Source: Bacteroidota bacterium
GTDB taxonomy: Bacteria > Bacteroidota > Rhodothermia > Rhodothermales > UBA10348
NCBI GenBank assembly: GCA_022567305.1
Contig: JADFHF010000019.1
Coordinates: forward strand, 1-63,658
Direction of reading: 5' to 3'
DNA length: 63,658 nucleotides
This document shows, one piece after another, positions 1 through 63,658 of the stretch. Within the stretch, counting starts at the first letter, position 1, and the number at the start of each line of letters is the position of its first letter. The notes below the pieces were generated by a model. That model saw only the letters and a program-made list of their open reading frames with translations, made no database searches and was not told the origin of the DNA. The translations under genes were made by a program, and so were the position numbers.

Positions 1-1
1 A

Positions 2-628
2 TTTAAGATTTCAGATTTCAGATTTGTCCCTCGGCTTCCGGAGATACCTCTCGCAAAGCAGGGCAACCCTCCTCCGCTTGCGCTTCAGGTTTCAAATGGG
101 TCTTGCAAACCTGCTTGCACCCCCAAGAAGATCAACGGCACGCTCGGTACGGCGCTGATGTGGGCCGAAAACGTCTCTGCCGCGAGCAGTCAGGCGAGAG
201 CAGAGGACAAGCTCATCTTCCTGTTGCACGTCTCCGGCAACTTCGCCCGTGAAGAGTTCACGTGAAACAACGCCCAGAAATACAGGGCAGTTGCCCTGTC
301 GGACCCGAAGGTCGGAGAATACCTCGGCAAATATTTCGTGGCGGCGCACCAGCAGGTGGGCGACTTCAAGGTGACTAACGTCCGCGGCAAGATCCAGCGC
401 AACGGCGGCAACGTGGTGAGTTACTTCTGCACGCCGGAGGGCCGCGTGATCTACGCAGTGGTTGGGCCGGTGAAGCCAGAGAAGTTATTGAAAGCGGCCC
501 GCTGGGCGCATGAGACTTTTCGTGCAGGCATCGCCGCGGTCGGCCGCAGCCGCGTGAAGCTGAAACGCTACATCGAAACTGCCCACGCCGCCGAGTTGAA
601 TACCACCCCCTCCGCAATCACACAGTAG
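2..628 (+). pseudogene. Thioredoxin-fold protein, planctomycete-like, interrupted by in-frame TGA
   Basis: One reading frame is open from the window edge to the TGA at 263-265 and then continues in the same frame to the TAG at 626-628. The joined product has a thioredoxin-like layout: a strand ending in HVSGNF, then a helix, then KYFVAAHQQVGDF, then a GGNVVSYFCTPEGRV strand pair. I recognise this arrangement from thioredoxin-like proteins of Planctomycetes, not from Bacteroidota. The DNA is GC-rich compared with the genes that follow, and a 7-bp repeat (GATTTCA, positions 7-25) sits at the edge. No start codon is visible because the 5' end is cut off. The simplest reading is a pseudogene or an assembly-edge fragment. 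A selenocysteine TGA is a less likely alternative, because the stop falls near where the active-site helix of a thioredoxin fold begins. Confidence 0.55.
7..25. repeat. GATTTCA short tandem repeat
   Basis: Two full copies and one partial copy of GATTTCA lie at the left edge of the window. Such A/T-rich 7-mer runs are common between genes in some planctomycete genomes (recollection, not checked). It is low-complexity sequence and no function can be assigned. Confidence 0.5.
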
Positions 629-1125
629 TTGCGAGTATCGGAGCAGCCGCCCAATCGCTCGTCAGAGATTACTTCGAGGAGCCGGGCTTTCGGGTATGTC
701 GTCTCCACCAGAAAGCCTGCAAACTTCATCACATGTCAGCGAACCAGGTAGACGTGAGAACAACCTGTCTCTACGACAAACGCGATGCAGAATAATCAAG
801 TGCGATTTAGAACTCGAATCAGCTCACCGTCAAACATCCCCAATCGGAGGCTATAACGACAGACCGGAATGGTTTTCGCATCCTTGTCGGAGAGAGTTTT
901 GTGGATCCGCTGGATGGCCAAATTATGGTCATCCATAAAGGCTGCCCAGGAATGGCGGGTCACATGGTCGTTAGCCGAATATCGATTTCGCAGAGCAGTG
1001 AGGCTCAATTCCACTGGGCACCAGCCTCGCAAAACTCGACACCAACCCGCCTAAGACACCCGGTTTCAGGCTCACCCTCTTTTTCCGTAGTTTCACAGGC
1101 AGGGAAAAACATCTTATCTCGGTCA
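629..1125. other. Intergenic stretch without a supported gene
   Basis: About 500 bases separate the broken thioredoxin-fold gene from the first convincing gene. Short open frames exist on both strands. The longest are a 78-codon frame on the minus strand (796-1032) and an upstream extension of the following gene from 901. None has a recognisable motif, a good ribosome-binding site or a convincing signal. Composition shifts from GC-rich to the mixed composition of the main region somewhere here, so a boundary between DNA of different origin may lie in it. Confidence 0.4.
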
Positions 1126-4038
1126 TTGCCTGATCTCAGCGACCTTCGCCTCTCTGCACTCACGAAGAGGTTTCTCTTTCTATTCGGATTCGTAATGATC
1201 ACCTGCAGCTTGCCTAGCGCGAGCGCCCAGGTGGTGCCACTCTACGATGTCATTTATCGCCCACCCGGGCTGAAGTATTTGGTGCTCAGAGGCGACCATT
1301 TCGATATCATTTTTGAGCGTGGATTGAGGGAGCAAGCAAGTGAAACCCTGTTCGTCCTGGAGAGCACGCTTGCGGGAACCGATACACTGACCGGGGCGGG
1401 ATTCAACCTGTTTATGCCGGTTGTCTTGAATAAATTCAACGACCGGGCAAGCGGCTTCGTAACCTCATTTCCTTTTAAGCAGGAGATTGCGGCGACGGCC
1501 AGAAAGGGGAGAAGCCTATCCAGACGCCATCCGTCATGGACCTATGTCGTAGCACCACACGAAGCCGTACACGCGGCCCAAGCAGATTTCAGTGGTGGGA
1601 CCGGTTTGGTTGGGTTTTTCAGGTGGTTCTCTCCTGATTTTGCCAGGAGCCTGAATATGTTCGTACCCCCAGGTATCTCCGAGGGAGTGGCGATATTTCG
1701 TGAAAGCCAGCTGACGGAGGATGCAGGACGATTGCATCACCCGTTTTTTACGATGCAGTTCCGGGCCGCTTTTGAGAACGGACGAGGTTGGTCTCTCACC
1801 CAGATGTTGGAATCGCCCTCGTTTACGAGACCGTTTGATCGTTTTTACGAAGGTGGAGCCCATTTCATAGAGTATCTGGTTGATCATTACGGAGATAACG
1901 TCATTCAGCGTCTTTCGCAGTGGCAATTTCGATTCCCGTTTCTGGGCTACGGTGCCAATCTGATCTATGCCACTGATACGACTCCTTCCAAGCTCTCCCG
2001 CTCATTTCGAGAGTGGATTCGGGAAAACGAAAGAGCTCGAATTGAAGAGCTCGGCGCGCTGACAGACGGCACGTTGATTTCCGGAAAGGAGGGCCTGGTG
2101 AATCGGCGCCCGCACTGGCTAAATGACTCGACCCTGGTCGCATTTTCTGTGGGATACAATCTTCGTCGGGGATTTTATCGCTTCGACCTGGAAAGCCGAA
2201 ATCGAGAACTCATTTCAAATACGACGATCACTGAAGATGCCACGTTTTCGCTCAACCACGACAGTACGGCCATTCTTTATTCGCGCTACGAGAGAGATCC
2301 GTTCGTAGCCGTTCAAGAGCGGGCCAATGTTTTCTCTACGGATTTGGTCACCGGCGAGATCAAACGACATTCCAGGTGGGCGCATGCTATTAATCCGGTG
2401 GAAACGGCCGCTGGAAAAATCCTGGCTCTGAGGAACGACCGTCAGTTTAACTCGGTCGTGGAAATTGACGAGAGGGGTCTTTCTAACCTGGTTGTTAGCT
2501 ACGACAGGGCGGACTTCGTGAGCCTGTTACCAAGGCCAAACACGGATTCACTGGCTGTGTTGATGAACGTCAAGGGTCATCAGGCTTTGTTTGTGACATC
2601 GTTAAGAAATCTCGGCGAGGCAGATTTGTTGCCCTGGATCGGATTCGAGGGAGTGAGCATCTACGACGCAACCTGGAGCAAGAATGGTCGCTATTTGATC
2701 TTTACGGCCGATCTTGGTGATGTGCAAAATGTCTATGTCTCCGACGAATGGACCGACAGGATGTGGCGATTGACTAACGTGCCGTACGGTGCGCTGGAGG
2801 GAGCCCTGTCGCCGTCAAACCGCGTATTCGCTTATGTCGAGTACAGAGATCAGCGCTTTGAATTAAAGACATTGCCTTTTGACCTCGACCGTGCTCTCGA
2901 AATCGATCGCGATTTGGCTCGTTACACCGAGAGTGTCCCATGGAGATCGTGGCTCGAAGAATCTTACGATTACTATGGACATCTCAAGCCAAAGCCATAC
3001 CGCAGTTTGAACTATGTGGCGCCTCGGATGGTCTACCCGACCTTCTATTTGGATGCACCCAGAAGACAGGATGCGGATGCTCGAATGGGATTCGGAATAG
3101 GAATCGCGACGCAGGGAACAGACCCTCTTCAGGAATGGACGTATTACGGAGAAGGAATTTTGCAGCGAAGTCGCCTCTGGGGTGAACTCGGATTGCAGTG
3201 GGGAGGCAGTCTTGTCCGTCCGTCTCTCAACTATTCAAGCCGGCCGCAGACCATAAACGCGATCATTAGGAGCGGAACCACCACGAGAGAGCAAAGACTG
3301 ATTCGCCTTCGCCAGCAGGCCTCGGTCGGTCTTAGGGTTCCAATAACGCTTGCGGAAAACGTATTTCGAACGTCCGTCACCGGGCGACTCTCTCTCAACT
3401 TTCGTCAGGATCAATTCGTTGACGACGATTTTCAGCCTATCACCGCACAGACAAATCGGACAACACTTTCCCCTGCAATCATATTCGGATACAAATTCCA
3501 GCAAAACGTCCGAGATCTGATTCCTAATTCAGGCATTGGTATACGATTTTTCAGTGATATCGACGTGGCCGTGAATGGAGGAAGTCTCAAACGAGCATTG
3601 ATCGGCCTGGGCGACGTATACCTACCGTTATTGGCACGGATCAACACGGGTTTGCGTATCAATACGGGTGTAGTCGTCCAAAACAGTCCGTCTGTATTTA
3701 ATCTCGATTTTTTTAAGCCTAGAGGGCGAGAAGACGTATTTATTCCGAAGGGCACGTCATATCGCTATGGATTCACCGCCACTCAGCCGATCCTCTTCAT
3801 CGATGATGGACTGCTTCTACTTCCAGTTTATTTAAAAGCTGCGTTTGTGTACGGATTTGCTGACCGCCTACTTACGACTGGAATAGATTCGGAAGACTAT
3901 TCGAGTTTGGGATTTGGCGTGGGTCTTCAGCTGAGGCTGTTCTATACGTTTGATCTCGATTTGCGATTGGAAGCGGCTTATTCCCCTGACAGAAAATCGT
4001 GGGATGTGGCATACTGGATAAACTCAACCAGGTATTGA
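1126..4038 (+). CDS. Secreted metallopeptidase-MA / TolB propeller / outer-membrane barrel fusion protein
   Basis: The frame is open from 901, but a signal peptide (KRFLFLFGFV, then SLPSASAQ) begins near 1165. I therefore prefer the TTG at 1126 (970 residues); ATG 1195 would remove most of the signal. Counting from 1126, HEAVH at residues 145-149 followed by Glu186 in PPGISEGVAIF forms the zinc site of a peptidase-MA-like gluzincin. A GGAHFIEYL..YG segment follows, as in that family. Residues of about 300-600 hold WD40/TolB-like propeller blades. The last 300 or so alternate in the manner of a beta-barrel and end in Tyr, as outer-membrane proteins do. The likely role is a surface-anchored protease or sensor, but the substrate is unknown. 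There is no operon partner; the next gene follows after about 90 bases. Confidence 0.72.
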   Translation: MPDLSDLRLSALTKRFLFLFGFVMITCSLPSASAQVVPLYDVIYRPPGLKYLVLRGDHFDIIFERGLREQASETLFVLESTLAGTDTLTGAGFNLFMPVVLNKFNDRASGFVTSFPFKQEIAATARKGRSLSRRHPSWTYVVAPHEAVHAAQADFSGGTGLVGFFRWFSPDFARSLNMFVPPGISEGVAIFRESQLTEDAGRLHHPFFTMQFRAAFENGRGWSLTQMLESPSFTRPFDRFYEGGAHFIEYLVDHYGDNVIQRLSQWQFRFPFLGYGANLIYATDTTPSKLSRSFREWIRENERARIEELGALTDGTLISGKEGLVNRRPHWLNDSTLVAFSVGYNLRRGFYRFDLESRNRELISNTTITEDATFSLNHDSTAILYSRYERDPFVAVQERANVFSTDLVTGEIKRHSRWAHAINPVETAAGKILALRNDRQFNSVVEIDERGLSNLVVSYDRADFVSLLPRPNTDSLAVLMNVKGHQALFVTSLRNLGEADLLPWIGFEGVSIYDATWSKNGRYLIFTADLGDVQNVYVSDEWTDRMWRLTNVPYGALEGALSPSNRVFAYVEYRDQRFELKTLPFDLDRALEIDRDLARYTESVPWRSWLEESYDYYGHLKPKPYRSLNYVAPRMVYPTFYLDAPRRQDADARMGFGIGIATQGTDPLQEWTYYGEGILQRSRLWGELGLQWGGSLVRPSLNYSSRPQTINAIIRSGTTTREQRLIRLRQQASVGLRVPITLAENVFRTSVTGRLSLNFRQDQFVDDDFQPITAQTNRTTLSPAIIFGYKFQQNVRDLIPNSGIGIRFFSDIDVAVNGGSLKRALIGLGDVYLPLLARINTGLRINTGVVVQNSPSVFNLDFFKPRGREDVFIPKGTSYRYGFTATQPILFIDDGLLLLPVYLKAAFVYGFADRLLTTGIDSEDYSSLGFGVGLQLRLFYTFDLDLRLEAAYSPDRKSWDVAYWINSTRY

Positions 4039-4131
4039 ATCGCAACAAAAATTTCATCGTTTCGAATTAATGTCAAGCGAACCCCAAAACGCAACCGGGG
4101 TTTAATTGGAAAATGATTAATACTCTCTCCT

Positions 4132-4500
4132 ATGGAACGACTCAAGTGCAAGGCGTGCAAATGCTACAGCATGGTGCCCATGGAAGTCTCTTTGGAGGCT
4201 GAAGAAATTGAAGATCCCAACGCGGACTCAAAATTTTATACCTGCCACGTCTGCGGTGACAATTGGCTGTCCGTAAGGGAGGACGAAGATACTGGAGAGA
4301 GTCGCGTCACTTTCGTCCACCAAATGGGCATGTCGCCGGTGCTCAAAAGAGTCGCGCATCTCCAGAAGCATGTCGTGCTGAAGGAAACCACAGTAGAAAA
4401 GTGGGATTATTATTTCGACGACGAGGAAATAGAAGAAAAACGGTGGCAGGAAAAGCTGAACAATCGTCGAAAAATTCTCAAGTCAATCTGCACGAACTAG
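4132..4500 (+). CDS. Small zinc-ribbon protein, function unknown
   Basis: This is a 122-residue soluble protein. Cys6-x2-Cys9 near the N-terminus and Cys38-x2-Cys41 in FYTCHVCGDNW form a four-cysteine zinc ribbon like those of TFIIS or transcription-associated proteins. The C-terminal half is a charged helix rich in Glu, Lys and Arg. No enzyme motif is present. The ATG at 4132 has no obvious ribosome-binding site, which is common in this genome. I do not know a named family. A nucleic-acid-binding or RNA-polymerase-associated role is only an inference from the ribbon. Confidence 0.6.
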   Translation: MERLKCKACKCYSMVPMEVSLEAEEIEDPNADSKFYTCHVCGDNWLSVREDEDTGESRVTFVHQMGMSPVLKRVAHLQKHVVLKETTVEKWDYYFDDEEIEEKRWQEKLNNRRKILKSICTN

Positions 4501-4556
4501 AATCTCGTGTTTGACCGTCCATCGTTTGAAACCCTGCGCGAGTCCTCCCGTAGGGT

Positions 4557-4570
4557 GCTAAATAATTAGC
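4557..4570. promoter_or_regulatory. Operator-like palindrome 1 (GCTAAATAATTAGC)
   Basis: A dyad with five-base arms GCTAA/TTAGC lies about 90 bases upstream of the BlaI-family gene. An almost identical dyad is found 53 bp downstream. Two matching palindromes ahead of an autoregulated BlaI repressor gene is the arrangement seen in bla/mec operons, although the sequence differs from the classical TACA/TGTA operators. Confidence 0.6.
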
Positions 4571-4609
4571 AAAATAATTTTCCAGCGCTTTACAGTGACC
4601 TTTACAAGT

Positions 4610-4623
4610 GCTAAATTATTAGC
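4610..4623. promoter_or_regulatory. Operator-like palindrome 2 (GCTAAATTATTAGC)
   Basis: This is the second copy of the GCTAA/TTAGC dyad, 33 bases before the blaI-like start codon. The centre-to-centre distance to copy 1 is 53 bp, close to five helical turns, so two repressor dimers could bind on the same face of the DNA. The promoter for the two-gene operon most likely lies between or over these sites. Confidence 0.6.
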
Positions 4624-4656
4624 AGTTTTAAATAAATCAGAAAGCTTATTCAGACG

Positions 4657-5046
4657 ATGAAACGATCCGAGCACGTTGATCTCAGTCGAAGAGAAAGGCA
4701 GATCATGGATGTGATTTACCGGAAGGATTCGGCGACCGCGGCCGAGGTAATGGACAACATTCCTGATCCTCCTAGTTATTCAGCGGTGCGGGCTCTTCTG
4801 CGGATACTCGAAGACAAGGGGCATCTGAAACACGACAAAGTCGGACCACGGTACGTCTACAAGCCAACCGTTTCTGTAGATCGTGCCAAGACAACGGCCA
4901 TGAGACACGTAGTCTCTACGTTTTTCGAAGGTTCTGTTTCCCAGGCTGTGGCTGCATTGCTGGATCTCCAGAAACGTGATCTGAATGAAGAAGAAGTCGA
5001 TCGACTCGCGGAATTGATTTCACAAGCAAAGAGGGAGGGTCGTTAA
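4657..5046 (+). CDS. BlaI/MecI/CopY-family transcriptional repressor
   Basis: A 129-residue winged-helix protein. LSRRERQIMDVIY, TAAEVMDNI and YSAVRALLRILEDKGHLKH are the family's DNA-binding helices and wing, and the C-terminal helix (FFEGSVSQAVAALL) is the dimer and cleavage region. In the known family the repressor is inactivated by proteolysis triggered by a membrane M56 partner. That partner follows one base after the stop codon, so the two are surely co-transcribed. Two matching palindromes upstream (4557, 4610) suggest autorepression. No beta-lactamase gene is nearby, so the regulated response may not be beta-lactam resistance. Confidence 0.88.
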   Translation: MKRSEHVDLSRRERQIMDVIYRKDSATAAEVMDNIPDPPSYSAVRALLRILEDKGHLKHDKVGPRYVYKPTVSVDRAKTTAMRHVVSTFFEGSVSQAVAALLDLQKRDLNEEEVDRLAELISQAKREGR

Positions 5047-5047
5047 T

Positions 5048-8000
5048 ATGTTTGATTGGTTCAACCTGGCTGGTACCGGTACGGCACTCGCCTATCTGAT
5101 CGAAGTGACGGGTAAAAGTCTGGTTGTGTTCGCCTTGGCAGGACTGATGGTTGTTCTGTTCAGACGTTCGTCCGCTGCGGATCGGCATCGTATTTGGTTT
5201 GCTGCTCTCGCAGGTGTGATCCTGTTTCCCATCTTGACGGCGATTCTACCGTCGTGGAGGGTTATTCAGAACCCGGAATGGCTGGACACCTTAAGAAACG
5301 CAGATACAGAATTGAGTGACCCGATGGCCCTGGCTGGTGTCCCTCCACTTCCAACGCTGTCATCTGCGATCGAAGGTTCACCACTACTTGTTGTCGGAGC
5401 CGTTCCTCAGGTATTTGAAAGGGATCCGGCCGAAGCCGGTACTGCACCGGTGCCCGGACCTCCCAAGATAGCCTCTCAAGAAGCCGTTGATTCGAGTGAG
5501 TCGTCACATCCCTTGTTTCAGTCGCTTTCAGCGCTGGCCACTCGTCTGAAGAATATGCACTGGACGACGGCTCTTTTTTGGGTTTGGCTGATCGGTGCTA
5601 TCGCCGTTTTATCGCAGTTGGTAACCGGTGCGGTCGGAGTTCTCTTTCTGGCTCGACGTGCGACACCCGTACGGGATCAGCGTTGGCGGGATCTGTCAGA
5701 TGAAATCGGTGATCGTTTGTTCTTGACGCGCGATGTTCACTTGCTGAAGAGCAGAGATACGAGTATGCCCATGACGTGGGGGGGTATGAATCCCGTCGTT
5801 CTCCTTCCAACTGACGCGGACACCTGGTCGGAAGAACGTCAGAGATGTGTCCTGACACACGAACTCGCTCATATTAAACGTTGGGACTGTGCCACACAGG
5901 GAGTCGCTCAACTGGCCTGTGCGATTTACTGGTTCAATCCGCTTGTCTGGCTCGCCGCAAAACGCCTTCGCATTGAACGCGAAAAAGCCTGTGATGACTA
6001 TGTGATATCGGGAGGCATGCAAGGCTCGAATTACGCCGGGCATCTCCTTGAAATTGCGAGATCACTCAAGGCATCGTTTCTTCCTCCATTAGGAGCGGTA
6101 TCGATGGCACGCCCAAGCCAACTGGAGAGTAGGGTACTGGCCATTCTTGATCCTGCTCCTCGCAAGCATCGGTTTTCGACGAGTGCGCGCGTCCTCGTAG
6201 CGGTACTCACGCTCGGCGTCATCTTTCCATTGGCGGCCATGGTTCCGGTGTCGGAGTCGTCGTTCGAGAGAGACGTAGCCCTCGTGTCTAAAACTAACCC
6301 ATCTGAAATGGCTCTCGTCCCAAGTGCAAGGCCAACCATCCGTCCAAATCCGGTGGTTCAGAATACAGACGATTTCGTGTCCGTCGCCGATACAACGGAT
6401 AGGGAAAAACGACGATTGCGTCTGGTAAGGGCTTTTAAAACGGCGCTCTCAGATAGCGATGCGGAGATCCGCCAGAATGCGGCTCACATGTTGGGTAAGA
6501 TCGGAAAGGAGGAGTCTATTAAAGCGCTGGCTGCTTCTCTGCGTTCGGACGACGAAGCCGATGTTCGCGAGCAGGCTGCCTGGGGCTTGGGAGAGATTGG
6601 CAGCCATCAAGCGGTTGACGCGCTCCTAGGAGCGCTCGACGATACAAGCGCGGGCGTTCGTAGACAGACAATATGGGCACTGGGAGAGATAGAAAGTGAC
6701 GATTCAATCGGTGCTCTTTTGGAGCAATTGGAGAAAGAAAAAGACGCCGACGCTCGAAAATTGGTCGTCTGGGCCTTGGGTCAAATTGAACATGAACGAG
6801 CTGTTGACGGCCTGGCAAGTGCCTATATAAACGAATCGAATCCTGAGGTTCGGGAGAAGATTATCTGGGCGCTCGGAGAAATCGAAAGTCCGCGGGCAGC
6901 AGCGACTCTTCGACGTGCGGTTGAAGATCAGGACCCTGAAATCAGGTCGATGGCCCTCTGGGCCCTGACAGAGTTGGACGATTCTGAATCGATCCCTGCG
7001 TTCCGTCGAGCGCTGAAGGATTCAGATCCAGATGTTCGTCGAAGAGCCGTTTGGGGCTTGACGGAAATGGAGGATCCGGGGGCCGTTGATGGACTCATCG
7101 AAGCATCTCGAGATTCAGATCCCGAGGTCCGGCAGATGGCGGTTTGGGGCCTTGGGGAATTTGAGGATGGGCGTGCGCTTGCCGCTCTTCGACCCGCGCT
7201 CGATGACCAGGATGTGTCCGTAAGACGCTCAGCCGTGAGGGCTCTGGGAGAGATGCAGGACGAAGGGGCCCTCGATGGACTCATTAAAGCGCTCGCGAAT
7301 GATGATGAGGAAACCAGGCAGATGGCCGCGTGGGCGCTGGGAGAAATAGAGAGCGAACAGTCAGTTGCTGCTCTAATGAGGGCGTTAAACGATTCAAGCC
7401 GAGATGTTCGGAAGACCGTTCTGTGGGCTCTTGCAGAAATCGAGGACGAGCGTTCGATCGATGTGATCATTGAAGCCACCGCAGATCCTGATGAGGATGT
7501 CCGGGAGATGGCCATTCATGCACTCATGGAATATGAGCGGCGTGACATCGAAGCCGCGTTCATACGGAGCCTTTCGGACGATTCTGAAGACGTAAGAGAA
7601 ATGGCTGCTTTGGGTCTCGGCGAATACGAATCTGATCGGGCGGTTGTGGCATTGGGAACCACATTGCTAAACGATTCTTCCATGGATGTGAGAGCTCATG
7701 CTGCGTACGCATTAGGAGAAATCGGAACCGAAAAGGCTATTTTAGTCCTGGAAAAGGCCCTGGAAGACGAAAATACAGAAGTGCGTAAGGCGGCTACTCG
7801 AGCACTAATCCAAGTGGACTTTTCTGATGATTCGTATCACAGAGACCGATCAGACCGCGACGTAGATATTGACGGCTTCGCGAATGTCGTGGTAGGAGTA
7901 GGAGAAGAAATTGCAGATGTAGCCGTTGCAGCGATTTCGATGATTGCGGAGAAATTGGTTAGCCCGGAACTTGACGCTATTGTGACCCATGCTACGGAGA

Positions 8001-8215
8001 TGTCTCTCGATACAATTGATTGGGAAGAGATTGAAGAAGCCGTTGCGGATGCCCTCGACGAGATCGATGAGGAAATCGATGAATCTATTACGGTGGCACT
8101 GATAGAGATTGTGAAAGCCAATCCTAACGGCCGTGCCGGTCGGAAGGCACTCAGAGTTCTCAAGAACTCAGACCATCCGGATGCTCGTGCATTCATAAAG
8201 AAGTACAAGAACTAG
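5048..8215 (+). CDS. M56 (BlaR1-type) membrane metallopeptidase fused to about 15 HEAT repeats
   Basis: A 1055-residue protein. Membrane segments lie near residues 11-37, 46-66, 174-200 and 378-400. The cytoplasmic zinc site is HELAH at 271-275, with Glu310/Glu312 in the R.E.ACDD segment. BlaR1 proteins normally end with a penicillin-binding sensor domain. Here the final membrane helix is followed instead by a tandem array of about 31-residue HEAT/PBS-lyase repeats (about 451-924, each resembling VR..A.WALGEIE..), then a Glu/Asp-rich helical tail. HEAT solenoids bind proteins, so the sensed signal is probably a protein or envelope component rather than a beta-lactam (inference). The gene starts one base after the repressor gene. 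Codon use matches its neighbours. Confidence 0.85.
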   Translation: MFDWFNLAGTGTALAYLIEVTGKSLVVFALAGLMVVLFRRSSAADRHRIWFAALAGVILFPILTAILPSWRVIQNPEWLDTLRNADTELSDPMALAGVPPLPTLSSAIEGSPLLVVGAVPQVFERDPAEAGTAPVPGPPKIASQEAVDSSESSHPLFQSLSALATRLKNMHWTTALFWVWLIGAIAVLSQLVTGAVGVLFLARRATPVRDQRWRDLSDEIGDRLFLTRDVHLLKSRDTSMPMTWGGMNPVVLLPTDADTWSEERQRCVLTHELAHIKRWDCATQGVAQLACAIYWFNPLVWLAAKRLRIEREKACDDYVISGGMQGSNYAGHLLEIARSLKASFLPPLGAVSMARPSQLESRVLAILDPAPRKHRFSTSARVLVAVLTLGVIFPLAAMVPVSESSFERDVALVSKTNPSEMALVPSARPTIRPNPVVQNTDDFVSVADTTDREKRRLRLVRAFKTALSDSDAEIRQNAAHMLGKIGKEESIKALAASLRSDDEADVREQAAWGLGEIGSHQAVDALLGALDDTSAGVRRQTIWALGEIESDDSIGALLEQLEKEKDADARKLVVWALGQIEHERAVDGLASAYINESNPEVREKIIWALGEIESPRAAATLRRAVEDQDPEIRSMALWALTELDDSESIPAFRRALKDSDPDVRRRAVWGLTEMEDPGAVDGLIEASRDSDPEVRQMAVWGLGEFEDGRALAALRPALDDQDVSVRRSAVRALGEMQDEGALDGLIKALANDDEETRQMAAWALGEIESEQSVAALMRALNDSSRDVRKTVLWALAEIEDERSIDVIIEATADPDEDVREMAIHALMEYERRDIEAAFIRSLSDDSEDVREMAALGLGEYESDRAVVALGTTLLNDSSMDVRAHAAYALGEIGTEKAILVLEKALEDENTEVRKAATRALIQVDFSDDSYHRDRSDRDVDIDGFANVVVGVGEEIADVAVAAISMIAEKLVSPELDAIVTHATEMSLDTIDWEEIEEAVADALDEIDEEIDESITVALIEIVKANPNGRAGRKALRVLKNSDHPDARAFIKKYKN

Positions 8216-8247
8216 GTGATCTGGAGAGTCCGCCGAGCGAATAACAG

Positions 8248-10314
8248 CTACAGCTCAACAGCAACTTGTAGGCTGAGCAGTTGAACGCGACGGGGAGCGA
8301 AAACTCGCGTCCCGGCGACTGTTTTCGCCGTTTCTGACTCCTGAATCATGCCGGCCCATTTTACCTGAAACTGCCACCGAGGACTTGGGGCGTAGGTCAA
8401 TAGGATTGAAGTGCGCGAGCCCTCTTCCGAGAGTACGGGAACTGACAATTGGCCCCGAACGTCTGCTTCATAGATATAGAATCGGTTTTCGGACTCCGGG
8501 GCGGAAAAAAGCGCGTGTCGGAGAACGACTGAAAACGTGTGCCCGGAAGAAAGAGTCACCTGCTGAAACACATGTATCCCGGACTTCGATCGGTGACCTT
8601 CATTATAGGCAAGATCGTAGGCCCGATTTGTGTCAATTCGACTGGTGATCGTCAGCGCCGGTGAGACCGAGTAGGACAACAAAAAGGACGATTGCCAAAG
8701 ACGCTCTTCGCCCGAACCACGAATCTGACTGCCCGACGGGTGAATGGTCGTGATCGAAGTCTGAACCTGCTTTGATCGGAGAAGAAATTTCATCGTGCCG
8801 GCACGACTGATTTTGCCACGAAGATGGAGCCTGAGGTCACTGGAAATAAGTGGAAAGTAGGGGAGTCCTTTTACGCCGGAGCCCGCGGCTATACTAAGAG
8901 ACGCTGAGAGGGCCCAATCGCGAGATGGTCGCATCGTAGATCCAACTGTGATCCCCTCCTGAGATTTGAGTGAGCGCGTCAGGCGGTACGGGCGCCCAAA
9001 CTGGTAAATAATTCCTGGGACGTACCTGTACGTATGGAAAAAAAGTCTGACGGACCTCGAGGGTTTCCAGGTAGCCCCAAAGACATATTGCCGTGCAGGG
9101 CCATGGTCAAGGGTTATTTCACCTACGATTCGAAACCAGCTTACGTCGGCCACCGCATACAGGCTCGCCGCAGCGAAGTGACTCTTTACGGCGTCTCCGG
9201 CTCGCTTTTGAACGGGGTGACGAAAGAAGCTCTTCGAAAACTGGACTCCGATTTGAACGTGCCCCATCTGCCATTCCATCAGCCCTCCATACACGGAAGA
9301 CGACAACACCTGGCGTCTAGAGAGTTGTACGGCCGAGACGTGAGTTCCGGAACTGGAGAGCACAAAGTGGTAGCCAGGTGCTAAAGCACTGGAATCTCTG
9401 CGCGCATCGAGGCTTTTTCGGGATATATATCCAAGGATTCGAAGATTTTTCGAAACTCCAGCCGAGACACCGATACCACGGAGCGACGAATCAGACGACG
9501 ATCCGGCATATCCGCGGATCCCTGACCAGGTGCGTACAACTCGAGATGGAGAGCTGGCTGATAGACGCGTCCCGAAAGGCCTGGCATGCACGAGTCCTTG
9601 TCCCGCGTCCACGGTAAAACTTCCAATCGTCACCGCGAGCAGCGAACCCCGGGTGCTCCATTGGAGATATCCGGAGATGTGGTCGAAGCCAAACCACCGT
9701 TCGGAAGGTTTCCAACGGAATAACTCATAAGGATCGTTTTGGAGGGTAAGTGCCCAGGATACCTCGACCATGCGACCCCTGATTCGAAGCATTCGTTGAA
9801 AGCGACTCCCCCCATTGGCTGGCGGGCCTTCGTTCGAATCCCACCTTCCTTTCACAAGAGTTCTTGCCTGCATCCACGAACGCTTGGGGCCCCGACTCCG
9901 GTGAGTTTCTTTATCTACGTAGCTGACCAGCCTCAGGAGGAGCGCCGCGTTCGTTGAGAGTCCGGGGATATCGTCCAGGGCGGACAGAGCGGTGATCGTT
10001 CCGGCGGATGTTCTGTAAGCCAGCAGCGCGTCTACGTCTGACGCCGCGAGCAGGGGGATCTGCTCGAGGATGCTCCGAGTTGCAGCATTAAGATTGATTG
10101 GTTGCTTTGACATCTCCAACAAGGATCGTTCGATCGACTGGAATTCCTCGCTGGACAAGTCGAATGCGTTCAAATCGATACCCTCGATGACAATACGGCC
10201 CAATTCCATCTCCGGGTATGGTGCACTTTGATGTCCCCAGACCGGCGCGGGCACCCGCATTAGAACGCCACTGAGAAGCCACCAGAAAACCTGACGTCCG
10301 GGCCACCCGACCAT
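8248..10314 (-). CDS. Helix-hairpin-helix plus outer-membrane barrel protein
   Basis: The preferred start is the ATG at 10314, which gives 688 residues and a signal peptide (GRQVFWWLLSGVL...VWG). The frame is open to 10386, but that longer form would overlap the gene before it. Residues of about 70-125 form ComEA-like helix-hairpin-helix units (INLNAATRSILEQIP and ALSALDDIPGLS). The remainder is beta-rich with the alternating pattern of an outer-membrane barrel. Proteins combining periplasmic HhH units with a barrel are frequent in Bacteroidota and have no settled function. The start lies five bases past the stop of the upstream barrel gene, so the two form an operon. It is convergent with the M56-HEAT gene. 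Confidence 0.7.
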   Translation of the reverse strand: MVGWPGRQVFWWLLSGVLMRVPAPVWGHQSAPYPEMELGRIVIEGIDLNAFDLSSEEFQSIERSLLEMSKQPINLNAATRSILEQIPLLAASDVDALLAYRTSAGTITALSALDDIPGLSTNAALLLRLVSYVDKETHRSRGPKRSWMQARTLVKGRWDSNEGPPANGGSRFQRMLRIRGRMVEVSWALTLQNDPYELFRWKPSERWFGFDHISGYLQWSTRGSLLAVTIGSFTVDAGQGLVHARPFGTRLSASSPSRVVRTWSGIRGYAGSSSDSSLRGIGVSAGVSKNLRILGYISRKSLDARRDSSALAPGYHFVLSSSGTHVSAVQLSRRQVLSSSVYGGLMEWQMGHVQIGVQFSKSFFRHPVQKRAGDAVKSHFAAASLYAVADVSWFRIVGEITLDHGPARQYVFGATWKPSRSVRLFFHTYRYVPGIIYQFGRPYRLTRSLKSQEGITVGSTMRPSRDWALSASLSIAAGSGVKGLPYFPLISSDLRLHLRGKISRAGTMKFLLRSKQVQTSITTIHPSGSQIRGSGEERLWQSSFLLSYSVSPALTITSRIDTNRAYDLAYNEGHRSKSGIHVFQQVTLSSGHTFSVVLRHALFSAPESENRFYIYEADVRGQLSVPVLSEEGSRTSILLTYAPSPRWQFQVKWAGMIQESETAKTVAGTRVFAPRRVQLLSLQVAVEL

Positions 10315-10318
10315 CGAT

Positions 10319-11161
10319 TTAAAAGCTCGCGGGTAAAATCGTTGTTTCAATCGTTGTTGTTGTGCCGAGCAGCATGTGGTATTCAACTGCGACGCTACCC
10401 GAGATAGGCCCGGATCGAACGGAAATCCCAGCGCTCAACTTTTCAGGATAGGTCGACGCTCCGAACTGTACGGAGAATGGGTATACCGGGGTTGTCGAAA
10501 CACCCAGTCTGTAGGACGGTCGAAATCGCTTTTCAGAGAAAACATCGAGGTAGAGCGATGTCTCTTCATGAATGCGAAACGCGAAGCCGAAAAGAGCAGA
10601 CTGAGACCCGTGAATGGTGCGCCCCATCGAACGTGATAAAGTCGCCCCCAAATCCATATTTGGTGCAACCGGGATGAGAAAGCCGGTACGAACGACGAAG
10701 AACGACGCGAACCCATTAGACGCCGTTTTCTTTGAGTGAGCTTGAATACCGAAGCCAAGTCTTGCCGCGGGCTCCATCTCGCGCGAAATCGGAAATCCGA
10801 TCTGTACCGACATCTGATATTCCTGGTATTCGTCAAACCCGAAGGCGCGAAATCGTGGTGCAATTCCCAATCCCCCGATTGACGTCGTTCCGGAGAGACC
10901 GAGGATTTTGATATCAGAAATATTGAATGGTCGTGTCGTCCATATGGAAACGGCACTGCCGCGCACCAAGCCTGCGCCAGATGGATTTACTGCAGCGAAT
11001 GGATCCCTGAATGCCACTCCAGCCGTCAATCCGGACATTAGAGCCCCGTTTCCGATACTCTGAGGGGTAGCTTGAATCGATGATCCAGACAAAAACAGGA
11101 GAAACGCACTGAGCGTGGATGAGCTGATTACGCGACAGCCGTCTATTCCATTTAACGTCAT
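10319..11161 (-). CDS. Predicted outer-membrane beta-barrel protein
   Basis: The start at ATG 11161 gives 280 residues with a signal peptide (SSTLSAFLLFLSGSSIQA). The open frame runs on to 11455, but that extension overlaps the divergent gene and lacks coding character. The mature part (AALMSGLTAGVAFRDPFAAVNPSG) followed by many short amphipathic strands resembles PorV/PorQ-like or FadL-like barrels found near secretion genes in Bacteroidota. I cannot assign a substrate. It is divergent from the PorD-like gene, and the 121 bases between them must carry both promoters. Confidence 0.6.
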   Translation of the reverse strand: MTLNGIDGCRVISSSTLSAFLLFLSGSSIQATPQSIGNGALMSGLTAGVAFRDPFAAVNPSGAGLVRGSAVSIWTTRPFNISDIKILGLSGTTSIGGLGIAPRFRAFGFDEYQEYQMSVQIGFPISREMEPAARLGFGIQAHSKKTASNGFASFFVVRTGFLIPVAPNMDLGATLSRSMGRTIHGSQSALFGFAFRIHEETSLYLDVFSEKRFRPSYRLGVSTTPVYPFSVQFGASTYPEKLSAGISVRSGPISGSVAVEYHMLLGTTTTIETTILPASF

Positions 11162-11282
11162 GAAACTCGTTTTCAGTCTAAAACTGGATGGATTGGTTTT
11201 GCACACAGAGACGGACGGCGCGAAACCGTAACCGAATGATTCTGTATCATGAATTCGACCAGAATGAAAGAATGAAATCGCA

Positions 11283-12185
11283 ATGCTGCGGCTCAACGTC
11301 CTACTTCTAGCCGGTGTCACGACTCTTGGCAGCTTTGCTCCTGGCGAAGTGAATGCACAGGAGTTTAATTGCAGCGTCTCGGTCAACTTCCAGAACCTGA
11401 CCGGCAACGACTTCTCTTTCTTGAAGGAGCTGGGCGAGCGCGTCAAGGAGTACATGAACGACAGAAGGTGGACCGATGACAGATACGAAGATTATGAGCG
11501 GATAGATTGCAACATGCAGATCGTCATTACGGAAGCGATCACGCTCACGCGTTTCAGTGGTCGAATCATCGTAGCCAGTCGGCGACCCGTGTATGGCACC
11601 GCCCAACAGACGACGGTTGTTCAGTTCAACGATGATAGCTGGATTTTTGACTATCCCCGTGGCACTCCACTTATCTTTGAGCCGGACCGACACCATGCCA
11701 TTACATCGGTCCTGAATTTCTATGCCTATCTCATGCTCGGATATGATTATGATACGTTTTCAGAAATGGGGGGGACGGAACATTTCCAAAAAGCTCGTAG
11801 AGTTGCCGAACTCGCTGAATCATCAGGCTCGATAGGTTGGAGTACGCTGCAGGGCGAGGGTTCGCGAGGGGAGCTGATTGCTCAGATTATGGACCCTCGA
11901 TTTCGCGAGCTCAGAAAAGCATACCACGATTACCATCTGCTGAGCCTGGACCAGTTTGTTGCAGATCCGGACAAGGCTCGACGAACGATGCTCGATGTAG
12001 TTGGACGCCTGGAGGGTTTGACAGAAGACGTAAGCCGCGCATTCTATTTAGACGCATTCTTCACGACCAAATACAAAGAAATTACCGCTGTTTTTAAGGG
12101 TTCTTCGGTTGCCAATCAGGCCTACGATACGCTGACTCGAATAGACCCGTCACATTTATCTGACTACTCTCAAATTATCCGATAG
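11283..12185 (+). CDS. PorD-like DUF4835 family protein
   Basis: A 300-residue protein with a signal peptide (RLNVLLLAGVTTLGSF...VNA). The mature N-terminus QEFNCSVSVNF, the conserved segment IDCNMQIVIT and the mid-region FYAYLMLGYDYDTFS.MGG are hallmarks of DUF4835, the family that includes PorD of the type IX secretion system. In Bacteroidetes it is a periplasmic or outer-membrane-associated factor needed for secretion. Barrel genes on the opposite strand next door fit an envelope role. Full length for the family. Whether the organism has a complete type IX system cannot be judged from this window. Confidence 0.8.
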   Translation: MLRLNVLLLAGVTTLGSFAPGEVNAQEFNCSVSVNFQNLTGNDFSFLKELGERVKEYMNDRRWTDDRYEDYERIDCNMQIVITEAITLTRFSGRIIVASRRPVYGTAQQTTVVQFNDDSWIFDYPRGTPLIFEPDRHHAITSVLNFYAYLMLGYDYDTFSEMGGTEHFQKARRVAELAESSGSIGWSTLQGEGSRGELIAQIMDPRFRELRKAYHDYHLLSLDQFVADPDKARRTMLDVVGRLEGLTEDVSRAFYLDAFFTTKYKEITAVFKGSSVANQAYDTLTRIDPSHLSDYSQIIR

Positions 12186-12190
12186 CATTG

Positions 12191-12225
12191 AAAAAGGCGC
12201 CGGTGAACGAACGACACCGACGCCT
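12191..12225 (-). terminator. Terminator hairpin after tRNA-Leu
   Basis: The arms AGGCGCCGGTG (12195-12205) and CACCGACGCCT (12215-12225) pair with one mismatch around a 9-base loop. On the minus strand the stem is followed by a run of T. It can also serve the convergent PorD-like transcript on the plus strand. Confidence 0.65.
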
Positions 12226-12229
12226 GATG

Positions 12230-12313
12230 TGCGAAAGGGGGGACTCGAACCCCCACGGGTGTTACCCCACTAGATCCTAAATCTAGCGCGTCTGCCAATT
12301 CCGCCACTCTCGC
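12230..12313 (-). tRNA. tRNA-Leu(UAG)
   Basis: An 84-base class II tRNA. The acceptor GCGAGAG pairs with CTTTCGC (one G-U). The D-arm region has GGCGGAATTGGCAGACGC as in leucine tRNAs. The anticodon stem CTAGA/TCTAG encloses the loop TTTAGGA, so the anticodon is UAG with G37. A long variable arm (GGGGTAACACCC) and a T-arm with GTTCGAGTC follow. The discriminator is A. The CCA end is not encoded. Confidence 0.95.
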
Positions 12314-12466
12314 AAGGCGCGCTAGTATACTTCTGTACAGGCCTCGGTTCCAAGCTCGGAATAAATGCCCCTTTCGTTATGGAACTGCCAGATTAAGGGC
12401 GGGTAAGTGCGCCGTACCCTTGTATATCCGTTCTTCTCAGGATCGATAATTTTCACATACTTTGCT

Positions 12467-14743
12467 ATGGGGAACTCGCCCACATTTCAGCCGACACGAC
12501 GGAAGGCTCGCCCACAGCCTTCGAGTTTTCAGACGACTGCATCGCTCCTCATCATCGTAGTCTTCGGAGGCGCCTGTTCATCGCCCGGGCTGCTGTCCGT
12601 AACCGCACGCCCCGAACGACCGGCGAATATAATTCGAGAAGAGACTCCGGCCACCGACCCGAACGACGTTGCTGCCGTGGAGAATCCATTTGAAGGCATA
12701 GAAGTCGGTCGGTTTGACGGAGGGAAGATGTGGACTTTTGACAATCCACCTACGGATTACTTTTCTGAGGCTTACGGATTCAGGCCCGATTCTGCCTGGT
12801 TTGTCAAAGCAAGAAAAGGTGCGCTTCGTTTTTCCACGTATTGTTCAGCCTCTTTCGTTTCAGAGCTGGGGCTCATCATGACGAATCACCATTGTGCTCG
12901 GACAAGCATCACGGAGGTAAGTAAAGAGGGAGAAACGATCCTGGACGACGGATTCTATGCAACCAACGCGTCTGATGAGCGAGAAGTGGAAGACTTGTAT
13001 GTCGAGCAACTGGTTGATATTCAAGATGTGACGGATGACGTGTATCGAGCGGAACAGGAAATCTTTGACGACACACCGCGGGCCGACGTAAGACGTCGCC
13101 GCGCCGAATCCATTAAAGCTCAAATGCAATCTGTGGCTTCGGCCCAAGATTCATCGTTACAGGTTCAGGTCATTGCTCTTTACAACGGAGGAAAGTATGC
13201 CGCCTACACGTTCCGGCGGTTCGACGACATCCGCCTTGTGATGGCGCCCGAACTTCAGATCGGTTTTTTTGGAGGAGACTTCGACAACTTTACGTTTCCG
13301 CGGTATAATCTGGACGTTAGTTTCTTTCGAGCCTATGACCCGGATGGTGTGCCGGTCTCAACTCCGGATTACTACAGGTGGAGCATGGAGGGAGCGAAGG
13401 ATGGGGAGGCTGTATTCGTTGTCGGAAATCCCGGGTCGACGAGTCGACTCAGTACCGTTGCCCAACTGGAATATTATCGGGACAACGAATTACCGCAGAG
13501 CACCCTCGTATGGAGAGATCGCGCCTCCCTGATGGCGGAGTATCTGGACTTACACCCTGAGGCGGTCGATTCGTCCGGTGTGAGAAACGACTATTTCTCT
13601 GCTCAGAACTCTTTGAAGGCCGAGAGTGGACAACTGGATGGACTCATGGAAGGCTCACTGATCAAGCGCCGAGGTGCTGCAGAGTTGCTTTTCACGAAAG
13701 CTCTGGAGGAGTCGGACTCCCTTAATGCCCTTTACGGATCTGTTCTCGGTGATATCGAACGACTTCAGATTGCAAAAAAGGCGTCATTGGCAAAAGCAGC
13801 CGCATTCACGCATTTTCTGAACCCATCAGTCAGCTCACACATATTAACTCGAGCGATGTACGGGTGGGTGTTTGAGATTCTCAAACAACGCGGTGCCCCT
13901 GACAAGCAACTTGAGGATATAAGGAAAGATGCATTAGAAATTAAGAACTGGCCCAAGGACTTAGAGCGAAGAGTGATCGAACATCGTCTGGGTGAATTCG
14001 AACAATATCTTGGGAGCTCGGACCCGACTATTCGAAGACTGTTCGGTAACGGTACAGCGAGTGCGCTTGCCGACACCATCGCCTACTTTTCAGCGCTCAG
14101 TGATTCATCTCGATTCCGTGAGCTTCTCGACGACAACTACCTCGCCAGTTCAGACCCCACCGTATCGTTTATCAATGCGATTGCTCCACTTTATTACACG
14201 TTGGACCAGCAGCTTCGGGATTTCGTGAACCAGGAGGAGTCATTTGCAGCCGATTTAGCGAGGGCTCGATTTGCGGTCTATGGTGAAACGATGCCTCCTG
14301 ATGCGTCCTTCTCTTTGAGAATTGCTGACGGGATTGTATCGGGCTATGCATACAATGGGACTGTCGCGCCAGCTTTTACGACATTCTACGGTCTTTACGA
14401 TGCGTCGTACGCCCATGCGGGTCGATCCGAATGGGCACTTCCGGATAAATGGAAGAACCCGGGTCCGGAGCTGAATTATGGTACTCCAATGAATCTGGTC
14501 TCGACCAACGACATCGCGGGAGGAAATTCGGGATCCCCACTGCTCAACGAGAAGCTCGAGGTGGTTGGACTTGTATTTGATGGGAATATCGAATCCTTAC
14601 CCTCTCAGTATCTCTACACTGATGTAGGCGCACGCACCGTATCTGTTGACGCCAGAGGAATTATGGAGGCCCTGGAAGTGATCTATGGGGCAGATCGTAT
14701 CGTCGAAGAAATCGCGTCCGGGTCGAACCACTCTTCTGAGTAA
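12467..14743 (+). CDS. S46-family dipeptidyl-peptidase, DPP7-type
   Basis: The ATG at 12467 (758 residues) precedes a hydrophobic export segment ending in GGAC, possibly a lipoprotein site; a longer frame begins at 12407. The chymotrypsin-like S46 signature is clear: TNHHC at about residues 140-143 and the nucleophile in GGNSGSPLLN at Ser688. Exactly 18 residues after that serine is a glycine in VFDGNIE. In this family Gly at that place goes with DPP7 (hydrophobic P1) and Arg with DPP11 (acidic P1), so DPP7-type specificity is inferred. The enzyme removes dipeptides from oligopeptides in the periplasm or at the surface to feed amino-acid catabolism. It stands alone, convergent with the next gene. 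Confidence 0.88.
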   Translation: MGNSPTFQPTRRKARPQPSSFQTTASLLIIVVFGGACSSPGLLSVTARPERPANIIREETPATDPNDVAAVENPFEGIEVGRFDGGKMWTFDNPPTDYFSEAYGFRPDSAWFVKARKGALRFSTYCSASFVSELGLIMTNHHCARTSITEVSKEGETILDDGFYATNASDEREVEDLYVEQLVDIQDVTDDVYRAEQEIFDDTPRADVRRRRAESIKAQMQSVASAQDSSLQVQVIALYNGGKYAAYTFRRFDDIRLVMAPELQIGFFGGDFDNFTFPRYNLDVSFFRAYDPDGVPVSTPDYYRWSMEGAKDGEAVFVVGNPGSTSRLSTVAQLEYYRDNELPQSTLVWRDRASLMAEYLDLHPEAVDSSGVRNDYFSAQNSLKAESGQLDGLMEGSLIKRRGAAELLFTKALEESDSLNALYGSVLGDIERLQIAKKASLAKAAAFTHFLNPSVSSHILTRAMYGWVFEILKQRGAPDKQLEDIRKDALEIKNWPKDLERRVIEHRLGEFEQYLGSSDPTIRRLFGNGTASALADTIAYFSALSDSSRFRELLDDNYLASSDPTVSFINAIAPLYYTLDQQLRDFVNQEESFAADLARARFAVYGETMPPDASFSLRIADGIVSGYAYNGTVAPAFTTFYGLYDASYAHAGRSEWALPDKWKNPGPELNYGTPMNLVSTNDIAGGNSGSPLLNEKLEVVGLVFDGNIESLPSQYLYTDVGARTVSVDARGIMEALEVIYGADRIVEEIASGSNHSSE

Positions 14744-14761
14744 GCGACCCAACGCTGTTCC

Positions 14762-15664
14762 TTAAGATGAGAGCGCGTCAATTACCCCGGGTACGATATC
14801 GACCAGCGATCGAACGCCGTAAAAAGATGGAGCCAATTCACCGAATGCAACGAAAGGCACTGGATTTTCCGTGTGCGTTTTGATCGCCAGGTTTTCCAGA
14901 TTGCCATGGTCGCTGGTCAGAACCAGCGTCAGTGTTCGGTTGAATGACTCCGCAACGAGCTGGACGAGGAAGGAACTGAGAGATACCAGACATTTTTCGG
15001 CTTCCTCATGGGAACGAGCGTGACCTGCCTTGTCCGTGTGGAAATATTCAAAGGCCGTAAATGCATTCCGGCTTGAGAGATCGGCAAGATTGACGGCTGC
15101 TTCGGTCTCGGAGGAGACATTTATTTTCAGACCGAGGTGATCTACGAGTCGCTGACCGGTGATATCGGCTGCGACGGCCTGTCCCTTTTCGAGATCGTCG
15201 AGATTACGAATTCGGGTGTCCGATTCCAGGCAGGATCGTGTCGTAACGGACCATCGATTTCTCTTATGGGCATGCTTAAAGAAAATGGGTGGATAAGCAT
15301 TCGCAAATGCAACGTCCAGGCCAAGCGATTTAACTTGGGAAAAGACGTTATAACTAGCGAGAATTGGGCGCGACGAAGAATGAGGAAAAGGTCCAAAATG
15401 ACGCCCCGCCGCCTCGGCACAATTAATTCCAGTGAAAAGTGACGCCTGTCCCGTTCCACTCTGAGGAAGCCCACGTACACCGAGCCCAGCATCAATGTGT
15501 CGATAAATATGCTTCGCACCATTGAGTTCTGGCGACTCATCGTCAAACGAGTTTCCTCCTGACAACAGCTCAAATCCAGGAAGAGACAGAAAGGAGAAGG
15601 GATTAAAGTCCCCTGGTGGGCCGAGGCCGATTCCGTCAATGAAAACGAGAAGAATGTGGTTCAA
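14762..15664 (-). CDS. Alkaline-phosphatase/phosphoglycerate-mutase-superfamily metalloenzyme
   Basis: The motifs run in order: HILLVFIDGIGLG (metal Asp), QSGTGQASLFTG (nucleophile region), FEYFHTDKAGH and TSDHGN (metal ligands), and a final ENPVPFVAF segment. These are the metal-binding pattern of the superfamily of co-factor-independent phosphoglycerate mutases, phosphopentomutases and alkaline phosphatases. The frame is open to ATG 15784, but that start would overlap the divergent patatin gene. A TTG at 15664 directly before the first strand gives 300 residues and is preferred. The substrate is not evident; it is shorter than true iPGM and lacks its cap insertion. Confidence 0.7.
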   Translation of the reverse strand: MNHILLVFIDGIGLGPPGDFNPFSFLSLPGFELLSGGNSFDDESPELNGAKHIYRHIDAGLGVRGLPQSGTGQASLFTGINCAEAAGRHFGPFPHSSSRPILASYNVFSQVKSLGLDVAFANAYPPIFFKHAHKRNRWSVTTRSCLESDTRIRNLDDLEKGQAVAADITGQRLVDHLGLKINVSSETEAAVNLADLSSRNAFTAFEYFHTDKAGHARSHEEAEKCLVSLSSFLVQLVAESFNRTLTLVLTSDHGNLENLAIKTHTENPVPFVAFGELAPSFYGVRSLVDIVPGVIDALSS

Positions 15665-15816
15665 TGCAAGCGGCCAAAGGGGATTCAGAGTAGTACATTC
15701 CGAGAGAGTGAATAGTCTGAAAGATATCCCGTCTCCATCCTCGGGTGGCCGCCCTATTATGCTGGCACTCAGGGTGCGTTCCAACAGAGCTTCTGTCCAA
15801 TGAAAGCAATTCCGGT

Positions 15817-17010
15817 ATGTGGGAATCGATAGAGAAAATGAGATTTCGACTTGGAGCGGAGACGAAGCGCTGTCGCTATGGTCTGGTTCTCGGCGGGGGT
15901 GGTGCGAGAGCCTCGTACCAGGCAGGCGTACTCCAATTTATGGCCGACGCGCTTCCTCAGGTCGACCTATCTATTATAACCGGCGTATCTGCCGGATCAC
16001 TAAATGCAGCCTATCTCTGTAACGACCTCAGGGGGTTCGAGGCAGCCGTACATCATCTCGTAAATACCTGGGAAAACCTGACTTCCGAAGATGTCTATGA
16101 AACCCCCTCCGGATTTCAATTATTCTGGAGCGTCCTCAGGAAATCGGACACTGAGGAGACAGGTGAGTTGATTCCGCGCTACGGATTGGTGCACACGGAT
16201 CCCCTTCATTCCTTTCTAAGCAAAAGCCTCTCTGCATCTGATGGCCGGTTGACTGGAATCAGAAAAAACATTCGCGAAGGTGTTCTGGATGCGTGCGCAT
16301 TCATCACAACGAATTATGCCACGGGTCAGACCGTTGCGTGGACAGACGGACGTGAATTGGAAAATTGGGATCGATCAGATCGTGTGAGTTACTGCGAAGA
16401 GTTGACCGTCGATCACATTATGGCTTCGTCGTCGCTGCCGCTTCTTTTTCCTGCGATTCAATTGGGGGACACGTGGTTCGGTGACGGGGGCATTCGATTG
16501 GCCGATCCGCTGAGTCCGGCCGTACATCTGGGGGCAGACAGGATATTCGCGATTTCAACTCGGTACGGTCGTTCAAGACGAGAAGCGGATGAGCCACAGA
16601 TACAGGGATATCCCCCTGCCGCTCAGATTTTCGGACTGCTGTTGAATGCCATTTTTCTCGATCGACTCGACCAGGACGCTGCCCTACTCGAACGGATAAA
16701 CGCATTGCTTCGTGTGATTCCCGCAAAAAAGCGTCGGGGTATGCGTCCGATCGATCTACTGGTACTCAGGCCGTCTGTCGATTTGGGAAAATTATCAAGA
16801 CAGTTTGAGGCTGACCTCGGTGGCATTCTAAAGCTGATTGGAAGGGGACTGGGCAGTAAGGACACACAATCTCCTGATTGGCTTTCCATGATTCTGTTTG
16901 AACCTGAGTATTCAACCCGGTTGATTGAAATCGGATACGAAGATGCCAAATTGAAGCGGGAGTCTCTGCTTCGATTCTTTGATCCCTCACGCGCCTGGTA
17001 TAGGAAATAG
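15817..17010 (+). CDS. Patatin-like phospholipase
   Basis: The ATG at 15817 gives 397 residues; ATG 15838 is an alternative and the frame opens earlier at 15745. GLVLGGGGARASYQAG is the oxyanion-hole strand, GVSAG carries the nucleophilic serine, and DGG in WFGDGGIRL holds the catalytic aspartate, so the Ser-Asp dyad of patatins is complete. It is a lipid acyl hydrolase predicted to be cytoplasmic or periplasm-associated, with no clear signal peptide. It is divergent from the metalloenzyme gene and ends before a bidirectional terminator. Confidence 0.85.
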   Translation: MWESIEKMRFRLGAETKRCRYGLVLGGGGARASYQAGVLQFMADALPQVDLSIITGVSAGSLNAAYLCNDLRGFEAAVHHLVNTWENLTSEDVYETPSGFQLFWSVLRKSDTEETGELIPRYGLVHTDPLHSFLSKSLSASDGRLTGIRKNIREGVLDACAFITTNYATGQTVAWTDGRELENWDRSDRVSYCEELTVDHIMASSSLPLLFPAIQLGDTWFGDGGIRLADPLSPAVHLGADRIFAISTRYGRSRREADEPQIQGYPPAAQIFGLLLNAIFLDRLDQDAALLERINALLRVIPAKKRRGMRPIDLLVLRPSVDLGKLSRQFEADLGGILKLIGRGLGSKDTQSPDWLSMILFEPEYSTRLIEIGYEDAKLKRESLLRFFDPSRAWYRK

Positions 17011-17020
17011 CCGTTCATGC

Positions 17021-17058
17021 AAAAAAGGGTAAGATTCAAAACGAACCGTACCCTTTTC
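17021..17058 (-). terminator. Bidirectional terminator hairpin
   Basis: The arms AAAAGGGTA (17023-17031) and TACCCTTTT (17049-17057) form a stem with an A-run before it and a T-run after it. It suits both the patatin transcript on the plus strand and the initiator tRNA on the minus strand. Confidence 0.6.
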
Positions 17059-17070
17059 TGCAGCATGCCG

Positions 17071-17142
17071 TAGCGGGGGTGGGATTTGAACCCACGACCT
17101 TCGGGTTATGAGCCCGATGAGCTACCACTGCTCCACCCCGCG
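17071..17142 (-). tRNA. Initiator tRNA-fMet(CAU)
   Basis: The acceptor CGCGGGG pairs with CCCCGC, leaving C1 opposite U72 unpaired, and the anticodon stem contains the three consecutive G-C pairs (TCGGG / CCCGA) around the loop CTCATAA. Both are initiator-specific identity features. The T-arm has GTGGG-TTCAAAT-CCCAC. It is 72 bases long, with discriminator A and no encoded CCA. Bacterial initiators more often have C1-A72, so U72 is a small variant. Confidence 0.9.
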
Positions 17143-17344
17143 ATGTAAGGCGCCGAAGTTACGGTTATTTCCAGCCTAGAACAACTCACCGCGGACCAGA
17201 TTGGCTCCGTGAAGTCCAGAAGGTGTGTCTTTTCTGTTAACTCGACAATGGGGTCTATCGTTCAGGTGAGTGATAGTCATGGTGTACGTATTTTTGGCCG
17301 ATCTCAATGAAGTCCATGTATATGAAGCAGTAGCAATTCCACCG

Positions 17345-18553
17345 ATGGCCATCCTTCATCCATTTCGAGCCGTTCGTCCCCTTCCGGAGAGAGCATCAGA
17401 CGTTGCATGCGTTCCATATGACGTAGTCGATACGGAGGAGGCGAGACGTTTGGCGCATGGGAATCCACGTAGCTTCCTTCACGTCATTCGACCAGAAATC
17501 GATCTCTCAAACGGGATCGGCGAGTACGACGGTCTGGTCTATGCCAAGGGTGCTCAAAATCTCAGCGCATACGTTTCCGGGTCCGATTCGCTGACGGAGG
17601 ATGAGCCCTCCCTCTACGTTTACCGGCTCATCATGTACGGCCGTCCTCACACTGGGATTTTCGGGTGTGTAGCCGTATCAGATTACGATTCGAATGTGAT
17701 CCTGAAGCATGAGAAAACGCGGCCGGCGAAAGAAGACGACCGAACTCGTCACATCATTGCCCAGCGTGCTCACGCTGAGCCCATTATGCTCACGTTCCGA
17801 GATCACGACGGCGTTGCCCGTATTCTCAACGAGACTTCGACCACTCCGTCCCTGTATGATTTCACGTCGCCGGATGGGATCCAGCATACGATTTGGCGAA
17901 TCGCAGCACCGGCGGATCTGATTTCTTATTTCGAAGAAATAGACAGGCTGTACGTGGCCGACGGACATCATCGCTGCAAAGCAGCCAGTAGGACGGCGGC
18001 GGACCTGGCAAACGCTAATGATCCATCATCGGAGGTGGGCTTTTTTCCTGCGGTACTGTTCCCGATGGGCAATATGGAGATTTTGGCATACAACCGAATC
18101 ATCCGAAAGCTTCCTCGAACGCAGAGTGAATTCCTGTCGATGCTGAGGGATTCCTTACCGGCTGGTTCATCTTCGGGCCCGGTGCCCGACTGCAAAGGAG
18201 AAATCTCGATATATCTGCAGGGTGGATGGACAAGTTTCAAGTTACTTTCGCCTGAAAATGCCTCGGTCGTGGATCGGTTGGATGTGGGTTTGCTGAGCGC
18301 TTATATCCTTCAGCCTATGTTGAATATTACCGACCCTCGAACGGATTCAAATATTGATTTCGTAGGCGGAGTTCGGGGAACGGATGAATTAGAGCGACTT
18401 GTGGATTCAGGACACGCTGAAATGGCGATTTCGATGTATCCAACGAGTATTCAGGAATTGGTTGAGGTCTCGGATGCCAATTTACTCATGCCTCCGAAAT
18501 CGACTTGGTTTGAACCCAAATTGAGGAGTGGCCTCCTGGTTCATCTCTTTTAA
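17345..18553 (+). CDS. DUF1015 family protein
   Basis: The frame is open from 17270, but the family normally starts with a short lead into HPFRAVRP, so ATG 17345 (402 residues) is preferred. CVPYDVV, NPRSFLHVIRPE, LYVYR, LYVADGHHRCKAA and the C-terminal MPPKSTWFEPKLRSGL are DUF1015 signatures. The biochemical role is not settled. The family repeatedly sits beside serA and serC, as here, which suggests a link to serine or phosphoserine metabolism. The serA start follows 38 bases on, so co-transcription is likely. Confidence 0.85.
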   Translation: MAILHPFRAVRPLPERASDVACVPYDVVDTEEARRLAHGNPRSFLHVIRPEIDLSNGIGEYDGLVYAKGAQNLSAYVSGSDSLTEDEPSLYVYRLIMYGRPHTGIFGCVAVSDYDSNVILKHEKTRPAKEDDRTRHIIAQRAHAEPIMLTFRDHDGVARILNETSTTPSLYDFTSPDGIQHTIWRIAAPADLISYFEEIDRLYVADGHHRCKAASRTAADLANANDPSSEVGFFPAVLFPMGNMEILAYNRIIRKLPRTQSEFLSMLRDSLPAGSSSGPVPDCKGEISIYLQGGWTSFKLLSPENASVVDRLDVGLLSAYILQPMLNITDPRTDSNIDFVGGVRGTDELERLVDSGHAEMAISMYPTSIQELVEVSDANLLMPPKSTWFEPKLRSGLLVHLF

Positions 18554-18591
18554 CGGACCGTGAAAGGAGCGCGTAGATAGCTGAGGAGACC

Positions 18592-19794
18592 ATGAAAATT
18601 CTAATTGCAGATAAGCTTTCGACGTCAGCAGTAGAAAAGCTGATGAATGGCGGTCACGACGTGGTTAGTCGTCCGGATGCAAAGGGTGAGACGCTGCTTG
18701 CGGCCTTGTCTGAAGTTCGACCGACGGCCCTGATCGTACGCTCGACGAAAGTATCCGCGGAGGCAATGGATCAGTCGCCAGATTTGGAACTGATTGTTCG
18801 AGCGGGTGCGGGGTATGACAATATCGATGTAAGCGGTGCTTCAGACCGAGGGGTCTTTGTGGCAAACTGTCCGGGAAAGAATGCCGCGGCTGTTGCAGAG
18901 TTGACCATCGGGTTAATGCTGTCCCTCGACCGTTCAATACCTGACAACGTGATCGATGCTCGGGAGGGGATTTGGAACAAGGCCAGATATGGAAAGGCCA
19001 GCGGTCTAAAGGGAAGGACACTGGGTGTGATCGGACTGGGTAATATCGGACTGGAAGTGGTTCGCCGAGCTCACGCATTTGATATGCACGTCGTCGGTTG
19101 GAGCCGATCTCTTACAAACGACAAGGCCGAATCCATGGGAATTGAGCGGGTGGAAACACCCGTTGACGTTGCGAAGAGAGCAGATGTCATCACGCTCCAT
19201 GTGGCTGCAACGCCGGAGACTGAATCGCTTGCCGGTGCTGAGTTCTTTGACGCGATGCGGCCGGGCGCATTCTTTATCAATACGACCCGTAGCTCAGTGG
19301 TCGATGAAGATGCCATGATATCTGCGATGGAAGAAAAGAGTATCCGGGTTGCACTGGATGTCTTCTCGGAGGAACCTGCCTATAAGGAGGGAGAAATTTC
19401 ACACACTCTAGCAACCCGCAAAGATGTTTATTTAACCCATCACATCGGGGCATCGACCGGTCAAGCGCAAGAAGCGATAGCTGACGAGGCCACTCGTGTT
19501 ATTCTAACCTATGCGGCATCCAACTCGGTACCCAATTGCGTGAATATTGCCGAAAAGACACCGGCAACGCATCAATTGACGGTCCGTCATTTGGATAAAG
19601 TGGGTGTATTGGCCTCGATTCTGGAAGAAGTCCGAATGGCAGAGTGGAACGTACAGGAAATGGAGAACCTGGTCTTCGCCGGTGCGCACGCCGCGTGTGC
19701 GAGTATCCGATTTGATGGGACGGTCCGGAAAGAAGTACTCGAGAGAATTCAAGCAAACTCAGACGTACTTGCCGTAAGTCTGATCGATCTTTAG
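18592..19794 (+). CDS. serA: D-3-phosphoglycerate dehydrogenase
   Basis: A 400-residue NAD-dependent enzyme that oxidises 3-phosphoglycerate to 3-phosphohydroxypyruvate, the first step of serine synthesis. GVIGLGNIGLEVVRR is the Rossmann motif, NTTRSSVVDEDAM and ALDVFSEEP are the catalytic-domain landmarks, and HHIGAST carries the catalytic His. A C-terminal ACT-like domain (from HQLTVRHLDKVGVLASILEE) is the usual serine-feedback site, so it is the type without the large extra domain. A GAGGAG ribosome-binding site precedes the ATG. It lies between DUF1015 and serC. Confidence 0.93.
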   Translation: MKILIADKLSTSAVEKLMNGGHDVVSRPDAKGETLLAALSEVRPTALIVRSTKVSAEAMDQSPDLELIVRAGAGYDNIDVSGASDRGVFVANCPGKNAAAVAELTIGLMLSLDRSIPDNVIDAREGIWNKARYGKASGLKGRTLGVIGLGNIGLEVVRRAHAFDMHVVGWSRSLTNDKAESMGIERVETPVDVAKRADVITLHVAATPETESLAGAEFFDAMRPGAFFINTTRSSVVDEDAMISAMEEKSIRVALDVFSEEPAYKEGEISHTLATRKDVYLTHHIGASTGQAQEAIADEATRVILTYAASNSVPNCVNIAEKTPATHQLTVRHLDKVGVLASILEEVRMAEWNVQEMENLVFAGAHAACASIRFDGTVRKEVLERIQANSDVLAVSLIDL

Positions 19795-19842
19795 GTGCTG
19801 TGCGTCATGGAAGAGAACAAAGGTTGACTCAGGTAAGGAGGA

Positions 19843-20916
19843 ATGGAGCGTAAGCACAATTTCTCGGCAGGACCGGGCACCCTTCCTGTAGAAGTATTGG
19901 AGGAGGTCCAAGCTGAGATGCTGGAGTATCAAGACGCCGGGGCGTCGGTGATGGAGATCAGCCATCGGTCACCCCAGTACGCAGCCGTCGAGGCGAGTGC
20001 GCGTGAGCAGTTGAAGACGTTGTTGGGCCTTTCCGAGGATTGGCAGATCCTCTTTCTACAAGGCGGCGCCTCGATGCAATTTTACCAGGTACCGCTAAAT
20101 TTTCTCGGTGAAGGAGACGTTGCCGACTACGTCGTTACGGGTTCCTGGGCAAAGAAGGCCCTGGCGGAAGCCAAGAAGATCGGCGATGCGCGACTCGTTG
20201 CATCCGGGGAGGAACAGCAATTCTCCGCGATTCCCGCGATTGATACGTGGTCGAATTTTGAAGGGGCCTCATATCTGCACTACACATCCAACAACACCAT
20301 TTTTGGAACCCAGTTCAAGTCTACCCCAATCGTTGACGCCACGTTGGTTTGCGACGCATCAAGTGATTTTCTTGGACAGGCTATCGACGTTGACAAACAC
20401 GGTCTGATTTACGCAGGTGCCCAGAAAAATCTCGGACCGGCTGGAGTGACCATCGTGCTCGTTAAGGACGACTTTTTAGCACGAAGGCGGGGAGACCTGC
20501 CGACGATGATGGATTACGGAACGCATACGTCCAAGCTGTACAATACGCCACCCGTATTCGCGGTCTATGTGGTGGAAAAAATCTTACGCTGGCTCACGAA
20601 CCTGGGTGGGATATCTGCCATGCAGCAAAGAAATGAAGACAAAGCCAGCGTTCTTTACGAACGCATCGACCGAACGGAATTTTATCGAGGTACGGCCGAC
20701 ACGGCGTCAAGATCCTTGATGAATGTTACCTTTCGTCTGCCGACCGAGGACTTAGAGGCCGCATTCATCGACTATGCAAAGACAAGCGGATTACTCTCGC
20801 TGAAAGGCCACCGTAGCGTGGGTGGGATTCGTGCGTCCATTTATAACGCATGCGAGCCAGCGACCGTTGAAGCACTTGTTTCATTCATGGATGAGTTCGA
20901 ACGACTCCATGGATAG
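19843..20916 (+). CDS. serC: Phosphoserine aminotransferase
   Basis: A 357-residue PLP enzyme that converts 3-phosphohydroxypyruvate plus glutamate to phosphoserine. It begins with the family's NFSAGPGTLP, contains the PLP-lysine in YAGAQKNLGPAG, and ends with the substrate-binding GHRSVGGIRASIYN. Length is normal. AAGGAGGA immediately precedes the ATG. It follows serA by 48 bases and completes the pathway module apart from a serB phosphatase, which is not in this window. Confidence 0.95.
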   Translation: MERKHNFSAGPGTLPVEVLEEVQAEMLEYQDAGASVMEISHRSPQYAAVEASAREQLKTLLGLSEDWQILFLQGGASMQFYQVPLNFLGEGDVADYVVTGSWAKKALAEAKKIGDARLVASGEEQQFSAIPAIDTWSNFEGASYLHYTSNNTIFGTQFKSTPIVDATLVCDASSDFLGQAIDVDKHGLIYAGAQKNLGPAGVTIVLVKDDFLARRRGDLPTMMDYGTHTSKLYNTPPVFAVYVVEKILRWLTNLGGISAMQQRNEDKASVLYERIDRTEFYRGTADTASRSLMNVTFRLPTEDLEAAFIDYAKTSGLLSLKGHRSVGGIRASIYNACEPATVEALVSFMDEFERLHG

Positions 20917-21033
20917 AGCCGATCAGAAGTTCTCGCATCGCAAGTCGGAGGACACCACTTCAAAATCACGTTGCGCGCGGCCGACTCTGGTTGTATCTAG
21001 TTCGCGACAAAATTCGACCCTTATAGATCAACT

Positions 21034-22179
21034 ATGGCATATACGATAGGCGTTCCCGCTGAACGCACTCCGGGTGAAAATCTGGTCGCGCTCGTTCCCG
21101 AGACGGTCGCGCGACTTACGAAAACAGGAGCATCTATTATTATCGAACAGGGGGCTGGAGTCTCGGCCCACTACCCGGATTCAGAATTTCAGGAAGCCGG
21201 GGTCAGAATTGGAAATAGGGAGGAGGCGCTGGGTGCCGACGTCGTTCTTAAGGTTCAGCCGCCGTCCGATGAGGAGATCCAGGCCGTACGAGAGAAAGCT
21301 GTTTTGATAGGGTTCCTTAGTCCACTGGACAAGCCGTCCATTATTGCCAAGCTGGCGGCGAGAAAGGTGACGGCGCTTTCCATGGAGCTTGTGCCTCGGA
21401 TTTCACGCGCTCAAAAAATGGATGCACTCTCTGCGCTCAGTTCGATTGGCGGGTACCGAGCTGTGTTATACGCAGCCTCTACGCTTCCCAAATTCTTTCC
21501 GCTTCTTACGACAGCGGCGGGAACGGTGCGTCCCGCCAATGTGCTTGTCCTCGGAGCCGGTGTCGCAGGACTTCAGGCCATTGCCACAGCAAAGCGTCTG
21601 GGTGCACGCGTGTCCGGATACGATATTCGCGACGCGGTTCGTGAAGAAGTCCAGAGTTTGGGTGCATCGTTTGTGGAACTTGAACTGGAAATCGACGACA
21701 TGCAGGATAGCGCCGGCTATGCCAAAGCCATGATGGAGGAAAAAGCGAAGCGTCAGACCGAACTGCTTGTTCCTTTCATCGGGAAATCGGATGTGGTCGT
21801 AACCACGGCTCTTATCCCCGGTCGGCCGGCACCGATTTTAATCACCGCTGAAGCTGTGAAGGCGATGCACGACGGATCAGTAATCGTTGATATGGCAGCG
21901 ACCAATGGAGGAAACTGCGAACTTACCCGTCCCGGAGAGACGGTCGTCGAACACGGGGTGACCATTTTCGGCCCATTGAATCTCCCGGCTGAAATGGCTG
22001 TGCATGCCAGTCAACTGTATGCCAAAACACTTCTCGCTGTGATTGAGGACTTCACAGAGGAAGGTGAATTCGTTGTCGACTTCGACGACGAAGTGTTCGC
22101 CGGTGCTTGTGTAACGCACGACGGGCGAGTGGTCAACGAGAGAGTCAAAGGGCTCCTTGAGACGGAAACGATATCATAA
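21034..22179 (+). CDS. pntA: NAD(P) transhydrogenase subunit alpha part 1
   Basis: A 381-residue NAD(H)-binding domain I of the proton-translocating transhydrogenase. It starts with GVPAERTPGENLVALVPETV, has the Rossmann motif VLGAGVAGLQAIATAKRLGA, and lacks the membrane segments present in E. coli PntA, which here form a separate small subunit. The enzyme couples proton flow to hydride transfer from NADH to NADP and supplies NADPH. The two other subunits follow directly in an operon. Confidence 0.93.
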   Translation: MAYTIGVPAERTPGENLVALVPETVARLTKTGASIIIEQGAGVSAHYPDSEFQEAGVRIGNREEALGADVVLKVQPPSDEEIQAVREKAVLIGFLSPLDKPSIIAKLAARKVTALSMELVPRISRAQKMDALSALSSIGGYRAVLYAASTLPKFFPLLTTAAGTVRPANVLVLGAGVAGLQAIATAKRLGARVSGYDIRDAVREEVQSLGASFVELELEIDDMQDSAGYAKAMMEEKAKRQTELLVPFIGKSDVVVTTALIPGRPAPILITAEAVKAMHDGSVIVDMAATNGGNCELTRPGETVVEHGVTIFGPLNLPAEMAVHASQLYAKTLLAVIEDFTEEGEFVVDFDDEVFAGACVTHDGRVVNERVKGLLETETIS

Positions 22180-22193
22180 CAGGGAGTAGCCAC

Positions 22194-22469
22194 ATGTTAT
22201 TAGAAAACATCATCGTATTTGTTCTGGCGGCGTTTATCGGGATGGAGGTCATCAGCAAGGTGCCCCAAACGCTTCACACTCCGCTCATGTCGGGTTCGAA
22301 TGCGATCAGTGGAATTACCATTGTAGGAGCACTCGTCGTGGCCGGAATGGTTGGGGGCGATTGGGCAAAGTGGATCGGCTTCGTGGCACTCGTCGTCGCG
22401 ACGATCAATGTCATCGGCGGATTTCTGGTTACGGATCGTATGCTCCAGATGTTTAAAAGGAAAGAATAA
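22194..22469 (+). CDS. pntAB: NAD(P) transhydrogenase subunit alpha part 2
   Basis: A 91-residue membrane protein with about three helices, including the conserved KVPQTLHTPLMSGSNAISGI segment that forms part of the proton channel. It starts 15 bases after pntA ends, with GGGAG upstream. This split three-subunit arrangement is typical of many bacteria, in contrast to the two-subunit E. coli enzyme. Confidence 0.92.
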   Translation: MLLENIIVFVLAAFIGMEVISKVPQTLHTPLMSGSNAISGITIVGALVVAGMVGGDWAKWIGFVALVVATINVIGGFLVTDRMLQMFKRKE

Positions 22470-22528
22470 CTGGGAGTCAAGATCCGAACGCGTCAATTCT
22501 CTTCTGAATTCTATTTCCAATCGATCAT

Positions 22529-23968
22529 ATGGCCACTGCCTTAATTGATATTGCCTATTTGCTGGCTTCGGTTCTGTTCATTTTCGGCCTGAAGAGGCTA
22601 CAGTCACCCGCCACTGCCCGCTACGGCAATCAACTTGCCGCCATGGGTATGCTCATAGCCATCGTGGCTACCCTTTTCATCCGTAACATTTTGACGCCTG
22701 CCGAAATGATCGGAGGGCTTGCGCTCGGAGGTCTAATCGGAGTCGTATTGGCAAAAAAGGTGAAGATGACGGGAATGCCCGAACTCGTCGCTGCGTTTAA
22801 CGGCTTTGGGGGTTTGGCCTCGGCAGGTGTTGCCGGCGCGGAGATCGCTCGCGTCATGATGCCGAACGCCGAGATTGGCCCGGACGGCATGCTCTTCTCA
22901 ACGACGGCAGCGATCACGATCGCACTGAGCATTCTGATTGGAATAGTCACGTTCACGGGTAGTTTTGTCGCATTTGGAAAACTTGCCGGGAAAATTAGTG
23001 GGAATCCGATCTCGTTTCCGGGGATGCGTCTGATTACGCTGCTGTTGGCTGCAGGCGCGGTAGCCGGTGGGGTTTTCATGGTCATGGGGGCTGGAGAATT
23101 CCCGCAGGTTTCCGATCCCGTCGTTACCGGAGCGCTCATGGTAACCGCTATTGCATTCATTCTAGGTATTTTGCTTGTTATTCCGATCGGCGGCGCTGAC
23201 ATGCCCGTGGTCGTTGCGCTTCTCAACTCCTACTCGGGCTTGGCCGCGGCCGCCACTGGGTTCGTACTCGATAACACGGCGCTTATTGTGAGTGGTGCAC
23301 TCGTTGGAGCTTCCGGGTTCATTCTGTCGAACATTATGTGCGTCGCGATGAATCGATCTCTGCTAAACGTGTTGTTGGGAGGATTCGGGGGTGACTCCCA
23401 TGAGGGAGAATCAACAACCATGTCGCTCGAAGGCAAGACGGTTCAGTCCACCACGCCGGACGATACCGCAATTCTTCTCTCGTATGCTGAGAGCGTCATC
23501 ATCGTGCCCGGCTATGGAATGGCCGTTGCCCAGGCTCAACACGCAGTTCGGGCCCTGTCTGAGGAGCTTCTCAAGAGAGACATCTCTGTAAAATTTGCGG
23601 TTCACCCGGTTGCGGGACGCATGCCTGGTCACATGAACGTGCTCCTTGCTGAGGCGAACGTCCCATATGATCAGCTCTTTGAGATGGACGATATCAATGG
23701 TGAGTTTGAAACCTGCGATGTGGCGCTCATCATCGGTGCAAACGATGTAGTCAATCCAGCAGCAAGGCATGACAAGTCGAGTCCCATCTACGGAATGCCG
23801 ATCCTAAACGTGGATAATTCCAAGACATCGATCGTTCTTAAAAGAAGCATGCGGCCGGGATATGCAGGGATCGGAAACGAGCTTTTCTATAACGCAAACA
23901 ATCGAATGCTGTTTGGCGACGCGAAAGATTCGATCAACGAAATCGTCGCGGAAATCAAGCAACTCTAG
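22529..23968 (+). CDS. pntB: NAD(P) transhydrogenase subunit beta
   Basis: A 479-residue protein. The first 285 or so residues are membrane-spanning (domain II, many Gly/Ala helices). The C-terminal soluble domain III binds NADP(H): VIIVPGYGMAVAQAQHAV, HPVAGRMPGHMNVLLAEA, LIIGANDVVNPAA and MRPGYAGIGNELF are its landmarks. Full length. It closes the pnt operon and is convergent with the esterase gene, whose stop codon directly abuts its own. Confidence 0.95.
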   Translation: MATALIDIAYLLASVLFIFGLKRLQSPATARYGNQLAAMGMLIAIVATLFIRNILTPAEMIGGLALGGLIGVVLAKKVKMTGMPELVAAFNGFGGLASAGVAGAEIARVMMPNAEIGPDGMLFSTTAAITIALSILIGIVTFTGSFVAFGKLAGKISGNPISFPGMRLITLLLAAGAVAGGVFMVMGAGEFPQVSDPVVTGALMVTAIAFILGILLVIPIGGADMPVVVALLNSYSGLAAAATGFVLDNTALIVSGALVGASGFILSNIMCVAMNRSLLNVLLGGFGGDSHEGESTTMSLEGKTVQSTTPDDTAILLSYAESVIIVPGYGMAVAQAQHAVRALSEELLKRDISVKFAVHPVAGRMPGHMNVLLAEANVPYDQLFEMDDINGEFETCDVALIIGANDVVNPAARHDKSSPIYGMPILNVDNSKTSIVLKRSMRPGYAGIGNELFYNANNRMLFGDAKDSINEIVAEIKQL

Positions 23969-24739
23969 TCAGTCGTCTTCGGGGATCGACTGTTTTTCAC
24001 GATCGTCGAAGCCCCGCAAAATGGGTTCCAGGTGCTTCCAGACGGTTTCTGCGACAATTTTGTGGCCTTCGGCGTTAGGGTGAATGCCATCCGGTTGGTT
24101 GAGCTCTCTAACGCCCCCAACCCCTTCAAGAATGAATGGGATCAGGTCTGCATCATACTTCCGAGAGAGTTCGGGGAAAATCTCGCGAAACGTTGTCGTG
24201 TATTCATGGCCGAGATTTGGAGGGACCATCATTCCGGCAATCAAGATTCGGCACTCCGGATTCCTTTCCAAGGTTCTTTCTACAATCGCGTGTAGATTGG
24301 ATCGAGTAAACGACAGGTCAATTCCGCGGAGCCCGTCGTTACCACCAAGTTCCAGTAGGAGCACATCGATCGGATTTCGGAGGAGCCAGTCTATACGGTT
24401 GAGTCCTCCGCTACTGGTTTCCCCGCTGACGCCCGAATTCACGATCGTGAACGGTAAGCTCTCCTCGTCCACCCGCAATTGGACCAAATAAGGGAATGCC
24501 TTTTCCTCGTCGACACCGAATCCTGCCGTAATACTGTCGCCCAGAAAGACAACTCGATATCGATGGTCTGTTGAGTCGGGCGAATGATCCCCGATTGAGT
24601 CTTTCACATGGTTCTCGTTCTTCTCATTGGGCATCGGCTCTTCGAAATCCGCGGCAGTCTCGGCCTCATCGGTTGTCATACATCCGACCCCCGCCAGGAC
24701 CCCAACCAGTACTAATGGGTATAGCAGTTTCGATTTCAT
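23969..24739 (-). CDS. tesA: TesA-like GDSL esterase, predicted lipoprotein
   Basis: The ATG at 24739 gives 256 residues with an export signal ending in GVGC, a probable lipobox. FLGDSITAGFGV carries the nucleophile Ser, ELGGNDGLRG the block III Asn, and DGIHPNAEGH the Asp and His, giving a full SGNH hydrolase set. It closely matches the TesA / arylesterase / lysophospholipase L1 group. About 60 residues of acidic, low-complexity sequence separate the lipid anchor from the domain. It is divergent from the YbbA-like ABC gene, the same arrangement as tesA-ybbAP in E. coli. Confidence 0.85.
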   Translation of the reverse strand: MKSKLLYPLVLVGVLAGVGCMTTDEAETAADFEEPMPNEKNENHVKDSIGDHSPDSTDHRYRVVFLGDSITAGFGVDEEKAFPYLVQLRVDEESLPFTIVNSGVSGETSSGGLNRIDWLLRNPIDVLLLELGGNDGLRGIDLSFTRSNLHAIVERTLERNPECRILIAGMMVPPNLGHEYTTTFREIFPELSRKYDADLIPFILEGVGGVRELNQPDGIHPNAEGHKIVAETVWKHLEPILRGFDDREKQSIPEDD

Positions 24740-24807
24740 AAAGCTGTATATCCTACAAAGACTCACAACAACCGGTCGGTTTAGGCCAGGTTTCAATCCA
24801 CACATTT

Positions 24808-25533
24808 ATGTCGGCTGTTCTCTCGGTATCCAATCTCACCAAAACGTTTCCAAGCGGAGATAAATTCATAACGGTTCTATCGAATATTTCGTTCGAGTTG
24901 ATGGCTGGTGACACGTGTGCCATTGTCGGACCGTCTGGTAGTGGGAAGACGACACTACTTGGTCTGAGCGCAGGATTAGACGACCCGTCCGCAGGAACAA
25001 TCGTACTCTGCGGACACCACCTGGGAGATCTTTCTGAAGACGATAGGGCCTCCGTTCGAAACCAACACGTTGGATTTGTCTTTCAGACATTCAGGTTAAT
25101 TCCGACGCTGACGGCTTTGGAAAACGTGATGGTCCCTGGTGAGCTACGAGGCAAAAAGAACGTTCGGCAGATCGCGCTCGATTTGCTCGATCGGGTCGGA
25201 CTCGCCGACCGGTCACATCATTACCCGGCGCAACTCTCCGGAGGTGAACAACAGCGCGTTGGCCTCGCACGGGCGTTCGTCAACCGCCCGAGTATTCTCT
25301 TCGCCGATGAACCCACGGGAAATCTGGATGCGGAAACCGGTGATGCTGTCATTGAGCTTCTCTTTGATCTGAACCGAACGGCTGGCACGACCCTGGTGCT
25401 GGTAACCCATGACATGGAGCTGGCCCCCAGGGCGGGGAGGCTTCTGCGTTTGAAGGGCGGACAAATCGTATCCGATTCAGCCCTGGAAGACCCCGTACGT
25501 TCTCTTCAACCCTTAAGTACGGAAGTGGATTAA
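24808..25533 (+). CDS. ybbA: ABC transporter ATP-binding protein, YbbA-like
   Basis: A 241-residue MacB/LolD-type ATPase with Walker A GPSGSGKTT, signature LSGGEQQR, Walker B ILFADEPTGN and the H-loop VTHD. It pairs with the FtsX-type permease that starts at the very next base after its stop. In E. coli the homologous pair sits beside tesA and is implicated in handling hydrophobic molecules at the inner membrane. The same neighbourhood here supports the assignment. Confidence 0.9.
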   Translation: MSAVLSVSNLTKTFPSGDKFITVLSNISFELMAGDTCAIVGPSGSGKTTLLGLSAGLDDPSAGTIVLCGHHLGDLSEDDRASVRNQHVGFVFQTFRLIPTLTALENVMVPGELRGKKNVRQIALDLLDRVGLADRSHHYPAQLSGGEQQRVGLARAFVNRPSILFADEPTGNLDAETGDAVIELLFDLNRTAGTTLVLVTHDMELAPRAGRLLRLKGGQIVSDSALEDPVRSLQPLSTEVD

Positions 25534-28059
25534 ATGGCACCCTGGTACTTGAAATTTGCATGGCGAGACAGTCGAGGTAGCCGTCGAAGGATGCTGCTGT
25601 ACCTGTCCTCCATGATTCTAGGCGTTGCGGCGTTGGTATCCATCAATTCATTTGGAAACAACCTGAGAAATGCCATAGACCGGGAGGCAGAAACACTTCT
25701 GGGGGCTGATCTCAGCTTTGAAAGCTCTCGGCCCTTTCCCGAGGAAATAGAGTTCGTCATTGATTCTCTTGGAGGATTACAAAGCCGGCGCATTTCTTTT
25801 TCTTCCATGGCTTATTTCGAACGGACGGATGATGTAAGACTCTCAACCGTCAGGGCGCAGGAGCCTGGATTTCCTTATTACGGCGCGATTGAGACCGATC
25901 CACCGAGCGCGGCAAGTACGTTCCTGACGGGCAACAATGCTCTGGTTGACGCTACGCTGATGAGTCAGTTTGCTGCCGAAGTGGGGGACTCGATTCGAAT
26001 CGGAACGTTGACGTATCAGATTGCCGGTAAACTGATCCAGACCCCGCGCGAAACGGCTGCAATCATGCTCTTCAGTCCGCGCATCTACATTCCTCTAGAG
26101 CATCTGGATCGCACCTTACTCGAAGCCGGGAGTCGAGCCGACTATGAGGTCTATTTCCGTTTCCCCGAAGGCCGGGATGCGGATGCCATCGTTGAAAATC
26201 TGCGACCTCGATTAAGAGAGGCCCAGGTAAGAACCGACACCGTTGAGGAAGAAAAGGAGGGATGGGACAGATCACTGACCAACTTGTACCGGTTCTTGAG
26301 TCTTGTTGGATTCATGTCTCTCTTATTGGGAAGCCTGGGTGTGGCCAGTTCAGTGCACGTCTATGTGCGGCAGCGAATTGGGACGGTTGCGGTCCTACGC
26401 TGTTTTGGATCTCGCACGTGGCCGACGTTTTCCGTCTACCTCATTCAGGCCGTCGGGATGGGGGTTATTGGAGCAGTTCTCGGGAGCCTTCTGGGATTTG
26501 CAATCCAAGCCTCTTTACCGCTCGTACTTGGAGATTTCCTGCCGGTAAGTGTGGACTTCGCTTTGTCATGGAGTGCGGTCTGGTTGGGATCAGGAATCGG
26601 TCTCGGAGTGACCGTTCTATTTGCGTTACTACCGCTTTTGGTCGTCAAAGACGTATCTCCGCTCGTGGCTCTTCGAGCTGACCTGGAGGCCGATGTGCGG
26701 GGCCAAAAATCACCTCTTTGGTGGCTTGTCGTCGTCACCATCGGTCTTTCAGTGACCCTGTTTGCGATCATGCAGTCTCCGAGTCCAAAGATTGGTATTG
26801 GCTATTCCATGAGCCTGGTGATCGTATTTGGTGCGCTGGTGTTGGTTGCAAAAACACTGATCCGGATCCTGAAGAATCATCCTCCCACGAAACTATCCTA
26901 CGTGTCCCGGCAGGGAATAGCCAACCTGCATCGCCCCCACAATCAAACACTCATCATGACCTTGGCACTGGGCGTGGGTACGTTTCTCATCGCTACGATG
27001 CTTCTTTCTCAACATTCGCTCCTCCAGCAAATGTCGCTCGTCGCGGAGGGCGACAGGCCCAATCTGGTGTTTTTCGACATTCAGTCTGGTCAGGTGGACG
27101 GAGTGGAGGAAGAACTTCGAAAACGACAGCTACCGGTACTGGACCGGGTACCGATCGTTTCGATGCGAATCTCCAGCATTAATGGAACGACCATCTCCGC
27201 GATGCGAGCTGATACGACCAGAAATCTCACCTGGGCCCACCGACGTGAGTATCGATCCTCGTATCGAGAAGGGCTAACCGATTCAGAGGTGCTCATCTCA
27301 GGCGTCATGGACCCGAGGGTGGATCCTGACACATTGGAATTCATCCCGGTGTCCATCGAAAATGACATCGCCGAGATGCTAGACGTATCGATCGGCGACC
27401 GGATTAGTTTTGATGTCCAGGGATTTGAAATGGACACGCGAATAACGAGCATCCGGACCGTAGACTGGCAGAGAATGCAGACAAATTTCTATTTCGTTTT
27501 CCCACTCGGCGTGTTGGAGGACGCACCGCAATTTAATGTGGTCTTGTCACGAACAGATACTGCATTGGAGTCGGCAGCTGCTCAAACTGCGATTGTCCGG
27601 AGATTCCCCAATGTTTCGGCAATCGATATTTCTTTGGTGATGAATGTATTTGACGAAATATTTTCCCGAATCGCCTTTATTGTCCGATTCATGGCCCTGT
27701 TTACCATCATCACGGGGTTGATTGTGCTTTCGGGGGCTGTTCTGATCAGTCGTTTTCAACGCATAGAGGAAAGTGTTTTACTCAAGACGATTGGTGCATC
27801 GAAGTCCCAAGTGTTGAGAATTATGCTCGTGGAGTATATAGCGCTCGGCATCTTGGCAGCTACCTCCGGAATCATCCTGGCGCTTGGAGGAGGCTGGGCC
27901 TTGTCGAGATTTGTCTTCGAGATTGATTTCGTGATCCCGACCCTTCAGCTCATCGGTCTGGTCTTTTTTGAAGTGTTCATGACACTTACGATTGGACTGC
28001 TAAATTCGCGTGGGGTCTACGCCAAAAAGCCGTTGGAAGTCTTAAGAGCAGAAGTATGA
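25534..28059 (+). CDS. ybbP: FtsX-like ABC permease, YbbP-like
   Basis: An 841-residue inner-membrane protein. An N-terminal membrane helix is followed by a large periplasmic domain, then FtsX-type helices near residues 255-370, a mid-region pair near 395-490, a second periplasmic domain, and a C-terminal FtsX block near 715-830. Two FtsX units with extra central helices is the YbbP/DUF214 arrangement. The ATG directly follows the stop of the ATPase gene, so translation is probably coupled. Confidence 0.88.
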   Translation: MAPWYLKFAWRDSRGSRRRMLLYLSSMILGVAALVSINSFGNNLRNAIDREAETLLGADLSFESSRPFPEEIEFVIDSLGGLQSRRISFSSMAYFERTDDVRLSTVRAQEPGFPYYGAIETDPPSAASTFLTGNNALVDATLMSQFAAEVGDSIRIGTLTYQIAGKLIQTPRETAAIMLFSPRIYIPLEHLDRTLLEAGSRADYEVYFRFPEGRDADAIVENLRPRLREAQVRTDTVEEEKEGWDRSLTNLYRFLSLVGFMSLLLGSLGVASSVHVYVRQRIGTVAVLRCFGSRTWPTFSVYLIQAVGMGVIGAVLGSLLGFAIQASLPLVLGDFLPVSVDFALSWSAVWLGSGIGLGVTVLFALLPLLVVKDVSPLVALRADLEADVRGQKSPLWWLVVVTIGLSVTLFAIMQSPSPKIGIGYSMSLVIVFGALVLVAKTLIRILKNHPPTKLSYVSRQGIANLHRPHNQTLIMTLALGVGTFLIATMLLSQHSLLQQMSLVAEGDRPNLVFFDIQSGQVDGVEEELRKRQLPVLDRVPIVSMRISSINGTTISAMRADTTRNLTWAHRREYRSSYREGLTDSEVLISGVMDPRVDPDTLEFIPVSIENDIAEMLDVSIGDRISFDVQGFEMDTRITSIRTVDWQRMQTNFYFVFPLGVLEDAPQFNVVLSRTDTALESAAAQTAIVRRFPNVSAIDISLVMNVFDEIFSRIAFIVRFMALFTIITGLIVLSGAVLISRFQRIEESVLLKTIGASKSQVLRIMLVEYIALGILAATSGIILALGGGWALSRFVFEIDFVIPTLQLIGLVFFEVFMTLTIGLLNSRGVYAKKPLEVLRAEV

Positions 28060-28112
28060 CGACGTCGATGACAGATAGGCGACGAATGTAATCGACCGCA
28101 CAGAGAGCGAAC

Positions 28113-28847
28113 ATGATGAACAGACCGGATCCGGAGGCCATTAAGGAGAGATACGATTACGTCAAGCGGCGTATTACGTATGCCTGTACCCAGGCTGAAA
28201 GAGCCGTTCATGAGGTCACTCTCATTGCGGTCTCCAAGACGTTTTCAGACAGCTATATTCGAGTGCTGTACGATTTGGGGCACCGGGACTTCGGCGAGAA
28301 TAAAGTCCAGGAGTTGGTGACCAAGTCCGACTCATTTCAGTATCAACCCGACTATAACGGAATCCGGTGGCACATGATCGGACACCTCCAACGAAACAAA
28401 ACGCGAGAGGTAATAGGCATATCCGACCTGTTTCATTCACTCGACAGTCTACGCCTGGCAAAAGAACTGGATAAACGTGCCGAGCAGGCTAAGACTCAAC
28501 AGCAATGCCTTGTCCAGGTCAATATTTCCGGGGAGGACTCGAAGTATGGGGTGGCACCGGAAGACCTCCATCCATTTCTTTCAGCCACCGCTGGATTTGA
28601 GCACCTCGTTATTAAGGGCCTAATGGGAATGGCGCGCTTCACCGATGATCTGGAAGAGGTCCGATCGGAATTTGCGATGCTACGAAACCTTTCTTCCACC
28701 TTTTCGGGTTCTCTGGGTGATCAAGGCTCGTTGGACTTCTTCTCCATGGGAATGAGTCATGATTTCGAAGTGGCCATTGAGGAGGGGGCCACTCATATTC
28801 GTCTGGGAAGTGCTATATTTGGTGAGCGCGCCTACACGAACCAGTGA
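28113..28847 (+). CDS. yggS: PLP-binding homeostasis protein YggS family
   Basis: A 244-residue single-domain alanine-racemase-fold protein. The PLP-lysine lies in LIAVSKTFSDSYIR, GENKVQE follows the first strands, WHMIGHLQRNK is the signature, and FFSMGMSHDFEVAIEEGATHIRLGSAIFG closes the barrel. The family buffers pyridoxal phosphate and is often next to cell-division genes, as here, where a small membrane protein and divIVA follow. Confidence 0.93.
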   Translation: MMNRPDPEAIKERYDYVKRRITYACTQAERAVHEVTLIAVSKTFSDSYIRVLYDLGHRDFGENKVQELVTKSDSFQYQPDYNGIRWHMIGHLQRNKTREVIGISDLFHSLDSLRLAKELDKRAEQAKTQQQCLVQVNISGEDSKYGVAPEDLHPFLSATAGFEHLVIKGLMGMARFTDDLEEVRSEFAMLRNLSSTFSGSLGDQGSLDFFSMGMSHDFEVAIEEGATHIRLGSAIFGERAYTNQ

Positions 28848-28894
28848 TCAGCTGACGTAGCGTAGCGACGATGAGCATTTCCTGACGAATTGAG

Positions 28895-29182
28895 ATGTAT
28901 TTCTGGATACTTCCAGTCCTGATTGCAGGCGGATTTCTTGCCTGGGTGCTTCTTAAGGCACTTAAGCAATATGAAAGGGAAGGGGCTCTGGCGGCCCTGG
29001 AGAGGCTCTCGGAACTCGAAAAGCGCATGAACGGCCTCCAGGATAGACTTGAACACCTGGAGACCATCGAATCTGATACGCTGCTTGATACTGATACCGG
29101 TATAGAAATGCCAGATTCGGCCGATTCCTTATCTTTGAAGGCACGCCCTTCTCCGACAAGCGAACCTCGACTACGAGAATAG
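28895..29182 (+). CDS. Small membrane-anchored coiled-coil protein
   Basis: A 95-residue protein with one N-terminal membrane helix (ILPVLIAGGFLAWVLLKAL) followed by a 45-residue coiled coil (ALERLSELEKRMNGLQDRLE) and an acidic, Ser/Pro-rich tail. It has no recognised family. It occupies the place between yggS and divIVA where Gram-positive genomes carry sepF and ylmG, and it starts only eight bases before divIVA begins. A role in anchoring the division or polarity machinery is an inference from position. Confidence 0.6.
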   Translation: MYFWILPVLIAGGFLAWVLLKALKQYEREGALAALERLSELEKRMNGLQDRLEHLETIESDTLLDTDTGIEMPDSADSLSLKARPSPTSEPRLRE

Positions 29183-29190
29183 GCTATACC

Positions 29191-29970
29191 ATGAAACTTT
29201 CCTCTCTGGACATTCGGAAGCAAGAATTTACCCGGGTTGTTCGCGGATTCGACAAGGAAGAAGTCGATGCATTTCTTCAGCTGGTTGCCAATCAATGGCA
29301 GGAACTCGTCGACGACCTTAGACGCGAGGAAGAAAAGACGAACGACCTGAACGCCAAGCTCGGACACTATCAAAAGGTTGAAGAGGCGCTGGAGCAAGCT
29401 CTGAAAACAGCCAAAGATGGGGCCAGGCAGACGATCGACAACGCTGAGCACAAAGCGAGATTGGTCATTGAAGAAGCCGAATCGAAGTCCGTTGGAATTA
29501 CTAGAGATGCGGAATCAGAAAGGCTGAATATTAGAAAGGAGGCCGCGAAGTACTCCGTTCGACAAAAGGAAATCATAGCAAAATTGCGGGCCTTCTTAAT
29601 GTCTGAGCTGGAGATCCTCGCACAGTACGAAAGCGAGACACCTGTCAATTATATCAAATTAATTCCTGCGGAATTTTCTGAGTTGATGGAAAAATACCCT
29701 GATGCAGAGGATGGAGACGAGAGTGGCGAAGTGGATGAGATCGATGTCACCGGGCAGAGTGAGTCAGACGCGGCTGCTGACCAGCCCGCAGAAGACGAAG
29801 TCTTGGAAGAAGCCCTGGTAGACGAGGCGGGAAGCGAGGAGGCACAGGTCGAACCCAAATCCAGTTCCAAAAAGAAGAAAGCATCCAGAAAGAATTCTCA
29901 GCTGCAAGAACCGGAAGTGTCAGACGAGATTGCGAAGATCAGGCGTATACTGGAGGACCTGGAGAAATAA
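29191..29970 (+). CDS. divIVA: DivIVA-domain protein
   Basis: A 259-residue protein. The N-terminal LSSLDIRKQEFTRVVRGFDKEEVDAFL is the DivIVA lipid-binding domain including the GFD..EVD..L signature. Residues of about 30-165 are a long coiled coil, and the C-terminal 90 are Glu/Ser-rich with a Lys tract. In Gram-positives DivIVA marks curved membrane and recruits division or growth factors; Bacteroidota homologues are little studied. It lies between the small membrane protein and punA. Confidence 0.88.
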   Translation: MKLSSLDIRKQEFTRVVRGFDKEEVDAFLQLVANQWQELVDDLRREEEKTNDLNAKLGHYQKVEEALEQALKTAKDGARQTIDNAEHKARLVIEEAESKSVGITRDAESERLNIRKEAAKYSVRQKEIIAKLRAFLMSELEILAQYESETPVNYIKLIPAEFSELMEKYPDAEDGDESGEVDEIDVTGQSESDAAADQPAEDEVLEEALVDEAGSEEAQVEPKSSSKKKKASRKNSQLQEPEVSDEIAKIRRILEDLEK

Positions 29971-29990
29971 CGTCGAGGACGATCTACAAT

Positions 29991-30818
29991 TTGGATATCT
30001 CACCTGCTCTGAAGGCCGCGAATGCCGCCAGAGAATTTCTATCCAATCGAATTCAGGAAATCCCTCAACTAGCCATCATTCTTGGCACGGGATTGGGAAA
30101 CCTTGGCGAGGATATCGAAACGTCAGATTCCATCGCGTACGATGAGATTCCGAATTTTCCTATCTCTACGGTCGAATCCCATTCTGGACGGCTTCTGGTG
30201 GGTACGCTCTCTGGAGTGCCCGTGCTGGCCATGCAGGGTCGAGTTCATCTGTATGAGGGGTATTCAGCTCAGGAAGTAACGCTTCCAGTGCGGGTCCTCT
30301 CATCGCTCGGAATAAAATCCCTGATCATATCCAATGCCGCTGGTGGGATGAATCCGCTCTTTCGCAGGGGCGACATCATGATGATCACGGATCACATTAA
30401 CCTACAGGGTGCGAATCCACTAGAAGGTCCTAATGTAGATGAGTGGGGTCCGAGATTTCCAGACATGAGCGAACCGTACGATCGGGCGCTCCGCGACTTA
30501 ACGGAGTCTTCGGCTTTGGAACTCGGTGTTCGCCTGGTTCAGGGAGTGTACGTGGCCGTCACTGGACCCAATCTTGAAACGAAAGCGGAGTACCGTTTTC
30601 TCCGGGCAATCGGCGGAGACGCGGTAGGCATGAGCACGGTACCGGAGGTGATAGTTGCTCGCCATATGGATATGCGCGTTCTGGCTTTTTCTGTAATTAC
30701 TGATGAGTGTTTTCCCGATGCACTGAAGCCGGTTTCGATTGAAGACGTGCTGGCGGCCGCAGCCTCTGCGGAACCGGACCTTAGACGACTCATTTCGAAT
30801 GTCGTTACGAGCGTCTAG
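29991..30818 (+). CDS. punA: Purine nucleoside phosphorylase
   Basis: A 275-residue trimeric-type PNP that splits inosine and guanosine with phosphate. IILGTGLGNLGEDIE, the phosphate-site HSGRLLVGTL, MQGRVHLYEGYS, ISNAAGGMNP and YVAVTGPNLETKAEYRF are all present. The start is a TTG at 29991 supported by GAGGA eleven bases before it. It follows divIVA by 20 bases, so it may belong to the same transcript. Confidence 0.92.
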   Translation: MDISPALKAANAAREFLSNRIQEIPQLAIILGTGLGNLGEDIETSDSIAYDEIPNFPISTVESHSGRLLVGTLSGVPVLAMQGRVHLYEGYSAQEVTLPVRVLSSLGIKSLIISNAAGGMNPLFRRGDIMMITDHINLQGANPLEGPNVDEWGPRFPDMSEPYDRALRDLTESSALELGVRLVQGVYVAVTGPNLETKAEYRFLRAIGGDAVGMSTVPEVIVARHMDMRVLAFSVITDECFPDALKPVSIEDVLAAAASAEPDLRRLISNVVTSV

Positions 30819-30838
30819 GACTCCAGGCCTGGGTTAGG

Positions 30839-30948
30839 ATTCCAGCGAGATACTGGAGGGATGTCAGTGGGACATTAGCAGAATACTGTTGGGAAATCAG
30901 CGGGAACCCGGCGGGTAAGCAGCGGGATTCCGGCGGGATACTCCTGAG
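30839..30948. repeat. Ten-unit, 11-bp degenerate tandem array
   Basis: Exactly ten contiguous 11-base units, without an indel, fill 110 bases between punA and ileS. The consensus is ATACCRGCGGG. Position 1 is A in nine units, and positions 9-11 are GGG in seven. Well-kept units include AAATCAGCGGG (30894) and ATTCCGGCGGG (30927). The 11-bp period is not a multiple of three and so is not protein-coding. It places a G-triplet on nearly the same helical face every turn. Confidence 0.8.
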
Positions 30949-31043
30949 TAATCCCACGACTAGAGTCGTACTTCATCGGAATTTGCTCATCTCATAATTT
31001 CTGTTTCAACCGTAGCTAGGTTGGAATTCAGTATCTTGGCGGC

Positions 31044-31057
31044 GCCTCAAAAGAGGC
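31044..31057. other. Short hairpin ahead of ileS
   Basis: GCCTC-AAAA-GAGGC forms a compact stem-loop about 70 bases before ileS. No T-run follows, so it is not a clear terminator. It could be part of the ileS leader. No T-box features (specifier loop, T-box bulge) are visible. Confidence 0.35.
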
Positions 31058-31129
31058 CTATTACTTGTTCGCCGTCCCTATTCGAACTCTTATTTCCGGT
31101 GCGTCTGTACGACTACCGGGATATTGTTT

Positions 31130-34100
31130 ATGAATCAATTTGTTGAATACGGCCAGATCAATCTTCCAGAGATCGAAGAGAAGATTTTGGACTGGTGGAA
31201 GAAGGAGGACATTTTCGGACGGAGTATAGCCCAACACGAAGGGGAACCTAGTTTTACGTTCTACGAAGGTCCTCCGACCGCTAATGGGCAACCGGGGATT
31301 CATCATGTAATGTCCAGGACGATTAAGGACGTCTTCTGCCGATACAAAACCATGAAAGGATTTCAGGTAGAGCGAAAAGCGGGATGGGATACGCATGGGC
31401 TCCCGGTTGAAATCGAGGTTGAAAAGGAACTGGGCCTGGAGGGGCGTCAGCAAGTCGAAGAGTTTGGTATCGAGCGGTACAATGCGGCCTGCCGAGAAAG
31501 CGTTCTTCGATACAAGGAGCAATGGGATAACCTAACCGTTCGAATGGGTTATTGGGTTGATCAGGAGAATCCGTATGTCACGTTCCAAACGACGTACATC
31601 GAATCGGTCTGGTGGTTGCTCAAGCAGATTTATGAAAAGGGATATCTGTACGAGGGGTATAAAATTCAGTGGTACAGTCCGGGATCGAACACGGTCCTTT
31701 CTTCGCACGAGGTTAGCCTGGGCTACGAGGAGGTTCAGGATCCGAGTGTCTTTATCCGATTTAAGTCTGATGAGGAGGAGGACACGTATTTCCTGGCATG
31801 GACCACGACGCCGTGGACACTCATATCGAACGCGGCGCTGGCGGTCGGGCCCGATATCGAATACGTCAAGATCCGGTGCCAGACGGATGACATCGGAACT
31901 CAATACCTCATTCTGGCCAAAGACAGGTTGTCTGTAATCAAGGAAGAATATGAGCTTGTCGAGACCACGACGGGTTCGGACCTGCTTGGAAAAACCTATC
32001 AGCCGCTCTTTGACTATTTCAAAGATGAAGAGGGGGCCGAGAATGCCTGGCGAGTCGTTTCGGCCGACTATGTCACCACTGAAGACGGCACGGGAATCGT
32101 GCATACCGCCCCGGCCTTCGGAGCTGAAGATTTTGAAACGTCCAAAAAGGAAAATCTTCCGGTGCTGAATCCAGTGTTGCCCGACGGACATTTCACTGAA
32201 GAGGCCGAGCTCGTATCGGGGCTTTGGTTTAAGGATGCCGATAAAGTGATTTCCAGAGATCTCAGGGATCGAGGACTGCTCTATCGACACGAAACGTACG
32301 TGCATAACTATCCCCATGACTGGAGAAAAGGGACGCCTTTAATGAGCTATCCGGTCGAGGGTTGGTTCATTCGCACGACAGCCATAAAGGATCGTCTGAT
32401 AGAATTGAATGACCAGATTCGCTGGCAACCGGAAAGCATTGGGCGGGGCAGGTTTGGAGATTGGCTAGTCCATAACGTGGACTGGGCTCTTTCGAGGAAG
32501 CGATTCTGGGGGACACCGCTTCCCATCTGGAAGTCGGACGCACCCGAATCTGAGTATATCGAAGTGATTGGGTCGCTGGAAGAACTCCGTTCGAAATGCG
32601 GCGATCAACTTCCCGGTAATAACGAAGATGTAGATCTGCATCGGCCGTTCGTCGACTCTCTAACGTGGGATGCACCCGACGGCGGGACCATGCGACGCGT
32701 GGAGGACCTCATCGATGTCTGGTTTGATTCTGGAGCGATGCCGTTTGCACAGTGGCATTACCCGTTCGAAAACAAGGACCAGTTCGAGCGATCGTTTCCT
32801 GCTGACTTTATCGCCGAAGCAGTCGATCAAACTCGAGGCTGGTTTTACACGATGCATGCCATTTCTGTACTGGTCATGGATGAGCTCGCTTTCAAAAACG
32901 TGGTGGTTAACGGTTTCGTTCTGGACGAGAACGGAGAGAAGATGTCCAAGAGCAAAGGAAATGCCGTTGATCCGTTTAAAATGATTGATAAGTTTGGCGT
33001 CGATGTGATTCGGTGGTACATGATGAGTAATGCACCTCCTTGGGAAGACCTCAAGTTTTCTGAGCGAGGACTCGTCGAAACCCAAAGGAAGTTCTTCAAT
33101 ACCCTTTCAAATGTTTACTCGTTTTTTGCTACGTACGCGAATATTGACGGCTTCACGTACGCAGAAAATCCAGTACCGGTCCAGGATCGGTTGGAATCTG
33201 ACCGGTGGATTCTGAGTCGTCTTCATTCCACGGCGTACATGGTGGATGGGGCACTCGATGATTATAACCCCACTAAAGCGGCTAGAGCGGTTGAGGAATT
33301 CGTCGACGATCTTTCAAACTGGTATATCCGACGGAACCGTCGGCGATTTTGGTCTGCCAAGGACGCCGTTCGATATGGTGAAGAGGTCAATCAAAAACTG
33401 AGTGCCTATCAGACGGTTGCCGAATGCCTGCTCTCGGTGGCGAAGCTCATGGCACCGTTAGCTCCGTTTTTTAGTGACTGGTTGTTTAAAGCTGTGAATG
33501 AGGTGGTCGGTTTGGAGACGAGCATTTCGGTTCATTTGTCGGAGTTCCCTGATTCTTCGAAGTCGGATGATTTACAAGATCCCAGTCTCGAACATCGGGT
33601 GGGACAGGCGCGTGCCGTGTCATCAATTGTTCTAGCCCTTCGAAATAGATCCGGACACAACGTCCGACAGCCTCTCAGCAGAATCATGGTGGTCACGGGC
33701 CCCAGGGTCGAGCGCGTAGTGATCGAACAGATGAAGGACATGATCCTTGAAGAGGTTAATGTTCGACACATTGAATACGTAGAGGGGTCCAGTTCGGTGG
33801 TAACCCGTCAGGCCAGACCGAATTTTAAGGTGCTCGGGAAACGACTGGGTCCGCTCATGAAACCGGTGAATCTTGTGATTCGCGACTTTTCTGATGAACA
33901 GATCGACGCATTCCTCGAAGACGGTTCGATAGAGGTAACCGTAGACGGTCAAGCAGTCGAGTTGGCCGGTGATGATCTGGAAATTGTAAGCGAAGGTGTA
34001 GAGGGTTGGCTGGTGGGTCAGGAGAGAGGGGTCACGGTGGCGCTGGATATAGAATTAACGGACGAATTGATTGCCGAAGGACTGGCAAGAGAGACCGTTA

Positions 34101-34333
34101 ATCGAATCCAGAATATGCGAAAAACGGCTGATTTCGACATTACTGATCGGATCAAGATCACGGTTAGTGGATCGGAACTATTGCTCGCAGCAATCGACCT
34201 TCACGCCGATTGGATCAGGAACGAGACGTTGGGTTTGGAGTTGGAGGTGGCTAGTGATCCAGATGGTGATCTCGTCTCCAGCTTTGAGATTGATTCCGAG
34301 CGGTTGACAGTGGGTGTGCGTCGTATAAAGTAG
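31130..34333 (+). CDS. ileS: Isoleucyl-tRNA synthetase, type 2, with swapped GIHH signature
   Basis: A 1067-residue class I synthetase that charges tRNA-Ile and edits Val-tRNA. The ATG at 31130 fits the family better than the in-frame TTG six bases earlier. The catalytic signature that is usually HxGH reads G-I-H-H at residues 56-59 (NGQPGIHHVMSRTIKD), that is, its first and third residues are exchanged. KMSKS lies at 604-608 and GWDTHGLPVE near 85. The editing domain contains AWTTTPWTL. The long C-terminal part without a CxxC zinc finger is typical of the archaeal/eukaryotic-like type 2 enzymes, which resist mupirocin; the swapped GxHH form is reported to be hyper-resistant. DksA-like and lspA genes follow. 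Confidence 0.95.
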   Translation: MNQFVEYGQINLPEIEEKILDWWKKEDIFGRSIAQHEGEPSFTFYEGPPTANGQPGIHHVMSRTIKDVFCRYKTMKGFQVERKAGWDTHGLPVEIEVEKELGLEGRQQVEEFGIERYNAACRESVLRYKEQWDNLTVRMGYWVDQENPYVTFQTTYIESVWWLLKQIYEKGYLYEGYKIQWYSPGSNTVLSSHEVSLGYEEVQDPSVFIRFKSDEEEDTYFLAWTTTPWTLISNAALAVGPDIEYVKIRCQTDDIGTQYLILAKDRLSVIKEEYELVETTTGSDLLGKTYQPLFDYFKDEEGAENAWRVVSADYVTTEDGTGIVHTAPAFGAEDFETSKKENLPVLNPVLPDGHFTEEAELVSGLWFKDADKVISRDLRDRGLLYRHETYVHNYPHDWRKGTPLMSYPVEGWFIRTTAIKDRLIELNDQIRWQPESIGRGRFGDWLVHNVDWALSRKRFWGTPLPIWKSDAPESEYIEVIGSLEELRSKCGDQLPGNNEDVDLHRPFVDSLTWDAPDGGTMRRVEDLIDVWFDSGAMPFAQWHYPFENKDQFERSFPADFIAEAVDQTRGWFYTMHAISVLVMDELAFKNVVVNGFVLDENGEKMSKSKGNAVDPFKMIDKFGVDVIRWYMMSNAPPWEDLKFSERGLVETQRKFFNTLSNVYSFFATYANIDGFTYAENPVPVQDRLESDRWILSRLHSTAYMVDGALDDYNPTKAARAVEEFVDDLSNWYIRRNRRRFWSAKDAVRYGEEVNQKLSAYQTVAECLLSVAKLMAPLAPFFSDWLFKAVNEVVGLETSISVHLSEFPDSSKSDDLQDPSLEHRVGQARAVSSIVLALRNRSGHNVRQPLSRIMVVTGPRVERVVIEQMKDMILEEVNVRHIEYVEGSSSVVTRQARPNFKVLGKRLGPLMKPVNLVIRDFSDEQIDAFLEDGSIEVTVDGQAVELAGDDLEIVSEGVEGWLVGQERGVTVALDIELTDELIAEGLARETVNRIQNMRKTADFDITDRIKITVSGSELLLAAIDLHADWIRNETLGLELEVASDPDGDLVSSFEIDSERLTVGVRRIK

Positions 34334-34383
34334 GCGTACACCTTCGGTTTTTATACCGAGGAAACAGATTTACGTTATCAATT

Positions 34384-34827
34384 ATGGCAAGGAATAAAGC
34401 AGTTGCGGCCGAGACTGATCTGAACCAGGAAGAAGTCGCTTCGGAACCCGTAGAGACGTCATTTTCAAAGAAGGAGCTCCAACACTTCATGGAACTGATC
34501 GTTGATAAAAGGCACTCCGCTCAGGAAGACATCGATGGAATGCGGGGCCAACTTGCGGACGCCAGAGAACAGGCCGAGAATGATACCGCGTATAGTTTCC
34601 ATATGGCCGACGCTGGAACGGATGCCATGGAGCGTGAAAAGCTATTTCTGATGATTGCACGTCAGCAGAAGTATATCGGATATCTGGACCGGGCCATAGA
34701 ACGCATCGAAAACCGAACCTACGGCGTTTGCAAGGTTACCGGGCAGCCCATCTCTAAAGAACGACTCGAAGCCGTACCTCACACCGAGATATCCATCGAA
34801 GCGAAACTTCAGCAGCAAAAGAAATAG
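34384..34827 (+). CDS. DksA/TraR-family protein with degenerate zinc finger
   Basis: A 147-residue protein. A long helical hairpin (residues of about 30-105) is followed by YGVCKVTGQPISKERLEAVPHT, the position of the DksA zinc finger. Only one cysteine is present instead of four, so zinc is probably not bound. It resembles YlyA/TraR-like proteins that act on RNA polymerase. Its place between ileS and lspA matches ylyA in Bacillus. It is likely co-transcribed with lspA, which starts nine bases after it ends. Confidence 0.85.
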   Translation: MARNKAVAAETDLNQEEVASEPVETSFSKKELQHFMELIVDKRHSAQEDIDGMRGQLADAREQAENDTAYSFHMADAGTDAMEREKLFLMIARQQKYIGYLDRAIERIENRTYGVCKVTGQPISKERLEAVPHTEISIEAKLQQQKK

Positions 34828-34836
34828 GATTTCATT

Positions 34837-35517
34837 TTGAGGGCTGCTATAGAAGCGGGGGCGAGCCAGAGCAGATCGAAACGCTCTTTCACCCAGCGAG
34901 CGATCTGGCTCATCGTCAGCGTCATTGTCGTAGATCAGGCGTCCAAGATAGCGGTTCTCAATACGATGAAGCGGCAGGAGTCGATCAGCCTGGTCGGCGA
35001 TTGGTTACGGTTCACCTTTACAGAAAACCCGGGGATGGCGTTTGGCATCGAATATGGGCCGGCAACGTTGATAACGGTGTTTTCCATCGCAGCCACGGGT
35101 CTGATCATACTCTATCTCAGGAAGGTCGGCCATTTCTATACCCCGTACCGGTTGAGTCTCTCAATGGTGCTGGGTGGTGCCATTGGAAATATCATTGACC
35201 GGGTTTTTTACGGATTGATTTTATACGATGGCCCGCTTTTCTCCGGCAAGGTGGTCGATTTTATCCATATCAATGCTTGGAAGGGATACGTATCTGAGAG
35301 TATCCCGGTACTGGGCGGCAAATATCTCCAACTCTTTCCTATCTGGAACGTGGCCGACATGGCTATTGTCTTCGGTGTCGTAGGCATACTGATCTTTCAG
35401 CGCCGGTTTCATGATTTGGCAGCTGAACAGGAGAAGGCCGATATGGATACCGAGGCAACCGTGGCAGGGGGAAAAGACGTGCAACCGATTCCCGCATCAA
35501 CCTCGGCAGAGAGCTGA
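34837..35517 (+). CDS. lspA: Lipoprotein signal peptidase
   Basis: A 226-residue inner-membrane aspartyl protease that removes signal peptides from prolipoproteins. VDQASK in the first helix, ENPGMAFGI, GGAIGNIIDRVFYG and PIWNVADMAI carry the conserved motifs, including both catalytic aspartates (in IIDR and VADM). Four membrane helices are visible. The start is a TTG at 34837. An N-terminal 20-residue basic lead and a 35-residue polar tail make it longer than the usual 160-170. Convergent with the TonB receptor gene. Confidence 0.93.
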   Translation: MRAAIEAGASQSRSKRSFTQRAIWLIVSVIVVDQASKIAVLNTMKRQESISLVGDWLRFTFTENPGMAFGIEYGPATLITVFSIAATGLIILYLRKVGHFYTPYRLSLSMVLGGAIGNIIDRVFYGLILYDGPLFSGKVVDFIHINAWKGYVSESIPVLGGKYLQLFPIWNVADMAIVFGVVGILIFQRRFHDLAAEQEKADMDTEATVAGGKDVQPIPASTSAES

Positions 35518-35521
35518 CCGT

Positions 35522-38383
35522 CTACCAGGTCACTTTTGCAGCCAGGGTAAACACTCTTGGCAGTAGTGGCCTGTTGGCCCGATTCAAAAGACCAGACGTA
35601 CCTGGTTCATCGAGTCCGAAATAGGATTCCTCGTCGAGCTCAAATCGCCACTCTGCCGTATTCCGACTGTCGAACACGTTGATGAGATCCGCTCGTATTT
35701 GAAGTGCAATGCGTTCGAAGGGAATAGAATAGGCTACACTTAAGTCGAGTTGATGAATCGGAGGAAGACCGTGGGATTCCGGGTGTGTGAGATCATAGTG
35801 GCCCACCTGTCTTTCGACGCGGCGAACGGCATCGGGAGACACGCCGTTTGCCCTCATGTCTTCGAGAAGAGCGTCCAGGTCGTTGAGGTGGGCTCCAAGA
35901 AAATCATAGTAGGCTTGGCGATACCCCCATTTCCGGCCCCAGCTGCTTCGCCAGCGGGCAAGAACGACGGTGTGTCGCATCGGGATCAGATCGAGGCCAA
36001 CTTCAAATCGATACGGTTCGTTCCACGGAACGCTCAGTTCGGCATTTCTATACAGATCCTGGATAGTTCGTTTGCTCTCGGTATAGTCATATCGGATGCG
36101 CATTCTCCCCAATCCGATCTTCCGCGAAACGAGAGCGGCATAACCGAACGAATAGCCATGCGAAGGTTTTAGAAAACTCGCTTGATCGAGGCTCAACGAT
36201 GGATCGGTTACATCGGCAGAGTAGTCCAGCGAAAGAACGTGATAGAGCTTCTTATAGTGACTCTCTACTCTGAATGACCACTTGTCCGAAGGGATTATCA
36301 GGAGTTCGGCGGCCAGGTGTCCCGCTTTGGGTGGCTCAACCGAATGATCTGTACCCATCCAGAAACGAGTGGACGAAACGAATGTGCGTGGACTTCGACT
36401 ACTGATATCGAACTGGCTGACAAACTGTCGATAGAGTCCCGTACCAACAAAAAGAGAAACTCCTCCCACGCTCGTATCCTGCCAGTCGAATCGGGCTGAC
36501 ATTCGGGGCTCGAAATAAAGGGTTTGCCTCGAATTCAGATAGGTGATTCGAGCCCCTGTCTCGAAGAGGGTATGACGTCCGAGTTGAAGTTTATTCTGTA
36601 CATAGAAGGATGATCTCCATCCACTCGAGGTGTGATTCAGCGGCAGAAGCTGCGTACCCGCAACAAAAAACCGACTATCTGTGAAAATGAAATCAGCGCC
36701 AAATTCCATATCGTGACGACCACTTCGTGGCAGGAATTCGAGGGTGGCATCAAGTGCAAGTTCAAAGACCCTGTTTCCATCATCTTCGGCCGAGTCTAGC
36801 GTAAAATCATCCGGTGCCATGAAATCGTGACGTAGTCGGTAGAAACTCGCCCGAGTTTGAATGCTCGCCCACGTTGTGGGTCCCAGAACCGCTTCGTACC
36901 GAGCCTGGCCCGTGCCGTTTTGCCAGCGATAGACATCTTTGAATTCTGATAAGTCTGTACTCGAACTCTGCTCCGGACCATCTTCTCCCAACAGATCAAC
37001 GTTCGAAAGATCATTTCCGAGATGTGATGATCCCCAATAGGATGAGATGTAGAGTGTTCTCAGACCGTTCAGCCTGATTTTTAAGGCATTATGCCAATCA
37101 AAGAATCCGATGCTGGGTTGCCCTTTGGGTGGAAGGTTGGCAAATGGCGTATTTCGTTCGGCAAAAGCCGAGAGCAAAAAAGTGTCGATGGTGTTCCAAT
37201 CATTGAGCAAACCCTTCAATGAAGGGGGTGCGGACAATTCCCACATTCCTATTCGGGCAGCGCTCATGTATGTTACATGGAATCCATCTGGACGCGACCA
37301 ACTGGCGTTGAATCTGGCATTCGAAGACAGCGGATCAATTTGAAAAACGAGACGGTTTCGAACCCTTGATCCCGACCGCGCAATGGGGGCACTCAAATCA
37401 TGCTCGGCTTCGATTATGCCCGCGATCTGACTGCCGAGAGACACCCCAAATCCGGCCTTGTGAACCGTGATTTTTCCCAGCGCGAAGGGGGAGAAGGGTC
37501 CGATGATCCGAGCAACATTTAACGGAATGAACACCGGGGCTCCGTCGAGTCGGAATTGATGCTCACCGGCCTCTCCACCCTGTATATGTATGTCGGCGGT
37601 TGCATCGTTAACCCGAACACCGGGCATCGCGTCAATTCCCCGTAAAATACCCGCCGTTCCTGCTTCCAGGGCGTTCGTCAGTTCAGCCTGGGACGAGACG
37701 CTCGACCCCAGCAGCGTAGAGGATGGTTGCATCCCGATGCCGTCGATGACAATCGGAGTTACCGGAATAGCCTGATACCTTAAGGTGACGACCGTCCTTT
37801 TGTCTGCGCCTGCTTCAACCTTTATGATGGAAGTTGCTCGTTTGTAGCCGAGGTGACTAACGGTCATCGCATACGACCCGGGAAGGAGTTCCGAAAAAAG
37901 GAAGATGCCGTTTTGATTGGCCGTACGCCCGTGTTCGACGTCGGAAGCTTCCACGAGAAGGATATGGGCATTGGAAACCGGCTGCTCGGTTTCTTCATCC
38001 ACAACGATTCCCCGGAGGTTTCCGAACAGTGGATCTCCCTGCGTTCTAGGAACAATGACGAACGTACCTGACGATCGAATGATGAAATCCAGGCCACTAC
38101 CCACAAGAATGCAATTGAGGACCTCAGTGACCGATTGATTCTGCGAAACGCAAAAAACCCGTTTCCCATCGACAAGAAGTGGGTCAAATGACAACGGAAA
38201 CATGGCCATTGTCGAGAACTCTTCCAGAACATCAGCCAGTGGTTCCCCGCGCCAAGCCTGCGTGTATCGTCCTTCCTGATCTTGAGCAAACGACGCGTTG
38301 TTGTATGCCCCCGCAATGAGTAACGTGGCCGTCACGAACAGAATGGGCGATATGAACGGAATCCGCTTCGCGGAGAATCCCAT
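35522..38383 (-). CDS. TonB-dependent receptor with N-terminal STN domain
   Basis: A 953-residue outer-membrane receptor. A signal peptide ends at ASFA. An STN (secretin/TonB N-terminal) domain spans about residues 45-105 (PLADVLEEFSTMAMFPLSFDP). A carboxypeptidase-like regulatory domain follows at about 122-200 (GIVVDEETEQPVSNAHILL), then the plug (MPGVRVNDATADIHIQGG) and a barrel ending in Trp. The STN domain passes the occupied-receptor signal to the FecR protein encoded upstream. No SusD partner and no periplasmic hydrolase are adjacent, so the ligand (siderophore, cofactor or glycan) is unknown. Confidence 0.9.
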   Translation of the reverse strand: MGFSAKRIPFISPILFVTATLLIAGAYNNASFAQDQEGRYTQAWRGEPLADVLEEFSTMAMFPLSFDPLLVDGKRVFCVSQNQSVTEVLNCILVGSGLDFIIRSSGTFVIVPRTQGDPLFGNLRGIVVDEETEQPVSNAHILLVEASDVEHGRTANQNGIFLFSELLPGSYAMTVSHLGYKRATSIIKVEAGADKRTVVTLRYQAIPVTPIVIDGIGMQPSSTLLGSSVSSQAELTNALEAGTAGILRGIDAMPGVRVNDATADIHIQGGEAGEHQFRLDGAPVFIPLNVARIIGPFSPFALGKITVHKAGFGVSLGSQIAGIIEAEHDLSAPIARSGSRVRNRLVFQIDPLSSNARFNASWSRPDGFHVTYMSAARIGMWELSAPPSLKGLLNDWNTIDTFLLSAFAERNTPFANLPPKGQPSIGFFDWHNALKIRLNGLRTLYISSYWGSSHLGNDLSNVDLLGEDGPEQSSSTDLSEFKDVYRWQNGTGQARYEAVLGPTTWASIQTRASFYRLRHDFMAPDDFTLDSAEDDGNRVFELALDATLEFLPRSGRHDMEFGADFIFTDSRFFVAGTQLLPLNHTSSGWRSSFYVQNKLQLGRHTLFETGARITYLNSRQTLYFEPRMSARFDWQDTSVGGVSLFVGTGLYRQFVSQFDISSRSPRTFVSSTRFWMGTDHSVEPPKAGHLAAELLIIPSDKWSFRVESHYKKLYHVLSLDYSADVTDPSLSLDQASFLKPSHGYSFGYAALVSRKIGLGRMRIRYDYTESKRTIQDLYRNAELSVPWNEPYRFEVGLDLIPMRHTVVLARWRSSWGRKWGYRQAYYDFLGAHLNDLDALLEDMRANGVSPDAVRRVERQVGHYDLTHPESHGLPPIHQLDLSVAYSIPFERIALQIRADLINVFDSRNTAEWRFELDEESYFGLDEPGTSGLLNRANRPLLPRVFTLAAKVTW

Positions 38384-38592
38384 GTACTGCTGGAGAGTCA
38401 GATATGAAGAAGCGTCCGGACCGACTCCAGATACTCGGTCGAACGGTGATAGCTGCCGTCTTAGATGCTGCTAAAAATACGGATTTTTAACAGGGAAGGG
38501 AATGGGTACGAGATAATTGATTTTGCAGCGTTTACATCCCCCGTATCTCGTACTGAAAACGCCCGGAATGGCTCTGTTCCCGCGTTCAGTCT
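38384..38592 (-). promoter_or_regulatory. Receptor promoter region with two inverted repeats
   Basis: The 209 bases between fecR-like and receptor genes hold TAAAAAT/ATTTTTA (38472-38489, 4-base loop) and a perfect 10-bp inverted repeat GTACGAGATA/TATCTCGTAC (38506-38515 and 38544-38553, 28-base gap). The short hairpin may end the sigma-antisigma transcript; the longer dyad may be a regulator site for the receptor gene. The sigma-dependent promoter probably lies here. Confidence 0.45.
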
Positions 38593-39552
38593 CTATTTCT
38601 CGTAGAGTTCAAAGCCTCCGGAAATCGGGCGGTACATGATGCCCACGGTGGCCGAGATATCTCCAAGCACCTCTTCGAGACTGATATTCACCTGGTTAAA
38701 AATGGAGATAGGCCGAAACATGATAGAGGCTGGAGCTTCAATGAGTACGTTATGCTGCCTCTTCAGATCAGCAAGGACATTGCCGATGGGCTCATTTTTG
38801 TATTCATACCCACCGTCGATCCAGTTAAACGCGTGCCTAAGATCGGCCGAAGTCGATTCCGCTCCATCCCGTCCGGCGCCAGCGACAGAAATCTCATTTC
38901 CAGCACTCAACAGGACATCCCAATCATGACTCCTGCGTGATGCAACAGACACACGGCCTTCGTCAACTCGAACATCCGTTGTGGCGTCTATATCATCGGC
39001 CCAGGCACGTACAGAGAACCGGGTACCACGAACGGTGATCCGGGCGTTGTACGTATCTACAACGAAAGGAATGTCTGACGAGGAGACGTCGAAAAAGGCT
39101 TCCCCTTTTAGTGTCACACGGCGCCTAGTCTGGGCGAACGATTCGCTAAATGAGACCACCGAGCCTGGTGCGAGTGTAACGGTTGATCCATCGGGTAGAT
39201 CAAGCGAAATGGTCGATCCACTCCCGACGGGTGCCCGTACCGTGTAGACATCGGGTGCAAGATTGAAGCTTACTGCAACGAGTAGGGCTAGCGAGGCAGC
39301 TACGGCGTAACCCCGAACAGTGATGAGTCGGAGAGTGTGGCGTATGCCGGGACGGTCGGCAGGTCGATTCACTACGGCGAGAATGTGTTGCCGAATGCCA
39401 GCCTTGCGATCAGCGTCAAGGCTGTAATCGGGTCTGGCATCCTCGCATAAATTCCATACCGAGTGGAGCGCATCACGCTCGGCAGCATGTTCCTCTTTTA
39501 TGTAGGCTGCGAGGCCGTCAGGAATCTCTGTAATATGTCGGCGGGTCGTCAC
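38593..39552 (-). CDS. FecR-family anti-sigma factor
   Basis: A 319-residue inner-membrane regulator. An N-terminal cytoplasmic sigma-binding part is followed by one membrane helix (GYAVAASLALLVAVSFNLA), the periplasmic FecR domain (LDLPDGSTVTLAPGSVVSF, TLKGEAFFDV, VRGTRFSV) and a C-terminal DUF4974-like domain (IGNVLADLKRQHNVLIE) that resembles an STN fold. Its start codon overlaps the sigma gene stop by four bases. Together with sigma factor and receptor it forms a three-part cell-surface signalling system. Confidence 0.92.
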   Translation of the reverse strand: MTTRRHITEIPDGLAAYIKEEHAAERDALHSVWNLCEDARPDYSLDADRKAGIRQHILAVVNRPADRPGIRHTLRLITVRGYAVAASLALLVAVSFNLAPDVYTVRAPVGSGSTISLDLPDGSTVTLAPGSVVSFSESFAQTRRRVTLKGEAFFDVSSSDIPFVVDTYNARITVRGTRFSVRAWADDIDATTDVRVDEGRVSVASRRSHDWDVLLSAGNEISVAGAGRDGAESTSADLRHAFNWIDGGYEYKNEPIGNVLADLKRQHNVLIEAPASIMFRPISIFNQVNISLEEVLGDISATVGIMYRPISGGFELYEK

Positions 39553-40124
39553 GGGGTCTGTTCGTCCCTGTCTTCAATTTCCTGCATCTGCTGCCGCAAG
39601 TGCTGCAGAGCAAGGACGATATGGTTATTCACAGTCTTGGGGGCCAGGTCCATCAACGCAGCTATCTCTTCATGAGTTAGGCCCTCATAACGACTGAGTA
39701 AAAACGCTTCTCTACGTCGAGCAGGCATTTCTTCGATCCAGTGGGTTAAATGCTTACCCAACGAATCGGCGTCCAACCGTTCGTCTGTCATCGTGTCAAA
39801 GCCGACTGAGGGGTGATCCGCTTCTAGTTCTTCCGCGAAATGTCGCCTTCTTTGACGTTCATGATTGAGTGCATAATTACGCACCATCTGATACATGAGC
39901 GCCCTAAGCGACCGTTCCGGGTCGATATTGCTCCTGATTTGCCAGAGCTTCAGAAATACATCCTGAAGAATGTCTGACGCAGCGCTTTGATCTTGCAGGA
40001 TATACATACCATATCGGTGCAATGCATCATAAGTCGCATCAAACAACGCAGTATAGGAGCGTCTATCAGAATTTCGAAGACCGAGACTCCAGGATCGAAA
40101 CTGTTCCTCCGTTATGGAGCGCAT
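39549..40124 (-). CDS. ECF sigma factor, FecI-like
   Basis: A 191-residue sigma-70 family protein. Region 2 (DQSAASDILQDVFLKLWQ) and region 4 (LSRYEGLTHEEIAALMDLAPKTVNNHIVLALQHLR) are intact and region 3 is missing, as in ECF factors. It is held by the FecR protein encoded by the overlapping gene and likely drives the receptor gene 1.2 kb downstream. The upstream 130 bases are very A/T-rich. Confidence 0.92.
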   Translation of the reverse strand: MRSITEEQFRSWSLGLRNSDRRSYTALFDATYDALHRYGMYILQDQSAASDILQDVFLKLWQIRSNIDPERSLRALMYQMVRNYALNHERQRRRHFAEELEADHPSVGFDTMTDERLDADSLGKHLTHWIEEMPARRREAFLLSRYEGLTHEEIAALMDLAPKTVNNHIVLALQHLRQQMQEIEDRDEQTP

Positions 40125-40283
40125 GGCTACAACCCTCAGTCAATTAATTAATACACATAAGAAATTAGTATTACCTAATAATTTCAGCGAAGTATATGTG
40201 CAACGCATGTAATTAATGAAGTAAAAACAATAAGTCTTTAAAGCCCAAGGGTTAACCAGATTTGTCGAATGGAGGATATTAAG
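40125..40283. promoter_or_regulatory. A/T-rich divergent promoter region
   Basis: This stretch between the sigma-factor gene (minus) and the small ORF/lepA (plus) is markedly A/T-rich, with repeated ATTAATTA-type runs. It must contain promoters for both directions. I cannot place exact boxes. It continues downstream into a small ORF with a strong ribosome-binding site. Confidence 0.4.
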
Positions 40284-40376
40284 ATGAACCGTACCGAATT
40301 AGGCCTGAACAGGCATCCGAGACGGTTCAAGGAACCTCAAGTATTACATGAGAGACTTCTTACACCGTCAGTCTAA
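40284..40376 (+). CDS. Small ORF (30 residues) with strong ribosome-binding site
   Basis: GGAGGA (40271-40276) lies seven bases before an ATG that opens 30 codons ending in TAA. The product is basic (MNRTELGLNRHPRRFK...), with no membrane helix and no amino-acid run of the attenuator type. Such a strong site is unusual here, where many genes have none. It may be a leader peptide affecting lepA, 178 bases on, or a small protein. Chance occurrence cannot be excluded. Confidence 0.4.
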   Translation: MNRTELGLNRHPRRFKEPQVLHERLLTPSV

Positions 40377-40553
40377 ATCGAACACCGGTCTCTCGAGCTG
40401 TTTTGAATGGTTTTCCGGAACATCGAATTTCCATTCATTATCTGTCAAAACTGTACAGATCGACCTACGGTTCGCGGCGGAACCCGATCGATGGATCCTT
40501 ATTATACGCACGCCCAAAATACGCCTTCTCCCGTCCAAGGCCTTGCCCGTTGC

Positions 40554-42359
40554 ATGAAGTACGAACAAAAACAGATCCGCAATTTTTGCATCATCGCCCA
40601 TATTGATCATGGGAAGAGTACACTTGCGGATCGGCTGCTCGAGAAGACCGGGACGCTAAGTGAGCGAGAGCTTCAAGAGCAAGTCCTGGACAGTATGGAC
40701 CTCGAGCGTGAGCGTGGGATCACGATTAAGAGTCATGCAATCAGAATGACATACGACTCTCCCGATGGAAGCACGTATGTCTTGAATCTGATTGATACAC
40801 CGGGCCACGTCGATTTCACGTATGAAGTATCCAGAGCGCTCGCGGCTTGTGAAGGAGCCATCCTGGTTGTGGATGCCGCTCAAGGAATCGAAGCGCAGAC
40901 GCTTTCAAATCTCTCTCTGGCGCTTGAGGGCGATCTTGAAATAATCCCGATTTTGAACAAGATTGATCTGCCTGGTGCGAATCCGGATATCGTGGCTCAG
41001 TCGCTTGAGAATCTTTTGGGTGAACCTGCCGAAGACATAATCAGAATCAGCGCGAAAACAGGACAGGGAGTTGATCAGCTCCTGGAGTCGATCATCGAAC
41101 GGGTGCCGCAACCGTCAGGAGACCCCGATGGGGTTTTGAGAGCGCTCATCTTTGATTCGGTGTTTAACACGTATCGTGGTTCGATCGTCTACACGCGCGT
41201 ATTCGAAGGCTCGATCGAAAAAGGACAGCGGATGCTGTTCATGTCCAACGGAAAAGAATATGATGTCGAGGAGATCGGCATTCTTCGACTGGACATGGAA
41301 CCTGTGAAAAAACTGCGCGCCGGTGAAGTCGGATACATTATCGGCTCGATAAAGGAGGTCAAAGACACCCGGGTTGGAGATACGATCACGCTTTCGAAAA
41401 ATCCGGCACGGCACCCGATTACGGGTTTTAAGGATCCGAAGCCGATGGTTTTCTCCGGCGTATATCCTACTGATTCGGACGATTTTGAGGATCTAAGGAG
41501 CTCTCTTGATAAGCTTCACCTGAACGACGCGTCCCTGACGTATGAACCTGAAACATCAACAGCCCTGGGCTTCGGGTTCAGGATAGGATTCCTTGGCCTT
41601 CTCCATATGGAGATCGTACAAGAGCGACTCGACCGGGAATTTGGCCTGGACATTATTACGACGGTACCGAACGTTAAGTACAGAGTGATTAAGACCGACG
41701 GTGAAACGATCCATGTTGAGAATCCCAGTAAGATGCCTCCGGCTGGGCTTATCGATGAAATTCAGGAGCCGTATGTCAAGACCGAGATCATCACTCCGTC
41801 CGAATATATTGGCGGACTTATGAAACTGTGCCAGGAGCGTCGGGGCATTTACATCAATACCCAGTATCTCGATTCAGAGCGGGTAAACCTTGAATACTAT
41901 CTTCCTCTGGCCGAGATCGTATTTGATTATTACGACCGGTTGAAAAGTATCAGCCGCGGCTATGCGTCTCTGGATTATGAGTTTGAAGACTTTCGAAAAA
42001 GCGATCTGGTCAAATTGGACGTCCTCGTGAACGGCGATCCAGTCGATGCACTTTCAACGATCGTGCATCGCGACAAGGCCTATGATATGGGAAGGAAACT
42101 CACGGCGAAACTGAAAGAACTCATTCCACGTCAGATGTTTGAAGTGGCTCTTCAAGCCGCAATTGGAACGCGTGTTATTGCCCGGCAAACCGTTAAGGCG
42201 ATCAGAAAAGATGTAACGGCGAAATGTTATGGTGGAGACATCTCGAGAAAACGAAAACTGCTAGAGAAGCAGAAAAAGGGGAAGAAGAGAATGAAGCAGG
42301 TGGGACATGTCGAGCTCCCGCAAGAGGCATTTCTGGCCGTACTATCCATTGACGACTGA
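40554..42359 (+). CDS. lepA: Translation elongation factor 4
   Basis: A 601-residue ribosome-associated GTPase from the ATG at 40554. The frame is open from 40407, but the family begins a few residues before [21 protein letters not shown]. Motifs are [10 protein letters not shown] (P-loop), [22 protein letters not shown] and NKIDLPGA. The C-terminal half has the LepA-specific [17 protein letters not shown] and the final basic [24 protein letters not shown]. It ends with the usual QEAFLAVL. It promotes correct translocation or ribosome assembly under stress. Confidence 0.96.
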
Positions 42360-42410
42360 GGTAGGCACACTCTCTCCGGACACTCAGCTCAAATCATCCT
42401 TCGGACTCCG

Positions 42411-43232
42411 ATGTCTTCGGTTCTACTCCGCTTTTTTCTTCAAATGGCGTTTATACTTTCCCTGCCTCTAACGTCTGCTTCTGCGCAGTCTCTCCTTTCG
42501 AAAATGCACTGGCAGCGCCTGATCGAGAACGCCAATCAATCTTTTGCAGAGAAGGGGTCTCGAATGGCACCGAAAGATCCGGAGCCTCTAAGCGCCCTCT
42601 CTGATTCCATACGTCAGGTTATTCATGATCTGCTGAATTCTTTCCATGAAGATTCCTTGACTGAACCAGTTGGTTTCGTTGTTTCATCCTGGCGGCTGAT
42701 TGCGCAGACGGAGGCAGATTGGGAACGACTCGGCTTTCACAGCCTAGAGTGGGCGTTTCTTGGCAACACGACTCTCTTCAGAGTAGATACACTGTTGACC
42801 AAGGATATACGAGCAAGGCTGGAATTTCATTTCGGACCACCCACCGTTACACTGGTTGAGGAGGAGGTACTCCCTGACTCGACGAATGAGGATATCATTC
42901 AGTTCGAATACTGGTTCGTAATTAATGATTCCCTTCCTATTGTGTTGATCGACGTGAACGGTCCCTGGGATAGGGGCGTTGTGATGTCCGTTCCTTCACC
43001 GTATCGGGAGATGCTACCGGACATAAAAGAAGCGTTCTTGGGGCAACTCGCGTCTTCGGACGAGCGTATGCCGTTTGCGGACTACTATTTCAATTCCGAA
43101 CAGGAACAATGGTACGTAACCGTGTTCGATGGAGCTTCTTTTTATGATGTGCGTACTGAACCGCCGAATCTACAATTGGGAAGGCCCCGGCTAGGGGCAT
43201 ACATCTCAACGACAGACAAAAGACCGGAGTAA
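42411..43232 (+). CDS. Secreted protein of unknown function
   Basis: A 273-residue protein with a clear signal peptide (VLLRFFLQMAFILSLPL...SASA). The mature part mixes helices and strands and contains no cysteine pair, zinc motif or known signature. FVVSSWRLIAQ, WAFLGNTTLFRVDT and YDVRTEPPNLQLGRPR are its most distinctive stretches. It sits between lepA and lepB, which is a common place for LepA-LepB-linked periplasmic proteins, but no function can be assigned. Confidence 0.65.
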   Translation: MSSVLLRFFLQMAFILSLPLTSASAQSLLSKMHWQRLIENANQSFAEKGSRMAPKDPEPLSALSDSIRQVIHDLLNSFHEDSLTEPVGFVVSSWRLIAQTEADWERLGFHSLEWAFLGNTTLFRVDTLLTKDIRARLEFHFGPPTVTLVEEEVLPDSTNEDIIQFEYWFVINDSLPIVLIDVNGPWDRGVVMSVPSPYREMLPDIKEAFLGQLASSDERMPFADYYFNSEQEQWYVTVFDGASFYDVRTEPPNLQLGRPRLGAYISTTDKRPE

Positions 43233-43271
43233 TCCGGATCCGAGCCGATCCAATAATCACCTCTGTAAACT

Positions 43272-44402
43272 GTGCCCAAGTCCCCGTCAGACGAAAAAAG
43301 AGAACAGCGGAAAAAGCGGCGAGAAGCCCGTTCCAGGAATCCTTCTCAAGGATCCGACCAGAACAGGAAGGCAGTTAAGCCCAGAAAAGGGAAAATCCGC
43401 GAATGGCTCGACGCCCTGGTATTTGCTGTTGTCGTGATGCTCATTGTCCGGACGCTGTTTTTCGATTTATTTCGAATCCCTACCCCGTCCATGGAGAAGA
43501 GCCTCATGGTCGGCGACTATCTTTTTGTTTCAAAATTGCATTATGGTACGCGTACACCCATGACGCTGGGAATTCCGTTCACGTCCGTGTATCTGAAAGG
43601 ACTCAAGTTTCCGTTTTTCAGATTTCCTGGATTTTCGGAGGTGCATCGGGGTGACGCTGTTGTTTTCAACTGGCCCGCAGATAATGTCTCGGCGATAGAC
43701 CGGCGAATGCATTACATCAAGAGAATCATGGGGCTTCCTGGCGAGGAGTTGGAGGTACGCGACAAGGTGGTGTACATCGATGGCGTGCCGCAGGATATGA
43801 CTTCGGGCATGCAGCAGTCGTGGACCGTACACAAAACAGATCCCAGAGCCCAACTGTCTCCATCAGCGCTCGAGGACCTCGGCGTCACGGAAATCGTACA
43901 GAATCAGGGTTCTGCCATAGTTCTGATCGTTGCCACGGAGGCGGCGGTAGACGTGATTCGATCCTGGCTCTGGGTCGAACGGGTGGAGCCTGCAATTGCC
44001 CCTCCGAATGATCGATACAATCAGCTCATGTACCCGTCCGGCAGAGGGTATACACCGGATAATTATGGACCGGTGTGGATTCCGAAAGAGGGAGAAACGG
44101 TTCAGATTACGGATGAAAACTGGCCGTTGATACGGACAGCTATTACTCGATACGAAGGACATACTGCAGAAAGAACTGGACCGGGTGTATTTACGATCGA
44201 CGGTCTTCCCGCTGAAACGTACAGATTCGAACAGAACTATTACTTCGCCATGGGAGATAACCGGGACAATTCAGAGGACAGTCGATTCTGGGGATTCGTC
44301 CCCATGGATCACGTCGTCGGAAAGGCGATTCTGGTCTACTTCTCCTGGGATGCGGAAGCGAGATTGCCTCGCTTTAAGAGACTCTTCTCTTTAATCCGAT
44401 AG
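43272..44402 (+). CDS. lepB: Signal peptidase I
   Basis: A 376-residue inner-membrane protease that cleaves secretory signal peptides. A basic N-terminal 42 residues precede one membrane helix (LDALVFAVVVMLIVRTLFF). The catalytic dyad is Ser73 in PTPSMEKSL and Lys150 in YIKRIMGLPGE. Box E is GDNRDNSEDSRFWGFVP near the C-terminus. The roughly 150-residue segment between the lysine and box E is longer than in E. coli relatives but usual for Bacteroidota. The start codon is GTG at 43272. Confidence 0.94.
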   Translation: MPKSPSDEKREQRKKRREARSRNPSQGSDQNRKAVKPRKGKIREWLDALVFAVVVMLIVRTLFFDLFRIPTPSMEKSLMVGDYLFVSKLHYGTRTPMTLGIPFTSVYLKGLKFPFFRFPGFSEVHRGDAVVFNWPADNVSAIDRRMHYIKRIMGLPGEELEVRDKVVYIDGVPQDMTSGMQQSWTVHKTDPRAQLSPSALEDLGVTEIVQNQGSAIVLIVATEAAVDVIRSWLWVERVEPAIAPPNDRYNQLMYPSGRGYTPDNYGPVWIPKEGETVQITDENWPLIRTAITRYEGHTAERTGPGVFTIDGLPAETYRFEQNYYFAMGDNRDNSEDSRFWGFVPMDHVVGKAILVYFSWDAEARLPRFKRLFSLIR

Positions 44403-44417
44403 TGGTTTGTCCGGAGT

Positions 44418-45386
44418 CTAGTCTGATCCACTCGCGCGGCGTTGATCGAAGAATCGTTGTTGGGATGAGCCGGCCGGGATGCTATAGGGGTCGAGAGGAA
44501 GCTCCACCTTTACGAGAACGGGTTTAGAATCAGGCCTGAAGAACGGGACCGGGTCTGATGGAGGATCTTGGCCCACGACAAGAACGATCGTACCCGGAGC
44601 TTTGATTTTACCTTGGCTCGAACCAAATCCGTCGCCGAGGGTCGTGTCCCAAGGATCGGCCCATCGGTAGATCCATTCGGCGTCTTCTTCGACGAGCCGT
44701 ACGCAACCATGGCTGGTCGGTCCACCTGTCGGCATCGGGTACTGGTGAATGTGGATTCCTCTCTCATCGAAAAAATTAAATACCCAATACATTTCCCAGC
44801 GCTCTCCGGGTGGGCTTAGTGACGAAACGCGATATTCCGTTCTCCAATTGAAATTGAATCGACCGTTCGGCGTGGGCGACTCTTTCGCACCTGTATTGAC
44901 GATGCCCCAACGGGCGAGACGGCCGTGCTCATAGGCCGCCCAGCCTTGTATGCTTTTTTCAATGATGAAGAGTTTATCAAACGAATCAGCGCCCGGATAA
45001 AAGAGCGGGAAGGGTGAGTACGCGCAAAAATCCGATACGTATTCTGACGGGACGACGAGCGTGTCACCGATCTGCGCCCGTGACATGAGTGTTCTGTTGA
45101 GCAAACCGACTACCTTTGCTCGCTCATAACCGACGTCCACGTCTCCGTCTCCAATGATCTTGTAAAACGTGTTTCGGGCGAGCACGCTGTTATCGCGCCG
45201 ATCATAAAGAACCTGATCGCGATACTCGATGTTGGGAAGTTTTTCCAGTTCGGCGGAGCAAGGGCCGACAATTTCTGCCAACTCGGTTTGATTGATATAG
45301 TACTGAGCGAAAGACTCAGACGCCGTAAGAGAGGCCATGCCGACGAGCAGCAGAATTGCGCAACGCATGATAGAAGTAGCTTTCAT
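44418..45386 (-). CDS. L,D-transpeptidase (YkuD family)
   Basis: The ATG at 45386 gives 322 residues with a signal peptide (SIMRCAILLLVGMASLTASESFA). Longer in-frame starts exist up to 45455 but lack added signal character. The YkuD catalytic motif is PTGGPTSHGCVRLVEEDAEW, with His and Cys of SHGC in place. The segment before it (GRFNFNWRTEYRVSS, HIHQYP) is also typical. It cross-links or modifies peptidoglycan in the periplasm. It lies just downstream of the decayed channel gene on the same strand. Confidence 0.88.
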   Translation of the reverse strand: MKATSIMRCAILLLVGMASLTASESFAQYYINQTELAEIVGPCSAELEKLPNIEYRDQVLYDRRDNSVLARNTFYKIIGDGDVDVGYERAKVVGLLNRTLMSRAQIGDTLVVPSEYVSDFCAYSPFPLFYPGADSFDKLFIIEKSIQGWAAYEHGRLARWGIVNTGAKESPTPNGRFNFNWRTEYRVSSLSPPGERWEMYWVFNFFDERGIHIHQYPMPTGGPTSHGCVRLVEEDAEWIYRWADPWDTTLGDGFGSSQGKIKAPGTIVLVVGQDPPSDPVPFFRPDSKPVLVKVELPLDPYSIPAGSSQQRFFDQRRASGSD

Positions 45387-45451
45387 GGGCTTAAAGACAT
45401 CCATGCCCGGAATCAATAAAGAGACACCTGTCCAGGAATTATTTCTGAGAA

Positions 45452-46327
45452 TCACGATCCACAGCCGTCTCGTCCAAGATGAGTGATCATTTCCTGGCTT
45501 CCGAGAACGATAAGAGTATCTCCTGCCATAATTTTATCGGTCGCTTACGGATTAAACTTCATTTCCAGTGTCTTCCCATCCATGATCGAAACGACAATCG
45601 CGTCGAAATGTTGTCTCAGATTACTCTCAACCAGCGATTTGCCCGCTAAGGCGGAGCCCTCATGAACGGTCACCTCCTCCATCATCAAATTGAGGGCTTC
45701 CGTATGCAATACTTGTTCCATGAAGCGATCCACGTTCGGACGTAGGATGACCTGGGCCATCCGGTCGGCACCAATCTCCTAGGGAGAAATCACTTTGTCC
45801 ACTCCGGCACGAATCAACTTTTTGCGATTCTCGTGTTTGTTCGTTCTGACAAGAATGAAAAGCTCTGGATTGATTTCCCTGGCAACCAGCGTGACGAAGA
45901 CGTTTACGCTGTCTTCGGGTAACGTAAGAATCAGACCTCGCGCCCGCGAGATCCCCGCGGCCTCGAGAGATCCTTCTTCCTCCGCATCTCCGTCGATATA
46001 AAGTAATTGCGAGCTCTTCAACTTTTCGACTTTGTGTTCCGCATTTTCAATAATGACAAAGGGCACACCACTGCGGCGGAGGTCTTCTGCGATGCGCATT
46101 CCAATGCGACCTTAGCCACAGAGGATATAATGATCAGACAGTTTGCTTATCGTCTGCATGAGTTGTCGTTGTTTCAATCGTTGACCCATAATCAGAATCT
46201 GAACGGACCGCGTAGCAATGAATGCGACCGTACCTATTCCCATCAGTCCGAGAAGGAAAAGGTTGGCTATGAGGAGTTCCCTCCTGGCCGGACTCGATTT
46301 TAGACGTCTTGCTCCGCTCCCCGACAT
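45452..46327 (-). pseudogene. Potassium-channel/TrkA protein remnant with three in-frame stops
   Basis: A single reading frame of 292 codons encodes a short N-terminal membrane segment, a TrkA-N (RCK) NAD-binding domain (DHYILCG..GRIGMRIAEDL, IDGDAEEEGSLEAAGI, LPEDSVNVFVTLVAREI) and a TrkA-C domain (MMEEVTVHEGSALAGKSL, GDTLIVLGS). It is cut by TAA (46112-46114), TAG (45779-45781) and TAA (45545-45547) without any frameshift. The first two stops fall where relatives carry Tyr (CGYGR and SPYEIG). The pore-and-filter region expected between the two membrane helices is missing. The gene appears dead, although the domains are well preserved. Confidence 0.8.
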
Positions 46328-46349
46328 GACTTAAGCGCATTTGACGGAT

Positions 46350-46871
46350 TCAGAGGCTAACGGAGGCGCGCATGTTAAACACGCTCGCGTGCCAGGATTC
46401 TCCTGCACTTTGCTCCAGGCCGATCCGGCGTAGTTCTCCCAGAGTCGATAGACTGGTATCATAGACGAGCGTCTCAGTGCTCACGGTGCCCTCTTCGACC
46501 AGAGTCCGAAAGCCACTTCTGCTGATCGAAACGATTGCATCGGCTTCAGATTTGTATACGACCTGTAGGCCGTCTAGCCATGCGAATCCATACTCGGATT
46601 GTATTTCCATCACGGCGTGAACGAGTTTGTCGATCCCGCATCCAGAAACATCGCCGTCCGGGATATGAGCAGAGATAATTAAGAATCTATCCTGCAGGAC
46701 CTCGACCTCAGCCGTTACCGGCCTTTCATGCGACGTCCACGACAAGATGAAACCCCTGACAGAAGCCAGAAGCTGATCCTGATCCGCACGACTGATCGTC
46801 TGATCTGACGTGTAGATCCAGAGCAGGGCACTATCGGGTTGATCCTGGAAAAGAAGTCTCGGACCGGTCAT
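46350..46871 (-). CDS. Conserved Bacteroidota protein, function unknown
   Basis: A 173-residue soluble protein. WIYTSDQTISRADQDQLLASVRGFILSWTSHERP, RFLIISAHI and SGCGIDKLVHAVMEIQ.YGF match a small conserved family of the phylum that is sometimes labelled ABC-transporter ATPase, although it has no Walker motifs. I do not know its function. It ends 23 bases before the start of the decayed channel gene. Confidence 0.72.
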   Translation of the reverse strand: MTGPRLLFQDQPDSALLWIYTSDQTISRADQDQLLASVRGFILSWTSHERPVTAEVEVLQDRFLIISAHIPDGDVSGCGIDKLVHAVMEIQSEYGFAWLDGLQVVYKSEADAIVSISRSGFRTLVEEGTVSTETLVYDTSLSTLGELRRIGLEQSAGESWHASVFNMRASVSL

Positions 46872-47006
46872 CTAATTTCCTGGTTGCCTCAAAAGGCTTA
46901 AGAATTCCTGAAATTCATCCGTTGACGTCAGAGTACGCATATTGAGTGTGAAAGATCGCTATACTCCGGACCTCTTTCTTTTCGCCGGTTCAGCCAACAC
47001 AACGTC

Positions 47007-47783
47007 GTGGATCTTGACCTTCAAAACAAAGTAGCCATCGTGTCCGGAGCCAGTCGGGGTATCGGACGAGGAATAGCCCGAAGTCTTGCGGAGGAAGGGT
47101 GTAAGCTGGTTATCTGCGCCCGCGGAGAAGAAGCACTTGAGGAAACGGCCGTGGAGCTCAGAGCTCTCGGTACCGATGTTTCAACTCTTGCTTTGGACTT
47201 GACGTTTTCATCGGCCGGAAGCGCACTCGCCAGCCTAGCGGTGGATACGTACGGTGGAATTGACATCTTCGTAGGGAGTGTCGGGGGTAATCGACGAAAA
47301 CCATTTGAAGAAACTACCGACGAGGATTGGGCCGTGGTACTCGATCTTAATCTGAATACACATGTCCGGTGCTCACGCGCAGTTATTCCGGAAATGCGCA
47401 AAAAAGGCGAAGGGGCTATCATATTTGTTTCGAGCATCTTCGGGCGTGAAGCCGGCGGACCGGGGCTTTCGATTTACAATGCCACCAAATCGGCCTTGAT
47501 CAGTCTTGCCAAAATCATGGCCCTCGAATTGGGCGCCGACGGTATTCGAGTCAATACGGTTGCTCCGGGATCCATTCGATTTCCCGGTGGCAGTTGGGAC
47601 AAAAGATGCATGGAAGACCCGGACGGGATGGCTAAGTTTATCGCAGAAAACCTTCCGATGGGCCGGTTTGGAACCGTGAAGGAAGTGGCCGATGTCGTGG
47701 CGTTTCTTGCTTCGCCAAGAGCAAGTTGGATCTCTGGGGCCTGCCTTAACGTAGATGGTGTCCAATCAAAGTCGCTGATCTAA
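47007..47783 (+). CDS. Short-chain dehydrogenase/reductase
   Basis: A 258-residue NAD(P)-dependent oxidoreductase. The cofactor motif is SGASRGIGRGIA. The catalytic Tyr and Lys appear as YNATKSAL and the Ser in IIFVSS. N-terminal and C-terminal regions are typical of the FabG/KduD-like subgroup. The GTG at 47007 fits the family start, VDLDLQNKVAIVSGAS. The catalytic segment reads GPGLSIYNATK. Substrate unknown. Confidence 0.88.
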   Translation: MDLDLQNKVAIVSGASRGIGRGIARSLAEEGCKLVICARGEEALEETAVELRALGTDVSTLALDLTFSSAGSALASLAVDTYGGIDIFVGSVGGNRRKPFEETTDEDWAVVLDLNLNTHVRCSRAVIPEMRKKGEGAIIFVSSIFGREAGGPGLSIYNATKSALISLAKIMALELGADGIRVNTVAPGSIRFPGGSWDKRCMEDPDGMAKFIAENLPMGRFGTVKEVADVVAFLASPRASWISGACLNVDGVQSKSLI

Positions 47784-47863
47784 GGGCTTCTTCTGAACAT
47801 TGCTTAGAACCGGCTCTTCGTACCGCCTTTCAGGACCCCCCCCGAATCAACCGGCTGAATCCA

Positions 47864-48934
47864 TCAGGCGAACCGCGTAAACGTGATATTCAGAGACCGC
47901 TTTCCTTCCACGGCTTTCTGCCACTGCACGAGAATCGGACTCTGATAGGTGCCCGTGATGATTCGACTGCTTCCGGGTTCCACGTCGTCCGATACGACCA
48001 AACTCACCGAACGCTTCATTCTCAGGAAGCGAGCCGCAGGGACCGCCAGGAATTTGTCGATGATTCGTTCGATCAAGGATTCGCTCAGACCCATCGCCTC
48101 GATGAATTCATTGACGACATGGACTAGATCATACTTCGCGTAGTCTTTGGCCTTTTCTTTTATGGCTCTCGGATCTCGGAGCATATTCCGTCCTTTCTGA
48201 GCCATGAATCGAATGGGGTTGTGAAGCACGTCTACCAGATCATGCTGCATCAGCAACGTCTCGTATTCATTCACCGTCAGGCCCGTATTTCGCTCCGAAG
48301 CGTCCAGTGTCAATTCGATGCGGCCTTTCTGGATACCCAGCTCCTGAACCCGATCCTCAAGCATTTGGATGACGCCCAGTTTGGGGTCCCACAGATTTAC
48401 GGAATCAATCGGGTGGGCCGACATTTTTACTTCCAGCGGCTCCCGAGCCGCGACGCTTTCGGAGTTGTAACCGATGACAGTTGTTTTTCGCAGCCGCCTG
48501 ATGTTGCCATTCAGCCCATCCAAATCTACGAAAAAGACCGGGGAATCAGGATTGTTTTTGTAGGTGACGCAGTTTTCGAGTCCCGATCCGATGTATGTCA
48601 GATGGGAGTCGGCATTCCGGGGCTCCACCTGTTTTTGAGCGGAAGACAGCTCCTCCCGCAATTCCATCTGGTCGTGCTGATAATTCGCTTCCGGAGGAAA
48701 AAGTCTCCTGAATGTCCCGACGTACGCCTGTAAAGCATCAGGGTTATTATTCAAACGATTGCAAAATGCCTGCTCGAAATATCCCGCCGTCGTATGGTAT
48801 GAGCAGAAGAGACTTTTCCTGAAGGAGCTGAAAAAATCCTCGTTTTCCCGTATGACACTCTCAGAGACATTAATAATGTCGATCCGGGACTCCGGATTGA
48901 GGGCGAGCGTAATTTCGGTTGGAGATAGTGTCAT
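47864..48934 (-). CDS. YjbQ (UPF0047)-like protein with long C-terminal extension
   Basis: A 356-residue protein. Residues of about 40-145 recall the YjbQ/UPF0047 fold: FCSYHTTAGYFEQAF corresponds to its HTTA motif, LFPPEANYQHDQ to the PxxxYxHD segment and NADSHLTYIGSG to NAHAHL. The classical LG.WQ..E.DGPR ending is replaced by a different 200-residue region rich in helices. UPF0047 proteins have thiamin-phosphate-synthase-like activity in some bacteria, but the extension makes the same reaction uncertain. A terminator-like C-run is near its stop. It may represent a distinct subfamily. Confidence 0.6.
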   Translation of the reverse strand: MTLSPTEITLALNPESRIDIINVSESVIRENEDFFSSFRKSLFCSYHTTAGYFEQAFCNRLNNNPDALQAYVGTFRRLFPPEANYQHDQMELREELSSAQKQVEPRNADSHLTYIGSGLENCVTYKNNPDSPVFFVDLDGLNGNIRRLRKTTVIGYNSESVAAREPLEVKMSAHPIDSVNLWDPKLGVIQMLEDRVQELGIQKGRIELTLDASERNTGLTVNEYETLLMQHDLVDVLHNPIRFMAQKGRNMLRDPRAIKEKAKDYAKYDLVHVVNEFIEAMGLSESLIERIIDKFLAVPAARFLRMKRSVSLVVSDDVEPGSSRIITGTYQSPILVQWQKAVEGKRSLNITFTRFA

Positions 48935-49125
48935 GAACCGAGTGCTGAATTGGGAGAAACCTAACTCGATCTAATAGAGATTGTCAAACGAATCCGATCG
49001 GATCAATGAAGTGTCGTCTTAGTTGTCAATCGCGGTCATATACACCTTATTCAGGTTAGCGTTTCCGGATATGACTCAGCCGGTTCATCTTTTCCATTCT
49101 GTCCGGCTCACCCCCTACGGAACGG

Positions 49126-49157
49126 TTTGTGCTACCCCTCCTGTATCGTACTTTCTG
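49126..49157 (+). promoter_or_regulatory. Bacteroidota-type promoter before the THX gene
   Basis: TTTG (49126-49129), then exactly 19 bases, then TACTTTCTG. The Bacteroidota housekeeping consensus is TTTG-N19-TANNTTTG, so the -33 box is perfect and the -7 box differs at one or two positions. A transcript starting just after it would have a leader of about 30 bases. Confidence 0.5.
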
Positions 49158-49193
49158 CTCAAACATTGAGCCATAGTACAATCGGGAGGATAC

Positions 49194-49295
49194 ATGGGTA
49201 AAGGAGATAAACGCACGCGTAAAGGCAAAATTATCGCTGGTTCGTATGGGAAATATCGTCCCAAAAAGAACAAGAAGAAAAAAAAGAAGGGCTGA
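49194..49295 (+). CDS. 30S ribosomal protein THX
   Basis: A 33-residue, very basic protein starting [13 protein letters not shown] and ending in a Lys-rich tail. The [15 protein letters not shown] pattern identifies the THX family, first known as the small extra subunit protein of Thermus ribosomes and widespread in Bacteroidota. GGGAGGA (49184-49190) precedes the ATG. A Bacteroidota-type promoter lies 37 bases further upstream. It is too short for most gene finders. Confidence 0.85.
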
Positions 49296-49373
49296 GTTGA
49301 ATACGACTTGGTTTCGGAGTCCGTCTCAATCTGGGGCGGATTTTTCATTTGGTTCAACTCGAACAGGGTAAAG

Positions 49374-50981
49374 ATGTTGAGGCGTTTCGGTTTCGTCGCG
49401 GGGAATATTCGTACGACCGTCGGTGTCTTCCTGCTGTGTACACTCGTTCCCTCCGTTTTCGCGCAGGAAACGGATTTGTCATTCCTCACAACCCGAGCAG
49501 AGCGGACCGACTATGTCGAAACGACCCGCTACGATGAGTTGATGGGATTTCTCGAGGTGGCTACTGCACAGAGTCCGCGACTGCAGCTTACAACTTTTGG
49601 CTATTCGACCGAGGGTCGAGCCCTGCCACTCGTGGTTTACGGGAACGTATCGGATACGTCACCTACCTCGATTCGAGCCACCGGCAAACTCCGTGTCTAC
49701 GTTCAGGGGAATATTCACGCAGGGGAGGTCTGCGGAAAAGAAGCGTTGCTCATGCTGATCCGGGATCTTGCGTCGGGCCGGCATGCAGAATGGGCGAATT
49801 CCCTGGTCGTACTACTGGCACCCATTTACAACGTGGATGGCAACGAGCGAATCAATTTGTTTAACCGCTCCCGACAAAATGGACCCTATGGTGGAATGGG
49901 CCAGCGTCCGAATGCGCAGGGCCTGGATCTGAATCGAGATCATATCAAAGTGAAGAGCCCGGAAGCCCGGGCGCTCATTCAGCTCATGAATGAGTATGAC
50001 CCGCATGTGCTCGTCGACCTTCACACGACGAATGGCACACAGCATGCCTATCACCTGACCTATTCACCGCCGCTCAACCCGAACACGGCAACGGAGATTA
50101 CATCGTTTTTGCGTGTTGACATGCTTCCAGACATCACCGAGACGATCCGGAAAAAGCATGGATGGGAGTATTACTACTATGGAAACCTTCCCTTTCGTCG
50201 GGGCTCAGAACCGGGATGGTACACGTTCGATCATCGCCCTCGATTCAACAATAACTACGTCGGACTCCGAAATAGAATCGCCATCTTGAGTGAGGCCTAC
50301 GCATATGCATCGTTTGAAGAACGGATATTGGCGTCACTTTATTTTGTGGAAGAGATTTTAAACTACTCCCATAGCCGCGCCGACGACATTCGACGGGTTA
50401 TTGAGGACGCCAGTGCTGTATCCGTGATTGGTCTGCAACTGGCTGTTCGGTCGGATTTTGAACGAAGTGAAGAGCCGGTGGACATATTGCTGGGAGAGAC
50501 GCATACCAAACCAAATCCATTCTCTGGGGAAATGGTTCGTGTGCGAGATGAAGCCACGCGCTCCCAGCGAATGTTCGAGTACGGCACGTTTGCTGCCACC
50601 GAATCAGAGCGGGTTCCTTCAAAATACTATGTGTTGGCTGAAGCGAGAATCGTACGCGAGTACCTGGATCTTCACGGAATCCAATACAAGGAGACGAACA
50701 CGACCGAACGGGTAGCCGTCGAGTCTTTTACGATCGATTCCACAGAGGTGTCCCCTCGGGTATTTCAGAATATTCGGGAGCGGACCGTGTATGGGTCGTA
50801 TTCCCCGGTAGAGAAGACATTGGAACCGGGTACTCTTGAGGTATCCGTGGATCAAGAGCTCGGCCGACTGATTTTCTACCTGCTTGAACCTCGATCGGAT
50901 GACGGCCTGGTAAACTGGGCACTGTTGGATGCGTTTATTGAAGTCGGTGGAGAATATCCCGTTTATCGATCGATCGACTGA
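49374..50981 (+). CDS. M14-family zinc carboxypeptidase, secreted
   Basis: The ATG at 49374 (GGGTAAAG before it) gives 535 residues with a signal peptide (NIRTTVGVFLLCTLVPSVFA). Zinc ligands are H and E of GNIHAGEVCGKEAL and the His in LVDLHTTNG. The catalytic Glu is likely in RIAILSEAYAYASFE. The frame opens earlier at 49308, but that start lies in the leader after the THX gene. It is a periplasmic or extracellular metallocarboxypeptidase that trims peptides or cell-wall-linked residues; the Rhodothermia often carry several. Confidence 0.88.
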   Translation: MLRRFGFVAGNIRTTVGVFLLCTLVPSVFAQETDLSFLTTRAERTDYVETTRYDELMGFLEVATAQSPRLQLTTFGYSTEGRALPLVVYGNVSDTSPTSIRATGKLRVYVQGNIHAGEVCGKEALLMLIRDLASGRHAEWANSLVVLLAPIYNVDGNERINLFNRSRQNGPYGGMGQRPNAQGLDLNRDHIKVKSPEARALIQLMNEYDPHVLVDLHTTNGTQHAYHLTYSPPLNPNTATEITSFLRVDMLPDITETIRKKHGWEYYYYGNLPFRRGSEPGWYTFDHRPRFNNNYVGLRNRIAILSEAYAYASFEERILASLYFVEEILNYSHSRADDIRRVIEDASAVSVIGLQLAVRSDFERSEEPVDILLGETHTKPNPFSGEMVRVRDEATRSQRMFEYGTFAATESERVPSKYYVLAEARIVREYLDLHGIQYKETNTTERVAVESFTIDSTEVSPRVFQNIRERTVYGSYSPVEKTLEPGTLEVSVDQELGRLIFYLLEPRSDDGLVNWALLDAFIEVGGEYPVYRSID

Positions 50982-50995
50982 TTCCTATTCGCTCA

Positions 50996-52006
50996 ATGTT
51001 TCGTCCAGGAATGGATCGCGCTCTAGCACCTATCGACGTCAGCTACGTTTCGACCCATTTCCCCCATCTGAAGGCGGGTGACAAGGAACTGTTTGATCGG
51101 TTCGCAGATTGTGTTATGGAGCACCAACGTGCGAACACCCCGGTCTATCGCCGCTTCGTTGACTTTCAGTATTTACCCATCGAGGCGTTCAAACGGGCGG
51201 ATGTAGCCTCTTTTCCGCCAAAAGAAGCCGAAGCAGTGTTTAAAAGCAGCGGTACCGCTACGCCCGACAACCGAAGCACACATTATATAAAGAGCCTCGC
51301 CGTGTACCGGCGCTCCGTTCTCGCGCACTTTAAGATCGTCTTCGGACGCGGTCCGTTTACGATCATCGCATGCATGCCTGTCGGCTCCGGCGCGTTTGAG
51401 AGTTCCTCGCTCGTAACCATGGCTCAAATGCTGATCGAGGAGCTTGGCACGCCGGTGAGTTCTTTTGTCCGTGTCGACCTGGACTCTCTCGACGTCGCAG
51501 TCAAATCGGCAAAGGAGTCCGAGGCGCCCTTGATTCTCTTCGGGCTGGCTTTTGGGCTGCTGGATATCGTCGACGCGGGAGGCCTGCAGCTACCACCCGA
51601 TTCCATCGTTTTGGAAACGGGGGGCATGAAAGTGCATCGGCGAGAAATCGGCCGTACTGAACTCCATGAAAAATTGAGCCGTGGATTTGGCGTATCGCGA
51701 GATCGCATACGCAGCGAGTACGGGATGTGCGAACTCTTGAGTCAGTTCTACATGCGTGAGGATGGTCTTTTCTACCCGCCGCCATGGGTTCAATTCCGCG
51801 TCTTCGACCCGTACGTGCCCGAAAGGGAACTGGATGAAGGGGAGCTTGGAGCGTTAGCCGTCCTGGACCTCGCGAATATATATTCGGTGTCGAGTATTCT
51901 TACGCAGGATTCCGCAATTCGTATAGGGGAGGGGTTTGATCTGGTCGGTAGATTAACGGGTGCGGAACTAAGGGGCTGCAATTATCTGTTGGAAAACGTG
52001 AGATGA
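50996..52006 (+). CDS. LuxE-like acyl-protein synthetase/reductase subunit
   Basis: A 336-residue protein of the LuxE/PaaK adenylate-forming group: YLPIEAFKRADVASF, EAVFKSSGTATPDNRSTHYI (phosphate-binding loop), FGLAFGLLDIVD, VLETGGMKVHRREIGR and SEYGMCELLSQFY are family landmarks. In the lux system LuxE activates a fatty acid as acyl-AMP and transfers it to a protein. No luxC or luxD gene is near. Its last four bases overlap the start of an enoyl-CoA hydratase gene, which suggests coupled roles in fatty or aromatic acid processing. Confidence 0.8.
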   Translation: MFRPGMDRALAPIDVSYVSTHFPHLKAGDKELFDRFADCVMEHQRANTPVYRRFVDFQYLPIEAFKRADVASFPPKEAEAVFKSSGTATPDNRSTHYIKSLAVYRRSVLAHFKIVFGRGPFTIIACMPVGSGAFESSSLVTMAQMLIEELGTPVSSFVRVDLDSLDVAVKSAKESEAPLILFGLAFGLLDIVDAGGLQLPPDSIVLETGGMKVHRREIGRTELHEKLSRGFGVSRDRIRSEYGMCELLSQFYMREDGLFYPPPWVQFRVFDPYVPERELDEGELGALAVLDLANIYSVSSILTQDSAIRIGEGFDLVGRLTGAELRGCNYLLENVR

Positions 52007-52821
52007 TCCGACTAGAAAAATCTGATAGAGCGGACGTTGTTACACTGACACTCAAGCGACCTGAAAAACGAAATGCACTCAATCAGCAGCTCATTAGCGA
52101 GCTGACGCGCGTCATCGAGAGCCTTTCGTCAGACGAATCCGTACGGGTGATAGTGCTGACCGGTTCGGGGAACACGTTTTCCGCTGGAGCCGACCTCCAG
52201 GCACTTGAAGAGATGCAAAAGGCCTCGTATGAAGAAAACCTGGCTGATTCTCAGAAAATTGCACACCTTTTCACAAGTATCCGATCTTGTGAACAGCCTG
52301 TTATTGCTAGAGTAAATGGCCATGCCATTGCGGGCGGATTTGGTCTTTTGACCGCCTGTGATTTTGCCATTGTTGACGATCGTGCTCGGCTGGGATTCAC
52401 CGAAGTCCGCATCGGATTCATGCCGGCCATCGCGATGACTTTTCTCCGAGCCCGCCTTCCGGATCTGGCGTTAAGAGACTTGCTGCTCACGGGAAGGCTC
52501 ATTTCGGCACAGGAAGCACTGGAGTTCGGATTGGTGAATCGAGTCGTAGACGGTGCAAGAATCGACGACGCGGTCCGGGAATTGGCCGATGAGATTGTTC
52601 GTGAAACGAGCCGGGAAGCCGTTGCAGCTACCAAACGAATGCTTTTCGAGATCGAGTTTATGAGCCAGCGGGAAGCACTCCGGGTAGCCGTGGAACGAAA
52701 TGCTACCATGCGGAAGTCAACCGATTGTCGGGAGGGAATTCGGGCATTTCTTGAACGCGAGGATCCCCCTTGGAAAAAGGCGTTCGAAAACGATTCGTCG
52801 GTTAATGACCCAATCAGTTGA
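52003..52821 (+). CDS. Enoyl-CoA hydratase/isomerase family protein
   Basis: A 272-residue crotonase-fold protein. The oxyanion-hole segments FSAGADLQAL and IAGGFGLLTACDFAIVDDRARLGFTEVRIGF are present. It begins with the ATGA overlap at the end of the LuxE-like gene. It may be an isomerase, hydratase or other crotonase member; the conserved Glu in GFTEVRIG suits a hydratase. The C-terminal helices are complete. Confidence 0.88.
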   Translation: MIRLEKSDRADVVTLTLKRPEKRNALNQQLISELTRVIESLSSDESVRVIVLTGSGNTFSAGADLQALEEMQKASYEENLADSQKIAHLFTSIRSCEQPVIARVNGHAIAGGFGLLTACDFAIVDDRARLGFTEVRIGFMPAIAMTFLRARLPDLALRDLLLTGRLISAQEALEFGLVNRVVDGARIDDAVRELADEIVRETSREAVAATKRMLFEIEFMSQREALRVAVERNATMRKSTDCREGIRAFLEREDPPWKKAFENDSSVNDPIS

Positions 52822-52836
52822 AGTTCAAGTCAGAAT

Positions 52837-53841
52837 ATGACCACCTATCGAGAAGCTGGAGTTGATATTCAGATTGGCGAGCAAGTCGTCGATGAGATCA
52901 AGCCGCTGGTTCGAAAGACCTTTACACCCGGTGTGCTGACCGATATCGGCTCGTTTGGCGCATTCTTCCAGCCGGATTTTGCCCGGTATTCAGAACCGGT
53001 GTTGGTCTCGTCGGTGGATGGTGTGGGTACGAAATTAAAAGTGGCCTTTCAGGTGGATCGCCACGACACGGTTGGACAGGATCTGGTAAACCACTGCGTG
53101 AACGATATTGCGGTCTGTGGCGCCGAACCGCTTTTCTTCCTTGATTATTTCGCCACCGGAAGGCTGGTTCCCCACGTAGCTCGCGACGTTATCTCCGGGT
53201 TCTCCAAGGCGTGTGTCGAAAATGGGTGTGCATTAATCGGGGGTGAGACCGCAGAAATGCCGGACCTGTATCAACAAGGTGAGTATGATTTAGCCGGGAC
53301 GATTGTAGGCGTCGTCGATCGCAACGCCATCATCGACGGCGCGCGAATCGAATCGGGAGATGTTCTTATAGGGATTCGGTCGACCGGACTGCATACGAAT
53401 GGGTTTTCATTAGCACGGTCGGTTCTGTTTTCTAAATATTCAGTAAGTGACGCTCCCGAATGTCTGTCCGGAAGAACGATCGGGGACGTGCTTTTGGACG
53501 TACACCGGTCCTATTTACGCCTGATTCGGGGGCTTGTCGCGGGGCCAGCGGATGTTCGAGGGCTGGTGCACGTTACAGGAGGCGGAATTCCAGGTAATGC
53601 GGCCCGAATCGTACCGGATGGCCTATCGGCAGACTTTAATTATGATTCGTGGCAACGACCCCCGATCTTTAAGCTGATTCAGGAAACCGGGAATGTGCCT
53701 GAAATTGATATGCGAAAGACGTTCAACCTGGGAATTGGCCTAATCATTATCGTACATCCTGACGATAAACACAATGTCACTACGTACTGCATGGAGAAGG
53801 GTGAAGAATCCGTTATGATGGGTTCGATCCGGGTGAATTGA
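52837..53841 (+). CDS. purM: Phosphoribosylformylglycinamidine cyclo-ligase
   Basis: A 334-residue enzyme of purine synthesis that closes the imidazole ring (FGAM to AIR). It begins with the family's TTYREAGVDIQIGEQVVDEIK. Landmarks are SSVDGVGTKLKVAF, DLVNHCVNDIAVCGAEPLFFLDY, GGETAEMPDLY and STGLHTNGFSLAR. The C-terminal LVHVTGGGIPGNAAR and FNLGIGLI are intact. It lies 15 bases after the hydratase gene. Confidence 0.95.
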   Translation: MTTYREAGVDIQIGEQVVDEIKPLVRKTFTPGVLTDIGSFGAFFQPDFARYSEPVLVSSVDGVGTKLKVAFQVDRHDTVGQDLVNHCVNDIAVCGAEPLFFLDYFATGRLVPHVARDVISGFSKACVENGCALIGGETAEMPDLYQQGEYDLAGTIVGVVDRNAIIDGARIESGDVLIGIRSTGLHTNGFSLARSVLFSKYSVSDAPECLSGRTIGDVLLDVHRSYLRLIRGLVAGPADVRGLVHVTGGGIPGNAARIVPDGLSADFNYDSWQRPPIFKLIQETGNVPEIDMRKTFNLGIGLIIIVHPDDKHNVTTYCMEKGEESVMMGSIRVN

Positions 53842-53936
53842 TTTGCCTTTTGAACCTTTTCTCTCGTTAATAGAGTTCAAGAGTTTGCATTAGATTGGAT
53901 CAGAGAATCGAAAGCGCGAAGCAATAAGCCTGTACT

Positions 53937-54623
53937 ATGTTATCTGTTGCCATCATTATTGTCATTAGCTACTTCATCGGCTCCATCCCCGGCAGCGTCT
54001 GGATAAGTAAGCACCTGTACGGAATCGATATCCGTCTCCATGGAAGTGGAAATGCAGGAGCAACCAACGCATTTCGGGTACTGGGTTGGAAGGCGGGTCT
54101 TCTCGCCACGGTGGTGGATCTTGGAAAAGGATTATTTGCAGCAGGAATCGTCGCCACGATACGGATTGATGCGCTTCCCCCGGGATTGGGGTTCTGGGAG
54201 GCGTCTTCCGTATTGATGTTGATGGCAGGTGTTGCAGCGATCGTTGGCCACATGTTTCCGATATGGGCAGGGTTTAAAGGCGGTAAGGGTGTCAATACGG
54301 CCGCAGGCGTTCTCTTCGCGATTACGCCCGTTACCATGGTCATTACCATCGGTATTTTCGCTGTCGTGCTCTTCTCTTCGAGATATGTTTCGCTCGCGTC
54401 GTTATCTGCTGTCGCTGCTTTCCCATCGACTGTTGCGATTCGAAAGTATCTCTTTCACGTCGATTCGATTGACGCCAGCATTCTCTTTTTTAGTATTTTT
54501 ATGGCGCTCACGATTTTTCTTGCACATCGAACAAATATTTATCGGCTTCTAAACGGCAGCGAAAAAAGAGTCCGAAGCTTCCGGCCAGGATTGGGAATAA
54601 GAGGCAGGCAAGATCCAACCTGA
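53937..54623 (+). CDS. plsY: Glycerol-3-phosphate acyltransferase PlsY
   Basis: A 228-residue inner-membrane protein that transfers an acyl group from acyl-phosphate to glycerol-3-phosphate. The conserved cytoplasmic loops are GSIPGSVWISK, LHGSGNAGATNAFRVLGWK and GFKGGKGVNTAAG. Six or so membrane helices are visible. The following gene supplies glycerol-3-phosphate, so the pair works in phospholipid synthesis. Confidence 0.93.
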   Translation: MLSVAIIIVISYFIGSIPGSVWISKHLYGIDIRLHGSGNAGATNAFRVLGWKAGLLATVVDLGKGLFAAGIVATIRIDALPPGLGFWEASSVLMLMAGVAAIVGHMFPIWAGFKGGKGVNTAAGVLFAITPVTMVITIGIFAVVLFSSRYVSLASLSAVAAFPSTVAIRKYLFHVDSIDASILFFSIFMALTIFLAHRTNIYRLLNGSEKRVRSFRPGLGIRGRQDPT

Positions 54624-54666
54624 GCTACGGCCGCTCAGCCAAGGCCATTCATTCAGGAAATAGATC

Positions 54667-55722
54667 ATGAGCACCAACGGCTCTCGCGAAAAATCAGTTA
54701 CAATCGTTGGTGCGGGTAGCTGGGGAACTGCGCTGGCAGTCAGTCTCGCATCCAAGGACGTGCCCGTAAGGCTATGGGCCAGACGAGAAGAAGCAGCAAA
54801 ACAGATTCGTGACGACAGGCACAATCCTACCTATCTCCCGGACGTTGTTATTCCTGAGTCCATTGAGGTGACCTCAAATCTGGAGAAGGCTGTGGAGGGT
54901 TCTGATTTCTGGGTCTTCGCCACACCATCTCAAGCTGTTCGCTCCGTAGCTGAACAACTGTCCGAGTTTGCTGCTGAGGACCATCTTGTTGTTTCGGTGG
55001 CCAAAGGTATTGAAAACGAAACGCTGCTAACCACGACGGGTGTTCTCCACGAGGCCCTTCCTCGTGTACCATTGGGAAGTCTTGGCGTTCTATATGGTCC
55101 CAGTCACGCGGAAGAGGTGGCCGTGGGTGTTCCAACCGCGGTCGTCGTTTCCGCACATGACTTGGCGGCTGCCGAAATTATGCAGGACGTTTTTATGACG
55201 TCTACGCTCCGTGTATATGTAAATCCAGACATCATTGGGGTGGAAATTGCGGGCTCGGTCAAGAACGTCCTGGCCATCGCGGCAGGTATTGTGGAAGGAA
55301 TCGGTTACGGAGACAACGCGAAGGCGGCCCTCATAACCAGAGGGCTCGACGAGATCAGGAGACTGGGTATGGCCATGGGCGCAAACCCGAGCACCTTTTC
55401 AGGACTGGCCGGTATCGGTGATGTGGTCGTTACGTGCATGAGTAAGTTGAGCCGAAACCGTTATTTCGGTGAACAGATCGGAAAGGGTCGTACCCTGTCG
55501 GAAATCGAAGCCGAGATGACTATGGTGGCCGAGGGTGTCAGAACCACGAAGTCCGCATATGAATTGTCGCGCCGATACCACGTTGAGATGCCGATCACCG
55601 AGGGGGTCTACGCGTGTCTGTTTGAAGGAAAACGCCCCGATGTGGTGATCAAGGAACTCATGTCGCGCACGGCGAAGCGCGAGGACTGGCTCCCGGAAAC
55701 ACTAAGAGAGGCCGCCCTATAA
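54667..55722 (+). CDS. gpsA: Glycerol-3-phosphate dehydrogenase [NAD(P)+]
   Basis: A 351-residue enzyme that makes sn-glycerol-3-phosphate from dihydroxyacetone phosphate. VGAGSWGTALAVSLA is the cofactor site, ATPSQAVRSV and LYGPSHAEEVA the substrate-side loops, and GSVKNVLAIAAGIVEGIGYG..NAKAALITRG the catalytic helix with its Lys. It starts 44 bases after plsY and is co-directional. Confidence 0.95.
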   Translation: MSTNGSREKSVTIVGAGSWGTALAVSLASKDVPVRLWARREEAAKQIRDDRHNPTYLPDVVIPESIEVTSNLEKAVEGSDFWVFATPSQAVRSVAEQLSEFAAEDHLVVSVAKGIENETLLTTTGVLHEALPRVPLGSLGVLYGPSHAEEVAVGVPTAVVVSAHDLAAAEIMQDVFMTSTLRVYVNPDIIGVEIAGSVKNVLAIAAGIVEGIGYGDNAKAALITRGLDEIRRLGMAMGANPSTFSGLAGIGDVVVTCMSKLSRNRYFGEQIGKGRTLSEIEAEMTMVAEGVRTTKSAYELSRRYHVEMPITEGVYACLFEGKRPDVVIKELMSRTAKREDWLPETLREAAL

Positions 55723-55728
55723 AATTCG

Positions 55729-56385
55729 ATGACGGCAGCAGACGTAAGGCGACTGGCAAAAAGGGGAGAGGGCGTGACGCTGGAGTTCAAACACCGCACA
55801 CCTGAACCCGAGCGGCTTGCCAAAGAAGTGATCGCGTTCGCGAACACGAATGGAGGGCGCGTGCTCATTGGCGTTGACGACGACGGAACCGTCTTGGGAG
55901 TGAAAGACTCCGAAGAAGAAGAATATGCCCTTCGAATTGCACTCGAGACGCACTGTAGCCCTCCGTTAAAGTGGCGGACGGAACGCGTCGAAATCAGTAG
56001 AAAAAGAGACGTGATTGTCATAGCCGTTCAGCGGAGTACAGAGCGCCCTCACGGCCTGCTGTCTTCGAACGGCCATTCTGATTCGATCCCCTATGTGCGC
56101 GTAGACGATCGCTCAATCGAGGCTTCGTCTGAAGCCGTCCAATTGATGCTGGTGGATAAAGACCGTCAGGATGTTCAGTTCGAATTTGGTGATTATGAAC
56201 TCACCTTGATGAAGTACATGGAGGAGTATGGCCGGATCGGGGTCCGTTCGTTTTCAAGACTCGTAGATATCACGATCGATCGGGCTCGAATGATTCTGGT
56301 CCTGATGACGCGAGCCGGCATACTCTCGCACCATTTGGACTTTGATGACGACTATTTCACGCTCGCATACAATAGAGTGAACTAA
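55729..56385 (+). CDS. AlbA_2 (Schlafen-type) domain protein with C-terminal helix-turn-helix
   Basis: A 218-residue protein. The AlbA_2/AAA_4 domain spans residues 10-140: GVTLEFKHRTP, EVIAFANTNGGRVLIGVDDDGTVLG and the later IPYVRVDDRSIEAS. The C-terminal 70 residues look like a winged helix (FGDYELTLMKYMEEYGRIGVRSFSRLVDI). This is a putative nucleic-acid-binding protein. It lies six bases after gpsA, in an otherwise housekeeping stretch. It is not a restriction or toxin gene by any sign I see. Confidence 0.75.
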   Translation: MTAADVRRLAKRGEGVTLEFKHRTPEPERLAKEVIAFANTNGGRVLIGVDDDGTVLGVKDSEEEEYALRIALETHCSPPLKWRTERVEISRKRDVIVIAVQRSTERPHGLLSSNGHSDSIPYVRVDDRSIEASSEAVQLMLVDKDRQDVQFEFGDYELTLMKYMEEYGRIGVRSFSRLVDITIDRARMILVLMTRAGILSHHLDFDDDYFTLAYNRVN

Positions 56386-56445
56386 GTCAATGCGCCTTTG
56401 TACATTATAAATAAACCCTTCTAATTCCGTTATTGTTCTCTCTCG

Positions 56446-58824
56446 ATGCCTGTAGTAGATATCATCCCATTGCATGAAACAGCCAGAACGAGGTATCTCA
56501 ATTACTCGTTATCCGTTATTACGAGTCGCGCGCTTCCCGACATCCGCGACGGTCTAAAGCCCGTTCAGAGAAGGATTCTCTACGCCATGCATTCGAGTTT
56601 GCATCTCTATCCGGATTCCCGATATCGTAAGAGCGCGACGGTAGTCGGAGAAGTGATGGGCAAGTTTCACCCGCACGGAGACTCCGCCATTTATGACGCG
56701 ATGGTGCGGATGGCTCAGGATTTTTCGCTCCGAAGTCCGCTCGTAGACGGCCACGGTAACTTTGGTTCTCTCGACGGTGACAGCCCAGCCGCTATGCGCT
56801 ACACCGAGGTTAAGCTTCGACCCGCCGCGATGGAGTTGCTCGAGGATATTCGCAAAGACACCGTTCATTTTCGACCCAACTTCGACGGGACGCTTTTCGA
56901 GCCCGTCGTCTTGCCCGCCAAGCTTCCGAACCTGCTGTTGAACGGCTCGAGCGGGATCGCGGTCGGAATGGCCACGAATATCCCGCCGCACAATATTTCC
57001 GAACTCCTGGACGCGCTGATCTACATGATCGGTTCGCCCAATGCTAGGGTTCAGACCCTGGTGGAGAAGTATATCAAAGGTCCTGACTTCCCGACGGGTG
57101 GACGAATATTGAATACGCCGGAATCTCTCCTCGAAATCTATACGAAAGGAGAAGGCGCCGTTGAGGTCCGCGGTGAGTATGAGAATGAAGGGAAGTCACG
57201 GGTGGTCATTACCTCCATTCCGTACGGCGTTTCGAAAAGCACACTCATTGAGCAAATTGCAGATAAGATCATACAAGAGAAGGTGCCGCAACTGGTGGAT
57301 GTTCGAGACGAGTCCACTGATGAGGTTCGAATCGTCCTTGAGATAAAGCGGGGAGCGAAAGCAGATGCGGCCATGGCCTATCTGTTGAAGCATACTTCAC
57401 TCCAGACACGCTTCCATGTCAACTTGACCTGTCTGATCCCGACAGACAATCCTGAAATTGGCCGCCCCGAAAAAGTTGATCTGCAAACGATTCTCAGCCA
57501 CTTTCTCGACTTCCGCCTGGAAGTCGTTACTCGACGTCTGCGATACGAGCTGGCGCGGCTCGAGAAGCGGATTCATATCCTGCACGGGTTCGAAAAGATC
57601 TTTGACGCCCTTGACGAGGCGATTCGCATTATTCGCTCATCTGAGAACAAAGCGGACGCGGCTCAGCGACTCATGCATCGTTTCGTCATCGACGAGGAAC
57701 AGACCGAGGCCATCCTGGAGACGAAACTGTACAAGCTCGCCAAAATGGAAATCAGTGCCATCCGGGATGAGCTGAAGGAAAAGGAAATCCAGGCCTCTGA
57801 CATTCGATCTCTTCTGGACGATGAGGCCGGGCGTTGGCGATTGATCAAAAATGAATTCAAGGCACTCAAATCCCAATTTGGAGAGGATCGGCGCACGCTC
57901 ATATCCGGGCCCGATGAAGCCCGCGAGTATTCCGCCGAAGACTATATCGTAGATGAAGATGTTTACGTGATCGCTACACGCGACGGATGGGTCAAAAGAC
58001 AACGGTCGTACACTGATTTATCAAGCATTCGAGTTCGAGATGGAGACGAAGTCGGTTGGATTCTTCCCGGATCAACCAGGCAGACCGTCGTTTTCTTGAC
58101 GAGTTTCGGAAAGGCGTATTCAACCCGGATTGAAACCCTACCCAGCACGACGGGGCACGGCAGCCCGGTGCAGAAGCTTTTCGATTTCTCGGATGCAGAG
58201 TATGTCGTGGGTGTGGTCTCACTGGACTCGAGAGCCCTTCCCGAGTCGATTCGTGAGGTTCAGGACCAGCAAGCTCTATTCGATGAGAATGGAGAGATTG
58301 TCGAGTCCGGACCCTTCGTGGTTGCAGCCACGACCGCGGGGATGTGCCTGCGCGTTTCTACCAACAAATTCTTGGAGCCGTCAACGCGATCGGGCCGCCA
58401 GTTCATGAAAGTAAAAGGAGACAACGCCGTCGTAGCAGCGGCCGTGGCGTCGGGTGATGAAAATATCTGTTTGGCCACGCGGAATGGTCATGTGCTGATC
58501 TTTCCCGTTCGTCAGGTTCCGATTGTCAAAGCTGCGGCCAAGGGTGTGATCGGAATTCGCTTGAACGAGGGAGACCAACTGATTGGGTTTGCGCTTTCAG
58601 CCGCTGCCCGTCAGGGTCTTGAAGTGGAAACCAGCCGGGGTCGCCGGGAAGTGGTTCGCACGACCAAATTTGAGGTCAGCAATCGGGGAAACAAAGGACG
58701 TTCGATTATCAGGCGCGGGACGATTTCGAAAGTGATTTTAGGCGTTACGGAACTACGCATTAATGGAAGTAATGGCAGCAATGGGAATGGGCAAAACGGA
58801 TTAGACGAAGAGGAAAACGATTAG
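56446..58824 (+). CDS. parC: Type IIA topoisomerase subunit A (ParC or GyrA)
   Basis: A 792-residue DNA-breaking subunit. The catalytic tyrosine is Tyr119 in AAMRYTEV. The quinolone region [13 protein letters not shown] has Ser80 and Asp84, the sensitive form. The tower and coiled-coil region is followed by a six-bladed C-terminal propeller that carries only a weak GyrA-box-like NRGNKGR, so it is not a clear gyrase. [20 protein letters not shown] and the direct pairing with a ParE-like gene (GTG start two bases on) favour topoisomerase IV. GyrA cannot be excluded without a tree. Confidence 0.85.
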
Positions 58825-58825
58825 C

Positions 58826-60760
58826 GTGGTAGCCAAGACCTACACCGGCGAAGATATCCAAGTTTTAGAGGGGCTGGAGCCCGTTCGCAGGCGACCCGGA
58901 ATGTTTATCGGTGGAACGGGGAAGCCCGGACTCCATCATCTTCTCTGGGAAATCGTAGACAACGCTGTAGATGAGGCCACCAATGGCTACGCGACGAACA
59001 TCGATGTGACGCTTCACAAAGATGGCGAAAGCATTACGGTCAGCGACAACGGCAGAGGGATTCCGGTCGACAAGCACCCCACGAAAAAAATCCCGACGCT
59101 TGAACTCATCTTGACCACGTTGCATGCAGGCGGGAAGTTCGATAACTCCAATTACATTACCTCTGGTGGTCTGCATGGCGTGGGAGCCTCGGTCGTCAAT
59201 GCGCTTTCGGAAGAAATGATTGCGATCGTCAAGCGCGATGGGGGCACGTTTGAGCAGCGGTTTGCTCGCGGTTTTCCCATCACGAAGCTCAAGAAGACAT
59301 CATCGAAAACGCGGCGGACCGGGACTACGATTTTCTTCCGACCGGATCATGAGATTTTTAATTCCACCACTTTTGACGGAGAATGGATTCGGGAGCTCCT
59401 TGAAGTAAAGACATTCTTGAACGGTGATTTGAGAATCGTTTTCAGGGATGAAACCTCGGACAGCAAATACGAATTCCAGCACGAAGGGGGCATTTCCGAG
59501 TATCTCGAACACCTGATCAAAAGTCTGGGCGTACGTCCGATTCACGAACAGCCATTTCTACTTTGTCAGGAAAAGCTACAAGACGGATCGCGCCTCGAAC
59601 TCGTCATCCAGTGGACGGAAGCAACTCAGGAGCATGTCAAGTCCTATGTAAACGGAATTGCTACGGAGGACGGTGGCACGCATGAGCAGGGATTTAGAGA
59701 TGCGGTTCGGAGCGCCGTTCGCGCGTACATGGATACGCATGATCTGCTGCCGAAAAATCTGGAAGTTGCTGCGGATGACATCCGCGAGGGAATTGTTGCG
59801 GTGGTCAATCTGTACATGGTAGAACCCCAGTTCCAGGGTCAAACCAAAGAGAAACTGAATAATCCGGACGCCCGGGCGTTGGTTTCAGGCGCGCTGAGGA
59901 TTGAACTGGAGAAGTATCTCAACAAGCATCCCTCTACGGGCGAGGCCATTGTGACGCGCGTGATTCAATCGGCGCGAGCCCGGCACGCCAGTCGTGCAGC
60001 GGCCACATCCGTTCGGCGCAAGTCACAAGTCAGCCACCGTCTGAACCTGCCGGGAAAGCTCGCGGACTGTTCTTCGACCGATCCATCCGAGTCTGAGATA
60101 TTTATCGTCGAGGGAGATTCAGCCGGCGGCTCCGCAAAGCAAGGTCGGGATCGAAAAACCCAGGCTATTCTGCCACTACGAGGGAAAGTGCTCAACGCGG
60201 AGCAGGCGACGCTCAAGAAAGTGATGGAGAACAAGGAGCTCTCCCATGTGGTCCAGGCCCTGGGGTGCGGGATCGGGGAGCATTTGGACCTGTCTAAGCT
60301 CCGATACCACAAAGTGATTCTACTCATGGATGCGGATGCAGATGGTCATCATATTACGACCCTGCTGTTGACATTTTTCTATCGATACTTAAGAGCCCTT
60401 ATCGATGAGGGATACGTATATCTCGCCCAGCCACCCCTTTACAGGGTAGACGCAGCCAAGAAGACATACTGGGCACTCGATGACGACGATCGGGACGCTA
60501 TAGTCAAAAAGCTTCAAAAGGCCAATCGCAACATCAAGATCGAGCAGCAACGATTCAAGGGCCTTGGAGAGATGATGCCGGCCACACTGAAATCGACCAC
60601 GCTGGATCCCGAGAAACGTCGGCTTCTCCGTGTATCGATTGCTCATGAAGACAAACTTGTTACCGAGAAGACCATTTCTGAGTTGATGGGAAAAGACGCT
60701 TCAGCCCGATTCAAATTCATCATGAAGCACGCCTCGGAGGTAGACGAGCTCGATGTCTAG
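58826..60760 (+). CDS. parE: Type IIA topoisomerase subunit B (ParE or GyrB)
   Basis: A 644-residue ATPase subunit that starts with GTG at 58826, one base after the stop of the A subunit gene. The GHKL ATP site is IVDNAVDEA, DNGRGIP and SGGLHGVGASVVNALS. The TOPRIM domain has FIVEGDSAGGSAKQGRDRKTQAILPLRGK and DADADGHHI. RFKGLGEMMP is also present. The short length without the large E. coli GyrB insert and the pairing with the previous gene suggest ParE. It is the last housekeeping gene of the block. Confidence 0.88.
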   Translation: MVAKTYTGEDIQVLEGLEPVRRRPGMFIGGTGKPGLHHLLWEIVDNAVDEATNGYATNIDVTLHKDGESITVSDNGRGIPVDKHPTKKIPTLELILTTLHAGGKFDNSNYITSGGLHGVGASVVNALSEEMIAIVKRDGGTFEQRFARGFPITKLKKTSSKTRRTGTTIFFRPDHEIFNSTTFDGEWIRELLEVKTFLNGDLRIVFRDETSDSKYEFQHEGGISEYLEHLIKSLGVRPIHEQPFLLCQEKLQDGSRLELVIQWTEATQEHVKSYVNGIATEDGGTHEQGFRDAVRSAVRAYMDTHDLLPKNLEVAADDIREGIVAVVNLYMVEPQFQGQTKEKLNNPDARALVSGALRIELEKYLNKHPSTGEAIVTRVIQSARARHASRAAATSVRRKSQVSHRLNLPGKLADCSSTDPSESEIFIVEGDSAGGSAKQGRDRKTQAILPLRGKVLNAEQATLKKVMENKELSHVVQALGCGIGEHLDLSKLRYHKVILLMDADADGHHITTLLLTFFYRYLRALIDEGYVYLAQPPLYRVDAAKKTYWALDDDDRDAIVKKLQKANRNIKIEQQRFKGLGEMMPATLKSTTLDPEKRRLLRVSIAHEDKLVTEKTISELMGKDASARFKFIMKHASEVDELDV

Positions 60761-61114
60761 TTAAGAACAAGAAACGGATACCGCAAGGAAGCTTTCGGCC
60801 AGCATAACGTTCGCGTTTTCTGGCTCGTTGATTCGACGTATTCCGGTCCAAAACGACTCGAGAGCCTCCTCGAAATGGACCGACAGCTTACAGGGGGAAG
60901 CGGATCGCGGGCAATTCTCTTTGCTCTTCGAGAACCGCTCATGGACTCGCCGGACATAGGAAATGCACCGGTTTTAAACGGGAATGGAGAGAGCGTCAGC
61001 CTAATCGACTGACTGCTTGAACGGCTTATGTGTTGTAGCCCTTGGTCATGGACTCGATAACGTTTGGGCCCACCAGGATTCTCGACCAAGAGGAGGCTTT
61101 CCGGGGAGCCCGTG
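60761..61114. other. Intergenic stretch after topoisomerase gene
   Basis: About 350 bases between the topoisomerase B stop and the glcG-like gene. The same frame as the topoisomerase stays open after its TAG for 85 codons up to a TGA, with a protein-like appearance (VFWLVDSTYSG, GSGSRAILFALREPLMDSP) but no start codon and no known motif. I regard it as an unassigned remnant or chance frame. Confidence 0.35.
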
Positions 61115-61525
61115 CTACTTCACCACTGCGGCGCCCGCCGCCGCGACGGTGTGGTCGTTCTCGACCGAGGACCCCGATACGCCGATCGCGCCGATGACGC
61201 TCCCTTCAGCGTCGGTGATGGGCACGCCGCCGGGGAAGGTGATCAGCCCATCGTTAGAGTGCTCGATGTTAAACAGCGGGGCCCCGGGCTGGCTGAGCTT
61301 GCCGATATCGCCAGTCGGCATGTCGAAGAAACGGGCAGTCTTGGCCTTCTTGATCGCGATGTCGATCGACCCCAGCCACGCCCGGTCCATACGGAAAAAG
61401 GCCTTGAGGTTGGCCCCGGCGTCAACGATCGCGATATCCATCTTCGTGTCAATGGCCTTGGCCTTGTCCAACGCCGCGTGCAGCGCGTCGTGAGCTTGGT
61501 CCAATGAGATGTCCTTGGTGTTCAT
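61115..61525 (-). CDS. GlcG/HbpS heme-binding-family protein
   Basis: A 136-residue protein. [30 protein letters not shown] and the end [19 protein letters not shown] are characteristic of GlcG/HbpS (DUF336). [22 protein letters not shown] and [26 protein letters not shown] are also typical. It has no signal peptide. The coding sequence is visibly richer in GC than the housekeeping genes before it, so it may have come by transfer. AGGAC precedes the ATG. Confidence 0.82.
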
Positions 61526-61898
61526 GGTTCAGTCCTGGGTTAGTGGATGCGTAAAACCTATGGTTCCCATGCTCGTGGCCTCCATTCTTACTTGACAGGC
61601 GTCCCCATGGCCCATGTGATCTGTTAGTCTCCCAACATGTAATCCGCGGACGAAAATCGGCGAGCACTTAATGTGCGTCCACATATCACCGCAGTTGATT
61701 TTTCATAAGTGTAACCACTTCATTTCGTTAGAGCAAGAACCGGGGTTCGAAGCGGAAGTGCAATTAGGGGCTGGAGGGGCGAAAGAGCTGCTAGGGGCGG
61801 GGGTTAGTCCCCTTCAACATGCGGGCGAGGTTTCGGCTTCTAATACAACATCTAAAGAAGCCTGTTCTCCCGGCTGCCGGAGTTGGGGCCATGGCCGC
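61526..61898. other. Non-coding or degraded stretch
   Basis: No supported gene. The sequence changes composition several times and contains G-rich runs (about 61740-61810). Short open frames are antisense or chance. I looked for a tRNA-like fold around the GGTTCGAA at 61744 and for an integron recombination site and found neither. Confidence 0.4.
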
Positions 61899-62354
61899 CT
61901 ACATCTTCTCAAACACAAAAAAGATATCCCGCGTATCAATGGAGACTTGCGCTCCCCCCTGACTGACCGTTCCCGACTCCGTTCCTATCTCCGGGATATC
62001 GCTCATGAACCTGATGTTCGTTCCGAGAATCTCGTAGGTGCCGTCATCGGTGCGCGTAAGTGATTGTTGCGTGCCACCGGATCCCACAAAGTTCATCGAT
62101 ATCTTAACCGAATATCGATTCGCCGTGAAGGTGAGCGATCCTGTTATCAGAAACATTGCCGAGGCTCCGTTCCCCTGAACGACGGTCGGCTCATCGGCTG
62201 GAATAGTGATCCCGGATCGCCCGAATGTTGTACCTGCCTTGTCACGCGCCGACACCAGGCTGTACGTACCGCTCACCCCGGAAGAACCGCTAAGACCACC
62301 GGTCGTTTCCTGATCCAGGGAGCAGTGAAGACCCGGGACACAAACGATGATCAA
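61899..62354 (-). CDS. Small secreted lipocalin-like beta protein
   Basis: About 151 residues as read from the TTG at 62354. The segment GTYSLVSARDKAG, then LITGSLTFTANRYSVKISMNF, TDDGTYEIL, GTNIRFMS and a final RDIFFVFEKM match the repeating strand pattern of small secreted beta-barrel proteins common in Gemmatimonadota and related soils bacteria. The hydrophobic lead and Cys (IVCVPGLHC) could be a lipoprotein signal, but its start is unclear: upstream in frame come CTG and a stop, with no ATG or GTG. The gene may be partial. Confidence 0.5.
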   Translation of the reverse strand: MIIVCVPGLHCSLDQETTGGLSGSSGVSGTYSLVSARDKAGTTFGRSGITIPADEPTVVQGNGASAMFLITGSLTFTANRYSVKISMNFVGSGGTQQSLTRTDDGTYEILGTNIRFMSDIPEIGTESGTVSQGGAQVSIDTRDIFFVFEKM

Positions 62355-63101
62355 TATGAAAAGAGGTATTCGCAGCTCGACTTAATACGACGTGTGGGAC
62401 TACATTGGATGTCTAACACTGTAAGGTTACACATTCAGATGGAATTGTGCCCGTGATTTTTTGCTATCGCTTGCAATTCGAGTTCACATCTCATCTCTTC
62501 GGAGGTCTTACACTTCTGCTGCCCAGGCCGCACGCTGATAACCACCCCCCCCGATCCTGTGCTGCGCCGGTAGCAGGTGTGAATGAAACCGAGAAAAAAA
62601 CGACAATAGAAACGATAAACCTCAATAATGAGGCAAATCGACCGGGCAGCGCGCATCGCGACGTACGGGATCTCGGTTTCTGTCTTCCGGTGGGCGTCGT
62701 CCTCACGAAAGCGTATTCAGCACGTTCGCTCACGCGGGAGGGTGTCGACAACGCTTTGGGTATAGGTACGCTGCCTAATTACGGCTTTTATTACTTCTCT
62801 TCCAAGTAAAGCAGTCAGTTTACGTCACTCGAACGCGCAGTTTATCCGCTTGACGGCTTTACGTGTTCGTTCTTGGTATGATCAAGTCGGCAACCAGCCG
62901 CGAACTGCAAACGAATCGCATTGAAAAACGGTGCTCTATGCCTTCTGAGTTTCGCTCTCTCTCCATTGTGCAAAACTGACCATTCGTTCACGTACGATAC
63001 TGTTCTGTCTACATTTGATAACACCACGATGAAACGTTGGCCACCGTCCTTTCCGGCATCGTGTCCTCGACCCCAGATACAATCCTGATGCGGCTTCGTT
63101 G
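62355..63101. other. Stretch with no firm gene, including a G8/C8 tract
   Basis: No solid gene in about 750 bases. On the minus strand a signal-peptide-like sequence (FIVSIVVFFSVSFTPATGAAQ) runs into an eight-base G tract (62545-62552 as C on the plus strand). Adding one G would join it to a downstream frame ending at 62435 (GGVVISVRPGQQKC...). This could be a frameshifted small secreted protein. The rest shows nothing recognisable. Confidence 0.35.
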
Positions 63102-63186
63102 CTACCGCGATAAAAACACCGTGATGTGATCCACTCCGTCATTCGCAATCGCGAAGTCGATCCGGCCGTCGCCGTCGTGGACGAAG
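63102..63186 (-). pseudogene. FG-GAP/VCBS repeat fragment
   Basis: On the minus strand a single calcium-binding VCBS/FG-GAP unit (HDGDGRIDFAIANDGVDHITVFL) ends with a stop at 63102. It has no start and no further repeats, because the sequence on its 5' side switches to an unrelated gene on the other strand near 63183. It is therefore a fragment. Confidence 0.45.
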
Positions 63187-63658
63187 ACCGGCCAGATCAA
63201 ATGGCAAAACAACTCCTCCGGGCATCTCAGCGACGAGCTGCGCAAAGGGGTCAGCGTGCAGGGCAATCTCACAGTCCAGGGTAACCGGCTGCTTCTGGCC
63301 GGCGGCAATCAGGTCTCACCCGCCGCGTACGATCTCGACAGCGGAGTCTGTTCGGCCGCAGCTCTGACGCAGGGGCAGCCGAAGTCGAACAACGGCCGGT
63401 TCGTCGGCACGTTTCGCGGGGAGCATGCCATCGTCGGCGGCCGGATTCTCTTTTCTGCCCCGCAAAATGTTTCGACCAAGGGCAGCTTCCAGGTCGTCAC
63501 GGGCGGCCGCCGATCGACGTTGAGCTTCGGAGGCATTCCCCCCGCGTGGAACGAGAAGCACTTTGCGCTGGTCAATTACCAGCGCGGCCAATTGACCTGC
63601 TGCGATGCCGACAAAGTCGCCGCCCGGATCAAAAAAGGCCCTGCGCCACGGCCGGGGG
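63184..63658 (+). CDS. PQQ/propeller-repeat protein fragment, planctomycete-like
   Basis: An open frame of 158 codons runs off the right edge. TGQIKWQNNSSGHLSDELRKG, then a second strand set (LLLAGGNQVSPAAYDLDSG), GRFVGTFRGEHAIVGGRILFSA and EKHFALVNYQRGQLTCCDADKV are propeller blades of the PQQ-like type, typical of large planctomycete secreted proteins. There is no start: the in-frame stop TGA at 63127 lies inside the unrelated VCBS fragment. The DNA is GC-rich. It may be a chimeric join or a rearrangement. Confidence 0.55.

Follow-up and report, generated by a model that had tools for sequence, protein, structure and literature searches.

A housekeeping type 2 isoleucyl-tRNA synthetase with an exchanged GIHH signature motif in a Rhodothermia bacterium

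Exchange of the first and third residues of the HXGH signature motif to give GXHH is rare when all class I synthetases are considered together. In type 2 isoleucyl-tRNA synthetases (IleRS2), the change was discovered by Brkic et al. 2023, whose sequence set contains 77 enzymes with HXGH and 86 with G/AXHH, so that 86 of 163 carry the swapped form (PMC10485003). The same study found the swap in no type 1 enzyme (IleRS1), and IleRS1 variants engineered to carry it were inactive (PMC10485003). On introduction of the swap, the mupirocin Ki rose ~175-fold for TtIleRS2 and 430-fold for PmIleRS2; the opposite change in DrIleRS2, back to the canonical motif, lowered it 823-fold (PMC10485003). In a model, the third histidine of the swapped motif takes the position of the first and clashes with mupirocin (PMC10485003). 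The motif by itself does not set the absolute Ki, as the engineered GVHH TtIleRS2 has a mupirocin Ki of only 35 µM (PMC10485003). The described enzymes of this class include the IleRS2 of Deinococcus radiodurans (ALHH) and of Streptomyces griseus (PMC10485003). Both are type 2 and show the same first/third exchange as the enzyme analysed here, whose motif is GIHH; they come from a different phylum.

The ileS gene and its signature motif

The window, meaning the whole stretch of 63,658 nt that we analysed, contains ileS at 31130..34333 on the forward strand, encoding a type 2 IleRS of 1067 amino acids. These coordinates refer to the in-frame ATG start at 31130; the open reading frame from TTG spans 31124-34333 (+) and adds two residues. 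The protein scores 944 bits against TIGR00392, well above the curated cut-off of 621, which identifies it as an isoleucyl-tRNA synthetase.

The signature motif reads GIHH at residues 56-59, counted from the ATG (31295..31306, +; codons GGG ATT CAT CAT). When the protein is aligned to solved IleRS structures, PmIleRS2 among them, GIHH occupies the site taken by HXGH in the canonical chains and pairs with the GVHH of 8c8w, the top PDB match. This entry, a crystallised GVHH mutant of the close homologue PmIleRS2, shows the location of the motif. The initial annotation had read the first and third positions as exchanged at this site, and both the codons and the comparison with solved structures, in which GIHH falls on the HXGH position itself, confirm that the observation is real and correctly described. 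Its statement that the remaining motifs are intact also stood: GWDTHGLP is found at residues 85-92 (31382..31405, +) and KMSKS at residues 604-608 (32939..32953, +). We rejected the idea that sequencing or assembly had corrupted a canonical HIGH motif, a reading of negligible probability, since two codons would have had to change in concert and the motif is common to all 78 relatives with a readable motif and to all 148 genomes sampled from the phylum.

We found only one ileS in the genome (assembly 95.6% complete, 115 contigs); the second or canonical copy for which the initial annotation had recommended a search was not found in this assembly, and the remaining matches of the IleRS search are related synthetases. 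Canonical motifs occur elsewhere in the genome, namely HMGH (ValRS), HVGH (LeuRS) and HIGH (MetRS), these enzymes being named from motif context together with profile matches. On these grounds we reject a change affecting the organism's class I motifs in general, and because ValRS, LeuRS and MetRS are canonical, the swap is specific to IleRS.

Type 2 assignment and predicted mupirocin resistance

The window enzyme is a type 2 IleRS by (i) its full-length closeness to PmIleRS2, (ii) its C-terminal domain and (iii) the residue at position 50. The best PDB match is Priestia megaterium IleRS2 (8c8u, 8c8v; GVHH mutant 8c8w), with 8c8w scoring 892 bits over residues 13-1024; 8c9f, the highest-scoring IleRS1 from that work, reaches 377 bits over residues 11-806. 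At the C-terminus, a DUF5915 domain (residues 869-1065; 33734..34324, +; PF19302, E 1.6e-60) replaces the type 1 zinc-binding C-terminus, and the domain search detected no IleRS zinc finger family of type 1 in the protein. Thr50, within GPPTANG, occupies the position of E. coli IleRS1 Tyr59, where eukaryote-like IleRS carry Phe or Thr (PMC4861432). With Gly first and His third at the HXGH position, the enzyme fits the G/AXHH class in every feature that can be assessed from sequence, and it is one more sequence of a published class, since the swapped motif in type 2 IleRS was already known.

By homology with G/AXHH IleRS2, the third-position histidine would supply the catalytic contact that is normally given by the first histidine of HXGH. 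The enzyme is plausibly functional and would be expected to charge tRNA-Ile in the usual way. The same histidine would clash with bound mupirocin and render the enzyme highly resistant. The link between the swap and very high mupirocin resistance in type 2 IleRS, invoked by the initial annotation, is a published one (PMC10485003), and strong resistance of the window enzyme is likely by homology with the enzymes studied there. Two further positions bear on drug binding. From the alignment we infer that Ser62 corresponds to PmIleRS1 Asn70, a mupirocin contact in IleRS1 at which the relatives have Ala, Ser or Gly, and that Phe596 corresponds to PmIleRS1 Phe586, which stacks on mupirocin. Wild-type PmIleRS2 has HVGH where the window enzyme has GIHH, and His582 at the position of Phe596. 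Through Phe596, the window enzyme may keep at least one drug contact of mupirocin-sensitive enzymes. Because of this residue and the modest Ki of the engineered GVHH TtIleRS2, an absolute mupirocin Ki is not readable from the motif.

Distribution of GXHH in the phylum and its relatives

We determined the form of the motif in relatives and, by DNA pattern search, in genomes of the same phylum. GXHH, as GIHH, GVHH, GLHH or GMHH, is present in 78/78 relatives with a readable motif, drawn from Rhodothermia, Balneolota, Ignavibacteriota, Bacteroidota, Cloacimonadota, Zixiibacteria, Calditrichota, Chlorobiota and some Gammaproteobacteria. At the DNA level, all 148 genomes sampled from the window's phylum (83 genera) matched the pattern encoding NGxPGxHH, against only a handful of matches to the reversed control pattern; wherever compared, the listed NGxPGxHH match coordinates lie inside IleRS matches. 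The canonical type 2 DNA pattern matched in 7 of the 148 genomes. One of these matches, PPEPNGYPHIGH, the sole one read in a long frame, belongs to a different protein that is GlnRS/GluRS-like by motif, and the match in assembly G033 falls outside any long frame carrying the motif; in the remaining ones the X letters are not hydrophobic, unlike those of HXGH. With two of the seven matches checked in sequence, this DNA pattern search found no canonical type 2 IleRS among the 148 sampled genomes of the phylum.

The swapped form is thus the only one seen across the 83 genera sampled from the phylum, and no oddity. GIHH is here a fixed, inherited housekeeping trait, ordinary in the phylum. The rarity that the initial annotation had ascribed to the swap does not hold for this lineage, and in the published set roughly half of the type 2 enzymes carry it (PMC10485003). 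A small quick tree, with only three canonical rows coded and long branches, does not test how many times the motif originated.

Could the swap be a recent, local adaptation of this species to mupirocin-like antibiotics? In each of the three IleRS2 enzymes tested, the swap does raise the mupirocin Ki (PMC10485003), but GXHH is universal in the phylum sample and extends to relatives from Ignavibacteriota, Cloacimonadota, Calditrichota, Chlorobiota and Zixiibacteria. Acquired and producer-associated genes also speak against it. MupA, the plasmid-borne mupirocin-resistance IleRS of staphylococci, is a type 2 enzyme ~39% identical to the window enzyme, but it is an accessory copy with canonical HTGH; the window enzyme itself lies outside the MupA and MupB families, with 841 and 838 bits against the cut-off of 1900 of NF000257/NF000258. 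The IleRS on plasmid pTML1 (NC_015708.1 16377-19523) of the thiomarinol producer Pseudoalteromonas sp. SANK 73390 has HHGH, and a producer of a mupirocin-like drug thus does without the swap in that plasmid IleRS. With the swap fixed across the phylum, local adaptation is refuted for this species, and we consider it extremely improbable. Any account of GXHH as a rare antibiotic adaptation must explain both phylum-wide fixation and the canonical first and third residues in MupA and the thiomarinol-plasmid IleRS.

We are highly confident in a different reading, in which the window IleRS is the housekeeping type 2 enzyme of a Rhodothermia (Bacteroidota/Rhodothermota) bacterium, its GIHH would have been inherited from an ancestor of the phylum, and homology predicts strong mupirocin resistance. 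The cause of fixation is a separate matter. GXHH may have been fixed for a reason other than mupirocin, be it catalysis, editing or a neutral feature of the architecture of this IleRS2 clade, with resistance as a by-product; its phylum-wide fixation, spanning many genera, and the lack of the swap in the acquired MupA and thiomarinol-plasmid genes favour such an origin. The published reversals, however, had a large drug effect and small catalytic effects, with no alternative benefit demonstrated (PMC10485003), and ancient selection by a mupirocin-like compound would be expected to leave the same pattern. We regard fixation for a non-mupirocin reason as a serious possibility, though somewhat on the improbable side.

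Gammaproteobacterial copies and gene neighbourhood

Nine gammaproteobacterial genomes, including that of the isolate Salinisphaera japonica, carry a Rhodothermia-like GXHH IleRS2. In each of the nine, no other match exceeds the IleRS cut-off. In a quick tree, these copies branch inside Rhodothermia, with SH-aLRT 99 for the group of 22 rows that contains them and leaves the Balneolota rows outside. The Salinisphaera japonica gene is flanked by a SufE gene on one side and a cobalamin-independent methionine synthase-type gene on the other, and in the gammaproteobacterial sequence L032 the IleRS is found at 4001-7171. Across a class-wide sample around Salinisphaera, the pattern search matched in 7/75 genomes, several of these matches evidently arising by chance as judged by the X residue. 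The data suggest horizontal transfer into Gammaproteobacteria with replacement of the type 1 IleRS. Most of the nine genomes are metagenome bins, in which binning error is possible; this hardly applies to the isolate. A fuller scenario, which we offer only tentatively and hold to be rather doubtful, is that the swap became fixed, for a non-mupirocin reason, in the ancestor shared by Bacteroidota and relatives, that phylum-wide resistance is a by-product, and that the gene was later carried to Gammaproteobacteria (Salinisphaera and others), replacing type 1 IleRS.

On contig 10 (5.6 kb) of assembly G115, within positions 1-4500 of piece L145, a short frame begins like a GXHH IleRS for ~100 residues and then continues into unrelated sequence; it is either a disrupted second copy or a join made in assembly.

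In the window, ileS is preceded on the same strand by genes for a DivIVA protein (29191..29970, +; PF05103) and a purine nucleoside phosphorylase family protein (29991..30818, +; PF01048), and is followed by those for a DksA/TraR-type zinc finger protein (34384..34827, +; PF01258) and the signal peptidase II LspA (lspA, 34837..35517, +; PF01252). The Rfam search of the window yielded two tRNAs only and no upstream regulatory RNA for ileS. Further away, positions 901-4035 hold an open frame of 1045 residues with no Pfam match at E 1e-5, and positions 5048-8212 encode a BlaR1-type M56 peptidase domain joined to a long HEAT repeat array.
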